The notes under the pieces were generated by a model that did not search any database, was not told the DNA's origin, and saw nothing but the letters and a program-made list of their open reading frames with translations. A DNA stretch of 64,000 bases from Nocardioides panzhihuensis (lineage in GTDB: Bacteria > Actinomycetota > Actinomycetes > Propionibacteriales > Nocardioidaceae), in NCBI RefSeq assembly GCF_013408335.1, contig NZ_JACBZR010000001.1, positions 1,922,001 to 1,986,000 on the forward strand, read 5' to 3'. The translations under genes and the position numbers were made by a program. Below, piece by piece: positions 1-64,000 of the stretch; position 1 is the stretch's first letter, and each line of letters opens with the position of its first letter.

Positions 1-78
1 GCCCCGCGCGACCCGGTGCTCGGTGACCTGGGCGGCGATCCCGACGTAGAACGCGGTGTCCTCGTCGTCGGTGCTCAT
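1..78 (-). CDS. Partial CDS, N-terminus only, unrecognised
   Basis: Reading leftward from an ATG at 78, the frame is open for 26 codons to the window edge and begins MSTDDEDTAFYVGIAAQ. The short stretch resembles the start of some SAM-dependent methyltransferases (an FYV-type helix), but it is too short to assign. It is divergent from hisE, and the space between them contains a perfect 18-bp palindrome. It could equally encode a regulator that controls itself through that site. I do not assign a function. Confidence 0.45.
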   Translation of the reverse strand, partial: MSTDDEDTAFYVGIAAQVTEHRVARG

Positions 79-100
79 GATATCGAAGCTATCGCAGTTC

Positions 101-131
101 TGCTATGGCTGTGCATAGCAGGCCTGCTATG
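101..131. promoter_or_regulatory. Operator-like palindrome cluster between divergent genes
   Basis: The heptamer TGCTATG or its complement occurs three times, at 101-107, 114-120 (as CATAGCA) and 125-131. Bases 114-131 form a perfect 18-bp palindrome with half-site CATAGCAGG. It lies between the divergent partial gene (start 78) and hisE (start 186), so it could bind a dimeric repressor acting on either gene. The binding protein is unknown. A possible -10 for hisE (TAGGCT, 172-177) lies downstream of the cluster. Confidence 0.55.
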
Positions 132-185
132 GATTCGGTGAGACGATTCGGGAGCGGGGCAGCGTACGGCCTAGGCTTGACGCTT

Positions 186-449
186 GTGAAGACGTTCGAC
201 GAGCTCTGGGCCGAGCTGAGCGAGAAGGCCCGGACCCGACCTGAAGGATCCGGCACCGTGGCGCAGCTCGACGCCGGGGTCCATGCGATCGGGAAGAAGC
301 TGGTCGAGGAGGCCGCCGAGTCCTGGATGGCGGCCGAGTACGAGGGCAAGGAAGCAACCGCGGAGGAGATCTCCCAGCTGCTCTACCACGCCCAGGTGCT
401 CATGCTCGCCAGCGGAATCTCGATCGACGACGTCTACTCACACCTCTGA
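186..449 (+). CDS. hisE: Phosphoribosyl-ATP pyrophosphatase HisE
   Basis: Histidine biosynthesis step 2: hydrolyses phosphoribosyl-ATP to phosphoribosyl-AMP and pyrophosphate in the cytosol. The 87-residue protein from the GTG at 186 ([11 protein letters not shown]) matches the usual stand-alone HisE length. The MazG-like helical core is visible, with [17 protein letters not shown] supplying the acidic metal-binding residues and [15 protein letters not shown] the second helix. The frame is open upstream to an ATG at 105, but that extension is Ser/Gly/Arg-rich and unlike the family. No good ribosome site precedes the GTG. A TAGGCT hexamer at 172-177 would put transcription start at about the GTG, suggesting a leaderless message. 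hisG follows 8 bases after the stop. Confidence 0.93.
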
Positions 450-457
450 GGAACTCC

Positions 458-1342
458 ATGAACTCCGAAAGCCCCAGTCCGCAGGAAGCGACCCGCCCGC
501 TGCGGATCGCGGTGCCCAACAAGGGCTCGCTGTCCACCTCCGCCTCCGAGCTGCTGCGCGAGGCGGGCTATCGCCAGCGCGACGACAGCAAGCGTCTGAC
601 CCTCATCGACGACGAGAACGGCGTCGAGTTCTTCTACCTGCGTCCGCGCGACATCGCGCTCTACGTCGGCGAGGGCACCCTCGACATCGGCATCACCGGC
701 CGTGACCTGCTCCTGGACTCCGGCGCCAAGGCCGACGAGGTCATCGGGCTCGGCTTCGGCCGGTCCCGGTTCCACTTCGCCGGCCGCGCCGGCGCCTTCA
801 CCTCGGTCGAGGAGCTCCGCGGCAAGCGGATCGCGACCTCGTACGTCGGGGTCGTCTCCGACTTCCTCGAGCGCGAGGGGATCGATGCCAGCGTGACCCG
901 CCTCGACGGCGCCGTGGAGACCTCCATCCAGCTCGGCGTCGCCGACGCCATCGCCGACGTGGTCGAGACCGGCTCGACGATGCGGCAGGCCGGCCTGGAG
1001 ATCTTCGGCGAGCCGATCATGCGCTCCGAGGCCGTGGTGATCACCCGGTCGGGCGCGCAGCTGCCGGCGGAGTACGAGACGTTCAAGCGCCGTCTGGACG
1101 GCGTCCTGATCGCGCGCAGCTACGTGATGATGGACTACGACATCCGTGCCGAGTTCCTCGCCGAGGCCTCCGCGATGACCCCCGGTCTCGAGGGACCGAC
1201 GGTCAGCCCGCTGCACCGCGAGGGGTGGGTCGCCGTCCGCGCGATGGTGCCGCGGGCGGGGTCGCAGAAGCTGATGGACGACCTCTACGCCGTGGGTGCC
1301 CGAGCCATTCTGCTGACGGAGATCAATGCCTGCCGGATCTGA
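458..1342 (+). CDS. hisG: ATP phosphoribosyltransferase HisG, long form
   Basis: First and committed step of histidine synthesis: condenses ATP with PRPP. At 294 residues this is the long, homo-hexameric form with its own regulatory domain, so a HisZ partner is not expected. Residues from about 14 (LRIAVPNKGSLS) begin the catalytic fold, and the PRPP loop DVVETGSTMRQ lies near 167-177. The last 80 residues, ending GARAILLTEINACRI, form the ACT-like domain that binds histidine for feedback inhibition in this family. A GAGGAA ribosome site precedes the ATG. It sits directly after hisE and its end overlaps the PH-domain gene by 17 bases, so the three are probably cotranscribed. Confidence 0.96.
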   Translation: MNSESPSPQEATRPLRIAVPNKGSLSTSASELLREAGYRQRDDSKRLTLIDDENGVEFFYLRPRDIALYVGEGTLDIGITGRDLLLDSGAKADEVIGLGFGRSRFHFAGRAGAFTSVEELRGKRIATSYVGVVSDFLEREGIDASVTRLDGAVETSIQLGVADAIADVVETGSTMRQAGLEIFGEPIMRSEAVVITRSGAQLPAEYETFKRRLDGVLIARSYVMMDYDIRAEFLAEASAMTPGLEGPTVSPLHREGWVAVRAMVPRAGSQKLMDDLYAVGARAILLTEINACRI

Positions 1343-1808
1343 CCCTGCCGAGCCTGACCCTGACCGGACGGCCCTGCCGGTGACACTTCCGCACACCTGG
1401 CGTCCGCTCGGTGTCCGCGTGATGGCCTGGTTCCTCGTCGCCGCGCTCGGAGTGATGTGCACGCTGGTCTGGGTCGGCTTCACGCCCGAGATCAAGGCCC
1501 AGGTCACCATGTTCGAGCGACTGACCTTCGGGGCTGTGGGGCTCGGGATCGTCGTCTGTGTGCACGCGCTGACCCGGTCGCGAGTGGTCGCCCATGAGGG
1601 CGGCCTCACCGTCGTCAACGGCTACAAGCGTCGTGATCTGGAGTGGGCCGAGATCCTCGCGATCAACTTCCCCCGAGGTGCGCCGTGGCCCAACATCGAT
1701 CTGGCCTCCGGTCACAACATCTCCGTCCACGGGATCCAGGCCTCCGACGGCGGCTCGTCGAAGAAAGCCGTGCGTACACTGCGGACGCTGGTCGACGAGC
1801 TCTCCTGA
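1326..1808 (+). CDS. PH-domain (bacterial PH-like) membrane protein
   Basis: A 160-residue protein starting inside the end of hisG. After a Pro/Asp-rich N-terminus there are two hydrophobic segments (about residues 31-53 and 65-82), then a compact beta-rich domain containing VVAHEGGLTVVNGYKRRDLEWAEILAINFPRG. That pattern is typical of the small PH-like domains found next to hisG in actinobacteria. The likely topology is membrane-anchored with a cytoplasmic PH-like fold. No catalytic residues are visible and the role is unknown. The 17-base overlap with hisG suggests translational coupling. Confidence 0.8.
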   Translation: MPAGSDPAEPDPDRTALPVTLPHTWRPLGVRVMAWFLVAALGVMCTLVWVGFTPEIKAQVTMFERLTFGAVGLGIVVCVHALTRSRVVAHEGGLTVVNGYKRRDLEWAEILAINFPRGAPWPNIDLASGHNISVHGIQASDGGSSKKAVRTLRTLVDELS

Positions 1809-1897
1809 TCGGCGGAGATGACCGGTCGGCGAACCGCGCACGACGCTTCACCCAATCCTGACCAGAACGGCTGACCTGCGGCGACGGCTGGCCTAGC

Positions 1898-3136
1898 GTG
1901 CTTTCCGTGACCTCTACGTCGTGGACTCGCCTCGCTGCTCCTGGCCTCACCCTGGGCGCCGTCATCGCACTCGCAACGCTGGCTCCGGCCGAGGCCGCGC
2001 CGGTGCACCCCGTCGGCACCTGGGGTGCCTCGGCCGACATGGTGGGCGGTGCGGTCGGCACCGTCGGTCTGGTGGACCGGTCGGTGCGCAACCTGGTGCA
2101 CAACTCGCTGGGTGGCTCCGGCGTACGCATCACCCTCTCCAACGTGTTCGGCGACCGCCCGGTGACCTTCGCCTCGGCACACCTCGGTCTGGCCGGGGAC
2201 GGGGCCGCGGTGGTGCCCGGCACGAACCGGCCGGTGACCTTCGGGGGCGCCGACGAGGTCACCGTCGCCCCGGGCACCGAGGTGCTCAGCGACCCGGTCG
2301 ACGCGACGGTGCCGGCCGATACGACCCTCGCGGTGAGCTTCCACGTCGTCGGCGAGAGCGGCCCGATCACCGGGCACGACGTGGCCACGCAGACCTCCTA
2401 CGTCTCCGGGACGGCCGGCGACGACGTGGCCGGCCAGGAGTCGGGCACGTCGTTCACGACGCAGATCTCCAGCTGGTACTGGGTCGAGAGCGTCGTCGTC
2501 GAGAAGCCCCGCCGGGTCAGGACCGCGGTGCTCTTCGGCGACTCGATCACCGACGGCAACGGCTCCACGGTCGGAGCCAACCGGCGCTACCCCGACGTGC
2601 TGGCCGACCGGGTGGCGACGAGCCGGTTCGCCGGCCGGTTCGGGGTGATGAACGAGGGTATCTCCGCCAACCGCGTCCTGGCCGACAGCTCCGGCGGGGA
2701 GCGTGCTCTGGACCGCTTCCGCCGAGATGTGCTCGAGCAGCCCGGGGTCGCCACGGTCGTGGTGCTGGCGGGCATCAACGACATCCGCTGGGACCAGGCC
2801 GACGAGGCCTCCGACCTGATCGTCGCCTACCGCGACCTGATCGCGCAGGCGCACGCGGAGGACGTCTGCGTCGTGGGCGCGACCCTGACGCCGTACGAGG
2901 GTGGCAGCCGCTACACCCCCGCGCGCGACCGGATCCGGGCCGCGGTCAACGACTGGATCAGGACCTCCGGTGAGTTCGACGGTGTCGCCGACTTCGACGC
3001 CGCCACCCGTGACCCGGCTCGGCCGGCACGGTTCCTTCCCGCGTACGACTCCGGGGACCATCTCCACCCCGGCGACGCCGGCTATGCGGCGATGGCAGAG
3101 GCGGTCGACCTGTCGTTGCTGGACTGCGACCGCTGA
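1898..3136 (+). CDS. Secreted SGNH/GDSL hydrolase (esterase family)
   Basis: A 412-residue predicted exported esterase. The N-terminus has a signal peptide (hydrophobic LTLGAVIALATLAPAEA, residues about 16-32). A beta-rich domain of about 170 residues follows, then the SGNH core: block I FGDSITDGNG (about 213-222, nucleophile Ser), the block II glycine in NEGIS, block III AGINDI with the oxyanion Asn, and block V DHLHPGDAGY near 385-395 supplying Asp and His. All four family motifs are intact. The substrate is not predictable; acetyl-ester or lipid hydrolysis is typical. Starts at GTG 1898 and GTG 1907 are both possible. It converges on the DUF6297 gene with a 4-base gap. Confidence 0.88.
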   Translation: MLSVTSTSWTRLAAPGLTLGAVIALATLAPAEAAPVHPVGTWGASADMVGGAVGTVGLVDRSVRNLVHNSLGGSGVRITLSNVFGDRPVTFASAHLGLAGDGAAVVPGTNRPVTFGGADEVTVAPGTEVLSDPVDATVPADTTLAVSFHVVGESGPITGHDVATQTSYVSGTAGDDVAGQESGTSFTTQISSWYWVESVVVEKPRRVRTAVLFGDSITDGNGSTVGANRRYPDVLADRVATSRFAGRFGVMNEGISANRVLADSSGGERALDRFRRDVLEQPGVATVVVLAGINDIRWDQADEASDLIVAYRDLIAQAHAEDVCVVGATLTPYEGGSRYTPARDRIRAAVNDWIRTSGEFDGVADFDAATRDPARPARFLPAYDSGDHLHPGDAGYAAMAEAVDLSLLDCDR

Positions 3137-3140
3137 GCGG

Positions 3141-4613
3141 TCAGCGCCGCCCGACGAGCACGCAGAGCGTGATCGCCGACAGTGCCAGCGAGATGGTGGC
3201 GCCGGCCGCGTTGGGGGCGAACAATGCCGGGATGCTGACCAGCCCGGCGATGTCGAAGCCGCGGACGGCATTGGTGAACAGCGTGACCGGCATGGCGCCC
3301 ATCGGGGTCGAGACCATCGCCGAGGCGTAGTCCGGAGGTGGCGCGGCCAGCCACCGGGTCAGCGCCGCCAGCGCGCCGAGTCCGACAGCGGGTGCCAGGA
3401 GCGGGTGCGGGAGCGCCCACAGAGAGCCCAGGCCGTACGCGAGCAGCAGCGCCATCGGCACCACGAGCGCGCCGGCCCTCAGCTGCCAGGACCGGGCGCC
3501 CAGCAGCCGGACCAGGCCGCCCGAGCGGGACAGCACCCGCAGGCCGGCACCGAGCGGGACGGCCGCCCAGAACCCGAGCACCACCATCACCGGCACCATC
3601 AGGGCACCGGCCCCGGCCTCGGCGAGCGCGTACGCCGGCACGACCGCTGCCGCCAGGACCAGCACGCGCACTGGTGCCCGGCGCAGCCTGATGAGATCAG
3701 CGGTGACCAGTGCGAGCGGCCCCCGCGGTCCCCACGGACGGCGGGACCGGACGACAGCGCGCTGCCTGCTGGTGTGCTGCAGGACGACATCGTAGGCCAG
3801 AGCGGTGTCGAGGCCGGCGAGCGCACCGGAGAGGCCGTTGGCCAACCCGTGCCCGCGGGTCAGCTCGCGGCGCCGTAGGCGCCCGAGACGACGGTGGCCG
3901 AGCGCAGCCACCGAGCCCGCGAGAGGCGTCAGCGCGGCGGGCGCCAGCCACCACCACGCGCTGGCGGGTGGCGCGAACCCGCTCGTGATCCCGGCTGCCA
4001 CCCCGGCCAGAGCGGCGAGGGCAGCGAGCGCGGCGATCGGACCGATCATCCGCCAGGCCGAACGGGTTCGGGACTGGGCGACGGCGCCGCCTGCGTACGT
4101 CATCGACCCGAGCGCCGCGGCGGCGAGCGCCAGGGCGCCGACGGTCGTCAGCGCCCACCCGGCCGTGACGGCGGCGAGGGCCGCCGGGACCGCCGCGGTC
4201 GCAGCAGCGAGAAGCACCATCGCCCAGTACTGCCGCCACAGCCACCGGCCGCGGTCCACCGGCGTCGAGAGCACCATCGCCGAGGTCGCCGGAGACGACA
4301 TGAGCGGCCCCAGGAGCCGCAGCACCGCGGCGCCCAGCGCCAGCCAGATCAAGACGACGAGCACCGGCCCCGCGGTGCGCGTGCCGACGCAGGTCTCGCT
4401 CGCGCAGACGGCGACAGCCTGCCCGGCGTTGACGACCGCGCTCACCAGCCCCGAGCCGAAGATGAGGACCGTGAGCAGAGCGAGGTACGCCTGGTAGAGG
4501 ATCTCTCCCCACGGCGCCGTGACCCGCCCGCGACGCCAGGATCGGATCAGCCCGCGGATCTCGGCGGGTGTCGGCGGGAGGGTGCTGGCGTCCACGCCCC
4601 GGTGGGTGCTCAT
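3141..4613 (-). CDS. DUF6297-type multi-pass membrane protein (ABC permease-like)
   Basis: A 490-residue, Ala/Leu-rich integral membrane protein with roughly ten to twelve hydrophobic segments and short loops. It is preceded by the ABC ATPase gene on the same strand (7 bases between stop and start), the arrangement seen for the actinobacterial DUF6297 family. It is probably the membrane half of an export-type ABC transporter, which is inference from neighbourhood. No substrate-binding protein or other substrate clue is present. The ATG at 4613 follows the ATPase stop closely, consistent with translation from one mRNA. Confidence 0.7.
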   Translation of the reverse strand: MSTHRGVDASTLPPTPAEIRGLIRSWRRGRVTAPWGEILYQAYLALLTVLIFGSGLVSAVVNAGQAVAVCASETCVGTRTAGPVLVVLIWLALGAAVLRLLGPLMSSPATSAMVLSTPVDRGRWLWRQYWAMVLLAAATAAVPAALAAVTAGWALTTVGALALAAAALGSMTYAGGAVAQSRTRSAWRMIGPIAALAALAALAGVAAGITSGFAPPASAWWWLAPAALTPLAGSVAALGHRRLGRLRRRELTRGHGLANGLSGALAGLDTALAYDVVLQHTSRQRAVVRSRRPWGPRGPLALVTADLIRLRRAPVRVLVLAAAVVPAYALAEAGAGALMVPVMVVLGFWAAVPLGAGLRVLSRSGGLVRLLGARSWQLRAGALVVPMALLLAYGLGSLWALPHPLLAPAVGLGALAALTRWLAAPPPDYASAMVSTPMGAMPVTLFTNAVRGFDIAGLVSIPALFAPNAAGATISLALSAITLCVLVGRR

Positions 4614-4620
4614 TCGGTGA

Positions 4621-5259
4621 TCATTCGGCGCTGGCCGGGGAGCCGAGGCGGACGACCTCGTCGGCCACGGCCTCGATGAGCGCCGGCTGATGGCTGGCGA
4701 ACAGGATCCCGACCCCAGCCTCCTTCTCGCGCGCGAGCAGCCCGGCGAGCCAGAGCGCGCCGTCGGCGTCGAGCCGCTGCTCGGGCTCGTCGAGCAGGAG
4801 GAGCCGACGCGGCCGCACCAGCATCGAGGCGAGGCCGAGCCGCTGGCGCTGCCCCGAGGAGAGCGATCCGGGCAGCTGGCTCGCCTGGCCGGTCAGGCCC
4901 ACCTCGTCGAGCACACGGTCGACGGTGCCCGTCGGATCCTCGACCCGATGGGCGTGCGCGACGAGGTCGAGGTGCTCGACCACCGCGAGGTCGGGGAAGA
5001 GATCCAGGTCGTCGAGGAGCGTAGCGACGTCGCGGCGGACCCGCGCGGACCGCTCGTCGTAGGACTCGTCATCGAGCAGGACCTCGCCGGCCGTCGGCTG
5101 ATCGGCACCGGCGACGCACCGCAGCAGGGTCGACTTGCCCGACCCGTTCGCGCCGGTGAGCGCGATCGCCTGACCGGGCTCGAGGACGAGGTCGATCCCG
5201 TCGAGGACCGCGTTCTCCCCGTAGGTCCTGCTGAGCCCGGAGACTTTCAGCAAGGTCAT
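4621..5259 (-). CDS. ABC transporter ATP-binding protein
   Basis: A 212-residue nucleotide-binding subunit. Motifs in order: Walker A GANGSGKST (36-44), Q-loop region, signature LSSGQRQRLGLA (133-144), Walker B LLLLDEPE (153-160), then SHQP with the switch His. The open frame extends further upstream but is basic and low-complexity. ATG 5259 (MTLLKVSGLSRTYG) gives the usual N-terminus and overlaps the stop of the epimerase-like gene by 4 bases. It likely powers the adjacent DUF6297 membrane protein. Its small size and single-domain build fit CcmA-like or antibiotic-type exporters. Confidence 0.9.
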   Translation of the reverse strand: MTLLKVSGLSRTYGENAVLDGIDLVLEPGQAIALTGANGSGKSTLLRCVAGADQPTAGEVLLDDESYDERSARVRRDVATLLDDLDLFPDLAVVEHLDLVAHAHRVEDPTGTVDRVLDEVGLTGQASQLPGSLSSGQRQRLGLASMLVRPRRLLLLDEPEQRLDADGALWLAGLLAREKEAGVGILFASHQPALIEAVADEVVRLGSPASAE

Positions 5260-6167
5260 CGGAGCGCGGTGATGCCCCAGGAGACCTCGAGACGCTCGTC
5301 GGGAGCGAGCTCGATCAGGTCGGTGCCCGAGTTGAAAGCGTCCGGGGGAGCGGTCATCGGCTCGACCGCGAGGCTGCCTCGCGCGGGTGACTGGTCGTCG
5401 GCGCTGTAGACCATCAGCCACGGGTGGCGCTCGTCGACCCAGAGCTCGACGCCACCGTCCGGTCCTTGGATGGTGACCCTTGCCCGCCCGTCATCGTCGC
5501 GGTCGAGATCGGTGAAGGCGTGGTCGAGCACGACGTCGCCGATGGTCTTGGCGGAGGTGAAGTCGTAGGCCGTCGACGCTGTCGCCTCGCTCGCCGTGGG
5601 CAGCTTGCGCTCGGGATCCGACAGCACGCGGGTGCGGGCCGGGAGGGTGAGGGTCCAGGCGTCGACCGGGCCGGCGCCGACGGCGAGATACGGGTGGGCA
5701 CCGGAGGCGTACGGCGCAGGGGAGTCGGCGTGGTTGGTCGCGGACTGGGTCACCGTGAGGCCGTCGGGCCCGATCGCGTACGTCACCTCCAGGTCGAGCG
5801 TCCAGGGGTAGCCGCTCTGCGCCATCAGCCGGGTCGCGAGGGTGACCGAGCTCTTGGACTCCTCGATGGGCAGCCACTGCGCCCACCGCACCAGCCCGTG
5901 GGAGGCGTTGTTGCGCGAGGCCTCGGTGAGCCCGAGCTGGTAGCTCTTCCCGGCGAACTCGTAGCGGCCGTCGCGGATCCGGTTGGGCCACGGCGCCAGC
6001 AGCTGTCCCTTGCCACCGCTGGACTGCTCGTCGTCGCCGAAACCGGCGACCAGCTCCCGCCCCTCGTAGGACAGCAGCCGCAGCGCGCCACCACTCTCCG
6101 TCACCGTCGCGGTGTAGCCCCCGCCGTCGATCGTGAACTGCTCTCCACTCGGTCTAAGCACGTACAC
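5256..6167 (-). CDS. Aldose 1-epimerase family protein
   Basis: A 303-residue galactose-mutarotase-like protein of the carbohydrate-binding beta-sandwich fold. Family residues are visible: His in NNASHGLV (H90), His in SGAHPYLAV (H158), and a Glu in the AVEPMTAPPDAFNSG block (about E269), corresponding to the two histidines and catalytic glutamate of aldose 1-epimerases. It probably interconverts sugar anomers, although this actinobacterial subgroup could act on hexose phosphates. It leads a minus-strand group with the ABC ATPase and DUF6297 genes. The functional link is unclear. Confidence 0.85.
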   Translation of the reverse strand: MYVLRPSGEQFTIDGGGYTATVTESGGALRLLSYEGRELVAGFGDDEQSSGGKGQLLAPWPNRIRDGRYEFAGKSYQLGLTEASRNNASHGLVRWAQWLPIEESKSSVTLATRLMAQSGYPWTLDLEVTYAIGPDGLTVTQSATNHADSPAPYASGAHPYLAVGAGPVDAWTLTLPARTRVLSDPERKLPTASEATASTAYDFTSAKTIGDVVLDHAFTDLDRDDDGRARVTIQGPDGGVELWVDERHPWLMVYSADDQSPARGSLAVEPMTAPPDAFNSGTDLIELAPDERLEVSWGITALR

Positions 6168-6209
6168 AGGCTATCCAGGGGCCGGAGCCGTCCCGGTCGA
6201 CGGGCCGGG

Positions 6210-6749
6210 CTAGGTCGCCACGATGATGTCGGCGCGGGCGGCGGTCTGGTCGCGGGCGAAGTGTTCGGTCTCGGCCGCCGCCCAGGCTTCCCAGTGGGGC
6301 GCGAAGGTGTCGCCGTCGCGGTCGATGCCGCGTCGCCGTCGCTCGTCCTCGGGCGCGTCGACCCAGGCGAGGGCGGTGCGGAAGCCGTCGTATGCGGCGG
6401 CGCCGCTGCCGACGCCCTCGATGACGAGCAGCGGGCTCGGTGGGACCAGCACGGTCTCGGCGAGCTCGCGTGCGTGCCAGTCGTAACGGCGGTAGGAGCC
6501 CGGGGCACCCTCGACGAGGGGGAGCAGGATCGTCTCGAGCTGGGCGATGCCCTCGGCGAGACCCTCCCAGCCGGCGTACAGGTCGTCCATGTGGACCACC
6601 GGCGCCTGCGTCATGTCGGCCAGGGCGGTGGCCAGCGTCGTCTTCCCGGAGCCGGCGGGGCCGTCGACGCAGATCAGCCGGCCCGGGCCGAGGGTGGCCG
6701 GGCGGCTCATCGCGATCATCAGCAGATCGGCGGAGGGGGAGTCGGTCAA
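6210..6749 (-). CDS. P-loop nucleoside/uridine kinase-like protein
   Basis: A 179-residue P-loop NTPase of the (d)NMP/uridine-kinase type. Walker A GPAGSGKTT (30-38) is followed by VVHMDDLYAGW, the aspartate-containing substrate segment. Later come VIEGVGSGAAAY and an Arg-rich lid, ERRRRGIDRDGD. The substrate cannot be told from sequence. The frame opens with TTG at 6749. ATGs at 6719 and 6710 (MIAMSRP and MSRP) are alternatives and none has a clear ribosome site. The upstream small membrane protein gene ends 1 base before, so the pair is likely cotranscribed. Confidence 0.8.
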   Translation of the reverse strand: MTDSPSADLLMIAMSRPATLGPGRLICVDGPAGSGKTTLATALADMTQAPVVHMDDLYAGWEGLAEGIAQLETILLPLVEGAPGSYRRYDWHARELAETVLVPPSPLLVIEGVGSGAAAYDGFRTALAWVDAPEDERRRRGIDRDGDTFAPHWEAWAAAETEHFARDQTAARADIIVAT

Positions 6750-6750
6750 C

Positions 6751-7215
6751 TCAGGAGATGCCGTATTTCTTCAAGATGTCGTTGACGTCGGCCAAGTCGT
6801 CGTCGTCCTCGTCGACCACCGGGCTCTTGGCCGTCCTCGGAGCGGCGACCGGGGCCGGGCCGGCCGATCCGGCGGGTGCGGCACCGGCCGTCCCCTTCCG
6901 AGCCGCACGGCTCGGCTTCTCCTTGGTGGGCAGGAAGCGGGCGAGGAAGATGAGCAGGATCGCGAGCGCGGCGATGCCGAACCCGATCCAGACCGTCGGG
7001 CTGAAGACCAGGCGCGCGGCCCAGTCGGCGATCGCGTCCACGATCCTGCCGCCGGCGCGCAGGAGGCCGGTCAGATAGGCCGCCGGGGCGAGCAGCGTCC
7101 ACCCCAGCGCCTTCACGCCGGCTCCGAGGCCACGCCGTCGGAGCGCGACCCAGGTCCAGATCGCGCCCAGAATGGTGAGCGCGGCAGCTAGTGCGAGGTA
7201 GGCGCCTTGGTCCAT
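6751..7215 (-). CDS. Small membrane protein of unknown function
   Basis: A 154-residue protein from ATG 7215 (MDQGAYLALAAAL). There are three hydrophobic stretches (about 4-22, 37-52 and 68-89), then an Ala/Pro/Lys-rich linker and an acidic tail with DEDDDDLADVNDILKKYG at the C-terminus. The membrane part plus a flexible cytosolic acidic tail is all that can be seen. I do not recognise the family. The frame is open to 7347, but that extension has no hydrophobic start and overlaps the divergent SseB-like gene. Confidence 0.65.
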   Translation of the reverse strand: MDQGAYLALAAALTILGAIWTWVALRRRGLGAGVKALGWTLLAPAAYLTGLLRAGGRIVDAIADWAARLVFSPTVWIGFGIAALAILLIFLARFLPTKEKPSRAARKGTAGAAPAGSAGPAPVAAPRTAKSPVVDEDDDDLADVNDILKKYGIS

Positions 7216-7303
7216 ACCTGCAGTCTTCCACTCTCCTGGTCGTCTGACACCCGGACTGTCCCTGATGTCGGCCCTGATGTTCCTCTGCGGTTCAATGGGG
7301 GCG

Positions 7304-7798
7304 ATGAACGAGAAGCGACTCCTCGGCACCGCGTTCCCCGGTGACACCGGAGAGACCAGCTCCGAGGTCGAGGCCGTGCTGAGGTCGTACGCCGCGGGTC
7401 AGGCCACGCATGCCGACGTGCTCACCACCTTGGCCGCTGCCCGCGTCCTGGTGCCCGTCGTCGCCGTGCTGGGCGAGGTCGAGGTCGACGAGGCCGGTCT
7501 GGCCCACGACAAGACCTCCGACATGGCCACCGTGCTGCTCACCGGGGCCGACGGGCGACAGGCGCTGCTCGGGTTCACCGGCCTGGCGCCGCTGCGGGCG
7601 TGGCAGGCCGATGCGCGGCCGGTGCCGGTCGGGTTGCGCGACGCCGCCCAGGCCGCTGTCCACGACGGGGCTGATGCCCTCGTGCTCGATCTCGCCGGGC
7701 CGGTCCCGTTCGCGATCGAGGGGGACGACCTGCGCAAGGTGGCCGAGGGCTGGCAGCTGGCGATGGTCGGGCAGCGTACGGCCTGGGTGCGCCCCTGA
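7304..7798 (+). CDS. SseB-family protein
   Basis: A 164-residue soluble protein matching the SseB N-terminal domain pattern. Hydrophobic beta strands around RVLVPVVAVLG are followed by DMATVLLTGADGRQALLGFTGLAPLRAW, where user-defined limits and 'A-F-T' strands normally occur, and VLDLAGPVPFAIEGDDL. The function of the family is not established. In actinobacteria this gene typically precedes infC, as it does here. The ATG at 7304 has a GGGGG stretch upstream; an ATG at 7265 would add 13 residues. It is divergent from the small membrane protein gene, 88 bases apart. Confidence 0.78.
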   Translation: MNEKRLLGTAFPGDTGETSSEVEAVLRSYAAGQATHADVLTTLAAARVLVPVVAVLGEVEVDEAGLAHDKTSDMATVLLTGADGRQALLGFTGLAPLRAWQADARPVPVGLRDAAQAAVHDGADALVLDLAGPVPFAIEGDDLRKVAEGWQLAMVGQRTAWVRP

Positions 7799-7830
7799 GG
7801 GGCTGACCGACGCCCGGAGCGCTCCGGGGA

Positions 7831-7860
7831 TTGGTCCGGTGCGGAATGTTGCAGTAATGT
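7831..7860 (+). promoter_or_regulatory. Candidate promoter of the infC operon
   Basis: TTGGTC at 7831-7836 and TAATGT at 7855-7860 are separated by 18 bases, a plausible housekeeping sigma -35/-10 pair. Initiation would be near 7867, giving an infC leader of about 300 bases. This was chosen by eye and is not proven. Confidence 0.4.
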
Positions 7861-8053
7861 TCCGTGTTGACCGATCAGACCGACGTACGCCGTCGTTCTG
7901 ATCCAACAAGCGGAGATCACGAAAGCGTTCTCCCACCCGCATCGACCGCAAGCAACAAAGGTCGTCGGGTCCGGTCCCGAAGAAGATGTCCCAGGAAACT
8001 GATGGGTCAGAGGATTCGGTGGTGCGAGCCCTGCTCGGGTGAGCGTCCTGACT

Positions 8054-8090
8054 GGCTTCCGCTTGTGACAATCAAGCGGAAGCCTTTTTT
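8054..8090 (+). terminator. Intrinsic terminator in the infC leader (attenuator candidate)
   Basis: A perfect 12-bp stem: GGCTTCCGCTTG (8054-8065) pairs with CAAGCGGAAGCC (8073-8084) across a 7-base loop, followed at once by six T residues (8085-8090). This is an unusually canonical terminator for so GC-rich a genome. It sits 76 bases before the infC start, not after a gene, which points to premature termination as a control step. Confidence 0.85.
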
Positions 8091-8166
8091 GATTTCCGGA
8101 CCGCCCGTGCACGCGGCCCGGAGACCGAGATCCAGAGCCTCCGCAGCCACAACAACTGGAGGACAC

Positions 8167-8850
8167 ATCAGCACTGAGCTTCGTATCAACGATCGGATCC
8201 GGGTTCCCGAGGTCCGCCTCGTTGGTCCCAACGGAGAGACGGTCGGCATCGTGCCGACCCCTGACGCGCTGCGCCTGGCCCAGGAGGCCGACCTCGACCT
8301 GGTCGAGATCGCCCCGCAGGGCAAGCCGCCGGTCTGCAAGCTCATGGACTACGGGAAGTTCAAGTACGAGAACGCCCAGAAGGCCCGTGAAACCCGTCGA
8401 AACCAGACGAACGTCATCATCAAGGAGATGAAGCTTCGTCCGAAGATCGACAAGCACGACTACGAGACCAAGAAGGGTCACGTAGTGCGGTTCCTCAACG
8501 CCGGGGACAAGGTCAAGATCACGATCATGTTCCGCGGTCGTGAGCAGCACCGTCCCGAGCTCGGTTTCCGCCTGCTGCAGCAGCTGGCCGACGACGTCGC
8601 GGAGCTGGGCTTCGTCGAGTCCTCGCCGAAGCAGGACGGCCGCAACATGATCATGGTGCTCGGGCCGCACAAGAAGAAGGCCGACGCCAAGGTCGAGGCC
8701 AAGGAGGCCAAGGAGGAGAAGGCCGCCGAGCGCGCCGCCGACGAGGCCGCCGAGAAGGCGGAGCGTACGGCCGCGAACGCTGCCCGTCCGGTCTCCGCCC
8801 CGAAGGCCAAGCGCCGCTCGGAGAACCTCGACCCCGACATCGACGTCTGA
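8167..8850 (+). CDS. infC: Translation initiation factor IF-3, ATC start
   Basis: Binds the 30S subunit and checks start-codon fidelity. The homologous protein begins [18 protein letters not shown]. The codon at that point is ATC (8167-8169), with a perfect GGAGG four bases upstream (8158-8162) and no ATG/GTG/TTG nearby in frame. The first in-frame GTG is at 8107 and would add a non-conserved Arg/Ala/Thr stretch. Rare AUU/AUC starts in infC are a known autoregulatory device because IF3 itself rejects such codons. N-domain residues are about 1-75, the C-domain about 85-165. The last 60 residues are an Ala/Lys/Glu-rich charged tail typical of actinobacterial IF3. It leads rpmI and rplT. Confidence 0.93.
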
Positions 8851-8925
8851 GCCTCCCTGGCCCAGCAAGAGACTTCCGCCGCCGCGGCGCCCCGTGACCG
8901 GCCGGACGACGAGAGAGAGAAGAAC

Positions 8926-9138
8926 ATGCCGAAGAACAAGACCCACTCCGGTTCCAAGAAGCGCTTCAAGGTGACCGGTTCCGGGAAGATCCAGCGCCTG
9001 CAGGCCGGCCGCAAGTCCGGCGCTGCGTTCGCCTCTGCGCCGACGACCGGTTCGCGCAAGAAGCACCGTCGCAACGCTGGCTTGGTGGAGCTCGCTCCCG
9101 CCGACGTCAAGCGCGCGAAGAGGCTTCTCGGTCGCTGA
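8926..9138 (+). CDS. rpmI: Ribosomal protein L35
   Basis: A 70-residue basic protein of the large ribosomal subunit. The MPKNKTHSGSKKRFKVTGSGK opening and the RKKHRRNAG segment are diagnostic of L35. Full normal length. A purine-rich AGAGAGAGAAG stretch precedes the ATG. It lies between infC and rplT in the universal IF3-L35-L20 operon, sharing the infC leader control. Confidence 0.98.
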   Translation: MPKNKTHSGSKKRFKVTGSGKIQRLQAGRKSGAAFASAPTTGSRKKHRRNAGLVELAPADVKRAKRLLGR

Positions 9139-9185
9139 CCGTCTGATCACCCGAACTTTCCCCAAAGCATTCAAGGAGCATTGAA

Positions 9186-9569
9186 ATGGCACGCGTCAAG
9201 CGCGCAGTGAACGCTGCGAAGAAGCGTCGCACCACCCTCGAGCGGGCCTCCGGTTACCGTGGCCAGCGCTCGCGCCTCTACCGCAAGGCGAAGGAGCAGG
9301 TCACTCACTCCCTGGTCTACGCCTACAACGACCGCCGCAAGAACAAGGGCAACTTCCGCAAGCTGTGGATCCAGCGGATCAACGCGGCTGCGCGTGCGGA
9401 GGGCATGACCTACAACCGCTTCATCCAGGGTCTCCACCTGGCCGGCATCGAGGTCGACCGCAAGATCCTCGCCGACCTCGCCGTCAACGACGTGGCCGCG
9501 TTCAACGCGATCGTCGCCCAGGCCAAGGCTGCGCTGCCTGAGGACGTCAACGCCCCGGCGAACGCCTGA
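9186..9569 (+). CDS. rplT: Ribosomal protein L20
   Basis: A 127-residue rRNA-binding protein needed early in 50S assembly. The start [26 protein letters not shown] carries the extended basic N-terminal tail, followed by [27 protein letters not shown], which is strongly conserved in L20. AAGGAG lies just upstream of the ATG. L20 represses its own operon in several bacteria; whether the hairpins in the infC leader respond to L20 here is not known. It is followed 5 bases later by the trmH-family gene. Confidence 0.98.
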
Positions 9570-9574
9570 GTCAT

Positions 9575-10348
9575 ATGACGCCTCTGTCTGCGGCGAACGC
9601 CCGCGTCAAAGAGGCTCGCAAGTTGAGCCGCCGCTCGGTACGCACCGAGCGGCGGCTCTTCGTTGCCGACGGCCCGAAGGCGGTCGAGGGTGCGCTCGGT
9701 GTCCCGGGCTGTGTGCAGGAGATCTTCGCGACCGAAGCCGGAGCCGAGGCGTACGCCTCGGTACTGGCCGACCAGCCGGTCACGCTCGTCGATGACCGAG
9801 CGATGGCGGGGCTCTCCGACTCGGTCACCCCGGCCGGGGTGGTGGCACTGTGCCGTTTCCTGGACGTTCCGCTCGCCGACATCTCCGGCCCGCTCGTGGT
9901 GGTCTGTGCCGACGTACGCGACCCCGGCAACGCCGGCACCGTCATCCGGTGCGCCGACGCGGCCGGTGCCTCCGGGGTCATCCTCGCGGGCGACTCGGTC
10001 GACCTCTACAACCCCAAGACCATCCGAGCCTCGGTCGGCTCCGCGTTCCACCTCCCGGTCGCCATCGAGCGCGACCCACTGGCGGCGGTCAAGGCCGCCA
10101 AGGCCGCGGGCCTGACCGTCCTGGCCGCCGACATGCACGGCACGGCCGATCTCTTCACCGCCGACGAGCTCCTCGCCCGACCCACTGCCTGGCTGATGGG
10201 CAACGAGGCCTGGGGTATCCCGGCCGAGCTCGCCGCCGAGGCCGACGAGATCGTGAGCATCCCGATCTTCGGCAAGGCCGAGTCGCTCAACCTCTCCACC
10301 GCTGCCGCGCTCTGTCTCTACGCCTCGGCGCGGGCTCAGCGCCGGTGA
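9575..10348 (+). CDS. TrmH/SpoU-family RNA 2'-O-methyltransferase
   Basis: A 257-residue SPOUT-class methyltransferase modifying rRNA or tRNA with SAM. An N-terminal substrate-binding domain (residues 1-100) precedes the SPOUT knot: motif 1 DVRDPGNAGTVIRCADAAGA (about 114-133), motif 2 LMGNEAWGIP (about 206-215) and motif 3 IPIFGKAESLNLSTAAALCLY. It occupies the tsnR position downstream of rplT in actinobacteria. The exact target (a 23S site such as that of RlmB or thiostrepton-type methylases) is unresolved. Codons 17-28 form a perfect 15-bp hairpin at DNA level (9625-9658), described separately. Confidence 0.92.
   Translation: MTPLSAANARVKEARKLSRRSVRTERRLFVADGPKAVEGALGVPGCVQEIFATEAGAEAYASVLADQPVTLVDDRAMAGLSDSVTPAGVVALCRFLDVPLADISGPLVVVCADVRDPGNAGTVIRCADAAGASGVILAGDSVDLYNPKTIRASVGSAFHLPVAIERDPLAAVKAAKAAGLTVLAADMHGTADLFTADELLARPTAWLMGNEAWGIPAELAAEADEIVSIPIFGKAESLNLSTAAALCLYASARAQRR
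9625..9658 (+). terminator. Terminator-like hairpin inside the start of the trmH gene
   Basis: GAGCCGCCGCTCGGT (9625-9639) and ACCGAGCGGCGGCTC (9644-9658) form a perfect 15-bp stem with loop ACGC, followed by TTCGTT. It starts 56 bases after the rplT stop and lies wholly in trmH codons (SRRSVRTERRL). The position suggests it ends or attenuates most infC-rpmI-rplT transcripts while letting some pass into trmH. There is no long U-run, as is common in actinobacteria. Confidence 0.6.
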
Positions 10349-10376
10349 ATGCTCACCGAGGTGACTCGGTGAGCAT
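10349..10376 (+). terminator. Hairpin terminator after trmH
   Basis: Immediately after the TGA of the trmH gene, 12-base arms ATGCTCACCGAG and CTCGGTGAGCAT pair perfectly with a 4-base loop (GTGA). There is no U-tract. Its position right behind the stop and its stability suggest an I-shaped actinobacterial terminator. It is followed by the 21-bp repeat array. Confidence 0.7.
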
Positions 10377-10393
10377 CCCGCCCTCTCCGGCAC

Positions 10394-10546
10394 GCCGAGG
10401 CGTCACTCCCGTCGGCCGAAGCGTCACTCTCACTGGCCGAGGCGTCGCTCGCGTCGGCCGAGTGGGCACTTCGGTGACGTCTCGGCCGACGTACGTGACG
10501 TCTCGGCCGACGTGCGTGACGTCTCGGCCGACGTACGTGACGCTTC
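10394..10546. repeat. Mirrored 21-bp repeat array, copy A
   Basis: Three direct 21-base units (10394-10414, 10415-10435, 10436-10456), each starting GCCGARGCGTC, lead into a 27-base centre (10457-10483, containing GTGGGCAC). Three units in the opposite orientation follow (10484-10504, 10505-10525, 10526-10546), each containing GTGACG and starting GGCCGACGT. The two flanks are inverted copies of one unit, so the whole can fold into one long imperfect hairpin. Copy B at 48094-48225 has the same plan, inverted. The right end stops 8 bases before the -35 of the merR-like promoter. Confidence 0.85.
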
Positions 10547-10554
10547 GGCGGGGC

Positions 10555-10585
10555 TTGACCTTCAACTCGCGTGAAGGACGATGGT
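10555..10585 (+). promoter_or_regulatory. MerR-type promoter with 19-bp spacer
   Basis: TTGACC (-35, 10555-10560) and GATGGT (-10, 10580-10585) are 19 bases apart, the over-long spacing typical of MerR-regulated promoters. Between them lies the inverted repeat CCTTCA / TGAAGG (10559-10564 and 10572-10577). Transcription start would fall at about 10592-10593, exactly the ATG of the regulator, implying a leaderless, self-regulated message. Confidence 0.8.
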
Positions 10586-10592
10586 TGCAGGC

Positions 10593-11636
10593 ATGGATGA
10601 GCCACTGTTGACGATCGGGGCGTTCGCACGGGCCGTGGGCCTGACCGCGAGCGCGCTGCGTCACTACGACGAGTGCGGGTTGCTGGTGCCGGCGGAGGTC
10701 GACACCGGGACGGGCTATCGCTACTACACGCCCGAGCTCGCCGACCGGGCTCGGCTGATCGTCGGCATGCGCGAGGCGGGAGTCCCGATCGAGACGATGC
10801 GGGTGGTCCTCGACTCGCCGACTGGTGAGGCCAGGGCCGCACTGGCGGAGTTCCTCGAGGACCAGAGTGCACGCACGGCGCGGGCCGAGGAGGCCGTACG
10901 CGGCGTCCTGGCCGCCGTCGACGCCGGGCCTGCCGCTAGGCCGGCGCTCGTCGAGCTCCCCGGTCCCGTGCTGGCAGCGGCGATCCGTCAGGTGCGGCAC
11001 GCAGCCGAGTCCGATCCGGCCTCCGAGCTCGCCTCGGTCCTTGTCGACGTCGGGGGCGCCGGCGTCGACGTGGTGGCCACCAACCGCTACTGGATGGCGG
11101 TTCGATCACTGCCAGCAGCTGCGGAAGGCGACGGTGGTCGAGCGGTGCTGGCCCTGCCCGATGCCGTGGCACTGGCCGACCGGCTCGACGCGATCACCAC
11201 GGCCGAGCTCCACATCGCCGACGGCACCCTGACGCTCGTCGGACAGGAGCTGGGTCGCGACACCACCTACCCGGCCCACCGGCTCGTGCTCGGCGGGCTC
11301 GAGCCTGCCTCCACCCGCGCAGTCCTCACCAAGGCCGACCTGCTCGCCGGCCTCGATGCGGCCGCCTACGCCGAGGTCGACCTCTTCCTCGGCGAGCAGA
11401 CACGTCTTCGCTCGCCGAGCACTGCCGAGCAGATCGACGTACGCGGCGTGGTGACCGGCCCGCCGATCCGGCTCCGGCTCGGCACGGCCCTGTTCGGGCG
11501 CGCGCTGGTTGCGTCCCTGGGGGAGGAGGTGCAGCTGGCGGTGACCGCGCCCGACCGGCCGATGGTGCTCACCTCGCCGTACCAGCCCGGTTTCACCGCG
11601 TTGGTCATGCCTGTGCGCCACGACCCCGCCGGCTGA
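10593..11636 (+). CDS. MerR-family regulator fused to beta-clamp-like domains
   Basis: A 347-residue protein. Residues 5-75 are a MerR winged helix: LLTIGAFARAVGLTASALRHY, then GLLVPAEVDTGTGYRYYT. A dimerisation helix follows. From about residue 122 the sequence follows DNA polymerase III beta-clamp domains 2 and 3. VDVVATNRYWMAVRSL (about 157-172) matches the clamp V-A-T-D-x-x-R-L-A strand, LVLGG follows a YPAHR turn, and the C-terminus ends ALVMPVR like DnaN. Clamp domain 1 is replaced by the HTH. What the clamp part senses or binds is unknown. The ATG at 10593 is chosen because the MerR-type promoter would start transcription there; ATG 10581 lies within the -10. An MFS exporter starts 1 base after the stop. 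Confidence 0.85.
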   Translation: MDEPLLTIGAFARAVGLTASALRHYDECGLLVPAEVDTGTGYRYYTPELADRARLIVGMREAGVPIETMRVVLDSPTGEARAALAEFLEDQSARTARAEEAVRGVLAAVDAGPAARPALVELPGPVLAAAIRQVRHAAESDPASELASVLVDVGGAGVDVVATNRYWMAVRSLPAAAEGDGGRAVLALPDAVALADRLDAITTAELHIADGTLTLVGQELGRDTTYPAHRLVLGGLEPASTRAVLTKADLLAGLDAAAYAEVDLFLGEQTRLRSPSTAEQIDVRGVVTGPPIRLRLGTALFGRALVASLGEEVQLAVTAPDRPMVLTSPYQPGFTALVMPVRHDPAG

Positions 11637-11637
11637 G

Positions 11638-12837
11638 ATGAACGTGTATAGACCGGCTCGGGGGTTCCGCCTCTGGCTGGCGGCATCGACCGCGTCCGTC
11701 TTCGGTGACTCGGTGACCTTCTTCGCGATCGGCTGGGCCGCGGCGGGCTTCGGCGCCGACGCGGCCAGCCTGGTGCTGACCGTCGAGGGCATCCCGCTCG
11801 CGGTGCTGGTGCTCGCTGGGGGAGTGCTCGCCGACCGGATCGGTATCCGGCGCACGATGGCCGCGTGCGATGCCGCGATGGTGCTGCTCATGGTTGCGTT
11901 CGCCTTCGGTGCGATCGGTGGCGCCGAGCTGTGGCTGCTGGTCGGGGTCGGCGCCCTGTCGGGCACGATCCAGGCGCTTCGCCGACCCGCTGAGGGGGTC
12001 TTCCCGCGGTTGTTCGGCACCGAGCATCTGGACCGGAGGATGGCTCTAGTCGGCTCGGCCCACCAGGTCGCTCGCGCCGCGGGGCCCGCGGTCGGCGGCT
12101 TCCTGATCGGCCACGGCGGTCTGCCGTTGACCGCCGGCCTGGACGCCGCGACCTTCGCACTCGTGCTCGTCGCGCTGCTGGCGATCCGCCCGCCGCACGA
12201 GCCGACCCCCGACCCTGACCATGGCTCGGTCTGGCACAGCCTGACCGACGGTGCCAGGACGGCGGTGCGTACGCCCGGGGTCGTCCCTGTTCTGGTCGCC
12301 ATCACCGGCCTCGCCGCGACGGTGCTCCCGCTGGTGATGCTCGCGCTGCCGCTCGCCGGTCGCGAGCGTGGTTGGACGGCGGCCCAGACCGGGCTCGTCT
12401 CCGGCGCCTGGGTGGCCGGGGGACTGGTGGTGACCCTCGCGGTGGCTCGCTGGGGTGCCCCGCGCGCGCCCGTCGCGGTCGCCGGCCCGGCGCTGGCGGC
12501 CGGCGGGGTGCTCCTGCTGGCGGTGCGTACGGAGATCTGGGCAGGGATCCTCGCGATCGGCCTCGTCGGCGTCGGCACCACCATGCTGACCACGTACCTC
12601 TTCCCGGCCTACGTCGCGCGCACCCCGCCGGAGATGCTCGCCCGGTTCTCGAGCCTGACCCAGCTGGCCCAGACGGGACCGGTCCTGCTGGCGACACCGC
12701 TGCTCGGAGTGGCGGCCGGGGTCGACGTACGGCTGGCTCTTGCCGTCATCGCCGCACTGCTCCTGGCCACCGTGCCGGCGGCTGTCCGGGTCGCGCGGTT
12801 GCCTCAGCCCGGCGATCTCGCGGGGATCAGCGGGTAA
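11638..12837 (+). CDS. MFS transporter (drug-efflux-like)
   Basis: A 399-residue major facilitator with about twelve hydrophobic segments. The loop between helices 2 and 3 has LADRIGIRRTM, the family A motif (G-x-x-x-D-R-x-G-R-R). The N-terminal RLWLAASTASVFGDSVTFFAIGW matches the enterobactin/macrolide exporter-like branch of MFS. It starts 1 base after the MerR-clamp gene, so it is very likely induced by that regulator, probably in response to a compound it exports. The substrate is unknown. No terminator is obvious in the 103-base gap to the next gene. Confidence 0.88.
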   Translation: MNVYRPARGFRLWLAASTASVFGDSVTFFAIGWAAAGFGADAASLVLTVEGIPLAVLVLAGGVLADRIGIRRTMAACDAAMVLLMVAFAFGAIGGAELWLLVGVGALSGTIQALRRPAEGVFPRLFGTEHLDRRMALVGSAHQVARAAGPAVGGFLIGHGGLPLTAGLDAATFALVLVALLAIRPPHEPTPDPDHGSVWHSLTDGARTAVRTPGVVPVLVAITGLAATVLPLVMLALPLAGRERGWTAAQTGLVSGAWVAGGLVVTLAVARWGAPRAPVAVAGPALAAGGVLLLAVRTEIWAGILAIGLVGVGTTMLTTYLFPAYVARTPPEMLARFSSLTQLAQTGPVLLATPLLGVAAGVDVRLALAVIAALLLATVPAAVRVARLPQPGDLAGISG

Positions 12838-12940
12838 CGGACACCGCCCGCCGGGGATACCCGTGGGGGTCTGATACACGAAAGGCAAACCTGTTTCACT
12901 CGGATGCGGAAGCTCTCCAGGCGTTGCGAAGGAGCACGGC

Positions 12941-14140
12941 ATGACGAACCTGAGCAGACGAAGGCTGCTGGCCTCGAGCGGTGCGGCTGCCGCGGGCGCA
13001 ACCCTCCCGCTGTGGACGTGGTCGCCGAGTGCCTCGATCGCGGGCACGGGAGCGGGCCTCGACCCCGATCACGTCTGGGACGTCCGCGCCGATCCGGTCA
13101 TCGAGCGCCTCTACGGCGAGGGGATCGACAAGGTCGCCGAGGTCAACGAGATCCTGAAAAGCTGGACCACCAACGACCAGCCGCTTCCCGGTGGTCTGCC
13201 GGGCTACCTGGTCGACTTCATCGAGGAGGCGCGCCGGCTCCCGGCCTGGGCCGACCAGGGGAAGCTGAAGCTGGCCGGCACGTTCAACGAGGAGAAGTAC
13301 GGCTTCTTCCTCGCTCTCCTCTACACCCTCGGCAGCGGCCTGATCAGCTGCGCGATCAAGCGCGAGGCCTGGTCGGTCTACTACTCCTACGGCGGGTCCG
13401 ACATGCGCGACCGGATCGCCAAGACGACCGTGCTCGGCTACGACGTGATGGACGCCCAGGGCTGGACCGCATCGGGCCGGCTCATGGTGAACTCGGTCAA
13501 GACCAGGATGGTCCACGCCGCGGTGCGTCATCTCCTGCCGCAGTCTCCCCACTGGTCGAGCGTCGGTGCCGGGCAGAAGATCCCGATCAGCCAGGCCGAC
13601 ATCCTGGTCACCTTCCACAGCCTTGGCACCTGGGTGATGAAGAAGTTCACCGAGTGGAACATCGAGCCGACCCAGGAGCTCGCCGACGCGTTCCTGCACG
13701 CCTGGAACGTCGACCTCCACCTCCTCGGCGTGCAGGAGCAGTATCTGCCGAAGGACTGGTCCGCGGCGTACTCACAGTACGACCAGGTGATGGGCCCGGC
13801 GACCGGCGGCACGCGGGAGGGCGTCGAGCTCGCCCAGGCACTGCTCGACTCGGTGATCGGCGAGGGCAACCCGCTGCTGCGCCACGAGCTGGAGTCGCTG
13901 GGGCGGTACGTGATCGGGGATGCGTACGCCGACATGATCGGCTTCGACAAGGACCCGCTGCTCGCGTCGCTGTGGGCGACCACGGTGCCGCTGCTGGTGA
14001 CCTCCTACCAGAGCACCGTCCCCAACATCCCGATCGTCTCCAACCTGCTCCCGGAGGCAGTGCACACCTTCATCAAGATCTACTTCTCGCCCGGAGACCC
14101 GGCGCCGATCACGCTGCCGTTGGGCAATCGGCCGCAGTAG
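12941..14140 (+). CDS. lcp: DUF2236 haem oxygenase, latex-clearing-protein (Lcp)-like
   Basis: A 399-residue secreted protein with a twin-arginine signal (SRRRLLASSGAAAAGATLPLW). The DUF2236 core is present. Residues E142, R158, K161, T162, R189 and H192 are spaced exactly like E148, R164, K167, T168, R195 and H198 of the Streptomyces K30 latex-clearing protein as I recall its numbering, with the axial-haem histidine in KTRMVHAAVRHLL. Lcp enzymes cleave poly(cis-1,4-isoprene) outside the cell. The signal, length (Lcp about 400) and these residues support Lcp rather than a generic MpaB-type oxygenase. GAAGGAG lies upstream of the ATG. No isoprenoid-uptake genes are next to it. Confidence 0.75.
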   Translation: MTNLSRRRLLASSGAAAAGATLPLWTWSPSASIAGTGAGLDPDHVWDVRADPVIERLYGEGIDKVAEVNEILKSWTTNDQPLPGGLPGYLVDFIEEARRLPAWADQGKLKLAGTFNEEKYGFFLALLYTLGSGLISCAIKREAWSVYYSYGGSDMRDRIAKTTVLGYDVMDAQGWTASGRLMVNSVKTRMVHAAVRHLLPQSPHWSSVGAGQKIPISQADILVTFHSLGTWVMKKFTEWNIEPTQELADAFLHAWNVDLHLLGVQEQYLPKDWSAAYSQYDQVMGPATGGTREGVELAQALLDSVIGEGNPLLRHELESLGRYVIGDAYADMIGFDKDPLLASLWATTVPLLVTSYQSTVPNIPIVSNLLPEAVHTFIKIYFSPGDPAPITLPLGNRPQ

Positions 14141-14161
14141 CGCCCGGACGCCGTGGGCGGT

Positions 14162-14353
14162 CTAGTGGCGCGTCCCGGAAGTTCCTAGGCGCTTCGCGCC
14201 GCCATGGCACGCACCCTTCGACAAGCTCAGGACATCGCCTCGCGGCGTTGGCGCCGCTCGGAAGACGCCCGGTATGACTTCGCGACGCCGGCCTTGCGAT
14301 GCACGCACCCTGACGACGCCAAGCATCCAGGAACTTCCAGGACGCACCACTAG
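14162..14353. mobile_element. MITE-like element with 27-bp terminal inverted repeats
   Basis: The ends match in inverted orientation over 27 bases with three mismatches. The left end (from 14162) begins CTAGTGGCGCGTCC and the right end, read inward from 14353, begins CTAGTGGTGCGTCC. The outer CTAG on both sides may be a target duplication (YTAR, as for IS5-group elements). The 192-bp body has no ORF. It contains TTCGACAAGCTCAGGA at 14218-14233, a widely dispersed environmental-genome repeat whose reverse strand reads LSLSKG. It ends 9 bases before the histidine-kinase start and so must supply that gene's upstream region. Confidence 0.7.
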
Positions 14354-14362
14354 GGTATCGGC

Positions 14363-15457
14363 GTGGACGCCAGAGAACTCGCCGATGCCCTGCCCGACGG
14401 TGTCGTCGTCGCCGATGCGGCCGGAGCGGTCGTCCTGGTCTCCGCCCTGGCCGGGCGGATGCTCGGCGTGGACCCGGGCGCGAGCCTGGGGCGGCCGCTG
14501 GGCGACGTACTCACCCTGAGCAACACCGAAGGGCAGACCTGGGCCGAGGCCAACCGGCCCTACGACACCTTGCGGACCGTCACCGGCACCCCCGAGCAGG
14601 CCTGGCTGCTGCCGGACGGCACCGAGGTGCTGGTCGTCTCGACGATCCGGCGCCCGTCCCTGAATGTGCCGGTCGACCAGGTCGCGATCTCGCTGCGCTC
14701 GGGCAGGGGCCGCAAGCGCCTGGACCGCGAGCGGTCCGACCTGGTCGCCACCGTCGCCCACGAGCTGCGCTCGCCGCTGACCGGGGTCAAGGGGTTCGTC
14801 CAGGCGCTCCTGAACCGGTGGGACAAGCTCAACGACGATCAGAAGAAGCTGATGCTCAAGACGGTCGCCTCCGACTCCGACCGGCTCTCGAGGCTGATCG
14901 CCGAGCTCCTCGACGTCGCCCGGATCGACACCGGTCGGCTGCAGCTCTATCCGCGCGCCAGCGACGCGACCGTGCTGGTCACCCGGGTGGTCGAGTCGGT
15001 GCGGTCGGCCACCTCGCGGCCGATCGAGCTCCATGTCGAGGGCGGCATCGACGGCGGCATCGAGGGCGGCATCGACGGCGGGATCGACGGCGCGGCCGAG
15101 GACGAGCTGGAGATCCACGCCGACCCGGACAAGTTCACCCAGGTCGTCACCAACCTCGTCGAGAACGCCGTACGCCACGGTGACGGTGTCGTCACCGTGA
15201 GCCTGAGTGCGTCGCCGGACGACCCCGCCCAGGTCCTGCTGGTCGTCGAGGACCACGGTGAGGGCATCCCTGCCGAGCTCCGCCAGCGCGTGTTCACGAA
15301 GTTCTGGAAGCACGGTGCCCGCGGCGGCTCCGGCCTGGGGCTCTACATCGTCGGCGGCCTCACCCACGCCCACGGTGGCACGGTCAGGATCGCTGACGCC
15401 GACAGCGGCGGCGCCCGGATCGAGGTCACCTGGCCCAGGGAGCAGCCCGCCACCTGA
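14363..15457 (+). CDS. PAS-HisKA sensor histidine kinase (soluble, orphan)
   Basis: A 364-residue kinase without membrane segments. A PAS-like sensor (residues 1-115) is followed by the H-box VAHELRSPLTGVKGF with phospho-acceptor H133, and the HATPase domain with N-box QVVTNLVENAVRHG (about 259-272), G1 VEDHGEGIP (about 295-303) and G2 GSGLGLYIVGG (about 321-331). Between DHp and N-box sits a Gly-Ile-Asp-rich insert coded by a 12-bp tandem repeat (15038-15097). No response regulator is adjacent, so the partner is elsewhere. GTG 14363 is the start used; the region before it is the MITE-like element. Confidence 0.9.
   Translation: MDARELADALPDGVVVADAAGAVVLVSALAGRMLGVDPGASLGRPLGDVLTLSNTEGQTWAEANRPYDTLRTVTGTPEQAWLLPDGTEVLVVSTIRRPSLNVPVDQVAISLRSGRGRKRLDRERSDLVATVAHELRSPLTGVKGFVQALLNRWDKLNDDQKKLMLKTVASDSDRLSRLIAELLDVARIDTGRLQLYPRASDATVLVTRVVESVRSATSRPIELHVEGGIDGGIEGGIDGGIDGAAEDELEIHADPDKFTQVVTNLVENAVRHGDGVVTVSLSASPDDPAQVLLVVEDHGEGIPAELRQRVFTKFWKHGARGGSGLGLYIVGGLTHAHGGTVRIADADSGGARIEVTWPREQPAT
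15038..15097 (+). repeat. 12-bp in-frame tandem repeat in the kinase gene
   Basis: Five consecutive 12-base units (15038, 15050, 15062, 15074, 15086) of the form GASGGCGGCATC, the last degenerate, encode repeated E/D-G-G-I. They insert about 16 residues between two beta strands of the ATPase domain. Copy number could change by slippage without a frameshift. Confidence 0.85.
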
Positions 15458-15491
15458 GACTGAGACCGCCGGGCTTGGCGGCTCGGCGGGC

Positions 15492-17591
15492 TCAGGCGCG
15501 GGAGCGGGCCAGCAGGAAGATGAAGTACGGCGCGCCGATGAGCGCGACGACGAGGCCGGCGGGGACCTGCGCAGGGCTGATCGCGGTGCGGCCGATGGTG
15601 TCGGCGACCACGAGGAGCAACGCCCCGACCAGGATGGCGACCGGGACGACCCGCGCGCTTCGTGCGCCGACGAGCGCCCGGGCGATGTGCGGGGCGACCA
15701 GGCCCACGAAGCCGACGACGCCGACCGCGGAGACAGCCATCGCGGTGAGCACCGCGGCAGTCAGCAGGATCAGCAGCCGAGCCCGCTCCGAGGAGACCCC
15801 GACGAGCCGCGGCGTGTCCTCGTCCAGCGTGAGCAGGTCGAGCTCGCGGCGTACCACGAAGGCGATCGGGATCGCGGCAGCCAGGGCGACGGCGACCGGG
15901 ATGACCTGCTCCCAGCTGCGACCGTAGGTAGAGCCGGAGAGCCAGGTGTAGATCCGCGGCGTGTCCCAGGGGTTGGAGCGCACCAGCAGGAAGGTGCTGA
16001 GGGAGACCGATCCGTACCAGACGCCGATGCCGATGAGCACCAGCCGGTCGGTGTCGATCCCGTGTCGCCAGGCCAGGCCGTAGACGAGGCCGAAGGCGAC
16101 CAGCGCACCCACTGTCGCGGCGATGAGCACGGACGTGGTCGATGCGGCGGCGGAGGTGCCGCCGCTCCAGCCCGTCGACAGACCGGTCACCACGACGACC
16201 GCGCCCACGCCCGCACCGCCGGTGATGCCGAGGATCCCGGGCTCCGCCAGCGGGTTGCGGCAGGTGGCCTGGACGAAGGAGCCGGCGAGCGCCAGGGCGC
16301 CTCCGGCGAGTACGGCCGCGGCGACACGTGGCGCCCGCTCGTCGAGCGCGAACTGGACCAGCGGGATGCCCTCGCCCTGCAACCAGGCGACGATGTCGCC
16401 GGTGTAGAGCCACTGGTGGCCGGCGAGCAGAGCGACCACGATGGCACCGAGGGTCAGGGCGAGCAGGACGACGAGAACGACGAGGAACCGGAGCCGGCTG
16501 CGGATCGTGACGGCGGCGCCGGGCGGTCGGCGGGTGGGGCCGGAGTCGCGTCCGCCGCGAGCCAGGAGCACCATCACGATGGCGCCGGCGATCGTCGTGG
16601 TCACCCCGGTCGGGACGGACATGGCCTCGTCCGGGCCCAGGGCGGCGCGGACGACGACGTCCGCGACGACGACGACGAGCGCGCCCACGAGGCCCGCGGC
16701 CGGCAGCAGCACCGCATGCCGGTTCAGGGCCGGGACGAACCGGCCCAGCAGACGCACCAAGACCGGGGCACAGAGACCGACGAAGCCGATCGGCCCCGCC
16801 AGGGTGACCGCCGCCGAGGTGAGCAGCACCGCGAGGATCGTCCCGATCGCCCGGGTTGAGCGGACCGGCACGCCGAGGACCGAGGCGGCGTCGTCGCCCG
16901 CGGAGAGCAGGTCGAGCCGGCGCGCCAGCAGCAGACCGGCGACCGTCGCGACTATCACCACCGGAGCCACCTGCCAGAACGCCTGCAGCCCGAGCTGGCT
17001 CAGTGATCCGCTGCCCCAGGCGAACAGGCTCGTCGTCTCCTCCGCGTAGAGGATGAGGAGCGTCGACGTACCGGCCTGGAGGGCGAGCGCGACGGCGGAC
17101 CCGGCCAGGATGAGGCGGGTCGTGGACGTGCCTGCGCCACCGGCGAGAGCGAGCACGATGCCGGCGGCCACCAGGCCGCCGAGGAACGCCGTGATGCCCG
17201 ACGCCCACAGGGGCACCGAGAGACCGAACGCGGCGACCAGCGTCACCGCGAAGTAGGCCCCACCGGTCACGGCCAGCGTGTCGGGAGAGGCCATCGCGTT
17301 GCGGGCGAGCGACTGGAGGAGCGCCCCGGCGACGCCGAGGGCGAACCCGACCGCGATGCCCGCGGCGAGACGTGGGATCCGCGAGCCGGTGATGATGTCC
17401 ATCGTCGACGCGGTCGCGCCGTGGATCTGCTCCCGCCCGAGCATCGCGTCGAGGAAGTCGGCGGGGCCGACCCCGGAGGTGCCCTGGGTGAGGTGCCAGC
17501 CGGCGGTCAGCAGCAGCCCGGCGAGCAGGCACAGGAGGACGACAGAGGCCCCTCCGGCACCCGCCCGCGGGGCGTTGGCGGCATCGGTCAC
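15492..17591 (-). CDS. Fused FecCD-type siderophore ABC permease (FhuB-like)
   Basis: A 699-residue inner-membrane permease made of two FecCD halves in one chain (about 20-335 and 365-690), each with about ten hydrophobic segments. Each half has the ATPase-contact glycine region (FALGVAGALLQSLARN in the first half; AGSFVQATCRNPLAEPGILGITGGAG in the second). FhuB of enterobacteria is built the same way, whereas most actinobacterial systems use separate genes. It imports a ferric siderophore together with the adjacent binding lipoprotein and ATPase. The GTG/ATG overlap of 4 bases with the lipoprotein gene indicates translational coupling. Confidence 0.92.
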   Translation of the reverse strand: MTDAANAPRAGAGGASVVLLCLLAGLLLTAGWHLTQGTSGVGPADFLDAMLGREQIHGATASTMDIITGSRIPRLAAGIAVGFALGVAGALLQSLARNAMASPDTLAVTGGAYFAVTLVAAFGLSVPLWASGITAFLGGLVAAGIVLALAGGAGTSTTRLILAGSAVALALQAGTSTLLILYAEETTSLFAWGSGSLSQLGLQAFWQVAPVVIVATVAGLLLARRLDLLSAGDDAASVLGVPVRSTRAIGTILAVLLTSAAVTLAGPIGFVGLCAPVLVRLLGRFVPALNRHAVLLPAAGLVGALVVVVADVVVRAALGPDEAMSVPTGVTTTIAGAIVMVLLARGGRDSGPTRRPPGAAVTIRSRLRFLVVLVVLLALTLGAIVVALLAGHQWLYTGDIVAWLQGEGIPLVQFALDERAPRVAAAVLAGGALALAGSFVQATCRNPLAEPGILGITGGAGVGAVVVVTGLSTGWSGGTSAAASTTSVLIAATVGALVAFGLVYGLAWRHGIDTDRLVLIGIGVWYGSVSLSTFLLVRSNPWDTPRIYTWLSGSTYGRSWEQVIPVAVALAAAIPIAFVVRRELDLLTLDEDTPRLVGVSSERARLLILLTAAVLTAMAVSAVGVVGFVGLVAPHIARALVGARSARVVPVAILVGALLLVVADTIGRTAISPAQVPAGLVVALIGAPYFIFLLARSRA

Positions 17592-18604
17592 TTGTCGAGC
17601 AGGTCCACGTACGCGTCCAGCACCTGCTCGGCGGAGCGGGGACCCCCGAAGGTCCAGATGCCCGCGGGGAAGGCGTGGTCGCGGCCCTCGCTCACGGCGG
17701 GGATCGACTTCCAGACCTTGTTCTTGGCCAGCTCGGCGTTGACGTCACCGGCGGGGTCGACGGTGCCGGTGTGGAAGAAGGTGGCCTCACCGAGCGTGGT
17801 CATGCCCTCGATGTCGGTCTGTCCGAGGCCGTACGCCGGGTCGACCTTGCCCGTCCAGGCGTTCTTCAGGCCGATCTCCTCGCCGAGCTCGCCGATCAGC
17901 GAACCCTGACCGAAGGGGCGGATGGCGACGTTGGCGCCGTCGACCCAGCCGTCGTAGTAGACGAACTCGGTCCCCGCGGCACCGGCGTCGGCGACAGCCT
18001 TCTTCGACTCGGCGATCTTGTCGTCGAGCTCGCCGACGACCTTTTCGGCCTGCTCCTCACGGCCGGTCGCCTCGGCGATCATCTCGAAGGTGGTCACCAT
18101 GTTGCCGACGGGGTCCTTGGCGTCCGCTCCCTTGGTGGCGAGGACCGGGACGTCGTACTCGGCGAGCTGCTCGAGGATCTCGTCCTCGGCGGTGTAGGCC
18201 TCGACGACGATCAGATCGGGGTTGGTGCCGAAGAGCGTCTCCAGGTTCGGCTCGCCGCGGGTGCCGACCTCGGTGGCACTCTCGGGGAGCTCCTCGGCGG
18301 AGTCCCAGGTGCGGAAGCCCTCGCCGTCGGCGACCGCGACCGGGTCGACGCAGAGGGTGAGCAGGTCCTCGGTCTGCTGCCACTCGAGCACCGCGACCCG
18401 CTCGGCGGGCTTGTCGAGCTCGACCTTGTTGCCGAAGGCGTCGGTCAGGCTGACCGGGCCGGTGGAGGTCGCGACGTCCTCGCAGCCAGCGGTCGCCTTC
18501 TTCTCGGACCCACCGGAGTCGGCGGCGGTCGTGGTCTGTCCGCAGGCGGCCAGCATCAGGGCGCCGGCCGCCGTCAGGGCAGCAGTCGTCGTACGTCGAA
18601 ACAT
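17588..18604 (-). CDS. Siderophore-binding lipoprotein
   Basis: A 338-residue periplasmic-binding-protein-like lipoprotein. The signal peptide ends in the lipobox LAAC with lipidated C21. After a Ser/Thr/Lys linker, the helical-backbone PeriBP fold of FecB/BtuF type follows, with typical strings RVAVLEWQQTEDLLTL, LETLFGTNPDLIVVEAY and the second-lobe TEFVYYDGW. It captures the ferric siderophore and hands it to the fused permease. ATG 18604 is preferred over ATG 18610 because GAGGA sits 6 bases before it but directly abuts the other. It lies between the ATPase gene (32-base gap) and the permease gene (4-base overlap). Confidence 0.92.
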   Translation of the reverse strand: MFRRTTTAALTAAGALMLAACGQTTTAADSGGSEKKATAGCEDVATSTGPVSLTDAFGNKVELDKPAERVAVLEWQQTEDLLTLCVDPVAVADGEGFRTWDSAEELPESATEVGTRGEPNLETLFGTNPDLIVVEAYTAEDEILEQLAEYDVPVLATKGADAKDPVGNMVTTFEMIAEATGREEQAEKVVGELDDKIAESKKAVADAGAAGTEFVYYDGWVDGANVAIRPFGQGSLIGELGEEIGLKNAWTGKVDPAYGLGQTDIEGMTTLGEATFFHTGTVDPAGDVNAELAKNKVWKSIPAVSEGRDHAFPAGIWTFGGPRSAEQVLDAYVDLLDK

Positions 18605-18636
18605 CGTCATTCCTCTTCGTGTTCGTGTCCGCCGGC

Positions 18637-19434
18637 TCAGAGCCGGGCGTGATGCCTGCCGCGTGGCTCGACCCGGACGCGCCCGGTCTCCAGATCGGAG
18701 GTCACCTCGATCGGGAGCCCGTACACCTCGGAGAGGTGTTCGGCGGTGAGCACGTCGGCGGGTTCGCCGACGGCGTGCACATCGCCGTGGTGCAGCAGTA
18801 CGACCTGGTCCGCCACTGCGGCGGTCTGGTTCAGGTCGTGCAGGACGACGCCGATGGCCGTCCCATGGTGGTCCGCGAGGTCGCGGACCAGGTCAAGGAT
18901 CTCGACCTGGTAGCGCAGGTCGAGATGGTTGGTGGGCTCGTCCAGGAGCAGCACGCCGGTGTCTTGGGCCAGGCAGCTGGCCAGCCACACCCGCTGCAGC
19001 TCACCCCCGGAGAGCTGGTCGACCGAGCGGTCCGCCATCTTGGCGGTCCCGGTGAGCTCCATCGCCCGACCGATGCTCGCCAGGTCCTCCTCCGTCAGCG
19101 CGGCGAAGCGCCGCCGGTGGGGGTGGCGCCCGAAGCCGACGACGTCGCGGACGGTCAGGCCGGAGGGGTGCGGCCGGGACTGGGAGAGCAGCGTGACCTT
19201 GCGCGCGAACGCCCGCGCGTTCAGCGGCGCGCTGTCGGCGCCCTCGATCTGGACCGACCCGGAGGTCACCCGGTGCAGCCGGGCCAGGGAGCGCAGCACG
19301 GTGGACTTTCCGGAGCCGTTCGGCCCGATCAGCGCGGTCACCCGGCCCGACTCGAGACCGATCGAGACGCCATGGACCACCGTGGCACGGGCGTAGCCGA
19401 GGACGAGGTCATGACCGGAAAGGGCGGGGGGCAT
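18637..19434 (-). CDS. Siderophore ABC transporter ATP-binding protein
   Basis: A 265-residue FepC/FecE-type ATPase. Walker A GPNGSGKST (37-45), signature LSGGELQRVWLA (141-152), Walker B VLLLDEPTNHLD (161-172) and the switch region LHDLNQ are all intact. It is first in the iron-uptake operon. An IdeR/DtxR-like box at 19439-19457 lies 5 bases upstream of the start, so iron-replete repression is likely. There is no siderophore biosynthesis cluster in the window, so the ligand may be a xenosiderophore or made elsewhere. Confidence 0.93.
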   Translation of the reverse strand: MPPALSGHDLVLGYARATVVHGVSIGLESGRVTALIGPNGSGKSTVLRSLARLHRVTSGSVQIEGADSAPLNARAFARKVTLLSQSRPHPSGLTVRDVVGFGRHPHRRRFAALTEEDLASIGRAMELTGTAKMADRSVDQLSGGELQRVWLASCLAQDTGVLLLDEPTNHLDLRYQVEILDLVRDLADHHGTAIGVVLHDLNQTAAVADQVVLLHHGDVHAVGEPADVLTAEHLSEVYGLPIEVTSDLETGRVRVEPRGRHHARL

Positions 19435-19438
19435 GAGG

Positions 19439-19457
19439 TGAGGCTAGCCTAACTAAG
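19439..19457 (-). promoter_or_regulatory. DtxR/IdeR-type iron box
   Basis: Read on the minus strand, the 19 bases begin CTTAGTTAGGCTAGCC and match the IdeR consensus TTAGGTTAGGCTAACCTAA at about 15 of 19 positions, with the core GTTAGGCTA intact. It lies immediately upstream of the siderophore ATPase start. Iron-loaded DtxR/IdeR would be expected to repress the three-gene uptake operon from here. Confidence 0.7.
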
Positions 19458-19557
19458 TCCTTTACTGTCTAGAGGGGCTCGACATTCGGTCAGCCGATTC
19501 CGGGGCCGGCGACACCCTTCACCGGTTACCGGTTCGCGTCACGGGCCGCGGGATTCC

Positions 19558-19585
19558 TAGACTGTCGCCAGAGATCGCGATCTCT
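19558..19585 (+). promoter_or_regulatory. Candidate pheS promoter and 16-bp palindrome
   Basis: TAGACT at 19558-19563 is a plausible -10, with no convincing -35. Just downstream, AGAGATCG/CGATCTCT forms a perfect 16-bp palindrome (19570-19585), close to the predicted transcription start and 27 bases before the pheS ATG. It could be an operator or a leader hairpin. No T-box features were seen. Confidence 0.4.
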
Positions 19586-19612
19586 TAACACTCGACGCGA
19601 CGAAAGCCAGTG

Positions 19613-20734
19613 ATGTCCGGTCCCAACACCGACTATGACCCGGTAGAGGTCACACCCTTGAAGGCTGAGGAGGTCGAGGCTGCGCGCGATGCTGCGCTGA
19701 AGGCCATCGACGCCGCGACCAGTCTCGAGGAGCTCAAGCAGACACGGCTCGACCACGCCGGCGACCGTTCGCCGCTGGCCCTGGCCAACCGCGAGATCGG
19801 CGCGCTGCCGCCGGCAGCGCGCAAGGAGGCCGGCCAGCGCGTCGGCAAGGCGCGTGGCGCGGTCAACCAGGCGCTCGCGGCGCGGCAGAAGGTGCTCGAG
19901 GCCGAGCACGAGGCGCGGATGCTGGTGGAGGAGACCGTCGACGTGACGCTCCCGACCGACCGGCAGCCGACCGGTGGGCGACACCCGCTCACCACCGGCG
20001 CCGAATACATCGCCGACATCTTCGTGGCGATGGGCTGGGAGGTCGCCGAGGGCCCGCTCATCGAGGCCGAGTGGCTCAACTTCGACGCCCTCAACCTGGG
20101 CCCGGACCACCCGGCCCGCACCATGCAGGACACCTTCTGGACCGAGCCTGCCGAGAACCACGTGGTTCTCCGGACCCACACCTCGCCCGTCCAGGCACGG
20201 ACGATGCTCACCCGCGAGGCGCCGATCTACGTGGTGTGCCCGGGACGGGTCTTCCGCACCGACGAGTACGACGCGACCCACTCGCCGATGTTCCACCAGG
20301 TCGAGGGCCTCGCCATCGACGAGGGCATCTCGATGGCGAACCTGAAGGGCACCCTGGACCACTTCGCCAGCCAGATGTTCGGCGAGGGCATCGTGACCCG
20401 GTTCCGGCCGTCGTACTTCCCCTTCACCGAGCCCTCCGCCGAGGTCGACCTGACCTGCTTCGTCTGCCGTGGCGCCCAGGTCGTCGATGCCGGAGACGGT
20501 CAGACCATCACCTGCCGAACCTGCAAGGGCGAGGGTTGGATCGAGTGGGGCGGCTGCGGGATCGTGAACCCGCGCGTGCTGGTCGCGTGCGGTGTCGACC
20601 CCGAGAAGTACAGCGGATTCGCGTTCGGGATGGGCATCGACCGCACCCTGATGTTCCGCACCGGCCTGTCCGACCTGCGCACCCTCTTCGAGGGCGACGT
20701 CCGGCTTACTACTGCTTTCGGGAGTGAACTGTGA
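19613..20734 (+). CDS. pheS: Phenylalanyl-tRNA synthetase alpha subunit
   Basis: Catalytic alpha chain (373 residues) of the alpha2-beta2 enzyme that charges tRNA-Phe. The N-terminal coiled-coil arm (about 18-100) is followed by the class II core: [12 protein letters not shown] (motif 1/2 region), [25 protein letters not shown] (motif 2) and [17 protein letters not shown] (motif 3). A zinc-ribbon-like insertion with CFVC (C282, C285) and CRTC (C301, C304) is characteristic of actinobacterial PheS. ATG 19613 is used; a GTG three bases earlier is in frame. The stop overlaps pheT by 4 bases. Confidence 0.97.
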
Positions 20735-23220
20735 AGGCCCCCCTCTCCTGGATCAAGGAGTACGTCTCGCTGCCCGACGAGCTCGGCATCGAGGAGATCA
20801 CCGACCGGCTGACCGCGCTCGGCCTCAAGCTGGAGGCGATCGAGACCTCGGGTGCCGGCATCGAGGGTCCGCTCGTGGTGGGCCAGGTGCTCACCCAGGA
20901 GCCCGAGCCGCAGAAGAACGGCAAGGTCATCAACTGGTGCACCGTCGACGTCGGCTCGGCGAACGGGACGGGAGAGCCGCAGGGGATCGTCTGCGGTGCG
21001 CACAACTTCAAGCCCGGCGACAAGGTCGTGGTGATCCTGCCCGGCGGCGTGCTGCCGGGCAACTTCCAGATCTCGGCGCGCAAGACCTACGGCCACATGT
21101 CGGCCGGGATGATCTGCTCCGCGCGTGAGCTCGGGCTGGGGGAGGAGGCCGACGGCATCATCGTGCTGCCGGCGGACGCCCCCGCGCCCGGGACCGACGC
21201 GCGCGAGGTGCTCGGGCTCGGTGAGGAGATCATCGAGTTCGAGATCAACCCCGACCGCGCCTACGCGCTCTCGATGCGCGGCATCGCGCGCGACGCCGCG
21301 CTGGGCTTCGACGTGCCCTTCCACGACCCGGCTCAGATCGACTTCCCCGTGGCCGACGGATCGGGCTACCCGGTCCGGCTCGAGGACGACGCCTGCGACT
21401 ACTTCGTCACGCGCGTGATCACCGGGTTCGACCCGACGGCGCCGACGCCGGAGTTCATCGTGAAGCGGCTGGAGGCCACCGGCGTACGTTCCATCTCGCT
21501 GGCCGTCGACGTCTCCAACTACGTGATGATGGAGCTCGGCCAGCCGACGCACTGCTACGACAGGGCCAAGCTGTCCGGCGACATCGTGGTGCGGCGTGCG
21601 GGCGAGGGCGAGAAGATCACCACGCTCGACGACGTCGTGCGTGAGCTGTCGCCCGAGGACCTGCTGATCACCGACGGCTCCGGCCCGATCGGCATCGCCG
21701 GTGTCATGGGCGGGGCGTCGACCGAGATCTCGGAGACGACCACGGAGATCGTGGTCGAGGCCGCGCACTTCGACCCGACCACCGTCTTCCGCTCCCAGAA
21801 GCGCCACAAGCTGCCCTCGGAGGCCTCCAAGCGTTTCGAGCGCGGGGTCGACCCGCTGCTGCCGCCGGTCGCGGCGCAGCGCGTCGTCGAGCTGCTCGTC
21901 GAGCACGGTGGCGGCCAGGCCGTCGGCGTCTCCGAGGTCGGCCCGGGCGCGTCGCCCGAGACGCGTGAGCCGCTGAAGACGATCACCATCCCCGTCGACC
22001 TGCCGGCTCGCATCATCGGGCTCGACATCGACGAGGCGACGGTGGTGAAGTCGCTCGAGCTGATCGGTGCCGGCGTGACCGTGTCGGGCGACTCGCTGAC
22101 CGCGACCGTCCCGACCTACCGGGTCGACCTCACCGACCCCTACGACCTGGTCGAGGAGGTCGCCCGCATCGTCGGCTACGACAAGGTCCCCTCGGTGCTG
22201 CCGCGCCGGGCGACCGGTGGTGGGCTGACCCGCGCTCAGCAGCTGCGCCGCCGGATCGGGCGTGCCCTGGCCGGCGCCGGGCTGGTCGAGGTCGTCGACT
22301 TCCCGTTCGTGGGCGAGGCCGACTTCGATCGTCTCGGGCTGCCCGCCGACGACGTCCTGCGGCACACCGTGAAGCTGGCCAACCCGCTCAGCAGCGAGGA
22401 GCCCGGCTACACCACGACACTGCTCCCGGGCCTGCTGAAGGTCGCTGCCCGCAACATCTCCCGAGGTCAGGACGGGGTCTCTCTCTTCGAGACCGCGACC
22501 GTCGCCTTCCCGGTCGACCAGGCGGCGCCGATTTACGGTGTCGACCGGCGGCCGTCGGCCGAGGAGATGGAGAAGCTCCTCGCCGCGATCCCGCGTCAGC
22601 CGCTGCACCTCGCCGTCGTGCTCGCCGGGGAGCGTACGAAGGGCGGCTGGTGGGGCGCTGCCGAGACCGCTTCGTGGTCCGACGCCATCGACGTCGTACG
22701 TCGCCTGGGCGCCGAGCTCGGTGTCCCCGTCGAGGTCGCCTCGGCCTCGCGGGCGCCGTGGCACCCGGGTCGCTGCGCGGTCGTCTCTGTCGACGGTGTC
22801 GAGTTCGGCCACGCCGGTGAGCTGCACCCCAACGTGTGCAAGGCGTTCGGCCTGCCTGCCCGCTCGGCCGCGGTCGAGATCGACCTGGATCACCTGATCT
22901 CGAAGGTGCCCGCCACCGCCGCCGGCCCGGTCTTCTCGACCATGCCGGTGGCGAAGGAGGACGTCGCGCTGACGGTGTCCGTCAACGTCACCGTCGCTGC
23001 CGTCGAGGCGGCGCTGCGCGAGGGTGCCGGCGAGCTGCTGGAGACCGTCCGGCTCTTCGACGTCTATGAGGGTGACCAGGTCGGCGAGGGCAAGAAGTCG
23101 CTCGCCTTCGCGCTGCGATTCCGCGCTCCGGACCGCACGCTGAAGGCCGAGGAGACCGCGGCCGCGCGTGAGGCGGCGGTCGCCAAGGCTGCCGAGCTGA
23201 CCGGCGCCGTCCAGCGCTGA
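20731..23220 (+). CDS. pheT: Phenylalanyl-tRNA synthetase beta subunit
   Basis: An 829-residue beta chain, the usual length. Domains in order: an N-terminal EMAP/tRNA-binding OB fold (about 40-160, with [10 protein letters not shown]), B3/B4 editing domain (about 210-400, removing mischarged Tyr-tRNA-Phe), the B5 domain, a catalytic-like core, and the C-terminal anticodon-binding FDX-ACB domain ending [20 protein letters not shown]. It starts at a GTG within the pheS stop. A strong bidirectional terminator follows at 23245-23280. Confidence 0.97.
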
Positions 23221-23244
23221 CGGCCCAACTCGACCGACTCGACC

Positions 23245-23280
23245 GAGGAGGGCGCCCACATCCGTGCGGGCGCCCTCCTC
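23245..23280. terminator. Bidirectional terminator between pheT and the acyltransferase gene
   Basis: A perfect 13-bp stem: GAGGAGGGCGCCC (23245-23257) and GGGCGCCCTCCTC (23268-23280) with a 10-base loop. It lies between convergent genes and probably ends both. There is no U-tract. Confidence 0.8.
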
Positions 23281-23298
23281 GCGGTCTGTGTGCGGCTC

Positions 23299-25509
23299 CT
23301 ACTCTCGGCCGCGGAGTCCCAGCTGGCGGGCCAGTGGCTTGGCGAGCTGGGGTGCGTACTGGCGCGACATGTGGGTGCCGTCGTAGTGGGTGATGGTGTC
23401 GCCGACCACGGCGGGGCAGGACCCGTCCCAGCAGAAGTAGGAGCTCATGTCGACGACGTCGACACCCACCTCCTCGGCTGCCTGGACCTGCACGTCGATC
23501 GCCGTCTCCCGCGACTCCACCGGGCCCATCAGGCAGTCGCCCAGCGCCGCTCCGGGGCGTGAGAGGCAGGCCCCGGCGTTGGCGTCGAAGCCCTGGATGT
23601 CGCGGATGAGCACCGTACGTCCGGTGTGCTTGTCCACCCGGCGGAGGAAGTCGGTGTAGGCCGGGTGCATCAGCGAGTTGATCGTCTCTTTGTCCCCGAC
23701 CCAGGAGCCGTCATCGTCGAAGACGCCGTTGATCGGGGGAGCGGTGGAGACGACGGTCAGGTCCGCGTCGAGACGCTTGTACTGCTTGAAGGCCCAACGG
23801 TTGAAGTCGTCACACTCGGTGTAGGGGTCGTGCTCGCTGCTGCCCCGGTCGGTGGTGATCGAGGCAGAGACGCAGCGGTTCTTGACGAGGAAGTAGACCC
23901 GGAAGCCATGCTTCTTGGCGATCCTGTTCAACGTCGGGACCCAATGCAAGGCGTGGGAGTTGCCGAAGACCACCATGGTCCGATCCCCGTCGGGGTCGCC
24001 GTCCACACACAGATCGCGCTCGGTGTCGTCGGTGTAGTCACACCTGGTCCGGTGTGGTTTGAGGGAGTCGAGCTCGGTGAGCCCGGGGCGGAGCTCCGTC
24101 GGGATCGCCGTGTTGTCGCGTGCCGCGAGCACCGAGGCGCGCACCAGCGCCTCCTGGTCGTCCAGAGACGGATCGGCCGCTGGCGCATCGGTTACGGCGA
24201 TGGCGGGCTGGTAGGCACCTCGGGTGGCCTCGAAGTCGGCGTAACGGGCGCCGCCGAGCGCCACGGCCGCCACCAGCGCGATGGTGACCGGGTAGAAGGT
24301 CAGCGCGCGCCCGGTCGGCCGCCAGAAGGCGCCCTCGCGAAACGGCGCCTCGATGAGCCGGAAGGAGACGTACGCGAGGACGAAGGCGCCCGCGACGGCC
24401 AAGCCGCGCTCGGGCCAGGTGAGCTCGCGCTGGAGGACGATCTCGGGCAGCACCAGCAGGGGCCAGTGCCACAGGTAGAGCGAGAAGGACCAGTCGCCGA
24501 TCGCTCGCATGGGCGCCACCGACAGCAGTCGGGCGCCCAGTGTCGTGTCTCCCGCGGGCGTTGAGCCGGCGAGGATCACGGCCGCGGTCCCGAGCACCGG
24601 GAGCGCGGCGTGGTAGCCGGGGAACGGGGTGGACTCGTCATAGACGAGGCAGGCGCCGGCGATGGCGGCCAGTCCGCCCAGCACGAGGACCTCGCGGGCC
24701 CAGGCAGAGCCCGCGATCCGCTGCATCAGCCGGCCGCTGGTGACCAGGATCGCCAGAGCAGCGCCGATCCCGAGCTCCCAGGCCCGGGTGAGCGAGGAGA
24801 AGTAAGCCGCGGTGGCCTCTCCAGGCGTGTGGACGACCGACCGCGCCAGGCTCGCCAGGGTGATCAGCACGATGGCCAGGAGCAGAAATCGGCGAGGCCG
24901 TGCGGAGTCTCGCTCGACGTCCTGCGTTGCACCGCGCGCGGCGCCGATCCTGCTTGCCAGGACGATGCAGATCACCGCGACGAGCGGCCAGACCAGATAG
25001 AACTGCTCCTCGACCGCCAGCGACCAGAAATGCTGCACCGGCGAGGGTGGCAGCTCTGCCTGGAAGTAGTCGGTCCCGGAGATGGCCATCCGGATGTTGG
25101 CGGCGAACGCCGATGCCCAGACGGCGTCGACGGCGAGCGTGCTGACCTCGGCCGGACCCAGCAGGACCACCGCTGCTATCACGGTGGCTGCCAGGGTGAA
25201 CGTGGCAGCCGGAAGGATCCGGCGGGCCCTGCGCGCGTAGAAGCGTCTCAGCGAGATCCGGCCGGTGCGGCCGAGCTCGCCCACGAGCTGCTGGGTGATG
25301 AGGAAACCGGAGATGACGAAGAAGACGTCGACGCCCACGAAACCACCAGCGAACCAGGAGACTCCCGCATGAGCGGCGAGGACGGTGAGGATCGCGACGG
25401 CGCGCAATCCCTGGACGTCACCGCGTAGACGCTTCGCCGGCGTCGCGGACGGCTTCGTTGAGACGGACGAGCTGGGGGAAAGGTGGGGGACCTCGACGTC
25501 TTGAGACAT
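23299..25509 (-). CDS. Acyltransferase-3 / SGNH fused O-acyltransferase
   Basis: A 736-residue OafA/OatA-type enzyme. Residues about 28-400 form the acyltransferase-3 membrane domain with about ten helices, beginning RLRGDVQGLRAVAILTVLAAHAG (conserved R..R..H) and GVDVFFVISGFLIT. The extracytoplasmic C-terminal half is an SGNH domain with GNSHALHW (nucleophile Ser) and DGTHMSRQYA (Asp-x-x-His). Such enzymes O-acetylate cell-wall or exopolysaccharide sugars. The actual acceptor is unknown. The ATG at 25509 has no strong ribosome site. It stands alone between a terminator and the aldolase gene. Confidence 0.9.
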   Translation of the reverse strand: MSQDVEVPHLSPSSSVSTKPSATPAKRLRGDVQGLRAVAILTVLAAHAGVSWFAGGFVGVDVFFVISGFLITQQLVGELGRTGRISLRRFYARRARRILPAATFTLAATVIAAVVLLGPAEVSTLAVDAVWASAFAANIRMAISGTDYFQAELPPSPVQHFWSLAVEEQFYLVWPLVAVICIVLASRIGAARGATQDVERDSARPRRFLLLAIVLITLASLARSVVHTPGEATAAYFSSLTRAWELGIGAALAILVTSGRLMQRIAGSAWAREVLVLGGLAAIAGACLVYDESTPFPGYHAALPVLGTAAVILAGSTPAGDTTLGARLLSVAPMRAIGDWSFSLYLWHWPLLVLPEIVLQRELTWPERGLAVAGAFVLAYVSFRLIEAPFREGAFWRPTGRALTFYPVTIALVAAVALGGARYADFEATRGAYQPAIAVTDAPAADPSLDDQEALVRASVLAARDNTAIPTELRPGLTELDSLKPHRTRCDYTDDTERDLCVDGDPDGDRTMVVFGNSHALHWVPTLNRIAKKHGFRVYFLVKNRCVSASITTDRGSSEHDPYTECDDFNRWAFKQYKRLDADLTVVSTAPPINGVFDDDGSWVGDKETINSLMHPAYTDFLRRVDKHTGRTVLIRDIQGFDANAGACLSRPGAALGDCLMGPVESRETAIDVQVQAAEEVGVDVVDMSSYFCWDGSCPAVVGDTITHYDGTHMSRQYAPQLAKPLARQLGLRGRE

Positions 25510-25563
25510 AGGCGGCAGAGATTACCGAGTCGACTCCCTGGATTCCTAGAATTCGGCGCCCGG

Positions 25564-26598
25564 TCACCTCGGGTCTGCCTGGCGGCCGAGGCAACCCAGT
25601 ACGCCGTCGATTTCCTCTGGCGTCGTCTCCCAGGAGGTGACGAAGCGGACCTGGCCGCCGAGACGGTAGAAGAGCACGCCCGAGGTCTCTAGGCGGTCGG
25701 CGACCGCGTCCGGGATCTCGGCGAAGACCAGGTTGGCGTCGGGGGAGTTGAGCAGCGGGATCCCCAGCGAGCCCAGCCCGGCGCAGAGCTCGCGCATTCG
25801 CTCGTTGGCGTTGCGGGCGTTGCGGAGCCACAGGTCGTCGGTGAGGTAGGCCAGCAGCTGGGCGGACTGGTAGCGCATCTTCGAGGTGACGTGGCCGCTG
25901 CGCTTGGTGCGGTAGACCAGCTCGTCGGCGGGGGCTTCGGAGAAGCAGACGATCGCCTCGGCCGAGAGGGCGCCGTTCTTGGTGGCGCCCAGGGACAGCA
26001 CGTCCACACCGGCTCGCCAGGTCAGGTCGGCGGGCGTCGCGCCGGTGGCCACGACAGCGTTGGCGAAGCGGGCGCCGTCCAGGTGCACCCGCAGGTCGCG
26101 GGTCTTCGCGATCCCGGTCAGCTCGGAGATCTCCGGGACGGAGTAGACCGTGCCGTAGTCGGACGGTGAGGTCAGCGAGAGGACGGTGGGCTGGGAGTGG
26201 TGCGGGTCGCCCCAACGTACGCCGTCCAGGTGAGCCTGCAGCGCCTCCGGCGCCATCTTGTAGCCCTCGCCTGCGACGCCGGTCATCACCGCGCCGCCGG
26301 CCAGCAACGAGGTCGCGCCGCCCTCGCTGGTCATGATGTGAGCGGTCTCGTGGCACACCACCGAGCCCCAGGGCGGGGTCAGCGCGGAGAGCGAGAGGGC
26401 GTTGGCGGCGGTGCCGCTCAGCACCGGGAAGACACGGGCGGTGGGGTGCTCGAAGACCTCGCGCACCCGGTTCTCGAGCGCGGCGGTCACCTCGTCACCG
26501 CCGTAGGCGAGTGCGGAGCCGGAGTTGACGGTGGCCATCGCCTCCAGGATCGCGGGGGAGACGGAGGCGGCGTTGTCAGAGCGCAGTTCGACGGTCAC
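25564..26598 (-). CDS. Low-specificity L-threonine aldolase family (PLP)
   Basis: A 344-residue fold-type I PLP enzyme of the beta-eliminating lyase/threonine aldolase family, cleaving L-threonine or allo-threonine to glycine and acetaldehyde. RSDNAASVSPAILEAM opens the family pattern, GGDEVTAALENRVREVF follows, RVHLDGARFANA provides the PLP-contacting Asp-Arg, and the Schiff-base lysine is K207 in SLGATKNGAL. GTG 26598 is the likely start. It is divergent from the large SARP-type regulator, 83 bases apart. Confidence 0.9.
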   Translation of the reverse strand: MTVELRSDNAASVSPAILEAMATVNSGSALAYGGDEVTAALENRVREVFEHPTARVFPVLSGTAANALSLSALTPPWGSVVCHETAHIMTSEGGATSLLAGGAVMTGVAGEGYKMAPEALQAHLDGVRWGDPHHSQPTVLSLTSPSDYGTVYSVPEISELTGIAKTRDLRVHLDGARFANAVVATGATPADLTWRAGVDVLSLGATKNGALSAEAIVCFSEAPADELVYRTKRSGHVTSKMRYQSAQLLAYLTDDLWLRNARNANERMRELCAGLGSLGIPLLNSPDANLVFAEIPDAVADRLETSGVLFYRLGGQVRFVTSWETTPEEIDGVLGCLGRQADPR

Positions 26599-26651
26599 GG
26601 TTCTATTCTCGTCATGACGGTTCCGCTCGCCTGCGCGAGGTCCTTAAATCC

Positions 26652-26672
26652 CGTACGTACGCGATATATCGC
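26652..26672. promoter_or_regulatory. Adjacent palindromes in the divergent promoter region
   Basis: CGTACGTACG (26652-26661) and GCGATATATCGC (26661-26672) are perfect palindromes sharing one base. They lie 10 bases before the regulator ATG and 54 bases from the aldolase start. An AT-rich TATATC/TATGAC pair here may be the regulator's -10. The arrangement looks like operator sites, possibly for autoregulation. Confidence 0.5.
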
Positions 26673-26681
26673 TATGACAGA

Positions 26682-29681
26682 ATGGCCGCTGTGACGACGC
26701 TGAGTGTGCTGGACGAGGTCACCTGGGCAGGTGCGCCGGTGGCCGGCGAGCGGACCAGGGCGCTGTTTCGCGCCCTGGTCGAGGCCGGCCCTCGAGGTGC
26801 TTCCGAGGCCGCGCTGGTCGAGGAGATCTGGGGCCGCGACGACATCCCGGCCAATCCCGCCAAGGCGCTCCAGGTCGTGGTCTCCCGGGCCAGGTCGGCG
26901 ACCGACGCCGGCGCCATCGAACGTACGCCGCGGGGCTACCGCCTCGGCCTCGAGGCCGGTGACGTCGACGCTTGGTCGCTGCGCCCGCAGGCGCTGAGGC
27001 TGGCGGCGGAGAAGAAGTACGCCGAGGCGCTCCCGCTCCTCGAACGGCTGGACCGCCGCGACCCGGACGAAGGGGTCACCGAGGCACTGCTCCGTGCGGT
27101 CGCCGCGGTGCACGGTGCGCCGGCGGCGCTCGAGCGCTTCGAGGCCTACCGGTCCGGGCTGGCCGACGGGCTCGGCGTCGACCCGAGCCCGCGGCTGCGT
27201 GCCGTCCACGCCGAGCTGCTCGCGCGCGATCGTCCGGTGCGCTCGGGGCTACGCCACGACGCCGATGTGCTGATCGGGCGCGAGCAGGACACCGCCGACA
27301 TCTCCGCCCTGATGAAGAGCTCGCGGGTCGTCACGATCCTGGGCCCCGGCGGGCTGGGGAAGACCAGCCTGGCCCAGGTGATCGCCCATGGTGCCGAGCA
27401 GCCGGTGGTCCACGTCGTCGAGCTGGTCGGCGTGACCGCACCCGACGACCTGGTCAGCGAGGTCGGGTCTGCCCTCGGCGTGCGTGACTCGGTTGCCCGG
27501 CGCGACCGGCTCACCCCCGGGCAGCGGGCTGATGTGCGGTCGCGGATCGCGCAGCAGCTCGATGGGCCGCCGACCCTGCTGGTGCTCGACAACTGCGAGC
27601 ACATCGTGACGGCAGTCGCCGACCTGGTCGCCTTCCTGGTTTCCACGGTGCGCGACCTGACGGTCCTCACGACCTCCCGCAGCCCCCTCGCCATCGGCGC
27701 GGAGCGGGTCTACCCGCTCGGCCGGCTGGGGACGTACGACGGTCGCGAGCTGTTCCGGCGCCGCGCGGTCGCCGCCCGTCCCGGTGTCCACCTCGACGAG
27801 GCCGAGGTCGATGAGATCGTCATCCGGCTCGACGGGCTTCCGCTGGCGATCGAGCTGGCCGCGGTGAAGGTGCGCGCGATGTCGGTCGACGACATATCCC
27901 GGCGGCTGGAGAACCGGTTCGAGCTGCTGCGCGGCGGCGACCGCAACGCTCCCGACCGCCACCAGACCCTGATCGCGGTGATCGACTGGTCCTGGAACCT
28001 CCTCGCCGAGCAGGAGCGGCGGGCGATGCGCTGGCTCTCCGTCTTCCATGACGGGTTCACTCTCGCGGCGGCGGAGTCGATGCTCGGCGCCGACACCTTC
28101 GCCGCGATCGAGGAGCTCGTCGACCAGTCGCTGCTGACGGTCGTCGACGACGGCCGTGGCGGGGTCCGCTACCGGATGCTCGAGACCGTGCGGGAGTTCG
28201 GGCGTATGCACCTGGTCGATGCCGGTGAGGATGCCGCGGCACGATCCGCGCAGCGGGGGTGGGCGGTGGCGTTCGCGGACGCGAGCGCGGGCAGGATCTA
28301 CTCCGCGGAGCAGTTCGACGCGATGGACGAGCTGCGCGCGGAGGAGAGCAACCTGGCCGACATCCTGCGTCAGGTCCTGGCCGACGGCGAGACCGAGTCC
28401 GTGGTGCGCCTGTTCTGCGCGATGGGTGTCTTCTGGACCATCGCGGGCGAGCACCAGCGGGTGATCATGCTGGCCGGCGCGGTCACCGATCTGCTCGAGG
28501 ACTGGGAGCCGCCTGTTCAGACGCTGGAGAAGACCCGGCTGGTCCTGGCGCTGCTGCTCTTCGGCGCCGCGGTCACCGGTGGGTCCGATCTGGAGCGGCT
28601 CGGCAAGATCCTCGACCGGATCGGCGCCGACGCCGCGGACGCTCAGCTCAGGGTGATGCTGCAGATCATGCAGACGATGTCGAGCGCCACAGCTGGCCGG
28701 CCCGGCCGGTCCCTGGAGGATGAGCTGACCGAGCTGGTCCTCGACCCTGACCCGGACGTGCGGGCCCGTGCTCTCACCTTCCTCAGTCATGAGCGGGAGA
28801 ACCTCGGCGATGCCGAGGGTGCGGTCGCTGCGGGGATGGAGGCACTGCGCCTCGCGGGCACCGATGGCGGCCCCTGGCCACACGCGATGCTGCATGCGCA
28901 GCTCAGCGGTCTCTACGCCCAGCTCGGCCGTCTCTCCGAAGCCGCCCATCACGCGCGCGAGGCGATCCCGGTCCTGCGTCGGCTGGGCGCCGATGACGAC
29001 CTCGTCCAGACCCACACGATCGTGGTGACGTACGTCCTGGAGCAGGGCCGTCTGGACGAGGCCGCCGCCATGCTCGACGAGATCGAGCACGAGCAGTCCT
29101 GTGGCGGCTTCGGGTCCCGCGGCGCGGTCCACGGCGCCCGGGCGCAGCTCCTGCTGGCGCAGGGCAGGACCGAGGAGGGGCTGGCACTGCTGCGGGAGAT
29201 GGTGGCGACGATGGGCGGGTTGCCGTTCCCCGGCTACAACCAGGACCCGGACCTGATGCCGTGGCGGGTCGCTGCCGAGGCGGTCACGCTGGTGGCCTGC
29301 GTCCGGCATGGCGCAGCCCCGGACGGCGATGATCTCTTCGACGTCCTGAGGGCCAAGGCGCCGCTGCTGGTGGCCGAGGAACGTCAGTCGCAGGACTACC
29401 CCGTCACCGGCATGGCGTTCCTCGCGATCGGCCTGACGGGGCTGTTGCGTGAGGTGCTGACGTCGGAGGACTCAGTACGCCTCCTCGTGCTCGCCGACCG
29501 GTTCGGCTACTCCCGGTCATCGCTCGACATGCGCTGGGCCCTTGCCGTAGCGGACGCTGAGCGCCTTGCGCCGGGGGTGCTGGCCCGGATCGAGGCGGAG
29601 TACGCCGAACGCCGCGGACCCGCCCTGATGGACGAGGCCCGCGGCGTGGTCGCCCGGTTGAGAGGATCGATGCCGGGCTAG
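26682..29681 (+). CDS. AfsR/SARP-type transcriptional regulator (wHTH-BTAD-NB-ARC-TPR)
   Basis: A 999-residue STAND-class regulator. Residues about 8-85 are an OmpR-like winged helix (ALVEEIWGRDDIPANPAKALQVVVSRAR, RTPRGYRL), about 90-185 the BTAD domain, and 200-480 an NB-ARC ATPase with P-loop GPGGLGKTS (about 222-230), LLVLDNCEHI (Walker B) and TTSRSPLAIGAE. The remainder is helical TPR-like repeats. Such proteins activate secondary-metabolite or transport genes by binding 7-bp direct repeats. Exactly such repeats precede drrA at 31542-31590, and the drrAB genes are its neighbours, converging on it with a 4-base overlap. ATG 26682 or GTG 26691 may be used. Confidence 0.9.
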   Translation: MAAVTTLSVLDEVTWAGAPVAGERTRALFRALVEAGPRGASEAALVEEIWGRDDIPANPAKALQVVVSRARSATDAGAIERTPRGYRLGLEAGDVDAWSLRPQALRLAAEKKYAEALPLLERLDRRDPDEGVTEALLRAVAAVHGAPAALERFEAYRSGLADGLGVDPSPRLRAVHAELLARDRPVRSGLRHDADVLIGREQDTADISALMKSSRVVTILGPGGLGKTSLAQVIAHGAEQPVVHVVELVGVTAPDDLVSEVGSALGVRDSVARRDRLTPGQRADVRSRIAQQLDGPPTLLVLDNCEHIVTAVADLVAFLVSTVRDLTVLTTSRSPLAIGAERVYPLGRLGTYDGRELFRRRAVAARPGVHLDEAEVDEIVIRLDGLPLAIELAAVKVRAMSVDDISRRLENRFELLRGGDRNAPDRHQTLIAVIDWSWNLLAEQERRAMRWLSVFHDGFTLAAAESMLGADTFAAIEELVDQSLLTVVDDGRGGVRYRMLETVREFGRMHLVDAGEDAAARSAQRGWAVAFADASAGRIYSAEQFDAMDELRAEESNLADILRQVLADGETESVVRLFCAMGVFWTIAGEHQRVIMLAGAVTDLLEDWEPPVQTLEKTRLVLALLLFGAAVTGGSDLERLGKILDRIGADAADAQLRVMLQIMQTMSSATAGRPGRSLEDELTELVLDPDPDVRARALTFLSHERENLGDAEGAVAAGMEALRLAGTDGGPWPHAMLHAQLSGLYAQLGRLSEAAHHAREAIPVLRRLGADDDLVQTHTIVVTYVLEQGRLDEAAAMLDEIEHEQSCGGFGSRGAVHGARAQLLLAQGRTEEGLALLREMVATMGGLPFPGYNQDPDLMPWRVAAEAVTLVACVRHGAAPDGDDLFDVLRAKAPLLVAEERQSQDYPVTGMAFLAIGLTGLLREVLTSEDSVRLLVLADRFGYSRSSLDMRWALAVADAERLAPGVLARIEAEYAERRGPALMDEARGVVARLRGSMPG

Positions 29682-30496
29682 AGCTTCTTGCTGTAGGTCC
29701 ACACCGAGAGCGGGGCGAAGATCGCCACCACCGCGGTGCAGCCGACGAGTGCCCACACGACGCTCAGGGTGAGGTCACCTTCGTTCATCAGGTCGCGGGT
29801 GGCGTTGATGACCAGGGTGACCGGGTTGATGTCGACGAAGTTCTGCAGCCACCCAGGCATGGTCTCCTTCGGCACGAACGCGGGGGAGAGGAAGGTCAGC
29901 GGGAACATGATCATCATCCCGAGCCCCTGGACTCCGCCGGCGGACCTCATCACAGTGCCCAGCCAGGTGAAGATCCAGCTCAGCGACCAGCCGGCGAAGA
30001 TGGTCAGCGCCCAGCCGGCGAGCACCCCGCTCACCCCGCCACCGGGCCGGTAGCCCATGGCGAGGCCGACCGCGATGGTCAGCGTCGCCGCGATCCCGTA
30101 ACGGAGCAGGTCGGCCACCGCCGGTCCGGCCAGCGGCGCGATCCGCGCGATCGGGAGCGCCTTGAACCGGTCGAAGACTCCCCTGTCCATGTCCTCGCGC
30201 AGCTGGGTGCCACGCGCCATCGAGGCGGTCAGCGCGGTCTGCGCCAGGATGCCGGTGATCACGATCGGCAGGTAGGCCTTCACATCACCCGAGATCGCGC
30301 CGCCGAAGATGAAGGCGAACATCGCGGTGAACAGCAGCGGCTGCAACGTGACGTCGAAGAACTGCTCGGGGCTACGCATCATCTTGATGTAGGCCCGACG
30401 GGCCATGGTCATCGTCTGGCTGATCGTCTCGCCCACGCCCGGGCGGGCCCTGAGCGGACGGTCGGCGACGGCGTACGTGGAGATCAGTGCAGCCAT
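29678..30496 (-). CDS. ABC-2 type permease, DrrB-like
   Basis: A 272-residue membrane protein with six predicted helices of the daunorubicin-resistance DrrB family. It has an N-terminal RRAYIKMMRSPEQFFDVTLQPLLFTAMFAFIFGG motif, the RGVFDRFKALPIARIAPLAGPAVADL loop that contacts the ATPase, and FPLTFLSPAFVPKETMPGWLQNFVDINPVT, typical of the family. It exports a hydrophobic compound together with the upstream ATPase, 1 base before its start. Its TAG stop overlaps the stop of the convergent regulator gene within one CTAG. Confidence 0.92.
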   Translation of the reverse strand: MAALISTYAVADRPLRARPGVGETISQTMTMARRAYIKMMRSPEQFFDVTLQPLLFTAMFAFIFGGAISGDVKAYLPIVITGILAQTALTASMARGTQLREDMDRGVFDRFKALPIARIAPLAGPAVADLLRYGIAATLTIAVGLAMGYRPGGGVSGVLAGWALTIFAGWSLSWIFTWLGTVMRSAGGVQGLGMMIMFPLTFLSPAFVPKETMPGWLQNFVDINPVTLVINATRDLMNEGDLTLSVVWALVGCTAVVAIFAPLSVWTYSKKL

Positions 30497-30497
30497 C

Positions 30498-31520
<1,023 letters not shown>

Positions 31521-31541
31521 GCTCCCAGGGTGTGGGCCGCC

Positions 31542-31590
31542 GGTTTCAGGCCGCCTTCACTGCGGTTTCACGACTCATCCTCCGGTTTCA
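31542..31590 (-). promoter_or_regulatory. SARP-like heptamer repeats upstream of drrA
   Basis: On the minus strand, TGAAACC occurs at 31590-31584, 31570-31564 and 31548-31542, with the variant TGAAGGC at 31559-31553. The last three are spaced exactly 11 bases start to start, that is heptamer plus 4-base gap, the classical SARP binding layout. They end 22 bases before the drrA ATG. No convincing -10 lies downstream, which is a weakness. Confidence 0.55.
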
Positions 31591-31600
31591 ACAGGCCCAG

Positions 31601-32155
31601 TCAGCGGGCGGCGTCCAGGCGGGCGAGGACGTCGTCGAGGTCGTCGCCGACCACCAGGGTCTCGGCGGGGGAGCCGTGCAGGAACCCCGCCGCGGCGATG
31701 CGCTCCATCATCTCGACGAGCGGGTCCCAGAAGCCGTTGACGTTGAGGAGGCCCACCGGTTTGCCGTGCAGCGACAGGGTCTGCCAGGTCCAGACCTCGA
31801 AGAGCTCCTCGAGGGTGCCGATCCCGCCGGGGAGGGCGAGGAACGCGTCGGCCCGCTCGGCCATGAGCGCCTTGCGCTCGTGCATCGTGTCGACCACGAG
31901 CGTCTGCATCCCCGGCGCGCCTTCGACGCGACCCCACTCGCGGTCGACCATGAACCGTGGGATCACGCCGAAGACCTTGCCGTTGCCGTCGATCGCGCCC
32001 TGGGAGATCTGGCCCATCAGGCCGCCACCACCGGCTCCGTAGACCAGCTCGATCCCGCGCTCCGCGAGGTCCTTGCCGACCTCGTAGGCACTCTCCGAGA
32101 GCGTGGGATCGTTGCCGTCGCGGGACCCGAGGAAGACCGCCAGGTGCTTGATCAT
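31601..32155 (-). CDS. LOG-family (TIGR00730) nucleotide phosphoribohydrolase-like
   Basis: A 184-residue Rossmann protein of the 'Lonely Guy' family. The nucleotide-binding motif is PGGIGTLEELFEVW (109-122) with catalytic Glu, plus YGAGGGGLMGQISQGA near 39-54. Family members hydrolyse cytokinin-riboside 5'-monophosphates or other nucleotides to base plus ribose 5-phosphate. The physiological substrate in soil actinobacteria is uncertain. It is followed 10 bases on by nothing on its strand but preceded by the DinB-like gene with a 10-base gap, so the two may be cotranscribed. Confidence 0.88.
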   Translation of the reverse strand: MIKHLAVFLGSRDGNDPTLSESAYEVGKDLAERGIELVYGAGGGGLMGQISQGAIDGNGKVFGVIPRFMVDREWGRVEGAPGMQTLVVDTMHERKALMAERADAFLALPGGIGTLEELFEVWTWQTLSLHGKPVGLLNVNGFWDPLVEMMERIAAAGFLHGSPAETLVVGDDLDDVLARLDAAR

Positions 32156-32165
32156 GCGGGAGAGG

Positions 32166-32993
32166 CTAGTCGTCCGTGATCGGCTGGTTGGTCAACGCGC
32201 GGAAGCGGTCGTAGACGTCCTTGTCGCCGGTGACCGCGATGCCCTCGTCGTCGCGGCGACGCCAGAGCCAGGCGACCAGGTCGGCTGCGGTGCCCGCGAC
32301 GACGGCGTCCGGCTCGGTGCCGGCGGGGATCGACTGCGCTGCGACGACGCTGAGATCTGGCTCGTCCTGCATGCTGTCGCCGTCGGGACGGGTGCCGGAG
32401 ACGAGGCCGAGCTGGACCCAGGTGCGGGTGTCGGTGTCGACGGCGTCGATCCGCACGTACTGGTCGCTGCCCGCGAAAGTCGCCCACTCGGGCTTGCCAC
32501 CGTAGAAGACGTCGAGGACCTCATCGATCCCGTCGGCGGCCAGGGCCGGGTCGAGCGGCGTCACGGCGCCGGCGGTGAGCTCGGCGTCGAGGCGGTGGAT
32601 GAGGATCTCGTGGGCCTGTCGGCGGTAGGTGAAGCCGGCGGTCCGCTCGTGGGACCACGACCAGGTGGGCTCCTCGGGCCCGGTCTTCTCCAGGGTCGCC
32701 ACGAACTTGGCGTTGATCTGGTCGAAGTAGTCGAGCAGATCCTGGTAGGTGGCGTCCTTCGGCCGCTCGGGCTCGTCGTAGGTCTCGCTCGTCGGCGCGG
32801 CCGGGCGGGTCTCCAGGACGTACGTCCAGAAGTGCTGCACCTCGCCGGCGACGTGCCACAGCAGGTCGGCGGCGGTCCACTCGGGAGCGGTCGGGACCGG
32901 GGCCGCGGGATCTGTGTTCGCGAGCGCCGAGCGGAAGAGCGCCGACTCCGACCTGATGTGGTCGAGGTAGGCGGTGGGGGTGAGGCGTGTCAT
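32166..32993 (-). CDS. Maleylpyruvate isomerase/DinB-family mycothiol-dependent enzyme
   Basis: A 275-residue member of the mycothiol-dependent maleylpyruvate isomerase superfamily. The helical DinB-like N-terminal half carries conserved metal histidines: DLLWHVAGEVQHFW and later RRQAHEILIHRLDAE. A C-terminal SCP2-like/MDMPI-C domain (about 190-270) follows. The family links to mycothiol-based thiol transfer, consistent with an actinobacterium. The particular reaction is not predictable. It is divergent from argC with 80 bases between starts. Confidence 0.82.
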   Translation of the reverse strand: MTRLTPTAYLDHIRSESALFRSALANTDPAAPVPTAPEWTAADLLWHVAGEVQHFWTYVLETRPAAPTSETYDEPERPKDATYQDLLDYFDQINAKFVATLEKTGPEEPTWSWSHERTAGFTYRRQAHEILIHRLDAELTAGAVTPLDPALAADGIDEVLDVFYGGKPEWATFAGSDQYVRIDAVDTDTRTWVQLGLVSGTRPDGDSMQDEPDLSVVAAQSIPAGTEPDAVVAGTAADLVAWLWRRRDDEGIAVTGDKDVYDRFRALTNQPITDD

Positions 32994-33007
32994 GGAGCGA
33001 ACACTAA

Positions 33008-35039
<2,032 letters not shown>

Positions 35040-35043
<4 letters not shown>

Positions 35044-36239
35044 GCACGGCTGAGCCCATTTCTTGGAGGAAGCGCTACGCCGCCTCCCTGATGAACACCT
35101 TCGGCGCGCCCAAGCTGGTCCTCACCCGAGGTCAGGGTGCCCACGTGTGGGACGAGGACGGCAAGGAGTACGTCGACCTGTTGGCCGGCATCGCGGTCAA
35201 CGCGCTCGGCCACGCCCACCCGGCGCTCGTCTCCGCGGTGACCTCGCAGCTGGAGTCCCTCGGCCACATCTCCAACTTCTTCACCTCCCAGCCGCAGGTC
35301 GAGCTGGCCGAGGCGCTGCTGGCTCGGGTGCCGGGAGGGGAGAGCGGACGGGTCTTCTTCACCAACTCCGGCACCGAGGCCAACGAGGCCGGCTTCAAGC
35401 TGACCCGACGGACCGGGCGCAAGCACATCGTGGCTGCCCAGGGCGCCTTCCACGGCCGCTCGATGGGTGCCTTGGCGCTGACCGCCAAGGAGGCCTACCG
35501 GGCCCCGTTCGAGCCGCTGCCGGGCGATGTCACCTTCGTCCAGTACGGCGACGCCGAGGCGCTGGCGGCCGTGGTCACCGACGAGACCGCGGCGATCATC
35601 CTGGAGCCGATCCAGGGTGAGGCCGGCGTGATCGTCCCGCCCGCCGACTACCTCGCCTCCGCGCGGGCGGTGGCCGACGAGCACGGCGCGCTGCTCTGGC
35701 TCGACGAGGTGCAGTCCGGCCTGGGGCGTACCGGCCGCTGGTTCGCCCACGAGACCTCCGGCGTCACCGCCGACATCGTCACCCTGGCCAAGGGTCTCGG
35801 TGGCGGCTTCCCGATCGGTGCCTGCATCGGTCTGGGCCGGGCGGCGACGCTCTTCGAGCCCGGCAACCACGGCACCACCTTCGGTGGCAACCCCGTCGCC
35901 TGCGCGGCGGGCCTCGCGGTGGTGAACACCATCGAGTCCGACGGCCTCCTCGAGCACGTCACCGTGCTCGGGCAGAAGCTGCGCGACGGTCTCGCAGCCG
36001 ACCCGCGGGTCGTGCGCGTTGATGGCGAAGGCCTCTTCATCGGAGTGGTTCTCGCCGGTCTCGACTCGGGCGCTGTCGCTGCCGCCGCGCTCGAGGCCGG
36101 CTTCATCATCAACAACGCCACGCCCGAGCGGATCCGGCTCGTCCCGCCGCTGGTGCTCACCGAGGACGACGCCGAGAGCCTCCTGGCCGCCTGGCCCGCG
36201 ATCCTCGATGCCGCCCAGGAACCACAGGGGGCGAAGTGA
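35040..36239 (+). CDS. argD: Acetylornithine aminotransferase
   Basis: A 399-residue PLP class III aminotransferase converting N-acetylglutamate semialdehyde to N-acetylornithine. Conserved blocks: [69 protein letters not shown], and [15 protein letters not shown] with Schiff-base K251. The start ATG overlaps the argB stop (ATGA); the very long open frame upstream is a shadow of argB. The stop overlaps argF by 4 bases. Confidence 0.97.
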
Positions 36240-37155
36240 CCAGACACTTCCTCCGAGACGACGACCTCACCCCGGCCGAGCAGGCCGAGGTGCTGGCGCT
36301 CGCGGCGACGATGAAGCAGGACCCGTTCGCCGCCAAGCCGCTCGCCGGGCCGGTGACCGTCGCGACGATCTACGACAAGCCGACGCTGCGGACCCAGGCC
36401 TCCTTCTCCTCCGGGATCGCCGAGCTCGGCGGCCACTCGATGCTCGTCGACGGCCGTCTGGCCGGGATCGGCGAGCGGGAGTCGGTCGCCGACGTCGCCC
36501 GGGTGCTCGGCCGGCAGGCGGGCGAGATCGTGTGGCGTACGTTCGCCCAGTCGAGCATCGAGGAGATGGCGGCGTACGCCGGAGCGCCGGTCATCAACGC
36601 ACTGACCGACGACTTCCACCCATGCCAGCTGCTCGCCGACCTGTTGACGATCCAGGAGCACAAGGGATCGTTGGCGGGTCTGACCGCGGCCTTCCTGGGC
36701 GACGCCGCCTGCAACATGGGCAACTCGTGGGCGCTGGCCGGAGCCACCGCCGGGATGCACGTCCGGTTCGGCGCCCCGGAGGGCTACGCCCCCGACGCCG
36801 ACGTGCTGGTCCGGGCGAAGGAGATCGCCGAGGAGACCGGCGGCTCGGTCACCGTGACTCCTGACCCCGTCGCGGCGGCTGCGGGGGCCGACGTACTCAT
36901 CACCGACACCTGGATCTCGATGGGCAAGGAGAGCGAGACGGCCGCCAGGCTCGCGGTCTTCTCGCCCTACGCGCTGACCACCGAACTGATCGGCCATGCC
37001 GACGACGACGCGGTCGTGCTCCACTGCCTGCCCGCCTACCGCGGCAAGGAGATCGAGGCCGGGGTGCTCGACGGCCCGCGCAGCCTGGTGTGGGACGAGG
37101 CGGAGAACCGGCGCCACGCGCAGAAGGCGATCCTGGCCTTCTTGTGGGAGCGGCG

Positions 37156-37159
<4 letters not shown>
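36236..37159 (+). CDS. argF: Ornithine carbamoyltransferase with variant phosphate loop
   Basis: Converts ornithine plus carbamoyl phosphate to citrulline. In this 307-residue protein the ornithine side is canonical: [12 protein letters not shown], the DTWISMGKE 'SMG' loop, and [10 protein letters not shown] with catalytic C264. The carbamoyl-phosphate loop, normally S-T-R-T-R, reads T-L-R-T-Q (T50-Q54 in [11 protein letters not shown]), resembling in part the S-L-R-T-R loop of acetyl/succinyl-ornithine transcarbamylases. The HCLPA and SMG motifs still favour ornithine. It starts at GTG 36236 within the argD stop and overlaps argR by 4 bases. Confidence 0.93.
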
Positions 37160-40593
<3,434 letters not shown>

Positions 40594-40612
40594 ATTTGCG
40601 CCGAGATGCTCG

Positions 40613-40648
40613 CCCAGCGCCCCGCGGTCGCCGCCCGAGGGCGCTGGG
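40613..40648 (+). terminator. Terminator of the arg operon
   Basis: CCCAGCGCCC (40613-40622) pairs perfectly with GGGCGCTGGG (40639-40648) over a 16-base loop, 20 bases after the argH stop. There is no U-tract. It likely separates the arg operon from the mpg gene. Confidence 0.7.
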
Positions 40649-40682
40649 TCTGCTTCACCTACTGCGTGTCGAGGAGCTCAGT

Positions 40683-41294
40683 ATGAATCAGGACTTCCTT
40701 GCCCGTGCCGCTGAAGAGGTCGCTCCCGAACTGCTCGGGAAGACCCTTTCCTGCGAGACCACTGAGGGCGTTGTGACCATCGTCATCACGGAGACCGAGG
40801 CGTACTCCGGTACAGCTGACCCGGCCTCTCACGCCTACCGCGGCCGCAGCGCCCGCAACGCCACCATGTTTGGCCCCGCAGGGCATCTCTATGTCTACCG
40901 TTCCCATGGCATTCACTGGTGTGCGAACGTCGTCACTGCGACCGATGGTGTTGCCGCGGGAGTCCTCATCCGGGCGGGCAGAGTTGTCGCGGGCGAGGAC
41001 CTGGCGCGGGAGCGGCGTGGGGAGCGGGTGGAGAGCACGCGCCTCGCCAAGGGTCCGGGGAACGTCGGCCAGGCGCTTGGCATCACCGGAGAGCACAACG
41101 GTGCAGATCTTCTGACAGGCACGTCGATCAGGCTGTCCGAGGGCGAGTCGGTGCCGACCGAGCTCATCCAGGCTGGTCCTCGGGTGGGGGTGAGCAAGGC
41201 CCACGACTGGCAGCACCGCTTCTACGTGGCTGATGACCCGACGGTCTCGGCCTACCGGCTGAGTCCGAGAGTCAAGCCGGTCGCAGGAGACTGA
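40683..41294 (+). CDS. mpg: DNA-3-methyladenine glycosylase (AAG/MPG family)
   Basis: A 203-residue base-excision-repair enzyme removing alkylated purines. The family core is evident: TETEAYSGTADPASHAYRGRSARNATMFGPAGHLYVYRSHGIHWCANVVT, with the catalytic Glu in TETEAY and the intercalating Tyr region, then ARLAKGPGNVGQALGI-type text (TRLAKGPGNVGQALGI) and GPRVGVSKA. ATG 40683 is the first start consistent with the family. It is located downstream of argH as in other actinobacteria. No tyrS follows, unlike M. tuberculosis. Confidence 0.93.
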   Translation: MNQDFLARAAEEVAPELLGKTLSCETTEGVVTIVITETEAYSGTADPASHAYRGRSARNATMFGPAGHLYVYRSHGIHWCANVVTATDGVAAGVLIRAGRVVAGEDLARERRGERVESTRLAKGPGNVGQALGITGEHNGADLLTGTSIRLSEGESVPTELIQAGPRVGVSKAHDWQHRFYVADDPTVSAYRLSPRVKPVAGD

Positions 41295-41375
41295 GGCGAT
41301 TCCCGGCGGAGGTTCTTCCTCGCGAGCGTTACCCGGCCGACCGGCGCGCTGACTCTCCGAGCGGGCCGATCGCCA

Positions 41376-41419
41376 TCCACAGGACCTGTTCAGACACGAG
41401 TTGTCCACAGGGCCTGTTC
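41376..41419. repeat. 16-bp direct repeat with internal palindrome before the SSB-like gene
   Basis: TCCACAGGACCTGTTC (41376-41391) recurs with one change at 41404-41419 (28-base period). Each copy contains the palindrome ACAGG-N-CCTGT. The pair lies 56-99 bases upstream of the SSB-like start and could be a two-site operator. It does not match the LexA box well. Confidence 0.6.
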
Positions 41420-41474
41420 GCACTGCCAGAACTGTCGGCGCCCCTGACCAGGATGATGGTCGGAGGTGATCGAG

Positions 41475-41894
41475 ATGACGGTCGCAAGGGTAGAGAAGGA
41501 GCCATCCCCGGACGATGGCGGACGCGCGGGGCGTGCCGAAGGGCTGGCAACGGTCAACGAGGTGCGGCTGATCGGCCGGCTGTCGCTGGCCGCGGAGGAG
41601 AGGGAGCTGCCGAGCGGTGACCAGCTGACCGCGTTCAGGGTGGTCGTGAACAGGCCACGCGACAAACGCCGGGGGAGCCGGGTGCAGATCGACGCCCTCG
41701 AGTGCCACACCTGGATCGCTCGGGTTCGGCGTGCGGCGATGACCTGGCAGGTGGGAGACGTCATCGAGGTCAACGGGTCTCTGCGCCGCCGGTTCTTCAA
41801 GACCGGTGGGCGGCTGCAGTCGATGACCGAGGTGGAGGTGCTCTCGGCCAGACGGGTCAGCCGGGCCGGTGCCGCGACGAAGCAGGCCAGCTAG
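41475..41894 (+). CDS. Single-stranded DNA-binding protein-like (OB fold)
   Basis: A 139-residue SSB-family protein. The OB-fold strands are LATVNEVRLIGRLS, QLTAFRVVVNRPRD, DALECHTWIARVRRAAMTWQVGDVIEVNGSLRRRF and MTEVEVLSARRVS. It lacks the acidic C-terminal tail (D-D-x-I-P-F) of the replicative SSB, so it is more likely a specialised paralogue. ATG 41475 is chosen because GGAGG lies 8 bases upstream; GTG 41466 overlaps that site. It converges on the DUF1015 gene with both stops sharing CTAG (41891-41894). Confidence 0.82.
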   Translation: MTVARVEKEPSPDDGGRAGRAEGLATVNEVRLIGRLSLAAEERELPSGDQLTAFRVVVNRPRDKRRGSRVQIDALECHTWIARVRRAAMTWQVGDVIEVNGSLRRRFFKTGGRLQSMTEVEVLSARRVSRAGAATKQAS

Positions 41895-43057
41895 TGCCGA
41901 GACTTCTCCAGATGCGCGGCGTCGAGGAGACGGATGAGCACCCCTGGGTGCGGTTTGGGCTGGAACGAGGTCGCCTTCTCCGGGAGCAGCCGGCCGACGG
42001 AGGCCGAGGAGAGGATGGTGTCGAACGTCGGCGCCGCCAGCAGCACGGCGACATCGCGGCCCGGGCGGGCCCGCTTGAGCGCGGCATCGACCTGGTGCGC
42101 GTGCAACACCCGAGACGGCTGCCGGCGCAGCTCCGGAAGAACCCGGTCGTGCAGGTAGCCGACGTCGCCGGTCGCAGGGATCTCGGAGGTGTCGACCTCG
42201 AGCGTGGCCCAACCACGGCCGTCACTGACCACGATGACGCCGGGGCCGAGCCTGCCCAGGGCAGCCTCACGTCCACCCGCGGTCCAGGCGGCACCGACGG
42301 ACTCGGCCGCGGCCCGAAGGTCGCGCAGGTTCACCCCGGCGAGCACCCGGTGGATCGCGCCGAGCTGCAACGGGGTGTCGTCCTGGTCGATGAGCATCGC
42401 CAGGCCGAAGTCGGTCGCGGCCGCGTCGCCGGGATCGGCCGGTCCCTGGAGCTCGGCGTAGGCCGAGTAGCGGTGGTGTCCGTCGGCGATCAGCGCCTGC
42501 TCGGTGGCCCAGGCGGCGCGCAGCTGCCCGATCACAGCCTCGTCGGTGATCGCCCAGACCCGGTGATGCTGGCCCCCGTGGTCGTCGTACTGCTCGTGGG
42601 GAGGACTGCTCTGCACCCGGTCGAGCAGCTCGGCGACGCCGTCGGGCGCGTGGTAGGTGAGCAGGATCGGCGCCGGGTGCACCCGCATCTGACGCATCCT
42701 GGAGGCCAGCTGCTCGGCCTGAGCGGTCCGTACGCCCTCGTGGGGGAGCACGGCGGCCTCACCGGGCTCGTCGGTGCGGTGCGAGACGTCGAGGATCCCG
42801 ACCACGCCACGCACCGTGATCCCGGCTGCGGTGTACTCGTGCAGGTAGAGCGCGGCGTCGCGGTGCTCGTGCAGGTCACCACGGGCCAGCCACGAGCTGA
42901 TCCGGGAGGTGACCCCGCGATAGGGGCGGGAGTAGAGCCGCGCCGAGGTCGGGTCCCCGATCCGTGACGGCGCCAAGGAGAGCGCTCGAAAAGGCTCCAG
43001 ACGGAGCGGACGGCGGAGGTACGGCGCCCTCACCACACCTGTATCGCCCATCCACAC
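41891..43057 (-). CDS. DUF1015 family protein
   Basis: A 388-residue conserved protein of unknown biochemical role. Family hallmarks are RIGDPTSARLYSRPYRG near the start, the invariant ALIADGHHRYSAY block (about 190-202) and VHPAPILLTYHAP. It sits next to the HAD-IIA hydrolase in many actinobacteria. The frame begins at GTG 43057; ATG 43051 is an alternative, and TACGAT on the minus strand (43063-43058) could place transcription start there, giving a leaderless message. Confidence 0.88.
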   Translation of the reverse strand: MWMGDTGVVRAPYLRRPLRLEPFRALSLAPSRIGDPTSARLYSRPYRGVTSRISSWLARGDLHEHRDAALYLHEYTAAGITVRGVVGILDVSHRTDEPGEAAVLPHEGVRTAQAEQLASRMRQMRVHPAPILLTYHAPDGVAELLDRVQSSPPHEQYDDHGGQHHRVWAITDEAVIGQLRAAWATEQALIADGHHRYSAYAELQGPADPGDAAATDFGLAMLIDQDDTPLQLGAIHRVLAGVNLRDLRAAAESVGAAWTAGGREAALGRLGPGVIVVSDGRGWATLEVDTSEIPATGDVGYLHDRVLPELRRQPSRVLHAHQVDAALKRARPGRDVAVLLAAPTFDTILSSASVGRLLPEKATSFQPKPHPGVLIRLLDAAHLEKSRH

Positions 43058-43116
43058 ATCGTAGGGTCACACTGGTCCCATTCGCCGCACCCCCGACTCA
43101 GAGTGAGGAACTTACT

Positions 43117-44166
43117 GTGCTGACCGGCCATCAGTTGAAGGGCTCAGACCGGGCGCTCGCCGCGGTCCACGACGTCGCGATGCTCGACCTCGACGGCGTG
43201 GTCTACATCGGCGGGGCCGCGGTCCCGCGAGCCCGCGAGTCGCTCGCGGCAGCACGTGAGTCCGGCCTGCGCCTGGCGTTCATCACCAACAACGCCGCCC
43301 GGCCGCCGGCCAAGGTGGCCGAGAACATCCGCAACCTGGGGATCGAGGCGACCGCCGAGGACGTGGTCACCTCGGCGCAGGCCGCCGTGCACGTCCTGGC
43401 CGAGCGTCTCGCTCCGGGGGCGAAGGTGGTCAACCTGGGTGCCGCCGGCCTGCGTGAGCCGCTCGAAACAGCCGGACTTGTGCCGGTGGCCGTCGACGAG
43501 GACGCCGAGGCGATCGTCACCGGCTACAACCCTGACCTGCTGTGGAAGGACATCCTCCGCGGGGCCGTCCGGATCAAGGACGGACTCTTCTGGGTCGCCA
43601 GCAACACCGACATGACCTTCCCGGCCGCCTACGGGATCGCGCCGGGCCACGGGGTCCTGGTCGACACCCTGCGCCGCTTCTCTGGGGTCGAGCCGGTCGT
43701 CGCGGGCAAACCGTCGCGTCCGCTGCTGGAGGAGACCATCCGGCGCACCGAGGCCGAGCATCCGCTGATGGTCGGCGACCGGCTCGACACCGACATCGAA
43801 GGTGGGCGCAACGCCGATGTCGACACCCTGCTGGTGCTCACCGGCGTGACCGGGCTCGAGGATCTTGTCGCCGCCCCGCCGCACCAGCGCCCGACGTACA
43901 TCGCCTCCGACCTCGGCGGGCTGCTGGAGGCCCACGCGGCGCCCGAGAGCGATGGCACGACCGCGCGACTGGGCGGCTGGACGGCGGAGGTACGCGACGG
44001 CGAGCTGCGCGTCACCGGCCAGGGCAGCACCGACGACTGGTGGCGGGTCGCCGCGACCAGCGCCTGGGCGCACCTGGACGAGACCGAGGCAGTGGTGAGG
44101 CTCGGCGCACAGGCCGCGCCGCCTCGCCCGGGTGCCGACGGCGAGACGGTAGTCTCGGGCTCATGA
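43117..44166 (+). CDS. HAD-IIA family sugar-phosphatase-like hydrolase
   Basis: A 349-residue NagD/PGPase-type HAD phosphatase. Motif I MLDLDGVVYIGG (nucleophile D24, acid D26), motif II AFITNNA, the C2A cap, motif III near VVAGKPSRPLLEE and motif IV MVGDRLDTDIEGGRNADVDTLLVLTGVT are intact. A C-terminal extension of about 80 residues beyond the HAD fold looks like a separate small domain. The substrate is unknown (phosphoglycolate or glycerol phosphate are typical). It starts at GTG 43117 with GAGGA upstream; the open frame further upstream overlaps the DUF1015 gene. The stop overlaps the next gene by 4 bases. Confidence 0.9.
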   Translation: MLTGHQLKGSDRALAAVHDVAMLDLDGVVYIGGAAVPRARESLAAARESGLRLAFITNNAARPPAKVAENIRNLGIEATAEDVVTSAQAAVHVLAERLAPGAKVVNLGAAGLREPLETAGLVPVAVDEDAEAIVTGYNPDLLWKDILRGAVRIKDGLFWVASNTDMTFPAAYGIAPGHGVLVDTLRRFSGVEPVVAGKPSRPLLEETIRRTEAEHPLMVGDRLDTDIEGGRNADVDTLLVLTGVTGLEDLVAAPPHQRPTYIASDLGGLLEAHAAPESDGTTARLGGWTAEVRDGELRVTGQGSTDDWWRVAATSAWAHLDETEAVVRLGAQAAPPRPGADGETVVSGS

Positions 44167-44429
44167 GCGAGCAGCACTTCGACGAGACTCCGGCCCCGGC
44201 CGGGCTGGGTGGCGCCGACACGGCGCCGCACACCGGTGTCGCCCGCGTCGACGCGGTCCTCGAGACCCTCGACCGGCTCGAGGAGCTGCCGCTGGCCGAG
44301 CACGTCGGCGTCTTCGAGGCCGCACACACCGAGCTGCGTCGCGCCCTGGACCCCGACACCGGCGCCCACGACGCGATGGCCCGGATCGCCGCGGCGTCCG
44401 GTGAGTCCCAGCCGACCGACCAGCCCTGA
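44163..44429 (+). CDS. Small conserved protein between HAD hydrolase and tlyA
   Basis: An 88-residue acidic protein. The centre, RVDAVLETLDRLEELPLAEHVGVFEAAHTELRRAL, is predicted helical and is the conserved part of the small proteins found at this position in actinobacteria (Rv1693-like in M. tuberculosis). The ends are Ala/Pro/Ser-rich. It starts in the HAD gene stop (ATGA) and ends 11 bases before tlyA. No function is known. Confidence 0.82.
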   Translation: MSEQHFDETPAPAGLGGADTAPHTGVARVDAVLETLDRLEELPLAEHVGVFEAAHTELRRALDPDTGAHDAMARIAAASGESQPTDQP

Positions 44430-44440
44430 GAGGCGAGCGC

Positions 44441-45304
44441 ATGCCCCCTCGTCGCCTGCGCCTCGACGCCGAGCTGGTCCGACGCAAGCTGGCCCGATCC
44501 CGCGAGCACGCCAGCGAGCTGATCGCAGCCGGCCGCGTCACGGTCTCGGGCAACCGCGCCACCAAGCCGGCCACGGGTGTCACCACGGACGTCGCCATCG
44601 TGGTGACCGAAGACCCCGGCCGCCCCGACTTCGTCTCCCGTGGTGGGCACAAGCTCGCCGGAGCGCTGGCCGCGTTCGAACCGCTCGGCCTCTCGGTCAA
44701 GGGCCGCCGGTGCCTGGACGCCGGCGCGTCGACGGGCGGCTTCACCGACGTGCTGCTCCGCAACGGCGCCAACCAGGTCGTCGCCGTCGACGTCGGCTAC
44801 GGCCAGCTCGCCTGGCGCCTGCAGCAGGACGAGCGGGTCGTGGTCCACGACCGCACCAACATCCGCGACCTCTCTCTCGAGCTGGTCGGCGAACCCGTCG
44901 ACGTGGTCGTCGGCGACCTGTCCTTCATCTCCCTCGAGCTCGTCCTCGACGCGCTGATCCGAGTCACCAGCCCTGAGGGCGACCTGGCGCTGATGGTCAA
45001 GCCCCAGTTCGAGGTCGGCAAGGACCGGGTCGGCAAGGGCGGCGTGGTGCGCGACCCGGCGCTGCGGGCGGAGGCGGTCAACGCCGTCGCCGCGGCGGCA
45101 GCGAGGCGCGGCTGGGGTGCCCGCGCGGTCACGACCAGCCCGCTGCCGGGCCCGTCGGGCAACGTGGAGTTCTTCCTCTGGCTGCGCCGCGGCGAGGCCA
45201 CCGTCGACGAGACGGAGATCGAGGAGGCCGTGCGTGAGCAGCGTGGCCTGGAGAGCCCCGCCACCGGGGCTGTGTCGGTGCCGTCTGAGAGGGTTGATCC
45301 GTGA
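44441..45304 (+). CDS. tlyA: TlyA-family rRNA 2'-O-methyltransferase / haemolysin-like
   Basis: A 287-residue protein that 2'-O-methylates rRNA cytidines in TlyA homologues; its presence confers capreomycin sensitivity in mycobacteria. An N-terminal S4 RNA-binding domain (residues 1-62, ELVRRKLARSREHASELIAAGRVTVSG) is joined to an RrmJ-type methyltransferase with SAM loop CLDAGASTGGFTDVLL (about 91-106) and DVVVGDLSFISLELVL. The catalytic K-D-K-E residues are consistent. The stop overlaps nadK by 4 bases. Confidence 0.94.
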   Translation: MPPRRLRLDAELVRRKLARSREHASELIAAGRVTVSGNRATKPATGVTTDVAIVVTEDPGRPDFVSRGGHKLAGALAAFEPLGLSVKGRRCLDAGASTGGFTDVLLRNGANQVVAVDVGYGQLAWRLQQDERVVVHDRTNIRDLSLELVGEPVDVVVGDLSFISLELVLDALIRVTSPEGDLALMVKPQFEVGKDRVGKGGVVRDPALRAEAVNAVAAAAARRGWGARAVTTSPLPGPSGNVEFFLWLRRGEATVDETEIEEAVREQRGLESPATGAVSVPSERVDP

Positions 45305-46311
45305 CCGACGCCGATGCCCCCGCTGTGGACCCAGGCTCTGTAGTCCCAGGCCCGGTGGACCCAGCCGAGGTCCGGCGCGTCCTCATGCTCATCCACACCG
45401 GGCGGGAGGAGGCCCGCGAGGTCGCCCTCGCCTGTGCCAAGTCGCTCGCGGTCCACGGGATCGTGGTCAGGATGCTGGCTCGTGAGGCCGGTGACCTGGG
45501 CATCGACCCGGGTGCCTATCAGCCGGCGATCGAGCTGGCCGCCGACGAGCAGGAGGCCAGCAGAGAATGCGAGCTGGCGCTGGTCATCGGCGGCGACGGC
45601 ACGATCCTGCGCGCTGCCGAGATCGTCCAGCCCCACCGCACGCCGGTGCTCGGGGTCAATCTGGGACACGTCGGATTCCTCGCGGAGGCGGAGTACGACG
45701 ACGTCGAGTCCACGATCGAGGCGATCGTGCAGCGTCGTTACACCTCCGAGGACCGCCTCGCGCTCGAGGTCAGTGTCTTCGAGGACGGGAAGAAGGTCTT
45801 TCGTACGTTCGCGGTCAACGAGGCCAGCGTCGAGAAGGCGGCCCGCGAGCGGATGCTCGAGGTGGTCGTCGAGATCGACGGCCGACCGCTGTCGAGGTGG
45901 GGCTGCGACGGCGTCGTCTGCGCGACCCCGACCGGCTCGACGGCCTACAACTTCTCCGCCGGCGGCCCGGTCGTGTGGCCCGGCGTCGAGGCGCTGCTGC
46001 TGACCCCGATCAGCGCTCACGCGCTCTTCGCGCGGGCCATGGTGGTCGCGCCGACCTCGGTGCTGGCCGTCGAGGTCATCTCCCGCGCCGACGGTGCCGG
46101 GGTGCTCTGGTGCGACGGTCGGCGCTCTTATGACCTGGGCCCCGGCGCCCGGATCGAGGTCACCCGGGGGGTGGAGCCAGTCAGACTCGTACGCCTGCAC
46201 CAGGCTCCGTTCACGGATCGTCTGGTGCGGAAGTTCGGACTGTCTGTGGAGGGATGGCGAGGCGCCGCGGAACGGCGTCCGTTCAGGATGAACGGAGGCG
46301 AGCATGCTTGA
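45301..46311 (+). CDS. nadK: NAD kinase
   Basis: Makes NADP+ from NAD+ and ATP or polyphosphate. A 336-residue protein with GGDGTILRAAE (97-107), NEASVEKAARERMLEV, CATPTGSTAYNFSAGGPVVWP (the substrate-binding glycine-rich loop) and a C-terminal FGLSVEGWRGAAERRPF. A 20-residue Asp/Pro-rich N-terminus precedes the fold. It starts at GTG 45301 in the tlyA stop. The end overlaps recN by 8 bases. Confidence 0.96.
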   Translation: MTDADAPAVDPGSVVPGPVDPAEVRRVLMLIHTGREEAREVALACAKSLAVHGIVVRMLAREAGDLGIDPGAYQPAIELAADEQEASRECELALVIGGDGTILRAAEIVQPHRTPVLGVNLGHVGFLAEAEYDDVESTIEAIVQRRYTSEDRLALEVSVFEDGKKVFRTFAVNEASVEKAARERMLEVVVEIDGRPLSRWGCDGVVCATPTGSTAYNFSAGGPVVWPGVEALLLTPISAHALFARAMVVAPTSVLAVEVISRADGAGVLWCDGRRSYDLGPGARIEVTRGVEPVRLVRLHQAPFTDRLVRKFGLSVEGWRGAAERRPFRMNGGEHA

Positions 46312-48085
46312 GGAGATCAGGATCTCCGGACTCGGGATCATCGAGTCCTCGACCTTGGAGCTCGGACCAGGGCTGACCGTGGTGACCGGTGAGACCGGCG
46401 CGGGCAAGACGATGATCGTGACTGCGCTCGGGCTGCTGCTCGGCGGCCGTGGCGACGCCGGCGCGGTCCGCAAGGGCAAGAAGACGGCCCGCGTCGAGGG
46501 TGTCATCGACGCCCGGTCGCTGCCCGCCGTCATCGAAGCGACCGAGGAGGCTGGGGGAGAGGTCGAAGAGGGCCGGGTTCTCGTGGCTCGCACGGTCGCG
46601 GCCGAAGGCCGAGCAAGGGCGTACGTCGGGGGAGCGACCGTCCCGGTCGCCACCCTCGGCTCGGTGACCTCGCCCCTGGTCGCCGTCCACGGCCAGTCCG
46701 ACCAGCACCGGCTCCTGCAGCCGCGTGCCCAGCGCGACTCGCTGGACCGCTTCGGCGGCGACGCCGTCGCCAAGCTGCTTACGGCATACCGCGAGCTCCA
46801 CGCCGAGCTCCAGAAGGTCGAGCGCGAACTCGACGACGTGACGACCCACGCCCGCGAGCGCGCACAGGAGGCTGATCTGCTGCGCTTCGGTCTCGGTGAG
46901 ATCGAGGCGGTCTCCCCGGAGGCGGGCGAGGACGCCACCCTTGCCCAGGAGGAGGAGAGGCTCGGTTACGCCGACACCCTCCGCACGGCCGCGGAGCAGG
47001 CGCGCGAGGCCCTCTCCTCCGAGGACATCGACTCCCCGGACGCCCTCGGCGCGGTATCGGTCGCGCGGCAGGCGCTGGACAGCGTCCGAGATCATGATCC
47101 CGACGCCGCTGCCTTGGCCGAGCGTCTTGCCGAGGTCACCTACCTGCTCTCTGACGTCGCCGCCGACGTCGCCTCCTACGCGTCCGGCGTCGAGACCGAC
47201 CCCGCCCGGCTGGCCGTCGTCTCCGAGCGGCGTGCGGCCTTGACCGCGCTGACGCGGAAGTACGGCGAGACGATCGATGAGGTGCTCGCCTGGTCCGAGA
47301 CCGGTGCCAAGCGCCTGCTCGAGCTCGACTCCGACGACGACCGGATCGAGGAGCTCAAGAATGAACGTACGCGGCTGCGAGCCGATCTCGCCGACGCCGG
47401 TGCCATGCTTTCGACCGCACGCACCGCCGCCGCCGGTGCCTTGGCCGAGGCGGTCAGTGACGAGCTGACCGGACTGGCCATGCCCCACGCCCGGCTGGTT
47501 GTCGACGTACGCCAGAAGGAGACTGACGCACCGGCCTCCGAGGACGAGCCGCACGCACCGTTGAGGTTCCCGTCTTCTGGAAAGGGGAAGGGCAAGGGCG
47601 AACGCTGGCTGCGCTACGGCTCCAACGGCCTCGACGAGATCGAGCTGCTGCTGGCCGCCAACACCGGCTCGGAGCCCCGCCCACTCCACAAGGGCGCCTC
47701 CGGCGGTGAGCTCTCCCGGGTGATGCTCGCGATCGAGGTGGTCCTGGCGGCCACCAGCCCGGTCCCGACCTTCGTCTTCGACGAGGTCGACGCCGGCGTC
47801 GGCGGCACCGCAGCGGTCGAGATCGGCCGTCGTCTCGCCCACCTCGCCCGCACCGCACAGGTCCTGGTGGTCACCCACCTTCCCCAGGTCGCCGCCTTCG
47901 CCGACCACCACGTCGCCGTCGAGAAGACCAGCGACGGCGTGGTCACCAGCTCCGGCCTCACCGTCCTCGACGACGAGGCCCGTGAGCGGGAGCTCTCCCG
48001 CATGCTGGCCGGGCTGACGGCCTCCGACACCGCCATCGCCCACGCGCGCGAGCTCCTCGAGATGGCCCGCTCCGCCAAAGCCTGA
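46304..48085 (+). CDS. recN: DNA repair protein RecN
   Basis: A 593-residue SMC-like ATPase in double-strand-break repair. Walker A GETGAGKTM (29-37) opens the head, with a coiled-coil region (about 155-380) in the middle. The C-terminal half carries signature GASGGELSRVMLAIEVV and Walker B FVFDEVDAGVGG, then VTHLPQVAAFADHH. It is in the conserved tlyA-nadK-recN string. It has no visible promoter of its own. The 21-bp mirrored repeat array (copy B) begins 8 bases after the stop. Confidence 0.96.
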   Translation: MLEEIRISGLGIIESSTLELGPGLTVVTGETGAGKTMIVTALGLLLGGRGDAGAVRKGKKTARVEGVIDARSLPAVIEATEEAGGEVEEGRVLVARTVAAEGRARAYVGGATVPVATLGSVTSPLVAVHGQSDQHRLLQPRAQRDSLDRFGGDAVAKLLTAYRELHAELQKVERELDDVTTHARERAQEADLLRFGLGEIEAVSPEAGEDATLAQEEERLGYADTLRTAAEQAREALSSEDIDSPDALGAVSVARQALDSVRDHDPDAAALAERLAEVTYLLSDVAADVASYASGVETDPARLAVVSERRAALTALTRKYGETIDEVLAWSETGAKRLLELDSDDDRIEELKNERTRLRADLADAGAMLSTARTAAAGALAEAVSDELTGLAMPHARLVVDVRQKETDAPASEDEPHAPLRFPSSGKGKGKGERWLRYGSNGLDEIELLLAANTGSEPRPLHKGASGGELSRVMLAIEVVLAATSPVPTFVFDEVDAGVGGTAAVEIGRRLAHLARTAQVLVVTHLPQVAAFADHHVAVEKTSDGVVTSSGLTVLDDEARERELSRMLAGLTASDTAIAHARELLEMARSAKA

Positions 48086-48093
48086 CGTCCCCC

Positions 48094-48225
48094 GCCGAGA
48101 CGTCACTGCGGTCGGCCGAGACGTCACGGCGGTCGGCCGAGGCGTCACTGCGGCCGGCCGAGACGTCATCTTGGTGCCCACTCGGCCGACGCGCCTGACG
48201 TCTCGGCCGACGGGGGTGACGTCTC
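48094..48225. repeat. Mirrored 21-bp repeat array, copy B
   Basis: Three direct 21-base units (48094-48114, 48115-48135, 48136-48156) starting GCCGAGACGTCAC or GCCGAGGCGTCAC are followed by a 27-base centre (48157-48183, containing GTGCCCACTC). Two inverted units follow (48184-48204, 48205-48225), each with TGACGTCTC. It has the same units, period and centre as copy A (10394-10546), but the centre is reversed, so the whole element is inverted relative to A. It lies between recN and the SteA-MctB gene. Confidence 0.85.
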
Positions 48226-48294
48226 GGCGTGAGGGGGACTCGCCGGGGTGAGATCCGGGGACACCGAGCGATACCGGGGGAGGATTGGCGAGAC

Positions 48295-52004
<3,710 letters not shown>

Positions 52005-52014
52005 GCAACCACTG

Positions 52015-52056
52015 ACGAGCCCCTGGGGTCGGCGTGTGCCGACCCCAGGGGCTCGT
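52015..52056. terminator. Strong bidirectional terminator after pyrG
   Basis: A perfect 19-bp stem (52015-52033 with 52038-52056, closing loop GTGT) begins ACGAGCCCCTGGGG. It starts 11 bases after the pyrG stop and ends 11 bases before the convergent SRPBCC stop, so it serves both genes. Only a short TTGTAT follows. Confidence 0.85.
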
Positions 52057-52066
52057 TGTATGTGAC

Positions 52067-52540
52067 CTAGCGGTTGACCTCGCCGGTCGGCTTCACCTCG
52101 CCGCGCCAGGCACCGGTCTCGGTGCCGCGCTGCTCGATGAAGTCCTTGAACCGCTCGAGGTCTCCCTTGGCTCGCCTGTCGACGATGTTGAGGAGGTCAC
52201 CGGTCTTCTCGACCATGCCCTCGGGCTCGTACTCCAGACGCAGCGTCACGCGCGTCGCCTTCCCCATCTGGTCCTGGGCGAACGACACCGTCCCCTGGTT
52301 CTGGCTGCCTTCCACGGCGCGCCAGGTGATGCGCTCGTCGGGGACCTGGTGAACGATCTCGGCGTCCCACTCACGGGTCACCCCGCCGATCTCGGCCTTC
52401 CAGTGCAGGTGCTTGTCGTCGAGCTGTTTGACGGACTCGACGCCCTCCATGAACTGGGGGAACGACTCGAACTGGGTCCACTGGTCGTACGCCGTGTGGA
52501 CCGGGACCTCGACCTGGACGCTCTTCTCGATGGTGCTCAT
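52067..52540 (-). CDS. SRPBCC family protein (polyketide cyclase/dehydrase-like)
   Basis: A 157-residue START-like protein. The opening MSTIEKSVQVEVPVHTAYDQWTQFESFPQFMEGVESVKQL is the classic SRPBCC start (strand, then W-x-x-F-x-x-F-P-x-F). A hydrophobic cavity fold follows, with WRAVEGSQNQGTVSFA and a long C-terminal helix (DLLNIVDRRAKGDLERFKDFIEQRG). It likely binds a hydrophobic small molecule; no enzymatic residues are obvious. ATG 52540 has GGAG upstream. It is downstream of pepN on the same strand. Confidence 0.88.
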   Translation of the reverse strand: MSTIEKSVQVEVPVHTAYDQWTQFESFPQFMEGVESVKQLDDKHLHWKAEIGGVTREWDAEIVHQVPDERITWRAVEGSQNQGTVSFAQDQMGKATRVTLRLEYEPEGMVEKTGDLLNIVDRRAKGDLERFKDFIEQRGTETGAWRGEVKPTGEVNR

Positions 52541-52618
52541 GTCGTGTCTCCTCTCGATTGCGTACGACCGGTGGGTACCCGTCGTCCTCGCCGGCCATAC
52601 CCTCACGCCGTCGGCAGT

Positions 52619-55057
<2,439 letters not shown>

Positions 55058-55079
55058 GAGCCGAGGGTAGCCTCGGGCC

Positions 55080-55721
55080 ATGACATCGGACGCACGATTT
55101 TCGGACGCGGCCGTGCCGCTGGACCTGGACCCGCTCACCGAGTGGGATGGACCCGAGAGCTGGCCGATCGCCTCGAGCGAGGACCTCCATCGAGACGGTT
55201 GGGTGGTCGCGCTGCGTGCGGACCGGATCAACCGCCCCGGCCACGAGGACGAGGAGCCGTTCCGGCGGCTGGTGGTCGAGCACCCGGGCGCCGCGGTGGT
55301 GCTGGCTCTCGACGAGGAGGAGCGGGCGCTGGTCATCACCCAGTACCGCCATCCCGCCAAGCGGCGCTTCGTCGAGCTGCCGGCCGGCCTGATCGACTAT
55401 CCCGGCGAGGACCCGCTCGACGTGGCCGTGCGTGAGCTGCGCGAGGAGGTCGCCCACGAGGCGAGCGAGTGGACCCATCTGCTCTCGACCTACGCCTCAC
55501 CGGGGATCTCCGAGGAGATCCACCACTTCTACCTCGCCCGCGGCCTCACCGCGACCGACCGCGACGGCTTCGTCCTCGAGCACGAGGAGGCCGAGATGAG
55601 CATCCACCGGGTGCCCTTCGAGGAGCTCCTCGACGCCGTGCTGAGCGGCCGGGCGACCGACTCGCCGGTCGTCCAGGCCGTGCTTGCGTACGCCGCGCTC
55701 AAATCCCGTGGCAGAGTCTGA
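55080..55721 (+). CDS. Nudix hydrolase (ADP-ribose pyrophosphatase-like)
   Basis: A 213-residue Nudix enzyme probably cleaving ADP-ribose or a related nucleoside diphosphate. The Nudix helix reads GLIDYPGEDPLDVAVRELREE: the R-E-x-x-E-E metal-binding core is intact. It has one extra residue before G-E, as in actinobacterial homologues, and Ala/His where the usual Gly follows EE. The N-terminal dimerisation beta sheet (about 25-75) is typical of ADPRases. It occupies the same place relative to pyrG and xerD as Rv1700 in M. tuberculosis. Confidence 0.92.
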   Translation: MTSDARFSDAAVPLDLDPLTEWDGPESWPIASSEDLHRDGWVVALRADRINRPGHEDEEPFRRLVVEHPGAAVVLALDEEERALVITQYRHPAKRRFVELPAGLIDYPGEDPLDVAVRELREEVAHEASEWTHLLSTYASPGISEEIHHFYLARGLTATDRDGFVLEHEEAEMSIHRVPFEELLDAVLSGRATDSPVVQAVLAYAALKSRGRV

Positions 55722-55849
55722 CCAGGCGCGTCAACCGCTGGGGGACGCGGTTTTGGTGACTTGCGCCACACGGGGTTAGAACTGCCGCATCAGGCGGCGA
55801 ACATCCGGCCTGGCCAGTCCCGCGGACGATCACATTCAGGGGAAGAAAA

Positions 55850-56965
55850 ATGAGAATCGGCGTACCCAAGGAAGTCAAGAACCACGAGTACCGGGTGGCG
55901 ATCACCCCCTCAGGCGTCCACGAGCTGGTCGCCAACGGCCACGAGGTCTTCGTGGAGGCCGGTGCCGGTGTCGGCTCCTCGATCTCGGACGGCGACTACG
56001 CCGCGGTCGGTGCCAAGATCCTCGGTGACGCCGACGAGACCTGGGGCAACGCCGACCTGGTGCTCAAGGTCAAGGAGCCGGTCGCGGAGGAGTACCACCG
56101 CCTGCGCGAGGGGCTGACCCTGTTCACCTATCTTCACCTGGCCGCCGACAAGCCCCTCACCCAGGAGCTGCTCGCCAAGAAGGTCACCGCGATCGCGTAC
56201 GAGACCGTCGAGCTGCCCAACCGGTCGCTGCCGCTGCTCTACCCGATGTCGGAGGTCGCCGGCTGCCTGGCGCCCCAGGTCGGGGCCTACAGCCTGCTGA
56301 AGGCCCAAGGCGGCCGCGGCACGCTGATGGGCGGCGTCGGCGGTGTCGCCAACGCCAAGGTCGTCATCATCGGCGCCGGCGTCTCCGGCCAGAACGCCGC
56401 CAACATCGCGTTGGGGATGGGCGCCGACGTCACGCTGCTCGACACCGACCTGGAGAAGCTGCGGATGTCGTTCTGGCGCTACTCCAACCAGGTCCACGGG
56501 CTCGCGTCCAACAAGCTCGCGCTCGAGGAGCAGGTGCTCCAGGCCGACCTGGTCATCGGCGCCGTCCTCATCCCCGGTGCGGCCGCGCCCAAGCTGGTCA
56601 CCAACGACCTGGTCTCGCGGATGAAGCCCGGCTCGGTGCTCGTCGACATCGCCATCGACCAGGGCGGCTGCTTCGAGGACTCCCACGCCACCACCCACGC
56701 CGACCCGACCTACCAGGTCCACAACTCGACCTTCTACTGCGTGGCCAACATGCCCGGTGCGGTCCCGAACACCTCCACCTACGCGCTCACCAACGCGACC
56801 ATGCCCTACGCCGTCGCCCTGGCCAACAAGGGCTGGACCCAGGCGCTGCGGGACGACGCCGCGCTCGCCAAGGGCCTCAACACCCACGCCGGAGAGCTGA
56901 CCAACGCTCCCGTCGGAGAGGCGGTCGGCATCGACTCGGTCGCGCTCGCGGACGTGCTCGGCTGA
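55850..56965 (+). CDS. ald: Alanine dehydrogenase
   Basis: NAD-dependent reversible deamination of L-alanine to pyruvate and ammonia. The 371-residue protein is full length: [26 protein letters not shown] start, [10 protein letters not shown] with substrate Lys, THLHLA-type [10 protein letters not shown] with catalytic His, and NAD Rossmann [28 protein letters not shown] (about 171-198). GGGGAAG lies upstream of the ATG. It stands between the Nudix gene and the double palindrome preceding xerD. In mycobacteria this gene is induced by alanine through AldR; no AldR gene is seen here. Confidence 0.96.
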
Positions 56966-57012
56966 TCTCCTCCGGAGTCACAACGGTCACAGGAATCACG
57001 CCGTACAGGGAG

Positions 57013-57079
57013 TTCCTGCACTTCTCAGGCAATGCAATGCCCGAGAAGTGCAGGAATACCCGGTTAACCGGGTATTCCT
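57013..57079. repeat. Overlapping hairpin and 28-bp perfect palindrome
   Basis: Arms TTCCTGCACTTCTC (57013-57026) and GAGAAGTGCAGGAA (57043-57056) pair perfectly, and the stem continues through a single mismatch to GGCA/TGCC. Overlapping its right end, 57052-57079 is a perfect 28-bp palindrome with half-site AGGAATACCCGGTT. The AGGAA at 57052-57056 belongs to both, so the two structures exclude each other. It lies between ald and xerD; it may be a terminator for ald or a protein-binding/recombination site. Confidence 0.75.
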
Positions 57080-57116
57080 TCCCGACCGGTTCCATCACCC
57101 CTGGTTGGATGAGAGG

Positions 57117-58034
57117 GTGACGGCGGTGGAGCATGCGATGCGTACGTATCTCGACCATCTGAGCGTCGAGCGAGGCCTCGCGGCCAACACGTTGTCGTCG
57201 TACCGGCGCGACCTGCGGAGGTACGCCGAGTTCCTCAGCCAACAAGGTGTCGATGATCTGGCCGGGATCTCCGAGACGACGGTCTCGGCGTTCCTGGCGC
57301 ACCTGCGCGAGGGCAGCGATGAGCATCCGGCGCTGAGCGCGACCTCGGCGGCTCGGACGGTCGTCGCGGTGCGTGGGTTCCACAAGTTCGCGGTCGCCGA
57401 CGGGCTGGTCGAGGCCAACCCGGCCGGCCACGTGAAGCCGCCGCGGGCGGAGAAGCGGCTGCCGAAGGCGCTCCCGCTGGCCGACGTCGAGGCGATCCTG
57501 GAAGCGGCGGGCGCGCCCGGAACAGCCCTCTCGTTGCGCGACCGTGCGCTCCTGGAGGTGCTCTACGGCACCGGCGCGCGCATCTCGGAGGCTGTCGGTC
57601 TCGACGTCGACGACCTCGACCGGGTCGACCACGTCGTCCTCCTGCGAGGCAAGGGTGGCAAGGAGCGGATCGTCCCGGTCGGCTCCTATGCCATCGAGGC
57701 GGTCGAGGCGTACCTGACCCGGGCTCGCCCCGACCTCGCGGCCGCCCGATCAGGGGGCGCACTCTTCCTCAACGCCCGCGGTGGCCGGCTCTCCCGTCAG
57801 TCGGCCTGGACCGTCCTGACCCGCGCCGCCGAGCGTGCCGGGATCGACAAGGATGTCTCCCCGCACACCCTGCGCCACTCCTTCGCCACCCACCTGCTCG
57901 ACGGCGGCGCCGACGTACGTGTCGTGCAGGAGTTGCTGGGCCATGCGTCGGTGACCACGACGCAGATCTACACTCTTGTCACCGTGGACAATCTCCGAGA
58001 GGTCTTCGTGACCGCACACCCGAGGGCCCTGTGA
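57117..58034 (+). CDS. xerD: Site-specific tyrosine recombinase XerD
   Basis: Resolves chromosome dimers at dif with XerC. A 305-residue protein with N-terminal SAM-like core-binding domain (about 8-95, [30 protein letters not shown]) and catalytic domain: Arg in [13 protein letters not shown], Lys in [11 protein letters not shown], the H-x-x-R box [15 protein letters not shown], His in [11 protein letters not shown] and nucleophile Tyr in IYT. GTG 57117 or ATG 57138 may be the start. The stop overlaps the helicase gene by 4 bases. Confidence 0.94.
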
Positions 58035-60667
58035 CCGCTTCGACCGAACCCGGCGCTCCGACCAGGCCCGGCGACTGGATCCCGAAGGTCGGCGCGAGCC
58101 CAGACGACGTCTATGAGGCGGTCGTGGCGTGGGCCGAGGGGAGTGGCCGTAGCCTCTACCCCCACCAGGACGAGGCGATCATGTCCATCCTGGCCGGCGA
58201 CAACGTCATCCTGGCGACGCCGACGGGCTCGGGTAAGTCGCTGGTCGCGGCGGGTGCCCACGCCGCGGCGCTTGCCGAGGACAAGGTCTCCTTCTACACC
58301 GCGCCGATCAAGGCGCTGGTGAGCGAGAAGTTCTTCGACCTGGTCGAGACCTTCGGTGCCGAGAACGTCGGGATGCTCACCGGCGACGCCAGCGTCAACG
58401 CGGACGCGCCGATCATCTGCTGCACCGCCGAGGTGCTCGCCAACCTCGCCCTCAGGGAAGGCAAGCGCGCCGACGTCGGGCTCGTGATCATGGACGAGTT
58501 CCACTACTACGGCGAGCCCGACCGCGGCTGGGCGTGGCAGGTGCCGCTGCTGGAGCTCCCGCAGGCGCAGTTCCTGCTGCTGAGCGCGACCCTGGGCGAC
58601 ACCAGCGCCCTCGCCGAGGACCTCACCCGGCGAAACGGCCGCGACACCATCCTCGTCGACCAGGCGGAACGACCCGTTCCGCTCGCGTTCGACTGGCGGC
58701 TGACACCGCTCCAGGAGACTCTCGAAGAGCTCGTCACCACAGGGCAGGCGCCCGTCTACGTCGTCCACTTCACCCAGAAGGACGCGGTCACTCACGGGAC
58801 CACGCTGCTCAACGCCAGCTGGCTGAAGCTCTCGACCGAGGAGAAGGAGCAGATCGCCAAGCGGCTCGAGCCGGTCCGGTTCGCCGCCGGCTTCGGTAAG
58901 ACGCTGTCCAAGCTGCTGCGCAAGGGCATCGGCGTCCATCACGCCGGCATGCTCCCCAGATATCGAAGACTTGTCGAGCAGCTCGCCCAGGCCGGTCTGC
59001 TCAAGGTCATCGCCGGCACCGACACCCTCGGCGTCGGCATCAACGTCCCGATCCGCACGGTGCTCTTCACCGGCCTGGCCAAGTTCGACGGCCGCCGCCA
59101 ACGGATCCTGCGGACCAGGGAGTTCCTCCAGATCGCCGGCCGGGCCGGCCGGGCCGGCTTCGACACCCAGGGCTACGTCGTCGTCCAGGCTCCCGAGCAC
59201 ATCATCGAGAACGAGAAGGCCAAGGCGAAGTCCGAGGAGCGCCGCAAGGCCGGCAAGAAGAACTCCAAGGCACAGCTCAAGAAGCCGCCCGAGGGCACCG
59301 TCGTGTGGACCGAGGCGACCTTCACCAAGCTCGTCGACGGCACCCCCGAGCCGCTGCAGAGCAAGATGAAGGTCGACAACTCGATGCTCCTCAACGTCGT
59401 CGCCCGCGACGAGGACGCCTTCACGGTGATGCGCCGGATCACCATGGACAACCACGAGGAGCCACGCACCCAGCTCAAGCTCGCTCGCCGGGCCCTGCGG
59501 CTGACGCGCTCCCTGGTCCACAGCGGGGTGCTGACGAGGCTCGCGGAGCCCGATGCGTACGGTCGCCGCTATGTCCTCACCGAGGACCTTCCCGCCGACT
59601 TCGCGCTCAACCAGCCGTTGGCGCACTTCGCCCTCGCCGCGCTCGACACGCTCGACCCCGAGTCCCCGGAGCACACGCTGGAGATCGTCTCGGTGATCGA
59701 GGCCGTCCTCGAGCCCCCGCGCCAGATCCTCTTCGCCCAGCAGCACGAGGCCCGCGGCAAGGCGATCGAGAACATGAAGGCCGACGGTGTCGAGTACGAC
59801 GACCGGATGGCGCTCATCGAGGAGATCACCTGGCCCAAGCCGATGGCCGAGCGGCTCGAGGCGCTGTTCGAGGTCTACCGCGGGACCCACCCGTGGCTGC
59901 CCGAGGACGCGCTCGACCCCAAGTCGATCCTGCGCGAGATGTACGAGCAGGGGATGACCTTCACCGACGTCGTACGCCGCTACCAGCTCGCGCGCTCCGA
60001 GGGCCTGGTGCTGCGCTATCTGACCGACGCCTACCGCACCTTCCGGCACACCCTCCCCGAGTCCCACAAGAGTCCCGAGGTCGAGGACCTGGTCGAGTGG
60101 CTGGGGGAGACCATCCGGCAGACCGACTCCTCGCTGCTGGACGAGTGGGAGGCGCTCTCCGACCCCGAGCACATCCCGTCGGCGGTCGCCCACCACGAGA
60201 CACCACCGCCGCCGCGGTCGTTGTCGCAGCAGACCCGCGCGTTCGAGATCATGGTCCGCAACGCGATGTGGGCGCGGGTCGACGCGGTCTCGCGCGACGA
60301 CCTCGACGGCCTGATGCGCCTGGAGCGTGCTGCCGCCGACCGTTTCGATCCCGCCCGAGGGGTCGTCATGACGAGGTCCCGGTGGGACGACGCGCTGGAG
60401 GCCTACTTCGCCGAGCACGACGACGTCGGCATCTCCGCCGACTCGCGCTCGCCCAAGCTGCTCACCTGGACCGCCGAGCGCGGCGCTCCGGCGGGGGTGG
60501 ACGAGGACGACGAGGCGTACGACTCCACCCGCGTCTGGCGGATCACCCAGACCATCGACGACCCGGCCGGGGATCACGACTGGGTCATCGAGGCGGTGGC
60601 CGACCTGGACGCGAGCGACGAGGCCGGCGAGCTGGTGCTGGCCACGGTGTCGATGCGGCGACTGTGA
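58031..60667 (+). CDS. DEAD/DEAH-box helicase with DUF3516 C-terminus
   Basis: An 878-residue superfamily 2 helicase of the Ski2-like type. Motifs in order: [13 protein letters not shown] (about 61-72), [37 protein letters not shown] and [14 protein letters not shown]. The C-terminal half (about 400-878) is the DUF3516 region. The role is unclear (RNA or DNA remodelling). It starts at GTG 58031 overlapping the xerD stop. Confidence 0.93.
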
Positions 60668-60697
60668 CGGGTTGCGAGCGTCCGCTAGCGTTGCGGC

Positions 60698-60844
60698 GTG
60701 CGCAAGCTGATGAAGAACCCCGTCGTCGTCGCGGCCATCGCGAAGATCACCAACGAGGCCCGCAAGCCCGAGAACCAGAAGAAGATCAAGGACGCTGCGA
60801 CCAAGGCCTACGACAAGGTCCAGAAGCGCCGTCGCCCGCGCTGA
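60698..60844 (+). CDS. Small basic protein, 48 residues, probably leaderless
   Basis: GTG 60698 opens 48 codons reading VRKLMKNPVVVAAIAKIT, then NEARKPENQKKIKDAATKAYDKVQKRRRPR. It is lysine/arginine-rich and likely one or two helices. Codon third positions are strongly G/C as in real genes here. TGTGAC (60663-60668) and TAGCGT (60686-60691), 17 bases apart, would start transcription at about the GTG. I do not recognise a family; it could be a nucleoid- or membrane-associated small protein. It follows the helicase stop by 30 bases. Confidence 0.65.
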   Translation: MRKLMKNPVVVAAIAKITNEARKPENQKKIKDAATKAYDKVQKRRRPR

Positions 60845-60977
60845 GGGACGCTGATCGGGTGGAGATCCGTCCACAGCTTTCTCCACACCTGAGCCCCTGC
60901 CTGTGGGGTCGGCGCGGCGCCAAGTGCACAGGTCGTCAACAGATTCGGACCGCTTAGCAGAATCAGCCGGATTTGCC

Positions 60978-61007
60978 TTGTGACACGCCCGGCGCGGCTC
61001 CTACAGT
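60978..61007 (+). promoter_or_regulatory. Candidate parA operon promoter
   Basis: TTGTGA (60978-60983) and TACAGT (61002-61007) are 18 bases apart, about 95 bases before the parA ATG. Nothing else is recognised in the 257-base gap 60845-61101, apart from a short GGCGC/GCGCC inverted repeat near 60910. Confidence 0.45.
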
Positions 61008-61101
61008 CGCGCAGATCCGGGTCTTAGAGTCGCCGTGTCGACATATAGACCCGCACGCCGTGATCGTCCTAGGCCGCGGCAACTCAACCGGGGGTGGAGG
61101 A

Positions 61102-62097
61102 ATGGAAGACAGCTATTTCGGAGCAGGTGGTGCAACCGCGCCGCAGCTGCCTCCGCAGACACCGGCGGCCCCGCCGCCGGCCTATCCGCCCTCGGCCCGC
61201 TTGCGTGCCAACGCTCCTGAGCCCGACGCAGGGTCGTTCGACCGCCCGGGCAAGAACAAGCTGGGTCCGACCGGTCGCCCCTGGCCCAACCTCCCCGACC
61301 CCGGCCCCGCCACCGGCGGTCCCGCGCGCACGGTCGCGATGGTCAACCAGAAGGGTGGCGTCGGCAAGACCACGACCACCATCAACCTCGGGGCGGCGCT
61401 GGCCGAGCACGGCCGCAAGGTCCTGATGGTCGACTTCGACCCGCAGGGGTCGCTCTCGGTCGGTCTCGGGCTCCAGCCCAACGAGATCGAGCTGACCGTC
61501 TACAACCTGCTGATGGAGCGTGACATCACGCTCGCGGACGTGATCGTCCCCTCCGGCATCGACGGCGTCGACCTGCTCCCGGCCAACATCGACCTCTCCG
61601 CCGCCGAGGTGCAGCTCGTCCAGGAGGTCGCTCGTGAGCAGACCCTGGCCCGCGCCCTCGCCCCCGCCGTGGCCAACTACGACGTGATCCTCATCGACTG
61701 CCAGCCGAGCCTGGGGCTGCTGACCGTCAACGCGCTGACCGCCTCCGACTCCGTGGTCGTGCCGCTGGAGTGCGAGTACTTCGCGCTGCGCGGCGTCGCG
61801 CTGCTCAAGGACACCATCGACAAGGTTCAGGAGCGGCTCAACCCGCGTCTGAAGATCGACGGAATACTGGGCACGATGTACGACGGCCGCACCATGCACA
61901 GCCGAGAGGTCATGGAGACCCTGGTCAACGGGTGGGGCGACCGCGTCTTCCACAGCGTCATCCGGCGGACCGTCAAGTTCGCTGACTCCACCGTGGTCGG
62001 CGAGCCGATCACCGAGTACGCCTCAAGCTCGACCGGCGCCGACTCCTACCGGATGCTCGCCAAGGAGGTGCTGGCCCGATGGCAACGCGACGCGTGA
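61102..62097 (+). CDS. ParA-family ATPase next to scpAB
   Basis: A 331-residue chromosome-segregation-type ATPase. After a Pro/Ala-rich N-terminus of about 75 residues comes the deviant Walker A KGGVGKTTT (84-92), the switch I/II FDPQGSLSVGLG and IDCQPSLGLLTVNAL, and the effector Asp. It corresponds to the second ParA family encoded with ScpA and ScpB (Rv1708-like in M. tuberculosis), not the oriC ParA. ATG 61102 has GGTGGAGGA immediately upstream. It overlaps the next gene by 19 bases. Confidence 0.92.
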   Translation: MEDSYFGAGGATAPQLPPQTPAAPPPAYPPSARLRANAPEPDAGSFDRPGKNKLGPTGRPWPNLPDPGPATGGPARTVAMVNQKGGVGKTTTTINLGAALAEHGRKVLMVDFDPQGSLSVGLGLQPNEIELTVYNLLMERDITLADVIVPSGIDGVDLLPANIDLSAAEVQLVQEVAREQTLARALAPAVANYDVILIDCQPSLGLLTVNALTASDSVVVPLECEYFALRGVALLKDTIDKVQERLNPRLKIDGILGTMYDGRTMHSREVMETLVNGWGDRVFHSVIRRTVKFADSTVVGEPITEYASSSTGADSYRMLAKEVLARWQRDA

Positions 62098-62432
62098 GGG
62101 TTCCGGCCGCTGACGACCTCTTCCGGCGCACGGCCGATGCCGCGGCCACCGAGGCGAAGGCCCGCCCGGTCCACGCCGTGCCCGAGCCGGCCGCGGAGAC
62201 CGCGGCTGCCAAGAAGCGTTCCAGCGGCCGCGTACGCCATGACGAGAAGATGACGGTCTACATCACCTCCGAGGAGCTGCTCGAGCTCGAGCACGCTCGG
62301 CTCAACCTCCGGGCCAAGCACAGCATCGCGGTCGACCGTGGCCGGCTGGTGCGCGAGGCGCTGGCGATCGTGCTCGCCGACCTGGAGGAGCACGGGGACG
62401 ACAGCGCCCTCGTGCACCGGCTCGCCGAGTGA
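62079..62432 (+). CDS. Small RHH-like protein between parA and scpA
   Basis: A 117-residue protein. The N-terminal half is basic and Ala-rich. The C-terminal half HDEKMTVYITSEELLELEHARLNLRAKHSIAVDRGRLVREALAIVLADLEEHG looks like a strand-helix-helix (ribbon-helix-helix-type) DNA-binding module and is the part conserved at this locus in actinobacteria. It could be the DNA-binding partner of the adjacent ParA. The ATG lies within the parA end. The stop overlaps scpA by 4 bases. Confidence 0.8.
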   Translation: MATRRVRVPAADDLFRRTADAAATEAKARPVHAVPEPAAETAAAKKRSSGRVRHDEKMTVYITSEELLELEHARLNLRAKHSIAVDRGRLVREALAIVLADLEEHGDDSALVHRLAE

Positions 62433-63379
62433 CGGTGCTCGACAGTGAGACGGGCGCACGGACGACGACCGTGCAGATGATCGACGGCCCGGACGGGGCC
62501 GAGGAGCAGGAGTCGAGCGGCGCCGGGGGTTTCGAGGTCCACCTCGGCAACTTCGAGGGACCCTTCGACCTGCTGCTCAGCCTGATCGCCAAGCACAAGC
62601 TCGACATCACCGAGGTCTCCCTGGCCACGGTGACCGACGAGTTCATCGCGTACGTGAAGAAGGGTGCCGCGGACAGGTCCGTGGACGGCGGCAAGGGCAT
62701 TTGGGACCTCGAGCAGACGTCCAACTTCCTGTTGGTCGCGAGCACGCTGCTCGATCTGAAGGCGGCTCGGCTGCTTCCGCAGGGCGATGTCGAGGACGAG
62801 GAGGACCTGGCGCTGCTGGAGGCGCGCGACCTCCTCTTCGCGCGACTGCTGCAGTACAAGGCGTTCAAGCAGGTCGCGGCCGTCTTCGCCGATCGGCTCG
62901 CGAAGGAGTCCAAGCGCCACCCGCGCTCTGTGCAGCTCGAGCCGCGCTACGCAGGCCTGCTGCCGGAAGTGCTGATCGGGATCGGGCTGGAGCAGTTCGC
63001 CCAGCTCGCGGCTGCTGCGATGGCGCCCAAGCCCGGGCCGCCGGAGATCGGGCTGTCCCACATCCACGGGTCGAAGGTCTCGGTCAAGGAGCAGGCGGCT
63101 CTGGTCATCGAGCGGCTGCGCGTCGGCGGACAGGTCACCTTCCGTAGCCTGTGCTCCGACTCGCCGGACACGTTGACCACGGTCGCCCGGTTCCTCTCGC
63201 TGCTGGAGCTCTTCCGCGAAGGTGCGGTCGCGTTCGACCAGGTCACCGCGCTGGGCGAGCTGACCGTACGTTGGACCGGGGACGAGGCGCTCGATGTCGA
63301 TGAGCTGATCCAGGACGAGTTCGAAGGGCAGCCGCCCGCGGAGGGCGGCGCCGATGACGAGGAGTTGGACGATGACTGA
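62429..63379 (+). CDS. scpA: Segregation and condensation protein A (kleisin)
   Basis: The kleisin subunit of the SMC-ScpAB condensin. The N-terminal domain begins FEVHLGNFEGPFDLLLSLIAKHKLDITEVSLATVTDEFIAYV (residues about 32-75), which binds the SMC neck. Helical LLVASTLLDLKAARLLP and the C-terminal winged helix (about 225-290, VTFRSLCSDSPDTLTTVARFLSLLELFREGAV) contact ScpB and the SMC head. 316 residues; it starts at GTG 62429. It overlaps scpB by 8 bases. Confidence 0.95.
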   Translation: MTVLDSETGARTTTVQMIDGPDGAEEQESSGAGGFEVHLGNFEGPFDLLLSLIAKHKLDITEVSLATVTDEFIAYVKKGAADRSVDGGKGIWDLEQTSNFLLVASTLLDLKAARLLPQGDVEDEEDLALLEARDLLFARLLQYKAFKQVAAVFADRLAKESKRHPRSVQLEPRYAGLLPEVLIGIGLEQFAQLAAAAMAPKPGPPEIGLSHIHGSKVSVKEQAALVIERLRVGGQVTFRSLCSDSPDTLTTVARFLSLLELFREGAVAFDQVTALGELTVRWTGDEALDVDELIQDEFEGQPPAEGGADDEELDDD

Positions 63380-64000
63380 GGCTGCGGCGGCGGAGACCGA
63401 CGAGACGCTGGCGATCGACTTCGCCGACCTGCGGCCGGCGCTCGAGGCGGTTCTGATGGTCGCCGACGAGCCGCTCGTGGCGGCCTCGTTGGCCTCTGCG
63501 GTCGGTCATCCGACCGCAGAGGTGGTCGCAGCGCTCGAGGGCCTCGCCGCCGACTACACCGAGCAGGGTCGCGGCTTCGATCTGCGCAACGTCGCAGGTG
63601 GGTGGCGGTTCTACACGCGTGCGGAGTACGCCGGTGTCGTGGAGGGCTTCGTGCTCGAGGGCCAGCAGGCCCGGCTGACCCAGGCGGCCTTGGAGACGCT
63701 GGCCGTGGTCGCCTACAAGCAGCCGGTCTCCCGGGCCCGGGTCTCTGCGATCCGTGGTGTCAACGTCGACGGCGTGATGCGTACGCTGCTCACCCGCGGC
63801 CTCGTCGAGGAGGCCGGTCAGGACCACGAGACCGGCGCCAACCTCTACCGCACCACCGGCTACTTCCTGGAGCGGATCGGCATCACCGACCTGGGCGAGC
63901 TGCCCGAGCTGGCGCCCTACCTGCCCGACCTCGCCGACATGGAGGAGGAGTTGACCGAGCAGGTCGGCCCCGCGGCGCTGGCGGCGCAGCCGGAGGAGTC
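63372..64000 (+). CDS. scpB: Segregation and condensation protein B (partial, runs off the window)
   Basis: ATG 63372 lies within the scpA end and the frame stays open to the window edge (209 codons seen). MTEAAAAETDETLAIDFADLRPALEAVLMVADEPL starts the first winged helix. The second contains RLTQAALETLAVVAYKQPVSRARVSAIRGVNVDGVMRTLLTRGLVEEAG, the diagnostic ScpB block, followed by TTGYFLERIGITDLGELPELAPYLPD. ScpB dimerises and binds ScpA. The end of the gene is missing from the window, probably only a few to some tens of codons. Confidence 0.95.
   Translation, partial: MTEAAAAETDETLAIDFADLRPALEAVLMVADEPLVAASLASAVGHPTAEVVAALEGLAADYTEQGRGFDLRNVAGGWRFYTRAEYAGVVEGFVLEGQQARLTQAALETLAVVAYKQPVSRARVSAIRGVNVDGVMRTLLTRGLVEEAGQDHETGANLYRTTGYFLERIGITDLGELPELAPYLPDLADMEEELTEQVGPAALAAQPEE

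Follow-up and report, generated by a model that had tools for sequence, protein, structure and literature searches.

A MerR-family regulator with two sliding-clamp domains in the effector position: a candidate exporter switch in Nocardioides panzhihuensis

Introduction

The sensing parts known from MerR regulators respond to metals or redox, or are GyrI-like or TipAS domains. A GyrI-like effector domain is found in BmrR and also in other MerR regulators of multidrug exporters; TipAS, a different, helical fold, is that of TipA and SkgA, which are autoregulated and neutralise drugs. BmrR and TipA are described as precedents for a dimer that, seated in a long promoter spacer, realigns the promoter on ligand binding (PMC7762955, PMC9909328). 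A clamp fold is not mentioned as a MerR sensor in the accessible sections of a MerR review (PMC9909328). The sliding clamp, DnaN, is reported to bind the motifs of all its known partners in one pocket (PMC11139829). In the E. coli clamp this pocket comprises subsite I (R152, L155, T172, G174, H175, R176, L177, P242, R246, V247, V360, M362) and subsite II (H175, N320, Y323, V344, M362, P363, M364, R365) (PMC11139829), and griselimycin and mycoplanecin are reported to occupy both (PMC10817943).

Here we analyse a gene in a 64,000-nt stretch of the Nocardioides panzhihuensis genome (the window; contig NZ_JACBZR010000001.1, positions 1,922,001 to 1,986,000). Like BmrR and similar multidrug regulators, its product has a MerR head, a long-spacer promoter and, as predicted here, an exporter target; like TipA and SkgA it would be autoregulated, as deduced from its operator. 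Its effector part, however, is a DnaN fragment where BmrR has a GyrI-like domain, and a clamp fold stands in place of the TipAS of TipA and SkgA. It has domains 2 and 3 and most of subsite I in common with DnaN, from which it differs in lacking domain 1 and the ring interface, in a changed subsite II and in the DNA-binding head fused to it. Drug biology already offers clamp copies with a role apart from replication, as described for GriR and MypR; these, however, are DnaN genes that serve as alternative targets, whereas the window regulator would be a transcription switch. The same architecture occurs in databases in Streptomyces, Nonomuraea, Kitasatospora and others, where it is known by name only, and titles and abstract beginnings in the open-licence PMC literature yielded no description or functional study of a MerR-clamp fusion. 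MerR one-component regulators with a clamp effector domain would be new to the literature covered, their architecture being already named in databases. Our preferred reading, to which we give a moderately high probability, is that the regulator is a self-regulating one-component MerR exporter switch whose sensor is a captured two-domain piece of a sliding clamp.

A MerR head fused to clamp domains 2 and 3

The regulator gene is made up as follows:

10593..11636, + strand: MerR-clamp regulator of 347 aa (whole gene, stop included)
10593..10925, + strand: MerR winged helix-turn-helix (residues 7-74) and long dimerisation helix (77-111), within residues 1-111; from PF13411, PDB matches and the AF2 model
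10935..11621, + strand: DnaN domains 2 and 3 (residues 115-343)

The head matches PF13411 (E 2.3e-15, 56.9 bits, Pfam cut-off 21.6) and PF00376 (43.5 bits, Pfam cut-off 28.2), and its PDB matches are the MerR proteins TipA, BmrR and BrlR, with TipA 2vz4 at the top (E 2.4e-12). The dimerisation helix occupies residues 77-111 of the AF2 model, and a helix after the helix-turn-helix is expected of MerR regulators; by analogy, a dimer with four clamp domains would follow from MerR dimerisation. For the remainder of the protein, single-sequence searches of Pfam, NCBIfam and PDB gave weak clamp matches, below curated cut-offs wherever such cut-offs exist (PF02767 is sub-threshold in Pfam), and we therefore turned to a family alignment and a structure model, which assign it to DnaN domains 2 and 3 by homology and predicted fold. 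The first-pass annotation of this DNA had proposed precisely this fusion, on which Pfam, the AF2 fold and homology agree, and had suggested checking it by comparing a predicted structure with DnaN; the clamp part is indeed predicted to take the DnaN fold. Its claim that the helix-turn-helix replaces clamp domain 1 is borne out too: domain 1 is missing, the structural alignment of the AF2 model beginning at DnaN residue ~123-135, and a protein of 347 aa that includes a MerR head has no space for it. Neither a GyrI-like nor a TipAS effector domain appears in the Pfam listing of the regulator at E <= 10.

Some relatives match the domain-1 model PF00712; in three such proteins (P0203, P0205, P0135) the match overlaps the domain-2 stretch and was rejected there as a cross-match rather than a full clamp. 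As a gauge of the positive DNA channel of DnaN, the net charge across four helices averages -1.9 (sd 2.6) in 57 MerR-clamps versus +0.1 (sd 1.1) in 19 DnaN. The window's own genome also has a second MerR gene with a similar head (L137, at G000:C1:5475556), which matches the family profile over positions 4-121 with 112 bits and ends before the clamp part.

An operator found at the regulator's own promoter

Three elements lie directly ahead of the gene:

10555..10560, + strand: -35 hexamer TTGACC, kept upstream of the gene across the family
10559..10577, + strand: putative MerR operator, inverted repeat CCTTCA-N7-TGAAGG, within a 19-bp spacer
10580..10585, + strand: predicted -10 hexamer GATGGT, read from the sequence, 19 bp from the -35 hexamer and 7 nt ahead of the start codon

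A palindromic operator within a 19-20 bp spacer between -35 and -10 is the mark of MerR-family promoters in PMC9909328, and the promoter of the regulator has it. As the ATG follows GATGGT by 7 nt, a leaderless mRNA is expected. A regular expression for the -35/operator region fits 59 of 60 unique loci, the window included, the remaining locus (L013) having a one-letter variant; the palindrome reaches at least 9 of 19 matches in 49 of the 60, and the clade consensuses retain the 19-bp spacer and promoter layout of the window. In the 6.3-Mb genome of the window the exact operator pattern occurs once, at the regulator, and allowing up to two mismatches adds three sites, all of which lack an intact TGAAGG arm. 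One site, at the gene, was likewise found in each of seven MFS-type relatives (7/7 genomes, chosen since their operator fits the pattern, more distant MFS-type genomes being left out). The lone clade described below has a slightly different operator. Searched with at most one mismatch, it gave a single site, at the regulator gene itself, in 11 of 12 genomes, whereas G196 has three sites; the set, chosen for a known or near fit, covers G018 and all lone-clade genomes but G257 and G554 (11 of 13). From these patterns each MerR-clamp seems to control no operon but its own, though weaker sites would escape such a search.

Neighbouring genes in the window

The genes around the regulator, whose local order starts with what we take from their translations to be an infC-like gene and rplT, are:

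9575-10348: SpoU-type rRNA methylase, just ahead of the regulator
11638..12837, + strand: MFS exporter-like gene, 1 nt past the regulator stop, the same neighbour being present in relatives
12941-14140: MpaB/Lcp-type oxygenase, following the MFS gene; its TAT-signal match is sub-threshold
14363-15457: PAS histidine kinase, after the oxygenase gene

That an MFS gene adjoins the regulator had been noted from the letters alone, and the profile searches agree: across the 1-nt gap lies a product matching PF07690 (E 5.2e-28), PF05977 (E 2.3e-14) and, under its cut-off, TIGR00900 (E 1.5e-30). A phmmer search of this protein against PDB gave no match at E <= 1e-3. In the ORF list of 6500-16000 no response regulator was noticed adjoining the PAS histidine kinase.

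Distribution and clades of MerR-clamps

Among the matches listed, the closest named relatives are proteins of Nocardioides (N. albus, N. luteus and others; 86-94% identical), and public names of relatives read 'MerR family transcriptional regulator' or 'DNA polymerase III subunit beta family protein'. Protein searches returned at least 288 and at least 1272 clusters, each from 7996 scored candidates. In sampled genomes, near-full-profile matches occur in at least 28 of 394 of the class, at least 20 of 294 of the family and at least 10 of 396 of the phylum, together with G018 from profile position 35, and all of the latter lie within the window's own class; no more than 5 or 7 candidates were scored in any one genome. 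Among the sampled Nocardioides genomes the regulator is patchy, as an accessory trait would be.

Eighty loci were reduced to 60 unique ones by dropping 20 duplicates, and their neighbours were checked by tblastn, as simple ORF calling misread frames in several GC-rich flanks. By E. coli numbering of the clamp, the residue at position 176 divides these 60 loci. Trp stands with an MFS gene in 15 loci, without one in L003 and where the contig stops in L013; Leu occurs in one locus, which has an MFS gene; Arg goes with a small TPR-like protein in 24 loci, with neither partner in 16 and with a distant MFS in two (L122 and L131). The MFS gene is thus present in 15 of 17 Trp176 loci. Eleven loci fall outside the motif filter: L010 (Trp and MFS), L020 and L034 (Arg and TPR) and L111 (Arg with neither) are MerR-clamps; L135, L137 and L138 match the family profile over the MerR part only; L136 and L182 represent a single gene (G018), whose match begins at profile position 34-35; and L151 and L158, near full-length matches, were left unclassified.

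A tree of 57 rows, from which the truncated L013, L131 and L134 were excluded (as they were from the entropy test below), has three clades: (i), an MFS clade of 16 rows, 15 with an MFS gene, beside which stands the long-branch L018, also with an MFS gene; (ii), a TPR clade of 27 rows, 23 with the TPR-like protein adjoining; and (iii), a lone clade of 13 rows with no recognised common partner, in which L122 has an MFS of 35% identity. Support is 93/93 for the MFS clade and 89/90 for the TPR clade, both under the starred level. At position 176 the MFS clade has Trp and L018 has Leu, while the remaining clades have Arg; since Trp and the MFS gene mark essentially one clade, they point to one event rather than many. 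Both types occur in the window's own family (L148, the window gene, versus L156, L157 and L159-L161 with Arg). In a quick-method tree of clamp domains, separating MerR-clamps from DnaN takes two label changes, one of them forced by strong branches, and a single fusion origin is possible on this evidence.

Export is not the family-wide output, because 24 loci have a TPR-like partner and 16 Arg-type loci have neither. Even near the window gene the pairing is incomplete: in L003, its sister in the tree, the regulator and promoter are kept, no MFS gene follows and the oxygenase gene comes directly (7045-7154). A regulator without the MFS gene counts against the exporter switch, although L003 is a MAG and an assembly fault is possible. 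Members of the lone clade include L121, L123, L124, L126-L128 and others. The TPR-like neighbour of Arg176-type MerR-clamps (for example L117 5680-6189 and L106 5601-6248) is itself conserved and occurs in Nocardia, Streptomyces and other actinobacteria.

A selectively kept pocket floor

In the regulator's own numbering the pocket residues are T163, R165, Y166, W167, M168, P227, L337, M339 and P340, matching, in order, E. coli T172, G174, H175, R176, L177, P242, V360, M362 and P363. By E. coli numbering, L155, T172, P242, V247 and M362 of subsite I are the same in the window regulator, Y175 and L360 are as in most DnaN, and M177 is similar; R152, R176 and R246 have become S, W and L, which counts against the pocket as sensor. 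In subsite II, N320, Y323 and R365 read G, L and R, two of the three being changed.

Across 57 MerR-clamps the mean entropy of subsite I is 1.03, versus 2.14 for all positions, a value reached by none of 20000 random sets, in a test that counts a gap as a letter, so that deleted columns look conserved. Subsite II, scored without the two residues that it has in common with subsite I, is average in MerR-clamps (2.12, p 0.45) and strongly kept in 19 DnaN (p 0.008). When 36 sequences are aligned, the clamp part has no invariant columns other than A162, T163, R165, P227, M339 and P340 (regulator numbering), all pocket residues or their neighbour. Pocket-residue conservation may partly reflect packing and burial. 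A further reading, which we consider very unlikely, is that the clamp piece is an inert scaffold that merely stabilises the dimer while the switch answers to something else: clamp-domain columns do vary freely on average, as the overall mean of 2.14 indicates, but subsite I is kept selectively while the interface and subsite II have decayed, and R176W is clade-specific and near-invariant (45 of 45 in one count, 16 of 17 window-clade rows in another; one 53-row count holds a duplicate, L104 = L012, and near-duplicates).

The clades differ in what else they keep. R152 is retained in none of the 57 rows and R246 in 12 of them, namely in 0 of 17 MFS, 2 of 27 TPR and 10 of 13 lone rows. The lone clade comes near the DnaN pocket, with R176 in 13 of 13 rows, N320 in 11, F/Y323 in 13 and R365 in 12. 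In the TPR clade R176 is kept in 27 of 27 rows and N320 with Y323 in 0 of 27. In the MFS clade position 176 is Trp in 16 of 17 rows (Leu in one), position 320 Gly in 15 and position 323 Leu in 16, N320 and Y323 being both changed in all 17. The hydrophobic pocket floor thus appears to be kept throughout, and the half that would bind Gln in the lone clade only.

What might such a pocket bind? The first-pass annotation had suggested a clamp-binding peptide or a griselimycin-like drug. Subsite I, largely kept, agrees with this; Trp176 and the loss of N320 and Y323 do not, so the suggestion is supported in part, given that subsite II has changed while griselimycin and mycoplanecin fill both subsites, and it seems to fit the sister lone clade better than the window gene. 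A related reading, which we hold to be unlikely, makes the clamp piece a target mimic: a DnaN decoy that binds clamp-targeting natural products of the griselimycin and mycoplanecin type and induces their export or sequestration. The kept floor would suit it. So would the lone clade, where the DnaN pocket is mostly retained and the operator, lying only at the regulator gene in 11 of 12 genomes, recalls the self-sequestering TipA; moreover, producers of clamp drugs are reported to carry a second DnaN, mypR or griR, proposed to give self-resistance. Trp176 and the altered subsite II of the window clade speak against it, since such drugs fill both subsites, as does R152, kept nowhere, and a casual, unsystematic look noticed no biosynthetic cluster beside the loci.

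Alternatively, the pocket could bind the clamp-binding motif of polymerases, clamp loader and repair proteins, and so report free partners as a sensor of replication state. The same pocket reportedly takes the motifs of all known clamp partners (PMC11139829), and subsite II with R365 is largely kept in the lone clade, yet N320 and Y323, the seat of the conserved Gln, survive in no row of the MFS or TPR clades, R152 is gone throughout and R246 is absent or nearly so in both; besides, the neighbour is exporter-like and the exact operator lies at the regulator only in the window's own genome. We therefore regard this explanation as quite improbable.

An eroded ring interface

Domain 3 contributes two hydrophobic residues, Ile272 and Leu273, to the ring interface. 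A deletion removes Leu273 from all 17 MFS-clade rows, from 22 of 27 in the TPR clade and from 7 of 13 in the lone clade. Leu, Ile or Val stands at position 272 in 0 of 17 window-clade rows, and Val in 7 of 13 lone rows; the window regulator itself has Tyr at 272 and a gap at 273. None of the three clades keeps the interface (I272, L273 and the acidic residues) whole, and its columns vary more than the average (p 0.007, 57 MerR-clamps). With erosion of the face by which domain 3 meets domain 1 of another subunit, a closed ring is unlikely. The same erosion weighs on the idea that the clamp piece enters the DnaN ring or caps it, tying transcription to replication: homology to domain 3 offers in principle a face to meet DnaN domain 1, and Val272 persists in about half of the lone rows, but the frequent deletion of Leu273 and the heightened variability of the interface columns leave us to judge it extremely improbable.

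A proposed exporter switch and its meaning

By analogy with BmrR and TipA, the exporter switch that we favour would act as a dimer within the long spacer. The regulator would dimerise via its helix and occupy its own promoter; on entry of a hydrophobic ligand into the clamp pocket the dimer would untwist the 19-bp spacer and realign the promoter; the ligand-bound regulator would then switch on itself and the MFS exporter, whose product would export the ligand. Subsite I is most likely where the ligand docks. Given Trp in place of Arg176 and an altered subsite II, and given that the clamp-binding motif and griselimycin fill both subsites, the window regulator probably has a small or short hydrophobic ligand rather than either of these. 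The lone clade would be the better candidate for a clamp-drug sensor, owing to its fuller DnaN pocket and to a sole operator found at its own gene. A broader idea, possible but rather doubtful, is that an antibiotic target was turned sensor in Actinobacteria, the MerR-fused clamp piece binding clamp-aimed compounds: the lone clade would then be sensor and sponge for clamp drugs, whereas in the window clade the pocket would have been adapted (R176W, loss of subsite II) to a different hydrophobic compound and paired with its exporter.

If true, use of the replication clamp as a ligand sensor would mean that a drug target was recycled into a detector, and a MerR-clamp could provide a reporter for new clamp-binding compounds. 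A large actinobacterial family, misleadingly named 'DNA polymerase III subunit beta family protein', would also move from replication to gene regulation.

Repeats between the methylase and the regulator

A perfect 12-nt inverted repeat directly past the methylase stop (10349-10376) is terminator-like, without an obvious T run. Between methylase and regulator, at 10394-10549, a 21-bp tandem repeat (GTGACGTCTCGGCCGACGTAC) forms inverted arrays. A 26-base piece of this array has 81 forward and 52 reverse sites in the window's own genome at up to three mismatches, and a control has 0, which marks it as an interspersed repeat.
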